The notes under the pieces were generated by a model, which was not told where the DNA came from, did not search any database, and was given only the letters and a program-made list of their open reading frames with translations. Shown here piece by piece: positions 1 through 32,531 of a stretch of 32,531 bases of DNA. Each line of letters starts with the position of its first letter. Within the stretch, counting starts at the first letter, position 1. The stretch is from a virus, in IMG/VR virus record IMGVR_UViG_3300025840_000142, positions 1 through 32,531 of that record, one strand, 5' to 3'. A program made the translations under genes and the position numbers.

Positions 1-624
1 AAGTCAAATCTTGAGGCTCTAATGACAAAGGCCTTCAATGTCAAAGAAGTTGGAAATTCTTTTGCGTGGGAGTCTATGACAGGATGGGAAAAATTTGGTG
101 GAAAAACTTATAAAGATCCTGGATCTGGTGTTGAAGGAGAAGCATTACAGATGTTAGTTTGGAGTCCAAACATGGAGCAACTTCAATGGAAATCAGTCAA
201 AAAGAATGGTCCGTATGTTTCTAAAGTAGCTTCTCAAATGAAAATGAAAGCTGATATGAAAAGTGGATCTTATAAGCAGGGCGGTAAGAAAGCAGGATAC
301 TCGTTTTTTCAGACAGTTAGATTAAATATAGATACGGCGTTTTCTGATGCAGATAGATTAAATGAAGATTTTGAAAAGAGTGTGACAAAGTATGAACAAT
401 ATTTAGCTGAAGGTGTAAATGAAGCTGTACTGTGGGATGCAATCAAAGGTCTTTGGGCAAAGTTTATCAGTAAGATGAAAGTCATATGGGAAACACTTGT
501 AAGAACATTGGTACAATTAAAAAATAAATTAAATGAATTATGGGATGACGGTATAGACGCAGTTATGAACTTCTTTGAAATGGATATCTCTGTAAGAGTA
601 GATCCATATGTTAAGTTGATTTAA
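1..624 (+). CDS. virion-associated protein, C-terminal part (5' end outside window)
   Basis: The frame is open from base 1, so the gene probably starts upstream. The first in-window ATG at 22 need not be the start. About 200 residues are visible. The first two thirds are polar and rich in Lys, Gly and Ser. The last third (about residues 135-190 counted from the Met at 22) is an amphipathic helical stretch with regularly spaced Trp and Leu, ending in a short beta-like tail. The sequence YLAEG near residue 127 fits the L-x-E|(A/G) pattern cut by T4-type prohead proteases, which would suit a capsid or internal protein. No enzyme motif is visible. It precedes a run of virion genes, and from memory similar proteins occur in marine T4-like phages. 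The structural role is inferred from context. Confidence 0.6.
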   Translation, partial: KSNLEALMTKAFNVKEVGNSFAWESMTGWEKFGGKTYKDPGSGVEGEALQMLVWSPNMEQLQWKSVKKNGPYVSKVASQMKMKADMKSGSYKQGGKKAGYSFFQTVRLNIDTAFSDADRLNEDFEKSVTKYEQYLAEGVNEAVLWDAIKGLWAKFISKMKVIWETLVRTLVQLKNKLNELWDDGIDAVMNFFEMDISVRVDPYVKLI

Positions 625-638
625 AGGAAAAAACGTAA

Positions 639-1376
639 ATGGCCGGAGCAGCAGCAGAAAGACAAGAGACAGGAGTTGTAAATAAAGTCAATAGTGCCGT
701 AAGGAAAAATCAAAAAAATCCTGTGACGGTTGTTTCTGCTAATGGAACAAAATTAGGAAAAATAATAAAAGCATCAAAATACTCAGGACGACAAGTTACT
801 GGATCGGAACCATATATTGACGTTATATTTGAACAAGTAGAAAGAAATAAAATTAAAAAAATAGGATTATCTTTAAAAGGCGAATCCGCACCTTCTTTAG
901 CTGGAGGAGGATTGAGAGGAATAAATTTAGCTGCTCCTGGATTAGCTAAAAAATTTATGACTGCAGCTAGAAAAAAATTATTAGATATGGGTTTAGATAC
1001 TGGAGATAAAGTTCCTGATGTTTACGGAGAAATAAGAGGTACCCAAAAGAAAAAAATTGTTGTCGGAAATAAGGATATGGGAGGACCTATTGACTATATG
1101 TATATTGGTCCTATGAGTGTTATTGGTAGCTATGACGATAAAAAAAATATTTTAAAATTAAACGGAAATATTATTGATGCCGAATATTATGCAAAAAGTC
1201 ATAAGTTGTATTTTAGATTGAGAGCTCGTAGGGAAGATCAAAGATTTGATCCTGATGCATTTGATAATGCAGGTATTCCTAAAGTTTATGGAAAGTCACC
1301 AAGTAGAGGAGACAGCGCAGGAAGAATTGTAGTAACAGATAGTACTCCTAATAATGCCGTGATAGTAAAGATATGA
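639..1376 (+). CDS. conserved T4-like marine phage protein, possible nuclease-like fold
   Basis: A 245-residue protein that starts 14 nt after the previous gene behind an AAAGGAAA ribosome-binding site. It overlaps the next gene by ATGA. It has no signal peptide or membrane segment. The N-terminal half alternates short beta strands with basic loops. A block around residues 60-95 contains PYIDV, then LSLKGESAPSLAGGG. An acidic residue followed by S-x-K resembles, weakly, the D...(D/E/S)xK layout of restriction-endonuclease-like folds. A second conserved-looking block reads MGGPIDYMYIGPM at about residues 147-159. I recognise it as a conserved hypothetical of cyanophage-type T4 relatives, not as a named protein. 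It may be a virion protein or a nuclease packaged with virion parts. Confidence 0.7.
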   Translation: MAGAAAERQETGVVNKVNSAVRKNQKNPVTVVSANGTKLGKIIKASKYSGRQVTGSEPYIDVIFEQVERNKIKKIGLSLKGESAPSLAGGGLRGINLAAPGLAKKFMTAARKKLLDMGLDTGDKVPDVYGEIRGTQKKKIVVGNKDMGGPIDYMYIGPMSVIGSYDDKKNILKLNGNIIDAEYYAKSHKLYFRLRARREDQRFDPDAFDNAGIPKVYGKSPSRGDSAGRIVVTDSTPNNAVIVKI

Positions 1377-2623
1377 ATAAATTTTTAGAATTTCTAACAG
1401 AAGATAAGAATACTCATCTGGAACATCTCGAAGATGAGATTATCAACAACGGATCAATGGGTGGTAAAAACGCTGTTGCCTTTCTTTCTTCATTAAGTGA
1501 TATGCTTCAAGGTTACAGTAAAAGAAAAATGAATGTGACCGTGAAGTGGGATGGTGCACCCGCTATCTTTGCAGGAACTAATCCTGAGAATGGAAAGTTC
1601 TTTGTTGGCACAAAGGCAATTTTCAATGTACCAAAAGAAGAAGGTGGTCGAGTTGGACCATTAATTAATTATACTCATGCAGACATTGATAAGAATCATC
1701 CTGGTGGTCCTGGACCAAAACTTCACGTTGCATTAGATCATTTTAAGAAACTTAAAATACCTGGTATCTGGCAAGGAGATTTACTTTTCACGCAAGAAGA
1801 TTTATCAACATCAGACATTGGTGGAGAACCTTCGATAGTCTTTACTCCAAATACAATTACATATGCAATTCCTTTAGCAGATGATCTAGCAAAAACGATT
1901 CGTTCTGCAAAGATCGGAGTTGTATGGCACACACAATACTCTGGAAGAAAAATGACAAATCTAAAGGCCAAGTTTGGAGTAAAGTCAGATAAATTGAGTA
2001 AGACAAGTGCAGTGTGGTCAACGGATGCAACATTCAGAGATACATCGGGCAATGTTAAGTTTACTTCTGCCGAAGCAAAACAGTTTCAAAAAATATTAAA
2101 CATGGCATCAGGTTCTTTGAAAAAAGCATCTAATTATCTTCGTGTTATCGAGAAAGATGTTAAAGCAAAAAACGAATGGACACCCGGTGGAACGATGAAA
2201 ATATTTCTAAACTCCTATATTCGTGGAGGAGAGAAAGTAGAAAACACAGAAAAAGTTACAAACTTTTTTGAAAAATTTTATACTGAAAGACTCAATAAAA
2301 AGATTGCAAGTATTAAAAGTAAAGATGGTAAGAGGAAATGGGAACAGGTAAAAAAGAGTGGACTTTCAGAATATAATAAATATAAGAAAGATTTTTATTA
2401 TGTAATTGCGACATATATTACACTGCAAACTGCCAAGACAATAATAATAAGAAAATTGGAAAGGGCAGAAAATATAGGAACATTTATTCGGACGCCAGAC
2501 GGTTATAGAGTAACAGCCCCAGAAGGTTTTGTCGCAATCGATCACATAGGTAAAGCTATGAAATTAGTTGATCGTTTAGAATTTTCTAGAGCTAACTTTA
2601 CTGTCGACAAGAACTGGAAATAA
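1373..2623 (+). CDS. DUF6267-type phage protein with a KxDG motif
   Basis: A 416-residue soluble protein that I match to the DUF6267 family of cyanophage and pelagiphage T4 relatives. Its biochemical function is unknown to me. Two things stand out. The N-terminus MNKFLEFLTEDK resembles the T4 capsid-targeting peptide, with LTE as a possible prohead-protease site. Residues 57-63 read VKWDGAP, which fits motif I (KxDG) of covalent nucleotidyltransferases such as DNA and RNA ligases, with K58 as the would-be nucleophile. Residues 131-140 (GIWQGDLLFT) could be motif III and LKAKF at 197-201 could be motif V. A clear motif IV was not found, so a ligase function stays a hypothesis. It overlaps the previous gene by 4 nt and sits among virion genes. 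Confidence 0.8.
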   Translation: MNKFLEFLTEDKNTHLEHLEDEIINNGSMGGKNAVAFLSSLSDMLQGYSKRKMNVTVKWDGAPAIFAGTNPENGKFFVGTKAIFNVPKEEGGRVGPLINYTHADIDKNHPGGPGPKLHVALDHFKKLKIPGIWQGDLLFTQEDLSTSDIGGEPSIVFTPNTITYAIPLADDLAKTIRSAKIGVVWHTQYSGRKMTNLKAKFGVKSDKLSKTSAVWSTDATFRDTSGNVKFTSAEAKQFQKILNMASGSLKKASNYLRVIEKDVKAKNEWTPGGTMKIFLNSYIRGGEKVENTEKVTNFFEKFYTERLNKKIASIKSKDGKRKWEQVKKSGLSEYNKYKKDFYYVIATYITLQTAKTIIIRKLERAENIGTFIRTPDGYRVTAPEGFVAIDHIGKAMKLVDRLEFSRANFTVDKNWK

Positions 2624-2640
2624 ATGTTGGAGAACAACAA

Positions 2641-2910
2641 ATGGAATTTAGTGGTCCTTCAGTAGCTCTAGGAGTATTTCTAACATCGCAATTAGGTGCA
2701 GCAATTTGGTGGGCGTCAGAAACAGATGTTAGAGTTACAGAAAATCGTTCAGCAATTTCAAGAGTCACACAAAACTCTCAAGACATAGCTGTCATACAAA
2801 ACGACGTAAAAACTATAAAACAAATGCTTGATGAAAATGAAAAAAACATAGATGAAGTTGCAGAGATGGTTAGAGAACTTTTATATAGTAAATCTAGAGA
2901 TGATAAGTAA
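2641..2910 (+). CDS. small membrane-anchored coiled-coil protein
   Basis: An 89-residue protein behind a GGAG ribosome-binding site. The first 25 residues form a hydrophobic segment (ALGVFLTSQLGAAIWW). The rest is a heptad-rich helix with many Asn, Gln, Asp and Glu, ending in a charged tail. This one-TM plus coiled-coil plan is common in phage small membrane proteins such as holin-associated, XhlA-like or spanin-like proteins, but no family is certain. Its stop overlaps the next start as TAATG, so the two are translationally coupled. Confidence 0.65.
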   Translation: MEFSGPSVALGVFLTSQLGAAIWWASETDVRVTENRSAISRVTQNSQDIAVIQNDVKTIKQMLDENEKNIDEVAEMVRELLYSKSRDDK

Positions 2911-4355
2911 TGAAAAATATAGTAGATACAGTCAAAAAATATCTAGATGAAAATTGTTGGGATGGTTATCGACAAGTCGGAATGAAAAAGAAAAATGGAA
3001 AGATGGTTCCGAATTGTGTTCCCAATAATGAGGCAGTAAAACAAGACAAAGATATTAAAGATCGAGAAGGAACACAACCAGCTAAGTATTATGCCAAAGA
3101 TGCTGAAGGTGATAAGATGTCTAAGTCTACAAAGACAGCTCGAGCAAAACATTTTGAAAGAGGAGCTGCCAAAGATGATAACGATCCCTCTGCATATGAA
3201 CCTGCACCAGGCGATAAGGGTGCAAAGACAAAACTTTCAAAGCACACAGTTGCAGTAAGAAAAAAGTTTCCACAACTCTATAAAGAAGAAGCTGCAACTT
3301 CTCTTAAAAAGAAAGCAGAAGCCTCTGGTATTTCTGCAAGTATTTTAAAACAAGTTTATAATCGAGGTGTGGCCGCCTGGAGAACAGGACATCGCCCAGG
3401 AACAACACCAGAGCAATGGGGTCATGCCCGAGTAAACTCTTTTATTTCAAAAGGAAAAGGCACTTGGGGTAAGGCCGATTCGGATCTTGCAGCTAAAGTT
3501 CGTAAAGAAAGTTTAGGTGAAGCAGATGAACATAGTTGGAGATCAGAGGGCCATTATACTGCTGACGGTAAAGAATGGACAGGAGATCAACACGCATATA
3601 ATGGTGTAGTAATGACTGGAAAAACACACAGCAAAAACAGTCAGAAACTTTATCATTACAAAGAACTACCCGCAGAACTTCGTCAAAAGATTGATGCTAA
3701 ATTAGGTGAAGCTACATCTTGGGCTCAACAAGCAGCAATTGCAATTGCCAAAAAGAAATCAGGCAAGTACAATAAAGAGGGTAAGAAAATTGACGAAGAA
3801 CATTGTCCTCATTGCGAAATGAAAAATGAAAAACACGAAAAGAATTGTCCAATGATGAAAGAAGAAGTAAATCTAATTGAGCAGAATTTTTATCGTGTAG
3901 GATCAGAAAAGTATTTTGATTTCTTCAATGGAATGAGAAAGCAGTATCAAGAAGGAACATATCAACCAACAGGTTTTGATAAAGAACTTATGGAAGGAGA
4001 CCTAGGTAGAGTAGCCACTCTTTCTGATGGTCAGATTGTTCCATTAGACTGTCCCATGATTGAGGAAGAAGAAGATAAAAAAGATGTTGAGTTGGGTAAA
4101 CCAAAGGCCGGCGGACCTAAAAAATACTACGTTTATGTTCGTGACCCAAGCACAGGTAATATTAAGAAAGTAACTTGGGGAGATACGACTGGACTAAAAG
4201 TTAAACTCAACAATCCAGAAGCACGAAAGAGTTTTGCTGCTCGGCATCAATGTTCTACACAGAAAGATAGAACAACTGCTGCTTACTGGGCCTGTAATTT
4301 ACCTCGTTATGCTAAACAACTTGGTTTATCTGGTGGTGGGAATTTTTACTGGTAA
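2910..4355 (+). CDS. mosaic prohead/virion-type protein (DUF6321 and DUF5824-like domains)
   Basis: A 481-residue, highly charged mosaic protein. In order it has an N-terminal module with DENCWDGYRQVGMKKKNGK (13-31) that opens many marine T4-like phage proteins. Next comes a DUF6321-like segment (about 58-120, SKSTKTARAKHFERG). It is followed by a DUF5824-like segment (about 131-200, VYNRGVAAWRTGHRPGTTP). Then come a short WAQQAAIAIAKKKSGKY motif (271-287), a cysteine pair CPHC (299-302) with C313 that may bind zinc, and a C-terminal domain (about 405-481) with SFAARHQC and AYWACNLPRY. From memory these modules recur in different combinations in virion or prohead-core proteins of cyanophage relatives. 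The role is probably structural or internal to the head. Acidic hinge regions separate the modules. Confidence 0.8.
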   Translation: MKNIVDTVKKYLDENCWDGYRQVGMKKKNGKMVPNCVPNNEAVKQDKDIKDREGTQPAKYYAKDAEGDKMSKSTKTARAKHFERGAAKDDNDPSAYEPAPGDKGAKTKLSKHTVAVRKKFPQLYKEEAATSLKKKAEASGISASILKQVYNRGVAAWRTGHRPGTTPEQWGHARVNSFISKGKGTWGKADSDLAAKVRKESLGEADEHSWRSEGHYTADGKEWTGDQHAYNGVVMTGKTHSKNSQKLYHYKELPAELRQKIDAKLGEATSWAQQAAIAIAKKKSGKYNKEGKKIDEEHCPHCEMKNEKHEKNCPMMKEEVNLIEQNFYRVGSEKYFDFFNGMRKQYQEGTYQPTGFDKELMEGDLGRVATLSDGQIVPLDCPMIEEEEDKKDVELGKPKAGGPKKYYVYVRDPSTGNIKKVTWGDTTGLKVKLNNPEARKSFAARHQCSTQKDRTTAAYWACNLPRYAKQLGLSGGGNFYW

Positions 4356-4624
4356 TGAATCCTTATATGGATCAACTGGATCTTTTTGACAAAAACTTAT
4401 TTGTCAGAATTTTCAATGAAGTTCCAGAAGAAGAATTAATTTGGCATAGAGACAAAAGGAATAGAGAGATAACAGTATTAGAAAGTGAAGGTTGGAAACT
4501 ACAGATGGACAATGAATTGCCAGTTCTTTTAGAAGTGGGTAAAACTTTTCATATAGAGAATATGATTTATCATCGACTTTTAAAAGGAAAAGGTCCTTTA
4601 GTTCTGCAAATTTTGGAGAAATAA
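4355..4624 (+). CDS. small cupin-like phage protein
   Basis: An 89-residue protein whose start overlaps the previous stop (TAATG). The second half has the rhythm of a single cupin-like beta barrel: LIWHRDKRNREI, then GWKLQMDNELPVLLEVG, then MIYHRLLKGKGPLVLQI. Two His residues (in WHRD and YHR) could bind metal, but a full cupin metal set is not evident. Similar short proteins are conserved beside virion genes in marine T4-like phages, as far as I recall. The function is unknown; a small head accessory protein is the simplest guess. Confidence 0.65.
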   Translation: MNPYMDQLDLFDKNLFVRIFNEVPEEELIWHRDKRNREITVLESEGWKLQMDNELPVLLEVGKTFHIENMIYHRLLKGKGPLVLQILEK

Positions 4625-4627
4625 AAA

Positions 4628-5467
4628 ATGGCACAGTGGAGAATAGACAATCAAGAGTATCTTGAGCACAATAAAACTATTTTTGAAGTAGTAAACCTTG
4701 CAGATGAAGATGGTAATATTATTAACTCATTCGCTGCAGCTTCTAATATTGTTATCTCTGCCGGAGATTTGACAGGTTACTCTGCTATCAACAAATTTGG
4801 AAGAAATCCAAATATTGGTGGTGCGCCAGAAACAATTTGGATGTATGGTGGAAGGTATGTATATCTTACATCACCATCTACTGTTTATGCCCATAGTGCA
4901 GACACAGCTGATAGTGTCAGTGGAACAGGTGCGAGAACAGTTACTATTCAAGGACTAGATGGAAACTATGAATCCATAGAAGAAACAGTTACAGTTCGTT
5001 CTGGTGTTGCAACAACTGCCCAATTTCTAAGAGTATTTCGTGCCTTTGTTGTTACTTCTGGTTCAACTGGAACTAACGAAGGTAATATTATAATTTCTAC
5101 TGGCGCTGCTGGAACAGGAACAGTTCTTGCAGACATTGGAACAATTGGAACTGGAACAACTTATGGTCTAGGACAAACAAATTTGGCACTCTATACAATA
5201 CCTGCTGGCAAAACAGGTTATTTAACAGCATGGAATATTGGTGTTGGTTCTTATAATGACGCTGTGACAGTAACCTTACTATCAAGAGAATTCAATTCTG
5301 CTTTCAGAACAAGAGATATTATGGATGTGCCAGGCGGTTCTCATGTAAGAAATTATTCAGTTCCTATTAAATTACCAGAAAAAACTGATGTTGAAATAAT
5401 TGGGATTGCTACTACAGGAACAAATATATCTTCTTCATTTGACATTATTCTAGTGGATAACACATAA
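4628..5467 (+). CDS. virion structural protein, beta-rich (fibre or decoration type)
   Basis: A 279-residue protein of almost entirely beta-type composition (Thr, Ser, Gly, Val, Ile), with no signal peptide and no membrane segment. It carries INKFGRNPNIGG (about residues 55-66), ETIWMYGGRYVY, and GARTVTIQGLDGNYE. I recognise these as typical of a structural protein found in many marine T4-like phages. The body alternates short strands with Gly/Thr turns and has SREFNSAFRTRD towards the end. It is probably an exposed virion component such as head decoration or a fibre. Which one cannot be read from sequence. Its stop overlaps the nucleotidyltransferase start by one base. Confidence 0.75.
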   Translation: MAQWRIDNQEYLEHNKTIFEVVNLADEDGNIINSFAAASNIVISAGDLTGYSAINKFGRNPNIGGAPETIWMYGGRYVYLTSPSTVYAHSADTADSVSGTGARTVTIQGLDGNYESIEETVTVRSGVATTAQFLRVFRAFVVTSGSTGTNEGNIIISTGAAGTGTVLADIGTIGTGTTYGLGQTNLALYTIPAGKTGYLTAWNIGVGSYNDAVTVTLLSREFNSAFRTRDIMDVPGGSHVRNYSVPIKLPEKTDVEIIGIATTGTNISSSFDIILVDNT

Positions 5468-6267
5468 TGGCCAAAACAGTAGCATTTACGTTTGGTAGGT
5501 TTAATCCTCCAACTACTGGTCACGAGAAGTTATTAGATGCTACTCGTAAGGTTAATAGCAATTATCGTGTATATACTAGTCAGTCACAAGATCCAAAGAA
5601 GAATCCCCTAGACTTTAAAAATAAAGTTTCTGTTATGAAAAGTATGTTTCCTACACATTCAAGAAGCATATCGACAAATAAAGTAACAACGGCCATAGAT
5701 GTTATGGTCAATCTCTATAAAGAAAAATATACAGATGTAACAATGGTAGTAGGTTCAGATCGTGTTTCTGAATTTGAAAAATTACTTAATGCATATAATG
5801 GAAAGAAAGCACGTCATGGTTACTACAAATTCAATTCTATCAGAGTTGTAAGTGCAGGCGAAAGAGATCCAGATGCAGAAGGAGTAAGTGGTATGTCAGC
5901 ATCAAAAATGAGACAAGCCGTGCAGGATAACGACTATGATTCGTTTTCTAAAGGTCTTCCAAAGAAGTTTAAAGGAGGCCGTTTATTATTTAAAATATTG
6001 CAAAAGGCAATGGGAGTTAAGAGTATTCGAGAGTGGATAGAAACAACTCCAGAAAAAATCGAAGAAGAAACTATCATCGAAGAACAAAAGACTGATATGA
6101 TAGAGTCATTCAAAGATAGACTATATAAGAAAGAATATCAGGCAGCTGCAAATATGTATAAACAGTTTATCAAACGAGGCGATTCCAGTGGAGAAGCTTT
6201 GCATAGAGCTGCAAGTTCTTTCCGTCATGTGTCAGAAAGAGGCCTTAGAGACTTTCTAAATAGATAA
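5467..6267 (+). CDS. HxGH-type nucleotidyltransferase (cytidylyltransferase-like)
   Basis: A 266-residue protein. The N-terminal domain is a Rossmann-like nucleotidyltransferase. FGRFNPPTTGHEKL (9-22) supplies the TxGH version of the HxGH nucleotide-binding motif, VVGSDR (94-99) follows, and GVSGMSASKMR (139-149) matches the ISxTxxR motif of the family. It should join a nucleotide (CTP or ATP) to a phosphate-bearing substrate, as in NadM, CoaD or glycerol-phosphate cytidylyltransferases; the substrate is not evident. The last 80 residues are a charged, helical extension (EEETIIEEQK onward) ending in a segment typical of virion-region proteins. It lies inside the structural cluster, which is also usual in cyanophages, so the protein may be co-assembled. 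A late-promoter-like motif overlaps its stop codon. Confidence 0.85.
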   Translation: MAKTVAFTFGRFNPPTTGHEKLLDATRKVNSNYRVYTSQSQDPKKNPLDFKNKVSVMKSMFPTHSRSISTNKVTTAIDVMVNLYKEKYTDVTMVVGSDRVSEFEKLLNAYNGKKARHGYYKFNSIRVVSAGERDPDAEGVSGMSASKMRQAVQDNDYDSFSKGLPKKFKGGRLLFKILQKAMGVKSIREWIETTPEKIEEETIIEEQKTDMIESFKDRLYKKEYQAAANMYKQFIKRGDSSGEALHRAASSFRHVSERGLRDFLNR

Positions 6268-6270
6268 ATA
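6263..6270 (+). promoter_or_regulatory. late-promoter-like motif GATAAATA
   Basis: GATAAATA differs from the T4 late consensus TATAAATA at one base. It overlaps the stop codon of the nucleotidyltransferase gene and opens the 71-base gap before the next gene at 6339. The following gene has its own AGAGAGGA ribosome-binding site. The same motif sits at 13759, 24991 and 26592, also at gene boundaries. Confidence 0.5.
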
Positions 6271-6338
6271 GTATTACAAAATAACAATACATTATGCCGA
6301 GTAGGTGATGTTATCAACCGAAAAGAGAGGAAAATTAA

Positions 6339-6929
6339 ATGTCAGATCCAAGTAGTGCAAATAAACCACTATATCTTACAGATGCACAAAAACGAAACGT
6401 AGAAATGGGCCCAGGTGGTTGGGTTCGTAAAGCAGGCGATGCCGAGACAGGCAGCGATGACACAAACGCAGATCCAGAAATCCTAGTAGCATTTCGTGGT
6501 CAAGCAACAATTACAGGTTGGATTTCGCAGTTCCGTTGGACAACTGCTTCTCCAAGCGAAGCAGCACCATCTGCCTTGTCAATTACAGCTTACTTTAGTG
6601 AGAACGTTGACATTACAGGCACCCCACGAATTGTAGTAACAAACAGTCAAGCTGGTGGTGGTACTGCTGCAACATTTAACCTAGACTATGCTTCTGGTAC
6701 AGGCACAGACGTAATCGTATTTACAAGTGCAGTTCCAAGTGCTGGTCAATATGCAGAAGATGATGTTCTGTCCATTGGTGCAAACGCATTAACACTAAAT
6801 GGTGGTACAATCAAAGACGCTGGTGTATCTACAGTAACAACAATTACACACGATGCTGGTGTAGGTAACACAGGTAACGCAGCAACTGGTGGTACTGATG
6901 ACGGTGCTACAGTAACTGTTCTTGCTTAA
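6339..6929 (+). CDS. virion protein with a SwmB-like beta-sandwich domain
   Basis: A 196-residue protein with a clear AGAGAGGA ribosome-binding site 11-18 nt upstream. Residues 1-75 are a polar head (LYLTDAQKRNVEMGPGGWVRK). Residues about 80-175 resemble the bacterial SwmB/Ig-like surface repeat: SITAYFSENVDITGTPRIVV, then a YASGTGTDVIVFT strand pair, then ALTLNGGTIKDAGVSTVT. Such domains are found in large surface-exposed bacterial proteins. Here a single copy in a phage virion gene suggests an exposed decoration or adhesion role. It has no signal peptide. It is probably transcribed late from the GATAAATA motif at 6263. Confidence 0.7.
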   Translation: MSDPSSANKPLYLTDAQKRNVEMGPGGWVRKAGDAETGSDDTNADPEILVAFRGQATITGWISQFRWTTASPSEAAPSALSITAYFSENVDITGTPRIVVTNSQAGGGTAATFNLDYASGTGTDVIVFTSAVPSAGQYAEDDVLSIGANALTLNGGTIKDAGVSTVTTITHDAGVGNTGNAATGGTDDGATVTVLA

Positions 6930-6945
6930 TTATGTAAAACGTGAT

Positions 6946-6980
6946 CCATGTGTATGCATGGAGTAGAATTCCCGAAAGGG
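6946..6980 (+). other. intergenic hairpins between two virion genes
   Basis: Two small inverted repeats lie in the 72-base gap. CCATG (6946-6950) pairs with CATGG (6957-6961). CCC-GAAA-GGG (6971-6980) is a tight tetraloop hairpin followed by TTTATAT. The second could be a weak terminator or an mRNA-stabilising structure upstream of the 7002 ribosome-binding site (AGGAG). Confidence 0.35.
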
Positions 6981-7001
6981 TTTATATAGGAGAAAATTAA
7001 A

Positions 7002-7487
7002 ATGGCAGATAAAAAGATTACGGCTTTGACCGATCTAGGTTCAGGTATTGCTTCGGTAGACTTGTTCCACGTAATTGATGATCCAACAGGTACACCTGTA
7101 AACAAGAAGGTAAGTGCAGCTAATGTATTCAATAATATTCCTTCTTGGCTTGGTCTTGCTGATACAGCACAGTCTCTATCAGCAGCTGGTGCAGTAACAC
7201 TTACAGAGTCTATTACAAATTTGACTCTGGCTGGTACTTCTCAAGCTCTAACACTTGCAGACGGTGCACAGGGACAGATCAAGATTATTACTTGTATTGA
7301 TGGTTCTGGTGCAGGTACAATGACACTAACACCAACAAATCTTGCAGGAGCTTCAACGATTGCTTGGACACAAGGTACTGATGGTCCAATCACAGCAGGT
7401 GGTTCTGGTACAGGTGCAACGTGGGTTGGTATTTTTAATAATAGTAAGTGGCATACTCTTGCTGCTGTAGGCGTAACTATCGCTTAA
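7002..7487 (+). CDS. virion structural protein (KITALTDL family)
   Basis: A 161-residue protein with a good TAGGAGA ribosome-binding site. The N-terminal segment [12 protein letters not shown] followed by [18 protein letters not shown] (21-38) is typical of fibre or structural proteins in marine T4-like and related phages. The remainder is a Thr/Gly/Ala-rich beta region ([20 protein letters not shown] and later strands) that resembles a trimeric beta-prism or a small fibre knob. There is no signal peptide. It is probably an exposed head or neck fibre component. The function comes from family resemblance and position only. Confidence 0.75.
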
Positions 7488-7492
7488 TAACT

Positions 7493-7508
7493 TGAGGATT
7501 ATATTATG
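7493..7508 (+). repeat. repeated leader TGAGGATTATATTATG, copy 1
   Basis: These 16 bases, which include the ATG of the 7506 gene, recur exactly at 11161-11176 in front of the i-spanin-like gene. They supply the GAGG ribosome-binding site. A near copy (GGAATTATATTATG) precedes the bS21 gene at 27730. Confidence 0.7.
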
Positions 7509-7706
7509 ATTAGTATGAAAGATTTAGTAAATCGAAAAGAAGGAATTGAAGGTGATATTAAAAAGGTTGAAGATGCAATAAGCTCTTTGGACTCACAAAG
7601 AACACAGCTACAAGCTAATCTTTTTGCTCTCCAAGGAGCTCTTCAACAGGTAGAATTTTTTATTGGAGCTGAGACTTCAAAAGAAGAGGAAAACAAAGAT
7701 GAGTGA
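7506..7706 (+). CDS. small coiled-coil protein
   Basis: A 66-residue protein made of one long predicted helix with heptad spacing (KKVEDAISSLDSQRTQLQ) and an acidic tail (SKEEENKDE). It has no membrane segment. The GAGGATTATATT leader gives a good ribosome-binding site. It overlaps the next gene by 8 nt, so the two are probably translated together. It could be a trimerising or scaffold accessory of the neighbouring virion proteins. No family was recognised. Confidence 0.65.
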   Translation: MISMKDLVNRKEGIEGDIKKVEDAISSLDSQRTQLQANLFALQGALQQVEFFIGAETSKEEENKDE

Positions 7707-7899
7707 TGAGGTAGTAATTCGATACGGAGCAGGCGGAGTCCCTTATGTAGGAAAGGTTGGTCCACAAAGTACAGAGGCGGAACCAAAGCCAGCTGAAGAA
7801 GATAAACTAGAGGAACCAAAAGTATCTATTTCGTTTGAAGAAGATGATACTCCAGTTTCCGACGACGAGTTAAAAACAAAAATTAAAGGCGGAAAGTAA
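7699..7899 (+). CDS. small acidic phage protein
   Basis: A 66-residue protein starting at the ATG at 7699. That start has a GAGGA ribosome-binding site and removes an upstream extension that would lack one. The N-terminus MSDEVVIRYGAGGVPYVGKV looks folded. The rest is an acidic, disordered-looking tail rich in Glu, Asp, Lys and Pro. It is conserved in style with small proteins of marine T4-like structural regions. The function is unknown. Confidence 0.6.
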   Translation: MSDEVVIRYGAGGVPYVGKVGPQSTEAEPKPAEEDKLEEPKVSISFEEDDTPVSDDELKTKIKGGK

Positions 7900-7900
7900 A

Positions 7901-8320
7901 ATGAAAACTTATAAACAGTTTATGTCTGAAGATGCCCCAGGTTCTAAGGTAGGAGTTTCGACTTCTATCAATCAACATGGTGGAACAGATCCATACGACA
8001 TTCAGAACGCAGATGTTCTAAAACGTGTTAATGCTTTTGTTGGTTCTATTGCTGATCGAGAATATCTTATTCCCGAAAATGCAGTAGGTCAACTACGAGG
8101 CTTTATGGAAAGAATTGGTCTGACATTTGATATGCCAGAAGAACTTCCGGAGTCTGGTACAGTTAGTATGCCACTAAAGCGATATGGTGGTGTTTTCGGT
8201 AAAAGTGTAGATACACCTTTTGATGAGTTTGAACGTGAGGATGGCATTGATAAAAGTTTAAATATTCAGATAGAAAGTTTAAGGAATAATTCTTTTAAAG
8301 TATATGCTAAAATAGCATAA
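7901..8320 (+). CDS. virion protein with capsid-targeting-like N-terminus
   Basis: A 139-residue protein whose first residues, MKTYKQFMSEDA, closely resemble the T4 internal-protein capsid-targeting peptide (MKTYQEFIAEA, from memory). MSE followed by D sits where the T4 gp21 protease would cut. The rest is a small soluble alpha/beta protein with a helical middle (LKRVNAFVGSIADREYL) and a C-terminal strand. This suggests a protein carried inside the capsid, although a plain structural role is also possible. It follows the previous stop by one base and abuts the next gene. Confidence 0.7.
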   Translation: MKTYKQFMSEDAPGSKVGVSTSINQHGGTDPYDIQNADVLKRVNAFVGSIADREYLIPENAVGQLRGFMERIGLTFDMPEELPESGTVSMPLKRYGGVFGKSVDTPFDEFEREDGIDKSLNIQIESLRNNSFKVYAKIA

Positions 8321-8689
8321 ATGTTTGAAAAGATAACTTCGGCAAACTGGACAATGTTTGCCATGAAACATTATGATAACCCTCAGTCCGATGGTGAGGA
8401 AGAGTTTCAAGATGATCTCAAGAGATTTAAATATCTCAAAAGATTACTCAAGAAATATCACGAGGGAGGTGACTTGAAAGAAAGGCTGATACTTAATCAC
8501 ATTATTGTTTTGACTAATGTGTTTGGTGTAGAAGCTGCAACAACTTTATTATTGTTTAAAATTGAACCAGAATATTGGTCGGAGTTAAAAACTTTTTTAA
8601 TATATTTGAATATGATAACTTGGCATGAGCCAGCATTAATATCAATACCCTGGGATAAAGAGATATGGAACACTTTACAAAGTATATAG
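8321..8689 (+). CDS. DUF7207-type conserved phage protein
   Basis: A 122-residue protein beginning directly after the previous stop. MFEKITSANWTMFAMKHYDN at the start, LKRFKYLKRLLKKY in the middle and LKERLILNHIIVLTNVFGVE are signatures of a small helical protein conserved in T4-like marine phages (DUF7207 as I recall). It is all-alpha, with no membrane helix although the central part is hydrophobic. Its position next to the following gene is also conserved in relatives. The molecular role is unknown; it is probably involved in head or tail assembly. Confidence 0.75.
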   Translation: MFEKITSANWTMFAMKHYDNPQSDGEEEFQDDLKRFKYLKRLLKKYHEGGDLKERLILNHIIVLTNVFGVEAATTLLLFKIEPEYWSELKTFLIYLNMITWHEPALISIPWDKEIWNTLQSI

Positions 8690-9306
8690 ACGACCATCAT
8701 AAACTTTTAGCTGAAGGTCGAGCTATAGATTTGTTTGTTGCTTATCGTTTCTTGCGAATTCTTACAACGCCTTGGGATGAACAAGATGCATATCAACACG
8801 GTATTATTGATGATAATGGTAAACTGTTAAGAAAAGCAAATGAACTAACGACCGAGGAGGAGAAGAAATCATTTACTCTCCTTCATCGGTTAGTTTTTAA
8901 TCTTAAAAGAATACTCAATAAGATTCCTTTAGTTAGGTCTAAACTCGGAACATATGCTACGGCATTGTTTCTTCTCAAACAAAGTGTAATTACTGATGAT
9001 GAAGAAGCCGATATGATTGAAACAACTTTTAAGAATTGGTTGATCGATAATGGATACGTTGATCCAGAAGAATTAGACGAAGAAGTTATCGGTATTGGTG
9101 AGAAGTTACCAAAAGGCAAATATAAACTTTCTCAAGATATATTTACAGATAAATCAGAAATACAAGGCAATAAGGGAGATGTTGTAGTTGCTTTTTCTGA
9201 TGTCTCACCTACAGACGAAATATTAGGACAAAGTATTTTTAAAGTAGTTCATCAAAAATCTAAAGAAGAAATTTACGTTTCATTAGAGGACTTGGAAGAT
9301 GTCTAA
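8665..9306 (+). CDS. conserved helical phage structural-region protein
   Basis: A 213-residue protein overlapping the previous gene by 25 nt and the next by 8. The N-terminal 130 residues are helical, with AIDLFVAYRFLRILTTPWDE (21-40) and FTLLHRLVFNLKRILNKIP. The C-terminal part (about 145-213) is a small beta domain (KGKYKLSQDIFTDKSEI). I recognise the N-terminal module as conserved in cyanophage-type T4 relatives beside the DUF7207 protein, without an assigned function. The tight overlaps suggest a fixed ratio with its neighbours. Confidence 0.7.
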   Translation: MEHFTKYIDDHHKLLAEGRAIDLFVAYRFLRILTTPWDEQDAYQHGIIDDNGKLLRKANELTTEEEKKSFTLLHRLVFNLKRILNKIPLVRSKLGTYATALFLLKQSVITDDEEADMIETTFKNWLIDNGYVDPEELDEEVIGIGEKLPKGKYKLSQDIFTDKSEIQGNKGDVVVAFSDVSPTDEILGQSIFKVVHQKSKEEIYVSLEDLEDV

Positions 9307-10861
9307 GGACGACAAAAATATAAATATTACAGAACCACCTAAGGATGCAACAGATTCTAAGAAGGTTCAAAGATGGCAGGTTTGGACACAGGGATCAAAA
9401 GATCCTCAAGAAACAAAGAGAAAATTTAAAAACCAAACACCAGGCCAAGTAAGAGATTATAAGCATTTCGTGGCAGCAAGACGCTTCAAAGCATTTGAAC
9501 AGATAGAGTCTGTTCAGATCAAGAATGAAGATGCTCCAGTAAATTCAGTTGCTGGTGGCGGAGTTGACATGGCACCAAATGCAAAAAGTACTTCGGTGTT
9601 TATTAAACGAAGAAAAGTTGATGGTCGTTCAAAGGAGTATAGGGAAGCTGTTCGTCGAATTAAAGAACGACAAGAAAAAATTAATCAAAGAGAAGTGGAG
9701 AAAAAGTTAAGTCAGTTTGGATTGATATCAAATCCATTCATGGAGCAAAAAACAATGAGTAACAAATATCTTGAAACCAAAGAAGGAAGTTTGGAAGATG
9801 CGGTGTTTAAGGCACTAAATCCAAATAAAGACTTAGAAACTTTAAAAATGCCTGAAAAGAAAGAGGAGTTAGAGGAAAAGATTACACCCGATAATTATAA
9901 TCCCGATACTCATACACAAACTGGCGCAAAACAAAAAATTAAACCATCTTTCAATACAAAAACTCATCGACTTATTGTTAAAGACGGTAAAGTAAAAGTC
10001 ATTAGTCGTGCAGAGTGGGAGATGAAACGAAAAGATATGAGAAAGCAGGGTTGGGATCTTGCGGAAGATAACACGAATGATCGATCCGACGATGGTGAAG
10101 GAATGGATAAAGTTCAACCTAAAGCTCTTAAAAAGAAATTTAAAGATCGTAAAGACAAAGATATTGACAATGATGGAGATACAGATTCTTCTGATGAGTA
10201 TCTACATAATAGACGTAAAGCAATCTCAAAAGCAATGGAGTCAAGTCTATCGTTTAAGAAGTTTAGAACTGTAGAGGAAGCTCATGAAGTTGGCACAGAT
10301 GAGTATGCCAAGTATACAAGAGAAATGACTCCAGGAGAAGGTATCACAAATAGTGATGCTAAAAAGGCAGACGTTCTAAAAAAGAAAGAACAAAATCAAC
10401 AACAGAATCAGTTGAATGTTGATGAAAAAAAATTAACTCCTGCAGAGTTAAAGAAGCGTGAAGAAGTTGCTAAAGCTATTGAACGAGATAATCCAGATAT
10501 GCCAATGGATAAAAAGATGGCTATCGCTACAGCTACTGCTAAAAAGGCTGTAGAGGCTATTGATCCAGAGATGCGACGAAAGATGAAAGAACGGGAAAAA
10601 GTAACTCATCAAAGAGATATGGAAGCTTTAAAACGTCGTCACGTTGCAAGAATGAGTCGTCTTTCCGGAAAAAGTGTGGCTTCTGGTCTTACTAAAAATG
10701 AGCAAGTTGAAGAAGATTACGGTCAGAGTGGAGCTTCACAAAGTTCTCCTTTAGCTGCAATTGCAACACACGCCGCCAAAAAGGCAAAAGATAAGTTCAG
10801 AGATATTCTCAAAAAACGTGCAGATAAAACACGAGAAATGGAGAAAAAACTAAACAAGTAA
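9299..10861 (+). CDS. large charged prohead/virion-type protein with EF-hand-like loop
   Basis: A 520-residue, very hydrophilic, Lys/Glu-rich protein with no signal peptide or TM. Visible segments in order: RWQVWTQGSKDPQETKRKF (25-43); a coiled, basic stretch at 100-140; KDKDIDNDGDTDSSDEY (285-301), a DxDxDG calcium-loop-like motif also seen in other marine phage virion proteins; SLSFKKFRTVEEA (316-328), similar to capsid-targeting peptides but internal; NPDMPMDKKMAIATATAKKA (about 395-415); and a C-terminal RADKTREMEKKLNK. The last motif recurs twice in the protein at 26620-27675. It is probably a prohead core, scaffold or internal head protein. It overlaps the previous gene by 8 nt. Confidence 0.75.
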   Translation: MSKDDKNINITEPPKDATDSKKVQRWQVWTQGSKDPQETKRKFKNQTPGQVRDYKHFVAARRFKAFEQIESVQIKNEDAPVNSVAGGGVDMAPNAKSTSVFIKRRKVDGRSKEYREAVRRIKERQEKINQREVEKKLSQFGLISNPFMEQKTMSNKYLETKEGSLEDAVFKALNPNKDLETLKMPEKKEELEEKITPDNYNPDTHTQTGAKQKIKPSFNTKTHRLIVKDGKVKVISRAEWEMKRKDMRKQGWDLAEDNTNDRSDDGEGMDKVQPKALKKKFKDRKDKDIDNDGDTDSSDEYLHNRRKAISKAMESSLSFKKFRTVEEAHEVGTDEYAKYTREMTPGEGITNSDAKKADVLKKKEQNQQQNQLNVDEKKLTPAELKKREEVAKAIERDNPDMPMDKKMAIATATAKKAVEAIDPEMRRKMKEREKVTHQRDMEALKRRHVARMSRLSGKSVASGLTKNEQVEEDYGQSGASQSSPLAAIATHAAKKAKDKFRDILKKRADKTREMEKKLNK

Positions 10862-10878
10862 ATAGGAAATGATGAGAA

Positions 10879-11133
10879 ATGAGTAAAATAATTAAACCTC
10901 TTAGTGCTCCAGTCAATTTAGTTTCTGGCGCAAATACTGTTTCTAGTGCAAGTCTCGTGGCAGTCACAAATGCACATAATGCACCAGAATCAGTTATTGT
11001 AGTAGAAACTGCTGGAGAAATCATGGTTCCTGCAGGAGCAATGGTTTTTATTGAAAAAGAACCTGCACACAATCTTACGGCCGCTGGAGGAACAGGTCCT
11101 GTTTGGGCAACTTCAATAGCATATAAGGCTTAA
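10879..11133 (+). CDS. small beta-rich virion protein
   Basis: An 84-residue protein of beta composition. KPLSAPVNLVSGANTVSSAS is followed by VVETAGEIMVPAGAMVFIEK, then VWATSIAYKA at the end. Short proteins of this pattern are common in T4-like and other marine phages as head-decoration or fibre accessories. It has no signal peptide. The leader GATGAGAAATG gives only a weak ribosome-binding site. The function is inferred from composition and context. Confidence 0.7.
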   Translation: MSKIIKPLSAPVNLVSGANTVSSASLVAVTNAHNAPESVIVVETAGEIMVPAGAMVFIEKEPAHNLTAAGGTGPVWATSIAYKA

Positions 11134-11160
11134 AATTTATACTATAAAATAATTAAATAA

Positions 11161-11176
11161 TGAGGATTATATTATG
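11161..11176 (+). repeat. repeated leader TGAGGATTATATTATG, copy 2
   Basis: An exact 16-base match to 7493-7508, again ending in the ATG of a gene. The preceding bases are TATAAAATAATTAAATAA, which contain an ATTAAATA stretch that may be a weak late promoter. Confidence 0.65.
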
Positions 11177-11641
11177 TTTCAAGTTGTAATTATATTAGTT
11201 TTATTAATGGGAGTAGGTGGATTTGGTGCTTATAGTTGGATAACAAATCTTCAAGCAGAAAATCAAATTCTTCAAGTCAACCAAGAAAAACTTGAGGGTG
11301 CAGTTTCACAGCAGAAAAATGTTATTGAAACGCAGAAACAAGAAGCTGCAGCTATTCAGCAGGCAAATGCTGATTTACGAGATGAACAAGTCAGACTTCG
11401 TAAAGATGCAAAGAATCTTGCAGACAAACTTGGAAAACATGAGTTAGATATTCTAGCACAAAATAAACCAGGATTAGTTACCAAGATTATTAGTAAGGCA
11501 TCAAATAATGAAATGAGATGTTTTGAACTTGCTACAGGTGCAGAACATACTGAGGCTGAGTTGGCAGCAACTAAAAAGTCTCAATCTAATAATGAATGTG
11601 TTGAGTTGGCAAATCCAAACTTCGGTAAGGAGAATTCGTGA
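11174..11641 (+). CDS. i-spanin-like (Rz-type) membrane protein
   Basis: A 155-residue protein with an N-terminal transmembrane anchor (VVIILVLLMGVGGFGAYSW, about 4-22). A long periplasmic coiled coil of Gln, Glu and Asn heptads runs over about residues 27-95, followed by a tail with two cysteines (C117 and C142). This is the architecture of Rz/i-spanins, which bridge inner and outer membranes in the last step of lysis. The next gene, overlapping by TGATG, encodes a lipoprotein, which is the usual o-spanin arrangement. The functional call rests on architecture and gene order rather than sequence identity. A structural coiled-coil protein remains possible. Confidence 0.65.
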   Translation: MFQVVIILVLLMGVGGFGAYSWITNLQAENQILQVNQEKLEGAVSQQKNVIETQKQEAAAIQQANADLRDEQVRLRKDAKNLADKLGKHELDILAQNKPGLVTKIISKASNNEMRCFELATGAEHTEAELAATKKSQSNNECVELANPNFGKENS

Positions 11642-12003
11642 TGAATAAAGTGAGTAAAGTTTTAATAGCTAGTTTAGCTGTTTTGTTTATGGCTGGTTGT
11701 ACTATTACACCAAAAACAAAAAAAGTAGAAGTAGTTGATGTTGCAAATGATAAACTACAACTAAATATTCCTAATCCTGCTCCGTTAGAGTTACGAGAGT
11801 TTGATTGGATTATTATAACAGAAGAAAACGCTGAGCAAATTTGGGAGTTACTGAAAAAGGAAAACGAAGGTGTAGCTCTATTTGCATTACGTCATGGAGA
11901 CTATAAAAATCTTTCACTAAATATAAAAGACATTCGGTCTCAGATTGGCGAGTACGTTTTTATACTAAAAAAATACAGGGAGTATTACGAGGGTGACAAA
12001 TAA
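11641..12003 (+). CDS. lipoprotein, o-spanin-like (Rz1-type)
   Basis: A 120-residue predicted lipoprotein. The signal peptide ends in the lipobox FMAGC with C20 as the acylated residue. I chose the ATG at 11641 over the GTG at 11638 because GGAG at 11629 is then 8 nt away. The mature part begins with a Thr/Lys/Val stretch and a short Pro-containing segment (NIPNPAPLELREFDW), then a compact helical domain (ENAEQIWELLKKENEG, IRSQIGEYVFILKKYREYY). Directly following an i-spanin-like gene, it is the likely outer-membrane partner. At 120 residues it is longer than classical Rz1, so it may have an extra role. Lysis function is inferred. Confidence 0.65.
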   Translation: MNKVSKVLIASLAVLFMAGCTITPKTKKVEVVDVANDKLQLNIPNPAPLELREFDWIIITEENAEQIWELLKKENEGVALFALRHGDYKNLSLNIKDIRSQIGEYVFILKKYREYYEGDK

Positions 12004-12484
12004 AGTTTGGTCGGGCAAATTAGATTGTACTTTCCATGGCAAAATGCACTGGGAACTCAATAAAGAAATTTGGTTTCTATCTAAAGAAGCAAACACACAT
12101 CACGATACTTGGAAAGAAATGGGAGTAAAAATTTCTGAACCTAGAGGTACTGATGGTTATTCTAAAGTGTATGCTCCTAAAGGATATGATACTGACCTAG
12201 CTTCTATTCCACGTTTTGGATGGGTTGCAGTTGCTCCTTGGGATGTTGCCAGACCTGCAATCATCCATGACGTACTTTATGGTGCACTTCGTGATGCACT
12301 TAAAAATAAAACTCACGATATAAAATTAGTAAACGAAATGCGAGCAGCAGCAGATCGAGTGTTCCTAGAAGGGATGCATCATGTAGAACCTGCTGTACCG
12401 ATGTGGAAAGCAAAACCATGTTATTGGTCAGTTCGTCCGTTTGGTCGATTCGCAATTCGTAAAGTAGGGATGTCTCAAACATAA
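11993..12484 (+). CDS. DUF1353 family protein
   Basis: A 163-residue protein starting at a GTG that overlaps the lipoprotein gene by 11 nt. It carries the DUF1353 signature: YAPKGYDTDLASIPRFGWV (about 57-75), then ARPAIIHDVLYGALRD, with conserved Asp, His and Asp residues. From memory, DUF1353 proteins occur mainly in phages and prophages, often near lysis genes. Their activity is not established, though a peptidase-like role has been suggested. There is no signal peptide. Its place between spanin-like genes and a secreted hydrolase-like gene supports an envelope or lysis association. Confidence 0.8.
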   Translation: MTNKVWSGKLDCTFHGKMHWELNKEIWFLSKEANTHHDTWKEMGVKISEPRGTDGYSKVYAPKGYDTDLASIPRFGWVAVAPWDVARPAIIHDVLYGALRDALKNKTHDIKLVNEMRAAADRVFLEGMHHVEPAVPMWKAKPCYWSVRPFGRFAIRKVGMSQT

Positions 12485-12720
12485 TGGGTATCTTTGCTTG
12501 GATGCTGATTAGAACAATTCTATTCAGTATAGTCGGAAACAGTGTCTATAAGTGGTTTAGTAAAACCAAAATGGGCATATGGTTTGATAACAAAATGCAG
12601 AAGATTATGAGTACTGTGACTAAAAAAGTTGAAACCTTGGAGATTCAAGATGATAACGAAAATGGCCACAGTGCTCCTCGCCGCACTACTAAGCTTCGTA
12701 AGCCTAAACGTAAACAGTAG
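12484..12720 (+). CDS. small N-terminally anchored membrane protein
   Basis: A 78-residue protein starting in a TAATG overlap. Residues 3-23 are hydrophobic (IFAWMLIRTILFSIVGNSVY). The rest is basic, ending in TTKLRKPKRKQ, which would stay in the cytoplasm. Its last 71 bases overlap the signal-peptide region of the next gene in another frame. That is a long overlap even for this compact genome. The function is unknown; a holin-like or chaperone-like membrane role is possible. Confidence 0.55.
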   Translation: MGIFAWMLIRTILFSIVGNSVYKWFSKTKMGIWFDNKMQKIMSTVTKKVETLEIQDDNENGHSAPRRTTKLRKPKRKQ

Positions 12721-13759
12721 CGATTACGATAAAAATTATTCACTGCACGGTTCTCGTGCAAGTTTTCTCATGAACGATAGTCGGTGGATGACTCTCGGAT
12801 TTTTGCATGAAGATGCAGCAAAGAACGAGATGATGAACGCTGCTCTCGCTAACGGAGATACTCACTTTTATATTTACTCTCGCAATGGGGGTGATAATGG
12901 TGGTAGTATGGATCTGAGATACATTGAACCCAAAGCAGATTGGGAAGCACAGATTCAAAAAATCATTGATCGTGGATTGAAACCTGTTATGTGGTTGACT
13001 CCTGATGATTCTCCTCAACTCATCGGTGGAATGGACACACAGAAGAATCACATGACGGAGATGGTTCGTCGATTCGATAAACAAGTAAGTGCTTATGTTG
13101 TCTGTCTGGAGTGCGATGAGTACTGGTCTGCTGAAACCGTTAATAAGTTAGTTGCTCATGTAAAGAGTCAGACAAATAAACCTGTTGCAGTTCATCTTAC
13201 TTCTGGTATTGGCGGACACAAGGGTAACCTTAACTACTATAAAGGAGCTGACTATGTTTTCCTTCAATTTGGATGGGACAAAACTCCAGAACAAATGAAG
13301 GCTATGGTAAAGGAAGCAATGAAGGTAACTGGTCTTCCCGTTATCGCTTCTGAGTATGCCTTAGAAAGTCGAACTGCTGCTGCTAGAGCTTTAGGAGATG
13401 CTGCTTGTGCAGCTGGTGCTGTGGGAACTGGTAATGGTCGTAGTGTTACCTTTTGCGGAGAAGAACTTGTACCACCAAAGAAGAAAGATAAAACAGAAGA
13501 ATATCTTATGATAGGTGGCGCAGTTGTTGGTGCTGCAGTGTTAGCTTATGGAGTGTATTGGTTCAATCAAAACTATGACATTAATCTTGGTTTTAATTTT
13601 AACATAACAGATGATATGCAAAGCATCGGCCTAACTAAAGATTTTAATTTGTTTGAAAAGAATGATACATCATTAAATTTCGGAATAGAATTAGGACAAA
13701 CTTTTTCCGAAGAAAAGAACTATAGTCAAGTTTTGTTTACGTTAAAGGGTACTTTTTAG
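12650..13759 (+). CDS. secreted TIM-barrel protein resembling a glycoside hydrolase
   Basis: A 369-residue protein starting at the ATG at 12650, with GGAG 7 nt upstream, giving a clean signal peptide (residues 1-23, ATVLLAALLSFVSL core). Residues 30-240 read as a (beta/alpha) barrel: GDTHFYIYSRN, LKPVMWLTPDD, VSAYVVCLECDEYW, PVAVHLTSG, ADYVFLQFGW, LPVIASEYALES. Glutamates E154/E157 after one strand and E235 near the last fit the acid/base and nucleophile positions of clan-A retaining glycosidases. A TM helix follows (about 286-304), then about 60 residues of amphipathic beta strands (INLGFNFNITDDM, LNFGIELGQTF), perhaps an outer-membrane-associating tail. The substrate is unknown. It may trim host surface glycans or peptidoglycan strands. 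A late-promoter-like motif overlaps its stop. Confidence 0.6.
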   Translation: MITKMATVLLAALLSFVSLNVNSSDYDKNYSLHGSRASFLMNDSRWMTLGFLHEDAAKNEMMNAALANGDTHFYIYSRNGGDNGGSMDLRYIEPKADWEAQIQKIIDRGLKPVMWLTPDDSPQLIGGMDTQKNHMTEMVRRFDKQVSAYVVCLECDEYWSAETVNKLVAHVKSQTNKPVAVHLTSGIGGHKGNLNYYKGADYVFLQFGWDKTPEQMKAMVKEAMKVTGLPVIASEYALESRTAAARALGDAACAAGAVGTGNGRSVTFCGEELVPPKKKDKTEEYLMIGGAVVGAAVLAYGVYWFNQNYDINLGFNFNITDDMQSIGLTKDFNLFEKNDTSLNFGIELGQTFSEEKNYSQVLFTLKGTF

Positions 13760-13766
13760 ATAAATA
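13759..13766 (+). promoter_or_regulatory. late-promoter-like motif GATAAATA
   Basis: This one-mismatch match to TATAAATA overlaps the TAG of the hydrolase-like gene and ends 5 bases before the GTG at 13772. It is the only late-type motif at a gene junction ahead of the 7-kb gapless array that ends at 20810. Confidence 0.5.
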
Positions 13767-13771
13767 ATTCT

Positions 13772-13981
13772 GTGAAAAATATATTTACCGAACACCCAGA
13801 AAGTGTTGGGGAGACATATCTAACGCATATGATTAGTGCTTTGAGATATGCGCTCACGTTTTTAGTTTTATTTTTTATTGTTTTTATCCATGCGGTATTG
13901 CCTTTTTTCTTTATGAATACAGCGAGCAATGTTGTGAATGAGCTGAATAGACATATGAGGGGAAAAAAAGGAGATGAATAG
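13772..13981 (+). CDS. DUF6356 family membrane protein
   Basis: A 69-residue protein starting with GTG, so that the family's usual opening is kept: FTEHPESVGETYLTHM (5-20), a DUF6356 hallmark. A long hydrophobic helix follows (LTFLVLFFIVFIHAVLPFFF, 28-47) and a polar end (NELNRHMRGKKGDE). In bacteria, particularly alphaproteobacteria, DUF6356 proteins are small membrane proteins of unknown function. The phage copy suggests acquisition from a host of that kind. No ribosome-binding site is visible upstream. It is the first gene of the array leading into the curli cluster. Confidence 0.75.
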   Translation: MKNIFTEHPESVGETYLTHMISALRYALTFLVLFFIVFIHAVLPFFFMNTASNVVNELNRHMRGKKGDE

Positions 13982-13984
13982 TGC

Positions 13985-14275
13985 ATGGATCCGACTACAG
14001 ATACCTTAGCTACATTTCTTGAACTAGGGTTTGCCGCAGCAGGTACACTTGCTGGCGGTTTCTTTATTGTACTTTTATTGAAGTACATCCTAGAGTCCGT
14101 TGTGGGTCAAGTAAACTCACTACACGGAATGATATCAGCTTTAGATAATCGTGTTAAGACGATGAATAACGAGGTTGTTCGTATAGACACCTTGATAAGC
14201 ACGGTCGTGGGTGTTAAACCAGATTTGGATAGAATTGCTCGTGCTGATGGCCAAAAAGATGCGAGGAAAGATTAA
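13985..14275 (+). CDS. small TM plus coiled-coil protein, paralogue of 14675-14962
   Basis: A 96-residue protein with a hydrophobic segment at about 12-33 (LGFAAAGTLAGGFFIVLLLKY), then a helix with regular heptads (LDNRVKTMNNEVVRIDTLI) and a charged tail. It aligns with the protein at 14675: both have a KY after the TM and an (L/I)DxR(V/I)xxxxN(E/D)(V/L)(V/I)R(I/L)D pattern. Such proteins are often called holin-like or YvrJ/BhlA-like in phages, but neither assignment is firm. The stop overlaps the next start as TAATG. Confidence 0.6.
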   Translation: MDPTTDTLATFLELGFAAAGTLAGGFFIVLLLKYILESVVGQVNSLHGMISALDNRVKTMNNEVVRIDTLISTVVGVKPDLDRIARADGQKDARKD

Positions 14276-14472
14276 TGAGGTGGATAGATTATTATATAGA
14301 TCAAGCTCCAGATGGTAGTATAAAGATCATCGGAGAAACTCCAAACGAAGTAATGGAAAAGGGAAAATATTCATTATATAAACCAGGTGATAGATTTGTT
14401 GTTAGTGATGATGGTTGGCTTGTAAAGATACAAGACGAACAAGAGAGAAATCTATGTCACAACATTGGATGA
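14275..14472 (+). CDS. small phage protein of unknown function
   Basis: A 65-residue protein of mixed composition (RWIDYYIDQAPDGSIKI, YKPGDRFVVSDDGWLVKI). It is probably a small beta fold, with no TM and no cysteine cluster. It overlaps the previous gene by one base (TAATG) and the SWIM gene by 19 nt. No family was recognised. Confidence 0.55.
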   Translation: MRWIDYYIDQAPDGSIKIIGETPNEVMEKGKYSLYKPGDRFVVSDDGWLVKIQDEQERNLCHNIG

Positions 14473-14675
14473 TTATGGATGAGACTGGTGGCAACTACTA
14501 TAGTGTAGAATATAGTGCAGGTAGATATAGTTGCAGCTGTGCTCACTGGCAAAGTAAAAATGACAGATTTAGTTATAGACTGTCTCCTGGTCCATGTAAA
14601 CATATAAATGCAGTTAGTGGTGCTAAAGTTTCTGTAAGACAAAGAAAGTATGGTCATATAGTGAGATTGAGGTAA
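14454..14675 (+). CDS. minimal SWIM zinc-finger protein
   Basis: A 73-residue protein, starting at the ATG at 14454. The longer TTG-initiated reading has no ribosome-binding site. It consists almost entirely of a SWIM zinc finger. The CxC is C27-S-C29 and the CxH is C48-K-H50, separated by 18 residues that include AHWQSKNDRF and PGP. SWIM domains bind DNA or proteins in Rad51-associated factors, transposases and SWI/SNF proteins. A standalone domain is unusual. Its neighbours are membrane proteins, so the context gives no clear job; a regulator or an inhibitor of a host factor is possible. Confidence 0.75.
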   Translation: MSQHWMIMDETGGNYYSVEYSAGRYSCSCAHWQSKNDRFSYRLSPGPCKHINAVSGAKVSVRQRKYGHIVRLR

Positions 14676-14962
14676 TGGAAATTGTACAGTTAGTAAATCA
14701 ATATGGATTACCTATTGTTGTTGCTGGCGGTATGGGTTACTTTATATACTTTATTTGGAAATATGTAACAACAGAAATAAAACCAAAACTTGGAGAGGCC
14801 ACCACAGTTTTAATCGCATTGATTGACCGCATTAGAATGTTGGATAACGATCTTATTCGTTTGGATCAAAAGTTAAATATATTCATTGAAATGGATGAAG
14901 AATTGCAAAAAAGAAAAAGAGAAGAACATGACTTTAAAGAACACAAAAACAAAACCAATTAA
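14675..14962 (+). CDS. small TM plus coiled-coil protein, paralogue of 13985-14275
   Basis: A 95-residue protein starting in a TAATG overlap. VNQYGLPIVVAGGMGYFIYF (7-26) is a membrane helix. A long charged helix follows (IALIDRIRMLDNDLIRLDQ) and a Lys/Glu-rich tail (KKRKREEHDFKEHKN). The motif after the helix matches the protein encoded at 13985, suggesting a duplicated gene with two single-copy genes in between. YvrJ-like or holin-like is possible. It overlaps csgF by 35 nt. Confidence 0.6.
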   Translation: MEIVQLVNQYGLPIVVAGGMGYFIYFIWKYVTTEIKPKLGEATTVLIALIDRIRMLDNDLIRLDQKLNIFIEMDEELQKRKREEHDFKEHKNKTN

Positions 14963-15470
14963 GTTATCTAAAAAAGATATACTGATGTCTGCAATATACG
15001 GTGCGGGCATTATGGCATTGTTTATGGGACTGATGTTTTTTGCTTTAGCACAAAGTCTAGCATCAGACCTCGTACACGAATTTAATAATCCTTCCTTTAG
15101 TGGAACAGGATATTCTACTCACGTTTTATCTATTGAACAACTGCAACATAATCGTAAACAGGACATAAAGGACGAAGAAGAAGCTGATGAAAGACAGGCT
15201 GAAAGAGATGAAGAAAATAAAACGATTAATAAGTTTATTAAAAATATAGAAAGTCGTATCTATGCAAACCTCTCAAAACAATTAGTAGATAATATGTTCA
15301 AAGAATGTGGAGAGGATGAAACTTGTGCAACTACAGGATCAGCTGACATCGAAGGATCAACAATTTATTGGTCAAAAGATGTTGACATGAATACGATTAC
15401 TTTAACAATTTTAAGTATAGATGGAACAACTACAACGATGACCGTGCCAATTGGAGACTTTGGATTTTGA
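14928..15470 (+). CDS. csgF: CsgF-like curli assembly protein
   Basis: A 180-residue secreted protein. I start it at the ATG at 14928, which gives a positively charged N-region, a hydrophobic core (about 19-40) and cleavage near ALAQSLA. The mature N-terminus reads LVHEFNNPSFSGTGYSTHVL (48-67), matching the conserved CsgF opening (F.NP.FGG), the part that plugs the CsgG channel. The C-terminal domain (about 142-180) has GSTIYWSKDVDMNTITLTIL and a GTTTTMTVPIGDF strand pair, as in the TIxI/TGxxTxIxV end of CsgF. An acidic segment (DEEEADERQAERDEENK) replaces the usual middle, and C127/C133 may form a disulfide. In bacteria CsgF sits at the cell surface on CsgG and helps anchor the nucleator. 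It directly precedes csgG with a 4-nt overlap, which supports the call. Confidence 0.85.
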   Translation: MTLKNTKTKPIKLSKKDILMSAIYGAGIMALFMGLMFFALAQSLASDLVHEFNNPSFSGTGYSTHVLSIEQLQHNRKQDIKDEEEADERQAERDEENKTINKFIKNIESRIYANLSKQLVDNMFKECGEDETCATTGSADIEGSTIYWSKDVDMNTITLTILSIDGTTTTMTVPIGDFGF

Positions 15471-16267
15471 AAATTTTAATAACATTATTATCTTCATTAT
15501 TGTTAATTGGATGTGCATCAACACCTAAAACAATTCTAAAAGGTTCTGATCCTTACACGGAATCAACTCCTGTAAGTGAACAGTTGCTAAGTGTTCCTGA
15601 TTTGGATCAACCCGTAATAACAATTGCAGTTTATGAGTTTCCTGACAGAACAGGACAAAGAAAACCATCGACTAAATTTTCTCAACTATCAACAGCAGTT
15701 TCTCAAGGACCAGAAACTTATTTAATAGATGCTCTAAAATCTGTTAGCGGAGGTGATTGGTTTAAAGTTATAGAACGAAATGGATTAGATCATCTTATAA
15801 AAGAAAGACAATTGATTCGATCTACCAGAACAGAATACGATGGAGATTTAGAATCTAAAAATATTTTGAAACCTCTACTCTTTGCTGGACTCATCATTGA
15901 GGGAGGTATAGTTGGTTATGATTCAGATGTAAAATCTGGAGGAGAAGGCGCAAGATATTTTGGTATAGGAATGTACGATCAATATAGAACAGATCAGGTT
16001 ACTGTATCCTTGCGTCTTGTTGCTGTTCAAACAGGTGAGATACTTTTATCAGTATCGTCAATAAAAACAATTGCAAGTTATGCAATTGGTGCAGATGTTT
16101 TTAAATTTTTAGATTTAGGAACAAAGGCTTTAGAAATAGAAGTTGGTGTAGCTAGAAATGAACCCACTAACTATGCCATCAGAACAGCAATTGAATATGC
16201 AGTTCTTCAAATGGTAGAAAAGGGAGAGGAACAGGGTTTATGGAAATATAAGAAGGAGGTAGAATGA
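15467..16267 (+). CDS. csgG: CsgG-like curli secretion channel lipoprotein
   Basis: A 266-residue protein, close to the 277 of E. coli CsgG. The start is a TTG overlapping the csgF stop, with GGAG about 10 nt upstream. It gives a lipoprotein signal with lipobox LLIGC (C16). Homology to CsgG is strong along its length: AVYEFPDRTGQRKP, STAVSQG, VIERNGLDHLIKERQLIR, GYDSDVKSGGEGARYFGIG, DQVTVSLRLVAVQTGEIL, KTIASYAIGADVFKF. CsgG forms a nonameric outer-membrane pore that exports unfolded curlins from the periplasm. At the constriction, the E. coli Y51/N55/F56 segment (KPYPASNFSTAV) is replaced here by KPSTKFSQLSTAV, with one extra residue, so the pore lining differs. It sits between csgF and a curlin-like gene. 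Confidence 0.93.
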   Translation: MKILITLLSSLLLIGCASTPKTILKGSDPYTESTPVSEQLLSVPDLDQPVITIAVYEFPDRTGQRKPSTKFSQLSTAVSQGPETYLIDALKSVSGGDWFKVIERNGLDHLIKERQLIRSTRTEYDGDLESKNILKPLLFAGLIIEGGIVGYDSDVKSGGEGARYFGIGMYDQYRTDQVTVSLRLVAVQTGEILLSVSSIKTIASYAIGADVFKFLDLGTKALEIEVGVARNEPTNYAIRTAIEYAVLQMVEKGEEQGLWKYKKEVE

Positions 16268-16947
16268 ACAGATTATTCTTAGGAATAATTATGGGATTGA
16301 TGATGTCATTTGTATATGCCAATGACATTTATGTAACACAGTCTGGAGCCACATTGACTTTAGATATTAATCAAGATGGTCAAGATAACACAGTAGGTAA
16401 TAGTACCACATCATCTTCAGTTGTAGGCTCAACATCTACAATTGATATAGATCAGGTTGGTAGTTCAAATATTTTAACTTTTGATGTAAACGGAGACACC
16501 TTTACAGGCACATTTGACGTAACAGGTAATAATAATGATATTGATTTTAATTGTGATAGTGCAGGAACAAATTCGTCTTGCGGCACAGCTACGGCTTCTA
16601 TCACTTGGGTAGGTTCATCTAATGATATCGATATTGATGTTGGTGAAACCAATGATGCGTCTAATGCCACAATAACTATTACCGGATCCACTGGCAGTGA
16701 CAGTAACGTAATTGCAGCTACTGTAGATGGAACATCGGCTGTTCTTACACTAACCGTAAATGGAGATACAAATAATTACTTAATTGATATTGACGGAGAT
16801 GGTGATGTTAATGGACATACGTTTATTCATAGTCACACAGGAAGTATTGCTGATGTTGACGTAACGCAATCTGGAATATATGATGCGTATGTAAGTTTAA
16901 CAACATCCGGAGACAATCACGATATTGATATAAGTCAGACAGACTAA
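16264..16947 (+). CDS. secreted curlin-like repeat protein 1
   Basis: A 227-residue protein with a strong AAGGAGG ribosome-binding site and an ATGA overlap with csgG. The signal peptide (1-19, ends SFVYA) is followed by a mature start NDIYVTQSG. The body is built of imperfect curlin-type units: hydrophobic alternation, then Q or G, then N. Examples are STIDIDQVGSSNILTF, GTFDVTGNNNDIDF, ASITWVGSSNDIDIDV, ADVDVTQSGIYDAYVSL and GDNHDIDISQTD. The units are less regular than the S-x5-Q-x-G-x-N-x5-Q of CsgA and are richer in Asp. Two cysteines (in FNCDSAGTNSSCG) may pair. It is the likely CsgG substrate, corresponding to CsgA or CsgB. Amyloid formation is predicted, not shown. Confidence 0.8.
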   Translation: MNRLFLGIIMGLMMSFVYANDIYVTQSGATLTLDINQDGQDNTVGNSTTSSSVVGSTSTIDIDQVGSSNILTFDVNGDTFTGTFDVTGNNNDIDFNCDSAGTNSSCGTATASITWVGSSNDIDIDVGETNDASNATITITGSTGSDSNVIAATVDGTSAVLTLTVNGDTNNYLIDIDGDGDVNGHTFIHSHTGSIADVDVTQSGIYDAYVSLTTSGDNHDIDISQTD

Positions 16948-18095
16948 TGAAAATAATACTTATATTTTGGATAATTTTTTTATTATTTTTTGGTATCTTT
17001 TTACATAATAATTTGTCAGCGAATGAAGGTATTGGTGATGTTATTTTGCAAGAGGGAACAAGTGTCATACAAAGAAAAGATGGAACCGAGAATACATCTG
17101 AGATTGACTTGGATGTATTCTCTTATGACACTATAAAAACAGGTAAGGGTAAGACGGCAATTCAGTTTGTTGATGACACTAGAGTAGATGTAACTCAACA
17201 CAGTAAACTTGTAATCGATGAGTTTGTTTATGATCCATCAACAAAGACGGGCTCATTAACTATGAAGGCAAGTCTTGGAACAGTAAGGTATGCTTCCGGA
17301 CTGATAGCAAAAAACTCAAAACAAAACGTAAAGATACAAACTCCTACCGCCACTATTGGCGTTCGTGGCACAGACTTCTCAATGACAATTGATGAGCTTG
17401 GTGGTTCAACTATTATTCTTTTACCATCATGTGATACTAACGGCAACTGTTTTGTTGGAGAGATCACAGTAGACTCTGATGTTGGACAAGTAATTCTTAA
17501 TCAGGCATTTCAAGCTACATTTGTGGCCACATCTGATTCTCAGCCCATGAGGCCTGTATTGTTGGATTTAGATGAAAGTCTAATTAATAATCTTTTGATT
17601 GTTTCTCGACCAAGAGAACTAGATGAAGAATTTTCCAACGACTATTATGAAAACATTGCAGATATGTTAGACGTGGATTTTTTAGAGTTTAAAGATTTAG
17701 AAATAGATTATCTTGAAGAAGATGTTGAACAATGGACAACTGGATTAAATATAGATTTTTTAGAACAGAACTTTTTGGTTGATTTACTTAAAGTTATCAA
17801 CGAACAGTTAGCACAAGTTTTGGGTGATAAAATATCAAAACAAGAAACGCAGAGAGTTGGTTCGGGAGATCCATCTAAAGTTAGAGTTGGACTTGATCCC
17901 GAAACAGGAATACTTGTAGAAAATACAGACCCATCTTGGACATGGACGAGAGAATCAGCTTCCGGAAATATTATAAGATTAGTTTTAGATCAGAAGTTTG
18001 GATATCTAATGAATATTCTACAAGGTGATTACGAGATTATAGATTACGAACTAGGAGGAATAGAAAATGCGATTGTTATTCGTCAGTCTAACTAG
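16947..18095 (+). CDS. FecR-domain periplasmic/secreted protein
   Basis: A 382-residue protein starting in a TAATG overlap. An N-terminal hydrophobic segment (3-19) is a signal peptide or anchor ending near LSA25. The FecR domain covers about 55-150: DTIKTGKGKTAIQFVDDT, HSKLVIDEFVYDP, GSLTMKASLGTVRYASG, PTATIGVRGTDFSM. These are near-textbook for the FecR beta fold found in surface and sensory proteins. The C-terminal half (about 200-382) is acidic and helical with repeated DFLE/DYLE motifs, and has no second TM. In bacteria, stand-alone FecR proteins are often encoded beside CHASE2-type cyclases. Here the cyclase gene lies one gene downstream. It could be a ligand or partner of the CHASE2 sensor or a surface component exported with the curlins. 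It overlaps the next gene by 29 nt. Confidence 0.85.
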   Translation: MKIILIFWIIFLLFFGIFLHNNLSANEGIGDVILQEGTSVIQRKDGTENTSEIDLDVFSYDTIKTGKGKTAIQFVDDTRVDVTQHSKLVIDEFVYDPSTKTGSLTMKASLGTVRYASGLIAKNSKQNVKIQTPTATIGVRGTDFSMTIDELGGSTIILLPSCDTNGNCFVGEITVDSDVGQVILNQAFQATFVATSDSQPMRPVLLDLDESLINNLLIVSRPRELDEEFSNDYYENIADMLDVDFLEFKDLEIDYLEEDVEQWTTGLNIDFLEQNFLVDLLKVINEQLAQVLGDKISKQETQRVGSGDPSKVRVGLDPETGILVENTDPSWTWTRESASGNIIRLVLDQKFGYLMNILQGDYEIIDYELGGIENAIVIRQSN

Positions 18096-18750
18096 TTTAT
18101 TTTGTTCACTTGCAACTGCCAATGATATCTATATCAATCAAATAGGTGACGATCTAATTATGACTGTTGTTCAAGACGGTTATGCAAATGAGTTTAGATT
18201 CTGTGCAACTGATACAAGCGACAGTAATTGTATTGATTTAAACGGTAATACACCCGGTTGGAGTAGAGGACACGCCAGTGATGACAGTACAGTTAATGTA
18301 TCGCAAACAGGCGACGAAAACATAGTGCGTATGAGTCACGGTGCAGGCACAAATAATGGCAACAGTAGAAAAAGCACAGTAGTAATTACAGGTGATGAAA
18401 ACAGTGTACAGAATAGATTGGTAAATTCCAGCAGTGGAGGCAACTGGGGAGGACACAAAGAAACTGACATTGTGATTACTGGTGATGGTAATAGAGTTAT
18501 ACACGACAATGATAGTTATGGCGAAGGCTGGGCTGATATTGATGTTACAGGTGATAACAATGTTGTAGATGTATATCAAAGAGCAATGGATAGCACAGCA
18601 ACTGTCAATGTAACCAACGCAGGAGGTCCTGTTACTGCGACAATAAGACAACTTGGTAGTAGTTACCAAGACACAACATCATATTCTACCAGCATTACAC
18701 AATATTGCACTAACGCAAACGGTTGCACAGTAACCTTAACCCAAAACTAA
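18067..18750 (+). CDS. secreted curlin-like repeat protein 2
   Basis: A 227-residue protein with a strong AGGAGG ribosome-binding site inside the end of the FecR gene. The signal peptide ends in ATA19 and the mature start NDIYINQIGDD matches that of the other curlin-like protein (NDIYVTQSG). Curlin-type units include STVNVSQTGDENIVRM, STVVITGDENSVQN, TDIVITGDGNRVIH, ADIDVTGDNNVVDVYQ and CTVTLTQN. Long Gly/Asn/Ser loops interrupt them, and four cysteines are present (in FCATDTSDSNC near the start and QYCTNANGC near the end). The two curlin-like proteins have the same length but different cores, so one may nucleate and the other polymerise, as CsgB and CsgA do. The stop overlaps the cyclase start as TAATG. 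Confidence 0.8.
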   Translation: MRLLFVSLTSLFCSLATANDIYINQIGDDLIMTVVQDGYANEFRFCATDTSDSNCIDLNGNTPGWSRGHASDDSTVNVSQTGDENIVRMSHGAGTNNGNSRKSTVVITGDENSVQNRLVNSSSGGNWGGHKETDIVITGDGNRVIHDNDSYGEGWADIDVTGDNNVVDVYQRAMDSTATVNVTNAGGPVTATIRQLGSSYQDTTSYSTSITQYCTNANGCTVTLTQN

Positions 18751-20810
18751 TGAAAATATTTACAAATTGGATGATGGGGTTTTTAACTCTGATATTGATT
18801 ACATTTATTGGACTACAAGAACCATTCATAAAAGAAACATTAAGACTCAAAAGTTTTGATATATTATTTCAGTCAGAAGAAAAAGTTGTTTCTTCTGATA
18901 TCGGCATTGTTACGATTGATGAACAATCCATAGAAAGATATGGACAGTATCCATGGAATCGTGAGATTCTTGGAAATTTAATTCACAAACTTCGTCAAGC
19001 TCAAGTTGGTATTATTGTGATGCCAATTCTCTTTTCAGAACCAGATAGATTGGGTGGCGATGATCTCTTTATGCTGTCTCTTGACCAGATGGGAGTTGTC
19101 ATTGCACAAGTCGGCACAACACAAACAAATAAAAATTCTGTACCAAGAGGTGTTGCCAAAATAGGTGATCCACTTCCTTGGTTATTTGAGTGGCCAGGAA
19201 TGCTTGGTCCAATTCCTCAGTTAGGTTCCATTGCAGACGGTGTTGGTGTAATTAATACTGCACCAGAGATTGATGGTGTTGTAAGACGATTGCCCTTGAT
19301 TATGAGAATAGGTGAAGAAACATATCCTGCTATGGCGATTGAGACAATTCGTGTTGCTACAGGCAATCCAAGTTATCAAATTAAAGCAGGTGACTCTGGA
19401 ATTATTGCAGTTCGTGTTCCAGGATATCCAATTATTAACACAGATCAACACGCAAGAATATGGTTGAGATGGAATAATGAATTTGAGACAGTATCAGCAT
19501 CATCAGAAGACTTTTCTTCACTAGAAGGAAAAACAGTTGTCGTAGGAATTACGGCAGAGGGTTTGGGAAGTATCATTGGAACACCTGTAGGGGAACAATA
19601 CGATTGGGCGTTGACATCTTCAGCCCTTCAAACAGTCATCAATGGTACTTCACCAAAAAGATACGATATCAGTTTGTTTATCGAGTTGGCTATTTCTGTA
19701 TTAGTTGGAATTATAATTGTTCTGCTTACAAGATTTACTCCCTACTGGGTTATTGGCTCAATGATGCTGTTGATTTATGGCGGAAGTGTATTTACATCAC
19801 ATTGGTTTTTTACAAACAAATTGATGTTAGTTGATGTCAGTTGGATTATTATTGTAACAACCATTGTTGGTATGCATAGTATCTTCAATAGATTTATTAT
19901 TGAATTTAGAGAGAAACAAAAAATTAAGAAGCAGTTTGCTGGATATTGTTCTCCTACGGTTGTTCGTATGTTGCAAGAAAATCCAGATTTAATTAAACAA
20001 GGTATGAAACGAGAGATTTCTATTTGTTTCTCTGACCTTCGTGGGTTTACACCTCTTGGAGAATCTTTTGGTGACGATGTTCAAGGTCTTACAAAACTAA
20101 TGAATGGTTACATGGATGCCATTACACAACCTGTATTAGATGCAGACGGAATGATTATCAAGTATATTGGAGATGCATCTATGCACGTTCACAATGCTCC
20201 TAATGATGATCCACATCACGCACGTTCAGCAGTTCAGACTGGATTGAATATGTTGGATGCAGTAACAAAATTTAATGAGAAGATTATCGCAGAGGGAAGA
20301 CCACCAATTGGAATGGGCGCTGGTATTAATACGGGTCTAGGTTATCTTGGTGAGATGGGAAGTTCTACTAGACACTCTTATGACGTTCTTGGTGATGCAG
20401 TATCGACGGCTGCAAGAATTGAGAGTAAATGTAAAGAGTACGGTTGTCTATTACTTGTTGGTGAAAATACTTATGAAAAAACTGAAGAAGAATTTTTCTA
20501 TCTGAAGGTCGATGATCTTGCTGTAAAAGGAAAGAGTGTTGGTATAGGTATCTATACAGTTCTAGCTACAAATGAATGGGCCTGGGAAAACACTAATTGG
20601 TATGCGGCTCAAAAAGTTCATGAGAAAATGCATCAGCTCTATAAGACCCAAAGTTTTGATATTGCAATAAAGTTTTGTAATGATTTGATGAATGAGTTTG
20701 ATGGTAAAATGGAAGGATACTACAAGATGTGGATTGAACGATGTGAGTATATGAAAACTCAAGATTTACCTAAAGATTGGAACGGAGTTTTTATAGCCAC
20801 TACCAAATAG
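18750..20810 (+). CDS. CHASE2-domain class III adenylate/guanylate cyclase
   Basis: A 686-residue inner-membrane sensor enzyme. The start at ATG 18750 forms a TAATG junction. In order: TM1 (about 7-22), a periplasmic CHASE2 domain (about 35-300, with IGIVTIDEQSIERYGQYPW at 51-69 and GVINTAPEIDGVVRRLPLI), three TM helices (about 308-327, 331-350 and 359-378), and a cytoplasmic cyclase domain (about 395-590). A helical C-terminal tail ends DLPKDWNGVF. Metal aspartates are D429 (FSDLRGF) and D475 (KYIGDA). Base-selecting K471 and D545 (SYDVLGDA) point to ATP. The transition-state Asn is replaced by S552 (VSTAARIE) while R556 is kept, so activity could be reduced. It should make cAMP in response to periplasmic cues. 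It is last in the curli array. Confidence 0.9.
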   Translation: MKIFTNWMMGFLTLILITFIGLQEPFIKETLRLKSFDILFQSEEKVVSSDIGIVTIDEQSIERYGQYPWNREILGNLIHKLRQAQVGIIVMPILFSEPDRLGGDDLFMLSLDQMGVVIAQVGTTQTNKNSVPRGVAKIGDPLPWLFEWPGMLGPIPQLGSIADGVGVINTAPEIDGVVRRLPLIMRIGEETYPAMAIETIRVATGNPSYQIKAGDSGIIAVRVPGYPIINTDQHARIWLRWNNEFETVSASSEDFSSLEGKTVVVGITAEGLGSIIGTPVGEQYDWALTSSALQTVINGTSPKRYDISLFIELAISVLVGIIIVLLTRFTPYWVIGSMMLLIYGGSVFTSHWFFTNKLMLVDVSWIIIVTTIVGMHSIFNRFIIEFREKQKIKKQFAGYCSPTVVRMLQENPDLIKQGMKREISICFSDLRGFTPLGESFGDDVQGLTKLMNGYMDAITQPVLDADGMIIKYIGDASMHVHNAPNDDPHHARSAVQTGLNMLDAVTKFNEKIIAEGRPPIGMGAGINTGLGYLGEMGSSTRHSYDVLGDAVSTAARIESKCKEYGCLLLVGENTYEKTEEEFFYLKVDDLAVKGKSVGIGIYTVLATNEWAWENTNWYAAQKVHEKMHQLYKTQSFDIAIKFCNDLMNEFDGKMEGYYKMWIERCEYMKTQDLPKDWNGVFIATTK

Positions 20811-20870
20811 TTGAGTGGCCTGAAAATAAAAGGCCTGTCCAAAAAGCGTGACAAAAATTTTTGGCTGAGC
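20796..20870 (+). other. structured boundary region after the curli/cyclase array
   Basis: About 100 bases separate the cyclase stop from the primase gene. They contain GCCACT/AGTGGC (20796-20801 with 20814-20819), GGCCT/AGGCC (20817-20821 with 20831-20835, mutually exclusive with the first), and the palindrome CAAAAATTTTTG (20852-20863). None has a clean U-tract directly after a stem, so an intrinsic terminator is only possible. Confidence 0.3.
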
Positions 20871-20877
20871 CCCTTTC

Positions 20878-20906
20878 TTGACTTTTATATAATAACCATA
20901 TATAAT
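20878..20906 (+). promoter_or_regulatory. sigma70-type early promoter for primase
   Basis: TTGACT (20878-20883), a 17-base spacer and a perfect TATAAT (20901-20906). The predicted transcription start falls at about 20912-20914, on the ATG at 20913, which lacks a ribosome-binding site. The primase mRNA may therefore be leaderless. This marks the switch from late-type to early-type genes. Confidence 0.75.
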
Positions 20907-20912
20907 GATTGA

Positions 20913-21878
20913 ATGATTCATGTTGACCTTAAATACATCAATCTCATATCACCTTTACTAGATAAATTTCATAAAGTCAGAGATTATCTTTTTAACTTCA
21001 GGTGTCCTTATTGTGGCGACAGCCAAAAAATGAAAAATAAGGCACGAGGTTATTTCTATCGTAAAGGCGAACAGATGAATTATATGTGCCACAACTGTGG
21101 TAAGAGCACAACAGCATCTAAAGTAATTGAATATTTGGATCAAGACATTTATAAGGAATATGTGAAAGAACGATGGGTTGGTCAAAGTGAGAATGAACCT
21201 GAGTATAATTTTGAAACGCCAAAATTTAAAAAGAAAGATCCAAAACTAAAGGACTTAATTCCTATAAATAAATTATCAAAGGATCATCCTGTACACCAAG
21301 TTCTAATAGATAGACAAATACCAGAAAAACATTACGATAAGTTTTTCCTATGTCATAAGTTTTACTCTTGGGCAGATATAAGTAGTAATCAGGATCATCC
21401 GAGATTAGTGATACCTTTTTATGATGAGGATGGAAATGTTTTTGCTGCCCAAGGTAGAGCATTCGGAAAAGAACAACCTAAGTATCTAACAGTCAAATTT
21501 GAAGATAAGCCAAAGATATTTGGTTTAGAACGAATTGATTGGGGCCGTCGTGTATTTGTTGTTGAGGGGCCTATAGATTCTTTGTTTTTAGATAATGCTC
21601 TTGCTGTGGCTGGCGCTGATTTTATGTATATGCCATTAGATAAAGATGGCGTAACAATTGTTTTAGATAACGAACCAAGGTCAAGAGAAATAGTAGAAAG
21701 AATGGAAAAATTAATTGAAAATGATTATTCGCTCGTGATCTGGCCTGATTCTATTCTTCAAAAAGACATCAACGATATGGTTCTTGCAGGAGTTGAGAAC
21801 CTATCATCAATTATAAACCAAAACACTTTTTCTGGGTTGCAGGCTCGTATGCGTCTTGCTGCTTGGAAGCGAATTTAG
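20913..21878 (+). CDS. 61: T4-type DNA primase (gp61-like)
   Basis: A 321-residue primase, near the 342 of T4 gp61. The N-terminal zinc ribbon is CPYCGD (C31, C34) and CHNCG (C59, C62), preceded by the NFRCP context typical of gp61. The catalytic TOPRIM part has VFVVEGPIDSLF (214-225; E218 and D222) and VTIVLDNEPRSRE (247-259; D252), as in T4-type primases. It synthesises RNA primers on lagging-strand templates with the gp41-type helicase, which is not in this window. The start at 20913 fits the family's short N-terminus and a promoter directly upstream, with no leader. Confidence 0.9.
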   Translation: MIHVDLKYINLISPLLDKFHKVRDYLFNFRCPYCGDSQKMKNKARGYFYRKGEQMNYMCHNCGKSTTASKVIEYLDQDIYKEYVKERWVGQSENEPEYNFETPKFKKKDPKLKDLIPINKLSKDHPVHQVLIDRQIPEKHYDKFFLCHKFYSWADISSNQDHPRLVIPFYDEDGNVFAAQGRAFGKEQPKYLTVKFEDKPKIFGLERIDWGRRVFVVEGPIDSLFLDNALAVAGADFMYMPLDKDGVTIVLDNEPRSREIVERMEKLIENDYSLVIWPDSILQKDINDMVLAGVENLSSIINQNTFSGLQARMRLAAWKRI

Positions 21879-21888
21879 GAGACTACCA

Positions 21889-23823
21889 ATGCATTTACCT
21901 ACACCGTACCAGCAATATATTCACGCCAGTCGTTATGCTCGTTATCGTTATGAAGACGGCCGCCGAGAGACTTGGAATGAAACAGTCAATCGTTATTTTG
22001 ACTTCTTTAAGGATCATCTTAAAGAGTATCATGATTTCGATTTGACAGAAGAAACTAGAAAAGATTTAGAAGACGGAGTTCTCAATTTAAAAGTTATGCC
22101 GTCGATGCGTTGTCTTATGACAGCCGGCGAAGCTTTAAAACGAGAGAATGTTGCTGGTTATAACTGCTCATATATTGCAGTTAATAGTCTCCGAGCCTTT
22201 GATGAACTTCTTTATGTGCTGATGAATGGTACGGGTGTAGGATTTAGTGTAGAACGCCAGTATGTAACAGAACTTCCAACAATCAATGATGAGTTTCATC
22301 AAACGGATACTGTAATTATGGTATCTGATTCTAAACTTGGTTGGGCAAAGGCACTACGAGAGCTTATTCATCTACTGTCGGCAGGTCAAGTTCCTCAATG
22401 GAATCTTTCTCGTATACGACCAGCAGGTACTCCACTAAAAACATTTGGTGGTCGTGCTTCAGGTCCAGAACCTCTTGAGGATCTATTCAAGTTTTGTGTA
22501 AATGTATTCCGAGAGGCCGCAGGACGAAAACTAACATCATTAGAGTGTCACGATATCTGCTGTAAGATTGCCGAGATTGTTGTTGTTGGTGGTGTTCGAC
22601 GTTCTGCCCTTATCTCACTATCAAACCTTAGTGATGATCGAATGAGACACGCTAAGGCCGGCCGCTGGTGGGAATCTAACGTTCAACGAGCACTTGCTAA
22701 TAACTCTGCTTGTTATACAGAGAAACCAGACATGGGTATTTTTATGGAAGAATGGAAATCTCTATACGAATCAAAGTCTGGTGAACGAGGTATTTTTAAT
22801 CGTCAGGCAGCACAACAACGAGCAGAGAAAAATGGTCGTCGTGATGGTTCTTATGAATTTGGAACCAACCCTTGCAGCGAAATTATCCTTCGTGACAGAG
22901 AATTCTGCAACTTAACCGAGGTTGTAGTTCGTGCAGAAGATACAGAAGAAACTCTTACTGAAAAAGTAAAAGTTGCAACTATTCTAGGAACATTTCAATC
23001 AACGCTAACAAACTTTCGATATTTAAATCGTAAGTGGGAAGAGAATTGTAAAGAAGAACGATTACTTGGTGTGTCTATGACAGGTATCATGGACAACGCA
23101 CTAACTAATGGAAAAAAGAAAGGTATTGAAGATTTGCTTGATCGACTTCGTGCAGTTGCAGTAACTACAAATAAGGAATGGGCAAAGAAGTTAGGTATTC
23201 CTCAATCTGCCGCAGTAACTTGTGTTAAGCCTTCTGGGACGGTATCGCAATTGGTAGATAGTGCCAGTGGTATTCATGCTCGACATAATCCATATTACAT
23301 TCGCACAGTTCGTGCTGACAAGAAAGATCCTTTAGCAAAGATGATGTTTGATTCTGGATTTCCTTGTGAGGATGACGTAACAAAACCAGAACATACTTGG
23401 GTATTTTCTTTTCCAATGAAGGGTCCAAAGAACGGCGTCTATCGTCGTGAGGTAGATGCAATTACTCAACTTGAACTATGGAAAATCTATCAGGATCATT
23501 GGTGTGAACATAAACCATCTGTTACCGTGTCAGTTAAAGAAGACGAATGGATGAAGGTTGGTTCTTGGGTATATGAAAACTTTGACATGATGAGTGGTGT
23601 ATCTTTCCTTCCAATGTCAGATCACACATATCGTCAGGCACCATATCAGGATTGTTCTAAAGACGAGTATGAATCTTTATTGCAAAAAATGCCTAAAGAT
23701 ATTGATTGGAAAAAACTTGCTGAATATGAGCAAGGAGATATGACAGCTGGAAGTCAAGAACTAGCTTGTTCTGCGGGTGCTTGTGAGGTTGTTGATTTGA
23801 CATCTACACCAGTGAGTGCCTAA
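21889..23823 (+). CDS. nrdJ: class II (B12-dependent) ribonucleotide reductase
   Basis: A 644-residue enzyme of the monomeric adenosylcobalamin-dependent type (L. leichmannii RTPR, 739 aa). The ATG at 21889 follows TAGGAG, which overlaps the primase stop. Active-site residues are present: C93 in YNCSYI (radical-site disulfide partner), N327-x-C329-x-E331 in NPCSEI, C340 in CNLTEV at the same +11 spacing as RTPR C419, and a C-terminal shuttle pair C627/C632 in CSAGAC. It reduces ribonucleotides (probably triphosphates) to deoxyribonucleotides for phage DNA synthesis. No separate beta subunit is needed, so the enzyme depends on host or environmental cobalamin. No nrdA or nrdB is seen here. Confidence 0.9.
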   Translation: MHLPTPYQQYIHASRYARYRYEDGRRETWNETVNRYFDFFKDHLKEYHDFDLTEETRKDLEDGVLNLKVMPSMRCLMTAGEALKRENVAGYNCSYIAVNSLRAFDELLYVLMNGTGVGFSVERQYVTELPTINDEFHQTDTVIMVSDSKLGWAKALRELIHLLSAGQVPQWNLSRIRPAGTPLKTFGGRASGPEPLEDLFKFCVNVFREAAGRKLTSLECHDICCKIAEIVVVGGVRRSALISLSNLSDDRMRHAKAGRWWESNVQRALANNSACYTEKPDMGIFMEEWKSLYESKSGERGIFNRQAAQQRAEKNGRRDGSYEFGTNPCSEIILRDREFCNLTEVVVRAEDTEETLTEKVKVATILGTFQSTLTNFRYLNRKWEENCKEERLLGVSMTGIMDNALTNGKKKGIEDLLDRLRAVAVTTNKEWAKKLGIPQSAAVTCVKPSGTVSQLVDSASGIHARHNPYYIRTVRADKKDPLAKMMFDSGFPCEDDVTKPEHTWVFSFPMKGPKNGVYRREVDAITQLELWKIYQDHWCEHKPSVTVSVKEDEWMKVGSWVYENFDMMSGVSFLPMSDHTYRQAPYQDCSKDEYESLLQKMPKDIDWKKLAEYEQGDMTAGSQELACSAGACEVVDLTSTPVSA

Positions 23824-23824
23824 A

Positions 23825-23986
23825 ATGGAAGATCGTAGAGAATGGTTTGCTTGCGAGGAGTGTGATGGTGAGTTCGCCATAGAAACTGATGTTAGTATGA
23901 AAGTTTCATATTGCGTTTTCTGTGGCGAACCATTAGATGATGAAAGTTGGGAAGATGAGGACGAAATATTTGAGGAAAGTGTATGA
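23825..23986 (+). CDS. small zinc-ribbon protein
   Basis: A 53-residue protein starting one base after the nrdJ stop. It has two CxxC knuckles: ACEEC (C10, C13) and YCVFCGEPL (C30, C33), 16 residues apart. This gives a zinc ribbon, followed by a very acidic tail (DDESWEDEDEIFEES). Small zinc ribbons of this kind are common in T4-like phages, possibly as transcription or replication accessories. Its stop overlaps the next start by 4 nt (ATGA). Confidence 0.65.
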   Translation: MEDRREWFACEECDGEFAIETDVSMKVSYCVFCGEPLDDESWEDEDEIFEESV

Positions 23987-24162
23987 CTGAAAAGTGGCAC
24001 GGCGGAAAGGGTGATCGTCCTCGCCCAATAAGTAATAGAGAACAGTTTGATGTGAATTGGAATAGAATATTTGGGAAATTAGATAATGAAGACACAATCA
24101 GCGAAAGCAAAGGGCAGGAGACTCCAACAATGGATGAGAGACCTGCTGATCGAACGTCTTGA
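23983..24162 (+). CDS. conserved small phage protein (WHGGKGDRPRP family)
   Basis: A 59-residue protein whose first half, KWHGGKGDRPRPISNREQF followed by NWNRIFG, is a pattern I know from many phages of different types, without a known function. It is basic and contains no membrane segment or cysteine. The last 77 bases overlap the nuclease-like gene in another frame. The conserved N-terminal motif makes it a real gene despite its size. Confidence 0.7.
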   Translation: MTEKWHGGKGDRPRPISNREQFDVNWNRIFGKLDNEDTISESKGQETPTMDERPADRTS

Positions 24163-24442
24163 GATACATCCAGAAGATATAGAATCTAGAAGTATGGGCG
24201 CAGGTGGGGAAGACCTCATCATGGCTCGTGCTGCTAGAGAGAAATTTCCTTTCTCTATTGAGTGCAAGAACCAAGAAAAGATGAATGTTTGGTCTGCTAT
24301 GGAACAAGCAAGATCAAACTCAGGTGACTATGTTCCGCTAGTGATTATAAAGAAAAATAATGAAAAACCGTTAGCGGTTGTTGATGCAGAATTTTTTGTT
24401 AATATTATGGGAGAAATATATCATGGCAAAAAGACACGTTGA
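24086..24442 (+). CDS. PD-(D/E)XK-type nuclease-like protein
   Basis: A 118-residue protein. KGRRLQQWMRDLLIERL is an N-terminal helix. DIESRSMGAGGEDLIMARAA (31-50) places E42/D43 in a conserved loop. FPFSIECKNQEKMNVWSAME (54-73) gives the E59-x-K61 pair of a restriction-endonuclease-like fold. The size and layout suit small phage resolvase-like or endonuclease proteins. Similar proteins occur in marine T4-like phages near replication genes, as far as I recall. It may process branched DNA or degrade host DNA. It overlaps its neighbours by 77 and 20 nt. Confidence 0.75.
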   Translation: MKTQSAKAKGRRLQQWMRDLLIERLEIHPEDIESRSMGAGGEDLIMARAAREKFPFSIECKNQEKMNVWSAMEQARSNSGDYVPLVIIKKNNEKPLAVVDAEFFVNIMGEIYHGKKTR

Positions 24443-24992
24443 TTTAGATGATACTACAACAGAAGCTGATCTCTATAGAGCAGGAACACATTTGTTTATG
24501 TCAGATGTAGATGAGATTTCTTGTAAAGAAGCTATTGAGTTTATTTTAAAACATAATATAGAGAAAAAGAAAAATAAACATTTACAATTAATGATTTGTA
24601 GTAATGGTGGAGATGTTCCTGCCGCATTTGCATTGATTGATGTAATGAAAGCATCAAAGATTCCTGTTCATACTGTAGGTCTTGGTGTGATCGCTTCATG
24701 TGGTCTTTTAATTTTTATTGCAGGAGAACCAGGTAAACGAATATTGACTCCTAACACATCTATTCTTTCTCATCAATATAGTTGGGGATCATGGGGCAAA
24801 GAACATGAACTTTTTGCTCAGGTAAAAGAGTTTGAACTTTCCACAGAGAGAATGATTAGTCACTATAAAAAATGCACAGGTCTAGATGAATCAAAAATCA
24901 GAGAACATTTACTACCACCAGAAGATCGTTGGTTGTCTGCGAAAGAAGCTAAAAAGTTAAATCTATGCGATGAGATAAAGACTGTCTACTAA
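24423..24992 (+). CDS. clpP: ClpP-type serine protease
   Basis: A 189-residue ClpP-fold protease, starting at the ATG at 24423 with GGGAG 9 nt upstream. The catalytic triad looks intact: S92 in IASCG, H117 in SHQYS, and D168 in PEDRWLSAKEA. These spacings match bacterial ClpP (S98/H123/D172). ICSNGGDVPAAFALIDVM is the family's SxGG oxyanion segment. There is no propeptide. It could form a tetradecamer alone or mix with host ClpP and work with host ClpX or ClpA, for instance to redirect proteolysis during infection. No phage ATPase partner is present here. Phage prohead proteases also exist with this fold, but the sequence is closer to cellular ClpP. Confidence 0.85.
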   Translation: MAKRHVDLDDTTTEADLYRAGTHLFMSDVDEISCKEAIEFILKHNIEKKKNKHLQLMICSNGGDVPAAFALIDVMKASKIPVHTVGLGVIASCGLLIFIAGEPGKRILTPNTSILSHQYSWGSWGKEHELFAQVKEFELSTERMISHYKKCTGLDESKIREHLLPPEDRWLSAKEAKKLNLCDEIKTVY

Positions 24993-24998
24993 TAAATA
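24991..24998 (+). promoter_or_regulatory. late-promoter-like motif AATAAATA
   Basis: One mismatch from TATAAATA, inside the clpP stop region and 4 bases before the ATG at 25003. It precedes the three-gene ExbB/ExbD-like cassette. That ATG has no ribosome-binding site, so its mRNA may be leaderless or read from upstream. Confidence 0.45.
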
Positions 24999-25002
24999 GT
25001 TC

Positions 25003-25485
25003 ATGAAATCTTTATTTCTAAAATGGTGGCTTTTTGTGTGCGTTCATATTGTGATCGTATTTACAGCATATAAGTTTAATTTTTTTCAAGAATTACTTGA
25101 AAAAGATTCTACCAAATTAAGTTTTTTTCTTCTTCTGATCTTACTTGTGGTTACTTTTTGGATAGGCAGTAAAATCTTTTTTTATACTAGAAATAAAGTA
25201 GAAAGTAAAGAAGACTCAATAAATGATCTTTCTATTTTTTGGTTTATCGGTGAGGCTTGTTTAGCTATAGGTTTAGTTGGTACGGTAACCGGATTTATTA
25301 TAATGTTGGGGACAACATTTATTGGATTAGATGTTAGTAATACATCTTCTATGCAAGATGCTCTTGTAAAAATGTCTATAGGTATGTCTACAGCTCTGTA
25401 TACTACATTGATTGGTTTGTTAAGTTCTCTTTCTATCAAAGTTCAAATAATAAACTTTGAAAGAGCTATACAAAAAAGTCAATGA
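25003..25485 (+). CDS. MotA/TolQ/ExbB-family proton channel-like protein
   Basis: A 160-residue membrane protein with four hydrophobic helices (about 7-22, 40-61, 85-104 and 125-146). The last two carry the family hallmark: LAIGLVGTVTGFIIMLG (87-103), then LVKMSIGMSTALYTTLIGLL (121-140). The GTVxG motif and TM threonines (T94, T96, T134, T135) match the polar residues that line the ion path in ExbB and TolQ. These proteins form a pentamer around an ExbD/TolR dimer and turn proton flow into work. The next gene encodes an ExbD-like partner, with an ATGA overlap. The usual long cytoplasmic loop between TM helices is short, as in a minimal version. Confidence 0.8.
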   Translation: MKSLFLKWWLFVCVHIVIVFTAYKFNFFQELLEKDSTKLSFFLLLILLVVTFWIGSKIFFYTRNKVESKEDSINDLSIFWFIGEACLAIGLVGTVTGFIIMLGTTFIGLDVSNTSSMQDALVKMSIGMSTALYTTLIGLLSSLSIKVQIINFERAIQKSQ

Positions 25486-26135
25486 ATCGTTATTTTTCAA
25501 ACACAGCATTTATAGATTTACTATTCAACATCGTTGTAGGAATAGCATTTCTTTTTATTATTGCTTTTCTTTTAATTAATCCCGTATCTAAAAAGAATGA
25601 TGTCAAGTCTAAGGCAGACTATCTTATTATGCTTCATTGGGATAAAGAGTCTATTCATGATATTGATCTTTGGATAAAAGATCCAGAGGATAATATTCTT
25701 TCTTTTAAGCATAAAGATATAGGTTTTATGCATCTGGATAGAGATGATCTTGGAAGAAAGAATGATAAGATAAAATTTCCAAACGGAGAAGTAAAGATCA
25801 TAAAAAATAATGAAGAAACTGCGGCGTTAAGAGGTACAGTTCCTGGCCAATATATTGTAAATGTTCATGTGTATAGAAAAAAGGCAGAGTTTGATGAGGA
25901 GTCTGATAAATGGATAAACGAAGAATTACCTGTTACTGTCACTCTAATAAAAGTTAATCCTTATGAAGAAGTTTTGAGAAAAGAATTAATTTTTGTAAAA
26001 GAAGGCGAAGAAAAAACAGCATTTAGATTTTCTTTGGATGAGAATGGAGAGATAGTTAATTTCGATGAGGTGGAGATAAAAATAGTAAATGTTAGGGCAG
26101 AAAGATCAGTCTATAGTGGAACTGGAGGTTTTTAA
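25482..26135 (+). CDS. ExbD/TolR-like protein with DUF2135-like periplasmic domain
   Basis: A 217-residue protein with a short cytoplasmic end, then FIDLLFNIVVGIAFLFIIAF (10-29) as its only TM helix. D12 sits where ExbD and TolR carry their proton-binding Asp. The periplasmic part does not look like the ExbD fold or an OmpA-type peptidoglycan binder. DIDLWIKDPEDNILSF (60-75), HLDRDDLG and VPGQYIVNVHVY resemble the DUF2135/YfaP beta-sandwich. A further beta region follows to the end (VYSGTGGF). The ExbB-like gene overlaps its start and the third cassette gene overlaps its stop by one base, so the three probably form one complex. The partner contacted by the periplasmic domain is unknown. Confidence 0.7.
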   Translation: MNRYFSNTAFIDLLFNIVVGIAFLFIIAFLLINPVSKKNDVKSKADYLIMLHWDKESIHDIDLWIKDPEDNILSFKHKDIGFMHLDRDDLGRKNDKIKFPNGEVKIIKNNEETAALRGTVPGQYIVNVHVYRKKAEFDEESDKWINEELPVTVTLIKVNPYEEVLRKELIFVKEGEEKTAFRFSLDENGEIVNFDEVEIKIVNVRAERSVYSGTGGF

Positions 26136-26593
26136 TGGTATTAACTGAAACTCTTACCTATGTTGCCGTCTTATTTGTAGTTATAGTTTCTTTATGGACT
26201 ATTGTAGCTTATCCAAAAAATTATCTATTTAAGATATTTTTTATTCCGCTTTTTCTTTTTGTTGCAATAAGTGTGTTTGAAACTTATAATTCTATTTTGG
26301 GATATGCAACAACGGCAAATTTCAATAAGCAAATGCAATACTATTATCATGTAGTTGAGGGTGATAGAGTTTATATACTACTTCGTGGAGATAGAGGAGA
26401 TCCTAGACTCTATACTATGGAATATCATGAAAGTTATGAAGAAGAATTAGAGAAGATGAAGCAGAAATCCATGTCAGGAATTACTACATTTGGTGCATTT
26501 GAACAAGTATTAGCCAGAGATGCTGAGATTAATCGAGGAGACTGGATAATTTATGAAATGCCGTTTCAAGATATCATAAAGAAAGAAGATTGA
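26135..26593 (+). CDS. two-helix membrane protein of the ExbB/ExbD-like cassette
   Basis: A 152-residue protein starting in a TAATG overlap. It has two TM helices (about 8-24 and 30-50), then a soluble domain of about 100 residues rich in Tyr, Glu and Arg (YYHVVEGDRVYILLRGDRGD, GAFEQVLARDAEINRGDW). No family was recognised. With both termini likely on the same side of the membrane, the domain is cytoplasmic or periplasmic depending on topology. Charged loops after TM2 favour the cytoplasm only weakly. Its tight coupling to the two channel genes argues for a shared complex. Confidence 0.6.
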   Translation: MVLTETLTYVAVLFVVIVSLWTIVAYPKNYLFKIFFIPLFLFVAISVFETYNSILGYATTANFNKQMQYYYHVVEGDRVYILLRGDRGDPRLYTMEYHESYEEELEKMKQKSMSGITTFGAFEQVLARDAEINRGDWIIYEMPFQDIIKKED

Positions 26594-26599
26594 TAAATA
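26592..26599 (+). promoter_or_regulatory. late-promoter-like motif GATAAATA
   Basis: Identical to the motifs at 6263 and 13759. It overlaps the TGA at 26591 and is followed by AAGGAG (26605-26610) and the ATG at 26620. The layout of late promoter, short leader, ribosome-binding site and start is the cleanest of the four. Confidence 0.55.
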
Positions 26600-26619
26600 G
26601 TAGTAAGGAGAACACTATT

Positions 26620-27675
26620 ATGTCTAGATACTCAAAATCAATGTCAGATGCCATGGCAGAAGTTCAAGAAAATCAGGAAGAACTTTTACGGATTGATGAA
26701 GGAGGCCTACCTCCACATTTAGCTAAATTTTTTGATAAGAAAGGTAATCTAAAACCAGACGCAGCAAAGCGTATGACAGCTGGTGACAGAAAACGATTAG
26801 CATCTAGATCAAAGGATGTAACACCAAAGGGTTATGGTCCTAAAGGAGAACAGATTGAAGTTACTGTAGGATCTGGTATAGTTTGTGATGGAGCTTATAC
26901 CTTCGAGGAGGGAATTGGCAGTCTAAAGAACGCCAAACGTGATACCGAACGTATGAGAAAAGCATCAGGACATGAGGTTAAAAATCAAACCACCACAAAG
27001 ACAAGTGGCGGAACACTTCGTAAGACAACATATAAAGATGCAAAAGAAATTCTCCGTAAACGCAAAGAAAAAACTCGTGAAATGGAGAAGAAGACTCGAT
27101 CCTCATATCTAGAACCTGACATGAAAAAACGTCAGAAAAATAACGAGAAGGCTCGTAAAGATATGGAAAAGATGGCTCCAAAGATGAGAAATCCACATCT
27201 CGAACAAGTAGAGATTGATGAACTTAGTAATGATACTCTGGCCAGTTACAAGACCAAAGCAGCTGCTCAAGCATCAGCAGCAGACAAGGCAGGTAACTTT
27301 AAGAAAGCAGATAAAAGATTTTCGGGCATTACACGAGCTACAAATAAACAGTTCGACAATGATGCAAAAGAAGTTATTCGTAAACGTGCTGAGAAAACTC
27401 GTGAGATGGAAAGAAAAATGCGAGAAGATGTTGATAAACTTCACGCAGAGGCTATTTTAGAGAATAGTAAAATGAATGAAGATTTTGACTGGAAAGTACA
27501 ATTACGAGGTCTTCCAGTATTTTATGTTCCCGCAAAAAGTGCTGGCGAAGTCAGAGCAATGCTTCGACGCCAAATCAAAAAACCAGATGATATCTTATCA
27601 ATCGAAAGGTCTACAAAGGCTGAAAAGAAAAAAGACTTTAGAGATAGAATAAGTGGAAAAGATTCTGAAGAATAA
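26620..27675 (+). CDS. charged virion/prohead-type protein with KTREME repeats
   Basis: A 351-residue hydrophilic protein. I start it at the ATG at 26620 behind AAGGAG; an upstream TTG has no such site. It contains two copies of a Lys/Arg/Glu motif, AKEILRKRKEKTREMEKK (141-158) and AKEVIRKRAEKTREMERK (249-266). The same motif ends the 9299-10861 protein. VEIDELSNDTLASYKTKA (197-214) and RRFSGI-like FSGITRA are a module common in marine T4-like virion proteins. The C-terminus (about 285-351) is a small folded domain (DWKVQLRGLPVFYVPAKSAG). There is no signal or TM. It is likely a prohead core or internal protein, expressed late. Confidence 0.7.
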   Translation: MSRYSKSMSDAMAEVQENQEELLRIDEGGLPPHLAKFFDKKGNLKPDAAKRMTAGDRKRLASRSKDVTPKGYGPKGEQIEVTVGSGIVCDGAYTFEEGIGSLKNAKRDTERMRKASGHEVKNQTTTKTSGGTLRKTTYKDAKEILRKRKEKTREMEKKTRSSYLEPDMKKRQKNNEKARKDMEKMAPKMRNPHLEQVEIDELSNDTLASYKTKAAAQASAADKAGNFKKADKRFSGITRATNKQFDNDAKEVIRKRAEKTREMERKMREDVDKLHAEAILENSKMNEDFDWKVQLRGLPVFYVPAKSAGEVRAMLRRQIKKPDDILSIERSTKAEKKKDFRDRISGKDSEE

Positions 27676-27698
27676 ACTCTTGACAAAGCATAGAGTTT
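27674..27698 (+). other. inverted repeat overlapping the bS21 promoter -35
   Basis: AAACTCT (27674-27680) and AGAGTTT (27692-27698) form a 7-bp stem with an 11-base loop. The stem begins at the stop codon of the previous gene and the loop contains the TTGACA of the bS21 promoter. It may be an operator or a weak terminator. Confidence 0.4.
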
Positions 27699-27709
27699 AG
27701 TTGTATACT
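27680..27709 (+). promoter_or_regulatory. sigma70-type promoter for bS21
   Basis: A consensus TTGACA (27680-27685), an 18-base spacer and TATACT (27704-27709). Transcription would start near 27716, leaving a leader of about 25 bases with GGAATTATATT before the ATG at 27741. Confidence 0.75.
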
Positions 27710-27740
27710 TATATTATTGTAACAAATCTGGAATTATATT

Positions 27741-27953
27741 ATGAAGATCAAAAAGAAGCATAAAAACGAATCCTTTGATTCTCTTTTTCGTCGATTTAAA
27801 AAAGGCGTGGAGAAAAAGGATGTTATCAATGAAGTGAAGAAACGTGAGCATCATGTGAAGGCAAGTATTAAACGTAAGCTTTCAAAAGAAGTTGCTCAGA
27901 AGAATGAAAGAAAGAGGCAGGAGGAACAAAACGTTCGACGTATTCCTGTGTGA
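27741..27953 (+). CDS. rpsU: ribosomal protein bS21 homologue
   Basis: A 70-residue protein with the bS21 pattern: SFDSLFRRFKKGVEKKDVIN (11-30), VKKREHHVKASIKRKL and KNERKRQEE. The length matches bacterial S21. bS21 sits on the 30S platform near the anti-Shine-Dalgarno region and influences initiation. A phage copy can replace the host protein and bias translation towards phage mRNAs. Phage-encoded bS21 is known in pelagiphages, which supports the host guess. It has its own strong promoter and is the first gene of its block. The stop overlaps the GTG at 27950. Confidence 0.92.
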   Translation: MKIKKKHKNESFDSLFRRFKKGVEKKDVINEVKKREHHVKASIKRKLSKEVAQKNERKRQEEQNVRRIPV

Positions 27954-27955
27954 GA

Positions 27956-28228
27956 ATGTTTATTGAGTTGCACCTATATGATAAGTTCGACAAAACTGCA
28001 TTAGATATCTTAAAATTATTAGATGATGCAGACATAACTTTTTCTGTTTGTACTTATAGTTCAAAAGAACCTATAGAAAATATTTCTAAGAAATTAGGTT
28101 CACCAATCAAAAGACTTCCTGCCGTTTTTGTGGACGGAGAAAAAATTGGTCGTTATTACGATCTTGTAGAATTTTTAGTGTCTAAAGGATATATAGATTA
28201 CCAAGGTAAACGATGTCAAGTAAAGTAG
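27956..28228 (+). CDS. glutaredoxin-fold protein lacking the CxxC motif
   Basis: A 90-residue thioredoxin-fold protein. I choose the ATG at 27956; GTG at 27950 would add two residues. The C-terminal half has the glutaredoxin signature RLPAVFVDGEKIGRYYDLVE with the cis-Pro (LPAVFV). At the usual CPYC position the sequence reads LHLYDKFD, with no cysteine. The only nearby Cys is in FSVCTYSS on the next strand. A redox function as a NrdJ reductant is therefore unlikely; it may have become a binding protein. It overlaps the next gene by 16 nt. Confidence 0.75.
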   Translation: MFIELHLYDKFDKTALDILKLLDDADITFSVCTYSSKEPIENISKKLGSPIKRLPAVFVDGEKIGRYYDLVEFLVSKGYIDYQGKRCQVK

Positions 28229-28617
28229 ATAAAATGGCAAAGGCTAGAGCCGCCAAAAAACCACCAGAGTATAAGAATATTCATCCCGATATAAAGTCTT
28301 TGGATGATGATAATTATCTTAGTATTAAAAATGTAAAAGAGTGGGAAAGGCACAATAAGGATCGAGTCAAAGAATTAAAGTATACTATTAGAAGAATCGA
28401 AAAAGGAAAAGAACAAAATCTTCTAATACGAGAACTTTACAATCGTGAAGGATATTTAAAGAATATTGCAACATATTTTGAGACTGGAACCTGGTTAGAT
28501 TTGTTTTACGGTAAAGATCAAGAACAACTTGTGCGTTGGAAAATTACGGCTTATGCTTACGATGAGGAGGGATATGCTAAAATTAAATTACCTCTTGACA
28601 TAGATGAAGATTTCTGA
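28213..28617 (+). CDS. conserved marine T4-like phage hypothetical protein
   Basis: A 134-residue soluble protein with KKPPEYKNIHPDI (15-27), LSIKNVKEWERHNKDRVKEL and a C-terminal GTWLDLFYGKDQEQLVRWK. I recognise this pattern from cyanophage and pelagiphage relatives, without an assigned function. It is largely helical and basic, with no TM and no cysteine. It lies between the glutaredoxin-like gene and the tRNA gene, with an overlap of 16 nt upstream. Confidence 0.7.
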   Translation: MSSKVDKMAKARAAKKPPEYKNIHPDIKSLDDDNYLSIKNVKEWERHNKDRVKELKYTIRRIEKGKEQNLLIRELYNREGYLKNIATYFETGTWLDLFYGKDQEQLVRWKITAYAYDEEGYAKIKLPLDIDEDF

Positions 28618-28623
28618 TAAAGT
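28595..28623 (+). promoter_or_regulatory. putative sigma70-type promoter upstream of tRNA-Thr
   Basis: TTGACA (28595-28600), a 17-base spacer and TAAAGT (28618-28623). The -35 is consensus; the -10 matches at four of six positions. Transcription would start near 28630, 12 bases before the tRNA, and could continue into the RNase H gene. Confidence 0.4.
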
Positions 28624-28641
28624 TATAGAATGTTTAAATAT

Positions 28642-28715
28642 GCCTCTATAGTTAAATGGTATAACAGTACACTTGTAATGTTCAATTGTTGGTTCGATTC
28701 CATCTAGAGGCTCCA
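28642..28715 (+). tRNA. tRNA-Thr (UGU)
   Basis: A complete cloverleaf. The acceptor stem GCCTCTA (28642-28648) pairs with TAGAGGC (28705-28711), then comes T and an encoded CCA. The D arm is GTTA/TAAC, the anticodon loop CTTGTAA has TGT at 28674-28676, and the T arm is GTTGG-TTCGATT-CCATC. There is one T-T mismatch in the anticodon stem (second pair) and one in the T stem. The anticodon UGU reads ACA, a codon favoured in this AT-rich genome; T4 also carries a tRNA-Thr(UGU). Confidence 0.9.
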
Positions 28716-28727
28716 AAATTATAGATT

Positions 28728-29597
28728 ATGATATTAGTTGACTTCAATCAAATTGCAATTGGCAGTGTCATGGTGTCATTGCATCGTGGTGCTGAGTTAT
28801 CAGAAGAATTGGTCAGGCATATTATTCTGAATCAGCTTAGATATTATCGTTCAAAGTTTCATGAAAAATATGGAGAACTGGTAATTTGTTGTGACAGTAA
28901 ACATTACTGGCGTCGAGATTTTTTTCCAAACTATAAAGTAAATCGTAAGAAAGAACGAGAGGCCACAGGTAATGATTGGGATAGTATCTTTGAGTGTATT
29001 CATAAAGTTCGTGATGAATTAGATAAAAACTTTCCATATAAAGTTGTAATTTCTTATGGTGCAGAGGCTGATGATATTATCGCAACACTTACTTTTGATA
29101 ATACAGCCGAAAAACATTTAATTCTATCTTCCGATAAAGACTTTGTTCAATTGCACAGATATGATGTTGAACAGTTTAGTCCTGTTACTAAAAAGTTTGT
29201 AAAGAATAGAGATACAGTTGAAGAATATCTTTACGAACATATTATGAAGGGTGATCGCAGTGATGGTGTTCCCAATATTCTTTCACCAGACGATACATTT
29301 GTTACAGATAAAAGACAGAAGCCAATTAGAAAAAATGCAATAAACGACATTGTAGAAGCTTTGAATCGTTTTCCTCCAGATAAAGTATATCATTTAGCAA
29401 AGTGTTCTAAAGATACTTGGATTCGTAATTGGCAAAGAAATGAAACTCTAATTAATTTAAGAAAGATTCCAGACGAAATAAGTATGGATATAAGAAAACA
29501 ATTTAAAGAAGCTAATGTTGCAGATAGATCAAACCTGTTTAATTATTTTATTCAGAGTGGTTTAACTACATTAATTGACCAAGTAGGAGATTTTTAA
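28728..29597 (+). CDS. rnh: T4-type RNase H / 5'-3' exonuclease
   Basis: A 289-residue FEN-like nuclease (T4 RNase H is 305). The metal-binding acidic residues are in place: D5 (LVDFNQ), D56 (CCDSKHYWRRDFFPNYK), E113-x-D115-D116 (GAEADDIIA), D136/D138 (SSDKDF), and D176/D179 in KGDRSDGVPN, which is the helix-hairpin-helix entry. It removes RNA primers and adjacent DNA from Okazaki fragments. It starts 12 bases after the tRNA with only a weak ribosome-binding site. The pairing with the DUF6433 gene downstream is typical of T4-like marine phages. Confidence 0.93.
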   Translation: MILVDFNQIAIGSVMVSLHRGAELSEELVRHIILNQLRYYRSKFHEKYGELVICCDSKHYWRRDFFPNYKVNRKKEREATGNDWDSIFECIHKVRDELDKNFPYKVVISYGAEADDIIATLTFDNTAEKHLILSSDKDFVQLHRYDVEQFSPVTKKFVKNRDTVEEYLYEHIMKGDRSDGVPNILSPDDTFVTDKRQKPIRKNAINDIVEALNRFPPDKVYHLAKCSKDTWIRNWQRNETLINLRKIPDEISMDIRKQFKEANVADRSNLFNYFIQSGLTTLIDQVGDF

Positions 29598-29598
29598 A

Positions 29599-30084
29599 AT
29601 GCCTGTAGAAAACTATACACCACTGTACAGTGAAGTTTGTACTAAAATTAACAATGCAAAAGATAAACCGAAGAAGATTGAAATTCTTCGCCAATATCGA
29701 ACACCTCAGTTTGAGATGTTTCTAAAGTCTGCATTAGATCCAAATATTGAATGGCTATTACCAGAAGGTGATGTTCCATTCATTCCTAATGAAGCACCTG
29801 ACGGTACAGAACATACTCGTCTAAGTCAGCAGATGAATATCTGCTACAACTTTGTAAAACTTCATAGAGACAATGTTGGAATGGATCCAGTAATTGGTAA
29901 TCCAAAACTTAACTCTGCTCGTCGGGAGATGTTGTTTATTCAAATGCTTGAAGGTCTGCATCAAGATGAAGCTAATTTAATTATTCTAGCAAAGGACAAG
30001 TTAGTCAGTAAGAAATATAAAGGACTTACTGCAAAGGCAGTTCAAGAAGCATACAATTGGAACGACAATTTCGAACCTCTATAA
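29599..30084 (+). CDS. DUF6433-type phage protein
   Basis: A 161-residue helical protein starting just after the rnh stop, with GGAG near 29587. TPLYSEVCTKINNAKDKPKK and ILRQYRTPQFEMFLKSALDP (29-48) open it, and RREMLFIQMLEGLHQDEANL sits near residue 110. I assign it to DUF6433, a family of marine T4-like phages with no established function. Its fixed place after RNase H suggests a role in replication or late transcription. A palindrome and an intrinsic terminator follow. Confidence 0.75.
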   Translation: MPVENYTPLYSEVCTKINNAKDKPKKIEILRQYRTPQFEMFLKSALDPNIEWLLPEGDVPFIPNEAPDGTEHTRLSQQMNICYNFVKLHRDNVGMDPVIGNPKLNSARREMLFIQMLEGLHQDEANLIILAKDKLVSKKYKGLTAKAVQEAYNWNDNFEPL

Positions 30085-30086
30085 GA

Positions 30087-30106
30087 ATATTAGTAATTAC
30101 TAATAT
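30087..30106 (+). repeat. 20-bp perfect palindrome
   Basis: ATATTAGTAATTACTAATAT is a perfect inverted repeat starting 3 bases after the DUF6433 stop. It is followed by a second ACTAATAT (30107-30114 region). It lies 18 bases upstream of the terminator stem. It may be a protein-binding site or an mRNA 3' hairpin. Confidence 0.75.
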
Positions 30107-30123
30107 ACTAATATGAATAAAAG

Positions 30124-30147
30124 ACCCCTAGTTTCTAGGGGTTTTTT
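30124..30147 (+). terminator. strong intrinsic terminator
   Basis: ACCCCTAG (30124-30131), loop TTT, CTAGGGGT (30135-30142), then a run of Ts to 30147. The 8-bp perfect stem and U-tract close the bS21-tRNA-rnh block. Confidence 0.95.
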
Positions 30148-30180
30148 AATTTTCTCTTTAAAATCAAATACTTAGGTGTA

Positions 30181-30209
30181 TTGACTTCATACTCAAATCC
30201 TGAGATAAT
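30181..30209 (+). promoter_or_regulatory. sigma70-type promoter for the 30248-32327 block
   Basis: TTGACT (30181-30186), a 17-base spacer and GATAAT (30204-30209). The -35 is identical to that of the primase promoter. Transcription would start near 30216, leaving a leader of about 30 bases with GGAG at 30232. Confidence 0.65.
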
Positions 30210-30247
30210 AATACTATGTTTTCATCAATATGGAGAAGTGTAACCAA

Positions 30248-30424
30248 ATGTCAGTAATCATGCCAAAAGTAGTTGGATATAAAATTATGAGCCCGGATAT
30301 GAGAAAGGTCATATCTGAACATGGACCCGAAGATTTGAATAAATGTCGTAAACTTATCGAAGGTACAGATAACATCATTCACTTTCAATTTAAGGAATTA
30401 GAACAAGATGAAAGTGTACATTAG
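30248..30424 (+). CDS. small phage protein, first gene after a promoter
   Basis: A 58-residue protein. I choose the ATG at 30248 because GGAG (30232-30235) lies upstream, and the alternative ATG at 30230 would overlap that site. The sequence (VVGYKIMSPDMRKVISEHGP, HFQFKELEQDE) suggests a small alpha/beta protein. No family was recognised. It overlaps the metallopeptidase gene by 17 nt, so the two are probably co-translated. Confidence 0.55.
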   Translation: MSVIMPKVVGYKIMSPDMRKVISEHGPEDLNKCRKLIEGTDNIIHFQFKELEQDESVH

Positions 30425-30884
30425 TGGTTATCGTGCAAATAACACAGAACTTTATAACGAAATAGTAAATGCCTGCTACTATTTTACCTATAGACTTCTG
30501 GGTGGTCATATGTGGAGAAATGTTACAGTAGACCTTATTCTTAAAAACAATATGTTCAAAAAAGAACGTGCTTATGGTCTTTGTTCTATTGCAGGTGAAG
30601 TAAAAAAACCAAGAGAGTTTGAGGTTGAACTTGATGCATCTAAGGAAAACTCTTTAGAACAGATTTTAACTTGGCTTGCTCATGAACTTGTTCACGTTAA
30701 ACAATTTGTAAGAGGAGAACTCTTTGATTATGAGAATGGTGATGTCAAGTGGAAATCTAAAATTTTTCGTGACGGTAAAGTGTCCTATGAAGATGCTCCG
30801 TGGGAGAAAGAGGCCTACCGTCTAGAAGATAAATTATATCTTGAATATATAAAGTCAAAGAAAAAAAGTGAGGAGTCAAAATAA
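30408..30884 (+). CDS. HExxH metallopeptidase-like protein (zincin)
   Basis: A 158-residue protein with LAHELVHVKQFVRGEL at about 90-104. H92-E93-x-x-H96 is a zincin zinc-binding and catalytic motif. A downstream acidic residue in PWEKEA (E133 or E135) is a candidate third ligand. The spacing fits small SprT-like or minigluzincin-type peptidases. There is no signal peptide, so it acts in the cytoplasm or within assembling particles. Related HELVHVKQ proteins are frequent in phages, with unclear substrates. It overlaps the next gene by one base. Confidence 0.8.
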   Translation: MKVYISGYRANNTELYNEIVNACYYFTYRLLGGHMWRNVTVDLILKNNMFKKERAYGLCSIAGEVKKPREFEVELDASKENSLEQILTWLAHELVHVKQFVRGELFDYENGDVKWKSKIFRDGKVSYEDAPWEKEAYRLEDKLYLEYIKSKKKSEESK

Positions 30885-31174
30885 TGGCAGTGGGTAATTG
30901 GGCAGACTGGCAAGTTACTTTACTTGCGGACAGTTTGGGAGTAAAGAAACCAAAACGAGAATGGTTTAAGGGTGAGCAAAACAGTTACGCAACATCACTA
31001 CGAAGTTGGAGTCATATCACTGGTAAAATTTTAACTGAGTTAAAATTGGAAGAACGTCAAATGATTTTGTTCATATACCATTTGGGTCTTGAACACGTTG
31101 GTGTAGATACGTTTGAAATAACGGACGATGTAAGAAGTGATTATAAACCAAGTGAGGAGTATACAAAGTTATAA
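30884..31174 (+). CDS. small phage protein of unknown function
   Basis: A 96-residue soluble protein starting in a TAATG overlap. WADWQVTLLADSLGVKKPKR (6-25) and ILTELKLEERQMILFIYHLG suggest a helical bundle, with an acidic beta-like end (FEITDDVRSDYKPSEEY). No membrane helix or metal motif was seen. It lies between a metallopeptidase and the endolysin-like gene; no family was recognised. Confidence 0.6.
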   Translation: MAVGNWADWQVTLLADSLGVKKPKREWFKGEQNSYATSLRSWSHITGKILTELKLEERQMILFIYHLGLEHVGVDTFEITDDVRSDYKPSEEYTKL

Positions 31175-31647
31175 TGGAACCTTCAATGAGTATTGTTTGG
31201 GCCGTCATGGCAGTTTTTTCGCCAGTACTTCTTAATTTGGGTATGGTTGAAGATGATAATATAGACCGTGAAGAAATTTACTGTGCGGCTCAAAACATTT
31301 ATTTTGAGAGTAGAGGTGAACCGGATATCGGTCAAGTAGCAGTCGGTCAAGTTGTAATGAATCGAGTAAGAAGTAATCGATGGCCCAACACAATTTGTGG
31401 AGTTGTTTGGCAAGAAAAACAATTTAGTTGGACTCACGATGGAAAGAGTGATAGAATCAGTTTACTTAATTCTATTAATAGAGAGTCATGGATAAAATCT
31501 GTTTATTATGCAGTAACAGCTTTACACGAAAATGATATAACAAACGGAGCAACACACTATCATAGTATTAATGTTACGCCATATTGGGCAAGATACATGG
31601 AAGTAACAGCAATGATTGGTAATCACATATTTTATAGGGAAAGATAA
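31174..31647 (+). CDS. SleB-type cell wall hydrolase (probable endolysin)
   Basis: A 157-residue protein. The N-terminal hydrophobic stretch (about 6-23, IVWAVMAVFSPVLLNLG) is a signal peptide or signal-anchor-release segment. The hydrolase domain (PF07486 type, about 36-157) has CAAQNIYFESRGEPDIGQVA with catalytic Glu E45, then VMNRVRSNRWPNTICGVVW, QFSWTHDG and the ATHYHS strand. SleB-type enzymes are lytic transglycosylases or amidases that cut peptidoglycan. It is the best endolysin candidate here, although the spanin-like genes lie about 20 kb away. Its export segment means no holin would be strictly needed. It overlaps the previous gene by one base. Confidence 0.88.
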   Translation: MEPSMSIVWAVMAVFSPVLLNLGMVEDDNIDREEIYCAAQNIYFESRGEPDIGQVAVGQVVMNRVRSNRWPNTICGVVWQEKQFSWTHDGKSDRISLLNSINRESWIKSVYYAVTALHENDITNGATHYHSINVTPYWARYMEVTAMIGNHIFYRER

Positions 31648-31648
31648 G

Positions 31649-31870
31649 ATGAAATTAAATCCACTAAATATTTTGAGCGTTGATGCACATTTTCATTCCG
31701 AACAGGACAGAATTGAAAATGCAAATAAAAATAAACTAAAGGGTGTAGGAAGATTACTCTATCTAGGAAGAAAGGTAAAATTATCCAAGATAGATAGTTT
31801 ACTTGAGTCTGGAAAAGGACTTGCAAATATTAAAGTTATAAAAACTGAACAGGAGAAAAAGGGTGAATAA
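31649..31870 (+). CDS. small basic phage protein
   Basis: A 73-residue protein starting at the ATG at 31649, one base after the hydrolase stop. It is helical and basic (NPLNILSVDAHFHSEQDRI, GVGRLLYLGRKVKLSKID), with no TM or cysteine. It overlaps the lipoprotein gene by 8 nt. No family was recognised. Confidence 0.55.
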   Translation: MKLNPLNILSVDAHFHSEQDRIENANKNKLKGVGRLLYLGRKVKLSKIDSLLESGKGLANIKVIKTEQEKKGE

Positions 31871-32327
31871 ATTATTAATCGCTACCGTTGTTTCTGCAAC
31901 TATGTTGACTGGTTGTGCTAATATGAGTAATGAGCAACAGGGACAAGTTGCAGGTGTTGCTATTGGTACTATTTTAGCACATAACGCATCAAAGGGTCAT
32001 AAGGATCGTGGTGTAGCTCTTGTACTAGGTGCTCTAGCTGGTGGTTTTATTGGAAGTCAAATAGGCGCATCTTTAGATGAACGAGATCGGCAACTGCACG
32101 GCAATACTACATATGATGCTCTGGAAACTCAACCAGACAATACAGTGTCACAATGGAACAATCCTAACACAGGACATTCTGGTACAGTAGTTCCCACACA
32201 AACTTGGATGGCACATTCAGGAACTTATTGTCGAGAGTATGTTCAGACTATCTATGTTGGTGGTCGTGAGGAACAAGCATACGGAACGGCTTGCCGGCAG
32301 GCTGATGGTTCCTGGAAAATGATGTAG
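31863..32327 (+). CDS. 17-kDa surface antigen-type lipoprotein with glycine zipper
   Basis: A 154-residue predicted lipoprotein. It starts with GTG and has AGGAG 7 nt upstream. The lipobox MLTGC places the acylated Cys at 18. A glycine-zipper segment follows (VAGVAIGTILAHN and LVLGALAGGFIGSQIGASLD, about 29-72), ending in DERDRQ, as in rickettsial 17-kDa antigen proteins. The C-terminal domain (about 118-154) has YCREYVQTIYVGG and AYGTACRQADGSWKMM, the surface-antigen end seen in alphaproteobacteria. It should go to the outer membrane. This is a host-like protein in a phage and may act in lysis, envelope stabilisation or superinfection exclusion. Confidence 0.88.
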   Translation: MNKLLIATVVSATMLTGCANMSNEQQGQVAGVAIGTILAHNASKGHKDRGVALVLGALAGGFIGSQIGASLDERDRQLHGNTTYDALETQPDNTVSQWNNPNTGHSGTVVPTQTWMAHSGTYCREYVQTIYVGGREEQAYGTACRQADGSWKMM

Positions 32328-32335
32328 GAGTTTAT

Positions 32336-32531
32336 ATGCCACGATATCGTATGATAAATCCAGAAACAAGTGAACCAGAGGATATTAGCTGTTCAATTGC
32401 GGAGATGGAAGTATTGAAGACACAGGGATGGGTACATATCTTTGTACCCAATCCAAATTCTATTATTTCTGGTCGTGATACTTCTGGTCATGGTGGTGGT
32501 CACGCAACGAGTGATGGGTGGAAAGATGTTC
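32336..32531 (+). CDS. small phage protein, 3' end outside window (partial)
   Basis: A start at ATG 32336 with TAGGAG overlapping the previous stop; the frame is open to the window edge (65 codons). It begins MPRYRMINPETSEPEDISCS and ends around SGHGGGHATSDGWKD. The layout (MPRY opening, mid PNPNSIISG, then SDGWKDV) resembles small FmdB-like phage proteins that end in a DDGFxDLLK-type helix, but only one Cys is seen. The function is unknown. Confidence 0.6.
   Translation, partial: MPRYRMINPETSEPEDISCSIAEMEVLKTQGWVHIFVPNPNSIISGRDTSGHGGGHATSDGWKDV

Follow-up and report, generated by a model that had tools for sequence, protein, structure and literature searches.

The genes B, D and T of the window, by which we mean the whole 32.5-kb IMG/VR virus fragment analysed here, encode what appears to be an undescribed proton-driven device of the Ton/Tol/Mot class, and its identity as a motor of this class, judged from sequence, is well supported; it is best classed as a new sub-type. 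Motors driven by protons form a small and well-studied class, to which the trio would add a sub-type that is widespread and apparently undescribed; its novelty lies in a new periplasmic domain, carried by D, and in a new third subunit, T. As to what it does, a motor of the MotA/TolQ/ExbB class that serves phages in late work on the envelope, together with the endolysin, is our tentative first choice, possible rather than likely; envelope maintenance and exclusion of other phages are its main rivals.

In the open-licence literature we found no description of a phage-encoded ExbBD-like trio and no paper containing the term 'DUF2135'. The retrieved passages of PMC12505986 do not describe the B-D-T trio either; they report that the partners with which the B subunits of generic ion transporters work are varied and frequently escape detection, in agreement with B-D-T.

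The locus in the window

The features to which we refer are the following (positions of the window):

24378-24992, + strand: gene of a ClpP-like protease (PF00574, E=2.4e-29), directly 5' of B
24992-24998, + strand: ATAAATA, a putative T4-late-promoter-like element between the ClpP-like stop and the start of B
25003-25485, + strand: B, ORF of 160 aa, channel subunit of the MotA/TolQ/ExbB type (PF01618, E=1e-8)
25482-26135, + strand: D, ORF of 217 aa, subunit in the ExbD/MotB position, with TM Asp12 and a DUF2135-like beta-sandwich
26135-26593, + strand: T, ORF of 152 aa, third subunit, with two TM helices and a small alpha/beta domain
31174-31647, + strand: SleB-type (Hydrolase_2) endolysin (PF07486, E=1.5e-29; PHROG endolysin) with a hydrophobic N-terminus

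B, D and T (25003-26593) lie on the same strand and adjoining ORFs overlap or abut, at exactly the coordinates claimed in the sequence-only reading, which had noticed an overlapping three-gene layout.

The three subunits

By its profile matches B is a genuine member of the MotA/TolQ/ExbB family, as had been proposed from its likeness to an ExbB/TolQ-type channel: the HMM search with MotA_ExbB (Pfam PF01618) matched it at E=1e-8, above the curated cut-off, and matched 50 of 50 members of the B alignment. The B profile aligns with the GTVWG and ALIATAIGL segments of TolQ, over the channel helices, and conservation is nearly complete at G90 and G93 (both 115/115), T135 (114/115) and T94 (111/115). 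B apparently has four TM helices and a very short cytoplasmic loop, and measures about 160 aa in phages as against 200-309 aa in cells. A tblastn search with B gave zero matches in named phages, because B diverges fast.

The TM Asp ascribed to the ExbD-like protein is confirmed, D12 being present in 115 of 120 D homologues, and together with a MotA_ExbB-class B it bears out the ion-motor arrangement. Five cellular members have Val or Ala at this position, and all of them are accompanied by B and T; these D proteins, which lack the Asp despite the presence of B, count against the motor reading. They make up a cellular sub-clade (L133, L138, L152, L167 and L170) that is perhaps a non-motor derivative. 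The residues D60, D62, D88, G91 and E112 are invariant (120/120 homologues), and the acidic ones among them suggest a metal site.

The AF2 model of D (pLDDT 87.6) has a periplasmic beta-sandwich, and profile-profile alignment with hhalign relates D to DUF2135 (Prob 96.5, E 8e-10; column-shuffled control 0.1) and gives a Prob below 1 for ExbD. The earlier suggestion that a DUF2135/YfaP-like domain stands in place of an ExbD or OmpA-type one therefore holds; by HMMER alone DUF2135 is weakly detected in 4 of 53 D relatives, and the D of the window falls below the cut-off. None of the 53 members matches PF02472 (ExbD), and with the hhalign result we rejected D as an ExbD. The sandwich shares with DUF2135/YfaP proteins the pattern DxDLxV..P.G and LDxD..G..E, but those proteins are not TM-Asp proteins within a motor operon. 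In L139 a D-like protein (3718-4254) has an apparent secretion signal replacing the TM-Asp helix; its gene adjoins a full-length, solitary D, and neither B nor T is found there.

T proved to be the two-TM protein that had been described, with helices at 2-25 and 30-55 in the AF2 model (pLDDT 86.6), followed by a small C-terminal alpha/beta domain whose neighbours in a Foldseek search of the PDB are OB-like and insignificant (best E=0.1). No TonB_C or TolA domain was matched in Pfam among 48 T proteins, and T is neither TonB nor TolA. The positive charge of the loop between the helices favours a topology in which the two termini face outwards and the short loop inwards, and the C-terminal domain is predicted to be periplasmic. 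Pfam, NCBIfam and PHROG hold no family of its own for D and no named family for T, and among solved structures none convincingly matches D or T, which weighs against the reading proposed here.

In the mechanism that we propose, B, presumably a pentamer, would encircle a D dimer at its TM helices, giving a 5:2 assembly; the proton path would run along D12 and the conserved Thr/Gly faces of B, and motion would be delivered in the periplasm through the DUF2135-like domain of D and through T, which would occupy the position of TonB or TolA in the Ton and Tol systems. The likeness to TolQ-TolR-TolA and ExbB-ExbD-TonB consists in the GTVWG and ALxxTxxGL segments of the channel, a small TM-Asp subunit, a third membrane subunit reaching the periplasm and the adjacency of the genes. 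In contrast to these systems, B apparently pairs four TM helices with a short loop, the periplasmic domain of D is DUF2135 and not that of ExbD/TolR, and T combines two TM helices with an OB-like domain in place of a TonB/TolA domain. With the MotA-MotB stator the trio shares a four-TM-like channel subunit and an Asp-bearing TM partner; it differs in having neither an OmpA-type peptidoglycan-binding domain nor a flagellar context, and phage B lacks the large cytoplasmic torque loop of MotA.

Distribution among viruses

A motif scan of IMG/VR yielded 256 relatives, of which 80 were kept for analysis and form, with the window and named phages, a viral set of 90 loci. B was found in 88 of them, the two misses (L013 and L058) beginning at a contig edge, and T in 83 by profile or 89 by clustering; the order is always B-D-T on one strand. 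The same order holds in 58 of 65 cellular loci, so that the co-occurrence expected of the three genes is real, and since it recurs in essentially every D-containing locus, viral and cellular, the trio is not a product of chance. A tblastn search with D returned 27 records, all of them Rhizobium or Sinorhizobium phages, in which the neighbours of D align with B and T. These rhizobiophages span unrelated groups: the 171-kb I1_18, Pootjesviridae, the 68-kb N3_19 types and the temperate 16-3 types.

The T-lysozyme fusion and the endolysin slot

In 13 contigs (L013-L023, L026 and L027) the reading frame of T continues, uninterrupted by a stop codon, into a Phage_lysozyme domain (E 3e-49), and four further contigs bring the total of such fusions to 17. 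The expected catalytic Glu, Asp and Thr of this T4-type lysozyme are intact. In the D tree the fusion rows cluster with one phage-like MAG contig, the window and L012 standing just outside, and on this topology the fusion is one evolutionary event within a single clade. In L012 T is unfused, and a slot located some 5.5 kb downstream is occupied by a free-standing lysozyme 69% identical to the fused domain; in the window and its close relatives a SleB-type endolysin fills this slot. The fusion-clade contigs that cover the slot contain neither SleB nor lysozyme there, and SleB and the fused lysozyme are mutually exclusive within the clade, so that the endolysin appears to have moved from the downstream slot onto T.

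At the fusion junction a GGAG/GAGGATGA-like (Shine-Dalgarno-like) stretch precedes an in-frame ATG or GTG in 13 of 13 contigs, and free lysozyme is therefore probably produced from the fusion genes as well. The topology of T would place the fused lysozyme outside the inner membrane. It thereby resembles T4-type lysozymes and signal-anchor endolysins, in which an exported muramidase with its catalytic Glu/Asp/Thr is held at the membrane, except that a motor subunit takes the place of the simple signal anchor. The hydrophobic N-termini of the window endolysin and of the L012 lysozyme reading frame are suggestive of signal-anchor endolysins. In a second, distant lineage (L083) the gap from D to a downstream lysozyme is about 1.9 kb. 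For most of the remaining phages, a search with two families either placed the endolysin far away from the trio or did not find one.

Proposed late work on the envelope

We suggest that the phage trio acts late in infection, working with the endolysin at the cell envelope, and that T would position, tether or gate the peptidoglycan hydrolase; alternatively, the motor might strain the envelope while the wall is being cut. Among the functions first proposed, the fusion of T to lysozyme and the motif resembling a late promoter favour those at the envelope and in lysis; for fibre handling there is no indication. The narrower proposal of a lysis motor, in which work drawn from the proton gradient would activate, deliver or gate a T-borne wall-cutting enzyme, we consider rather unlikely. 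If true, it would constitute a principle of lysis distinct from holins, pinholins, releasins and spanins, and a phage motor in lysis would be a new control of cell-wall rupture. The natural T-lysozyme fusion and the short operon in named rhizobiophages make the function directly testable.

The layout of the trio resembles a T4-type late unit. ATAAATA stands between ClpP and B in the window and in all fusion-clade relatives with ClpP upstream, and it precedes 15 of 47 non-redundant phage B genes, compared with 40 of 490 other genes (Fisher p=1.4e-5, uncorrected for relatedness). However, the motif precedes only one of six gp23 capsid genes checked, which led us to reject the capsid-gene check as a validation of the T4-late-promoter reading, and in the window its distance from the ATG of B is too small for a normal leader; the late timing that the layout would imply is therefore provisional. 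Further evidence for late timing is that sigma70-like (host-type) promoters occur directly 3' of T in several relatives.

Several observations weigh against a role at the envelope in lysis. As far as the contigs indicate, the fusion is confined to one clade, where free lysozyme is probably made as well, and for most phages outside it the endolysin is distant or not found. In N3_19 the trio belongs to the replication block, and the lysozyme of that phage lies in the late region opposite. The cellular homologues have no evident role in lysis, and Patescibacteria, some of which carry the trio, have no outer membrane.

Cellular copies and possible envelope maintenance

A scan of bacterial genome contigs gave ten loci, with the full trio in 10 of 10. 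Plainly chromosomal examples lie next to suf genes in a Pelagibacteraceae MAG, on a 7-Mb Desulfobacterales chromosome and in Patescibacteria MAGs. The D profile matched 57 of 385 sampled alphaproteobacterial genomes (about 15%) and 1 of 287 Patescibacteria genomes, and the trio is also present in a few Desulfobacterota, Myxococcota and Patescibacteria. Within the 65 cellular loci B was found in 60 and T in 58, and no constant fourth gene was seen across them. Ordinary ExbD/TolR proteins are encoded as well in 40 of 41 trio-host genomes, and the trio is therefore an additional system. The description of a phage-encoded device thus stands in so far as phages carry it; since it also forms a chromosomal operon in Alphaproteobacteria and a small number of other phyla, phages did not invent it.

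In the tree of 120 D proteins phage and cellular rows interleave, and a minimum of four switches between them is forced; the temperate rhizobiophages join one cellular set, the lytic ones are placed elsewhere, and phage proteins fall mostly into phage-only clades. On this tree the trio moves between bacteria and phages, which acquired it on more than one occasion.

The interleaving, the chromosomal trios of many Alphaproteobacteria and others, and the position of the trio amid replication and nucleotide genes in several phages speak for the view that phages maintain the envelope with a spare, host-derived trans-envelope motor, Tol-Pal-like, kept as auxiliary genes for a long infection, the lysozyme fusion being an incidental loss of a stop codon. 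Yet the phage B is shortened, the phage sequences keep mostly to clades of their own and the T-lysozyme frame is retained in 17 contigs, and we regard this explanation as doubtful, though the best of the rivals.

Exclusion of other phages and proton leakage as possible roles

Weak similarity of B to ZorA models, and a motor-class membrane complex tied to phage biology, recall ZorA-ZorB of Zorya, and the trio might by analogy serve superinfection exclusion or defence against other phages, by sensing or blocking phage DNA or tail lysozyme that arrives at the wall. Many phages encode exclusion proteins of the membrane, and temperate phages carry the trio, for instance 16-3, between the immX genes and the integrase. 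The trio differs from Zorya, however, in lacking the ZorA tail, the OmpA domain of ZorB and any ZorC/D/E-like partner, and in being carried by phages themselves and by chromosomes, where it is constant and stands outside defence contexts. The ZorA scores fall far below the cut-off and D and T have no match in the defence library, so that the trio was rejected as a Zorya system; no Zorya effector families were seen among its recurrent neighbours in the 90 viral loci. Exclusion thus seems improbable, clearly more so than envelope maintenance.

Least credible of all is a non-mechanical, pinholin-like trigger, in which B and D as a regulated proton channel would discharge or sense the proton motive force and so time the release of membrane-tethered endolysins: the hydrophobic N-termini of the window endolysin and the L012 lysozyme frame, and the lysozyme tied to T in one clade, would suit it, but motor-class channels are normally plugged and of low conductance, no observation points directly to a leak, and the trio is retained by cells that need to hold their proton motive force.

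Neighbouring genes

A ClpP-like family occurs near the trio in 35 of the 90 viral loci, at variable distance; a frequent neighbour, it was rejected as a constant fourth gene of the phage trio. The same verdict applies in cells to a lipoprotein gene of about 230-260 aa (YFPL..G..W.Y), which lies 3' of T in ten cellular loci only (L135, L136 and L142 among them; tripled in L142) and whose product is a possible outer-membrane partner. Close to the SleB endolysin, the window encodes a glycine-zipper/17-kDa-antigen-like lipoprotein (31863-32327; PF16998, E=8e-10), possibly an outer-membrane lysis partner that replaces a spanin.

Several rhizobiophages have a homing endonuclease gene between B and D; the genes inserted in L008 (7264-8001) and L009 (7225-7983) sit exactly at the B/D boundary, and that of L009 is annotated as a Seg-like homing endonuclease. 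In temperate rhizobiophages a trypsin-like peptidase gene is found just 5' of the trio (L004 6247-7146, L007 6601-7248, L009 6093-6803), and p036 of phage 16-3 is annotated as typically periplasmic. The large phage genomes L031, L051 and L086 carry full Hsp70 and small Hsp20 genes, and in L031 ClpS adjoins the trio.
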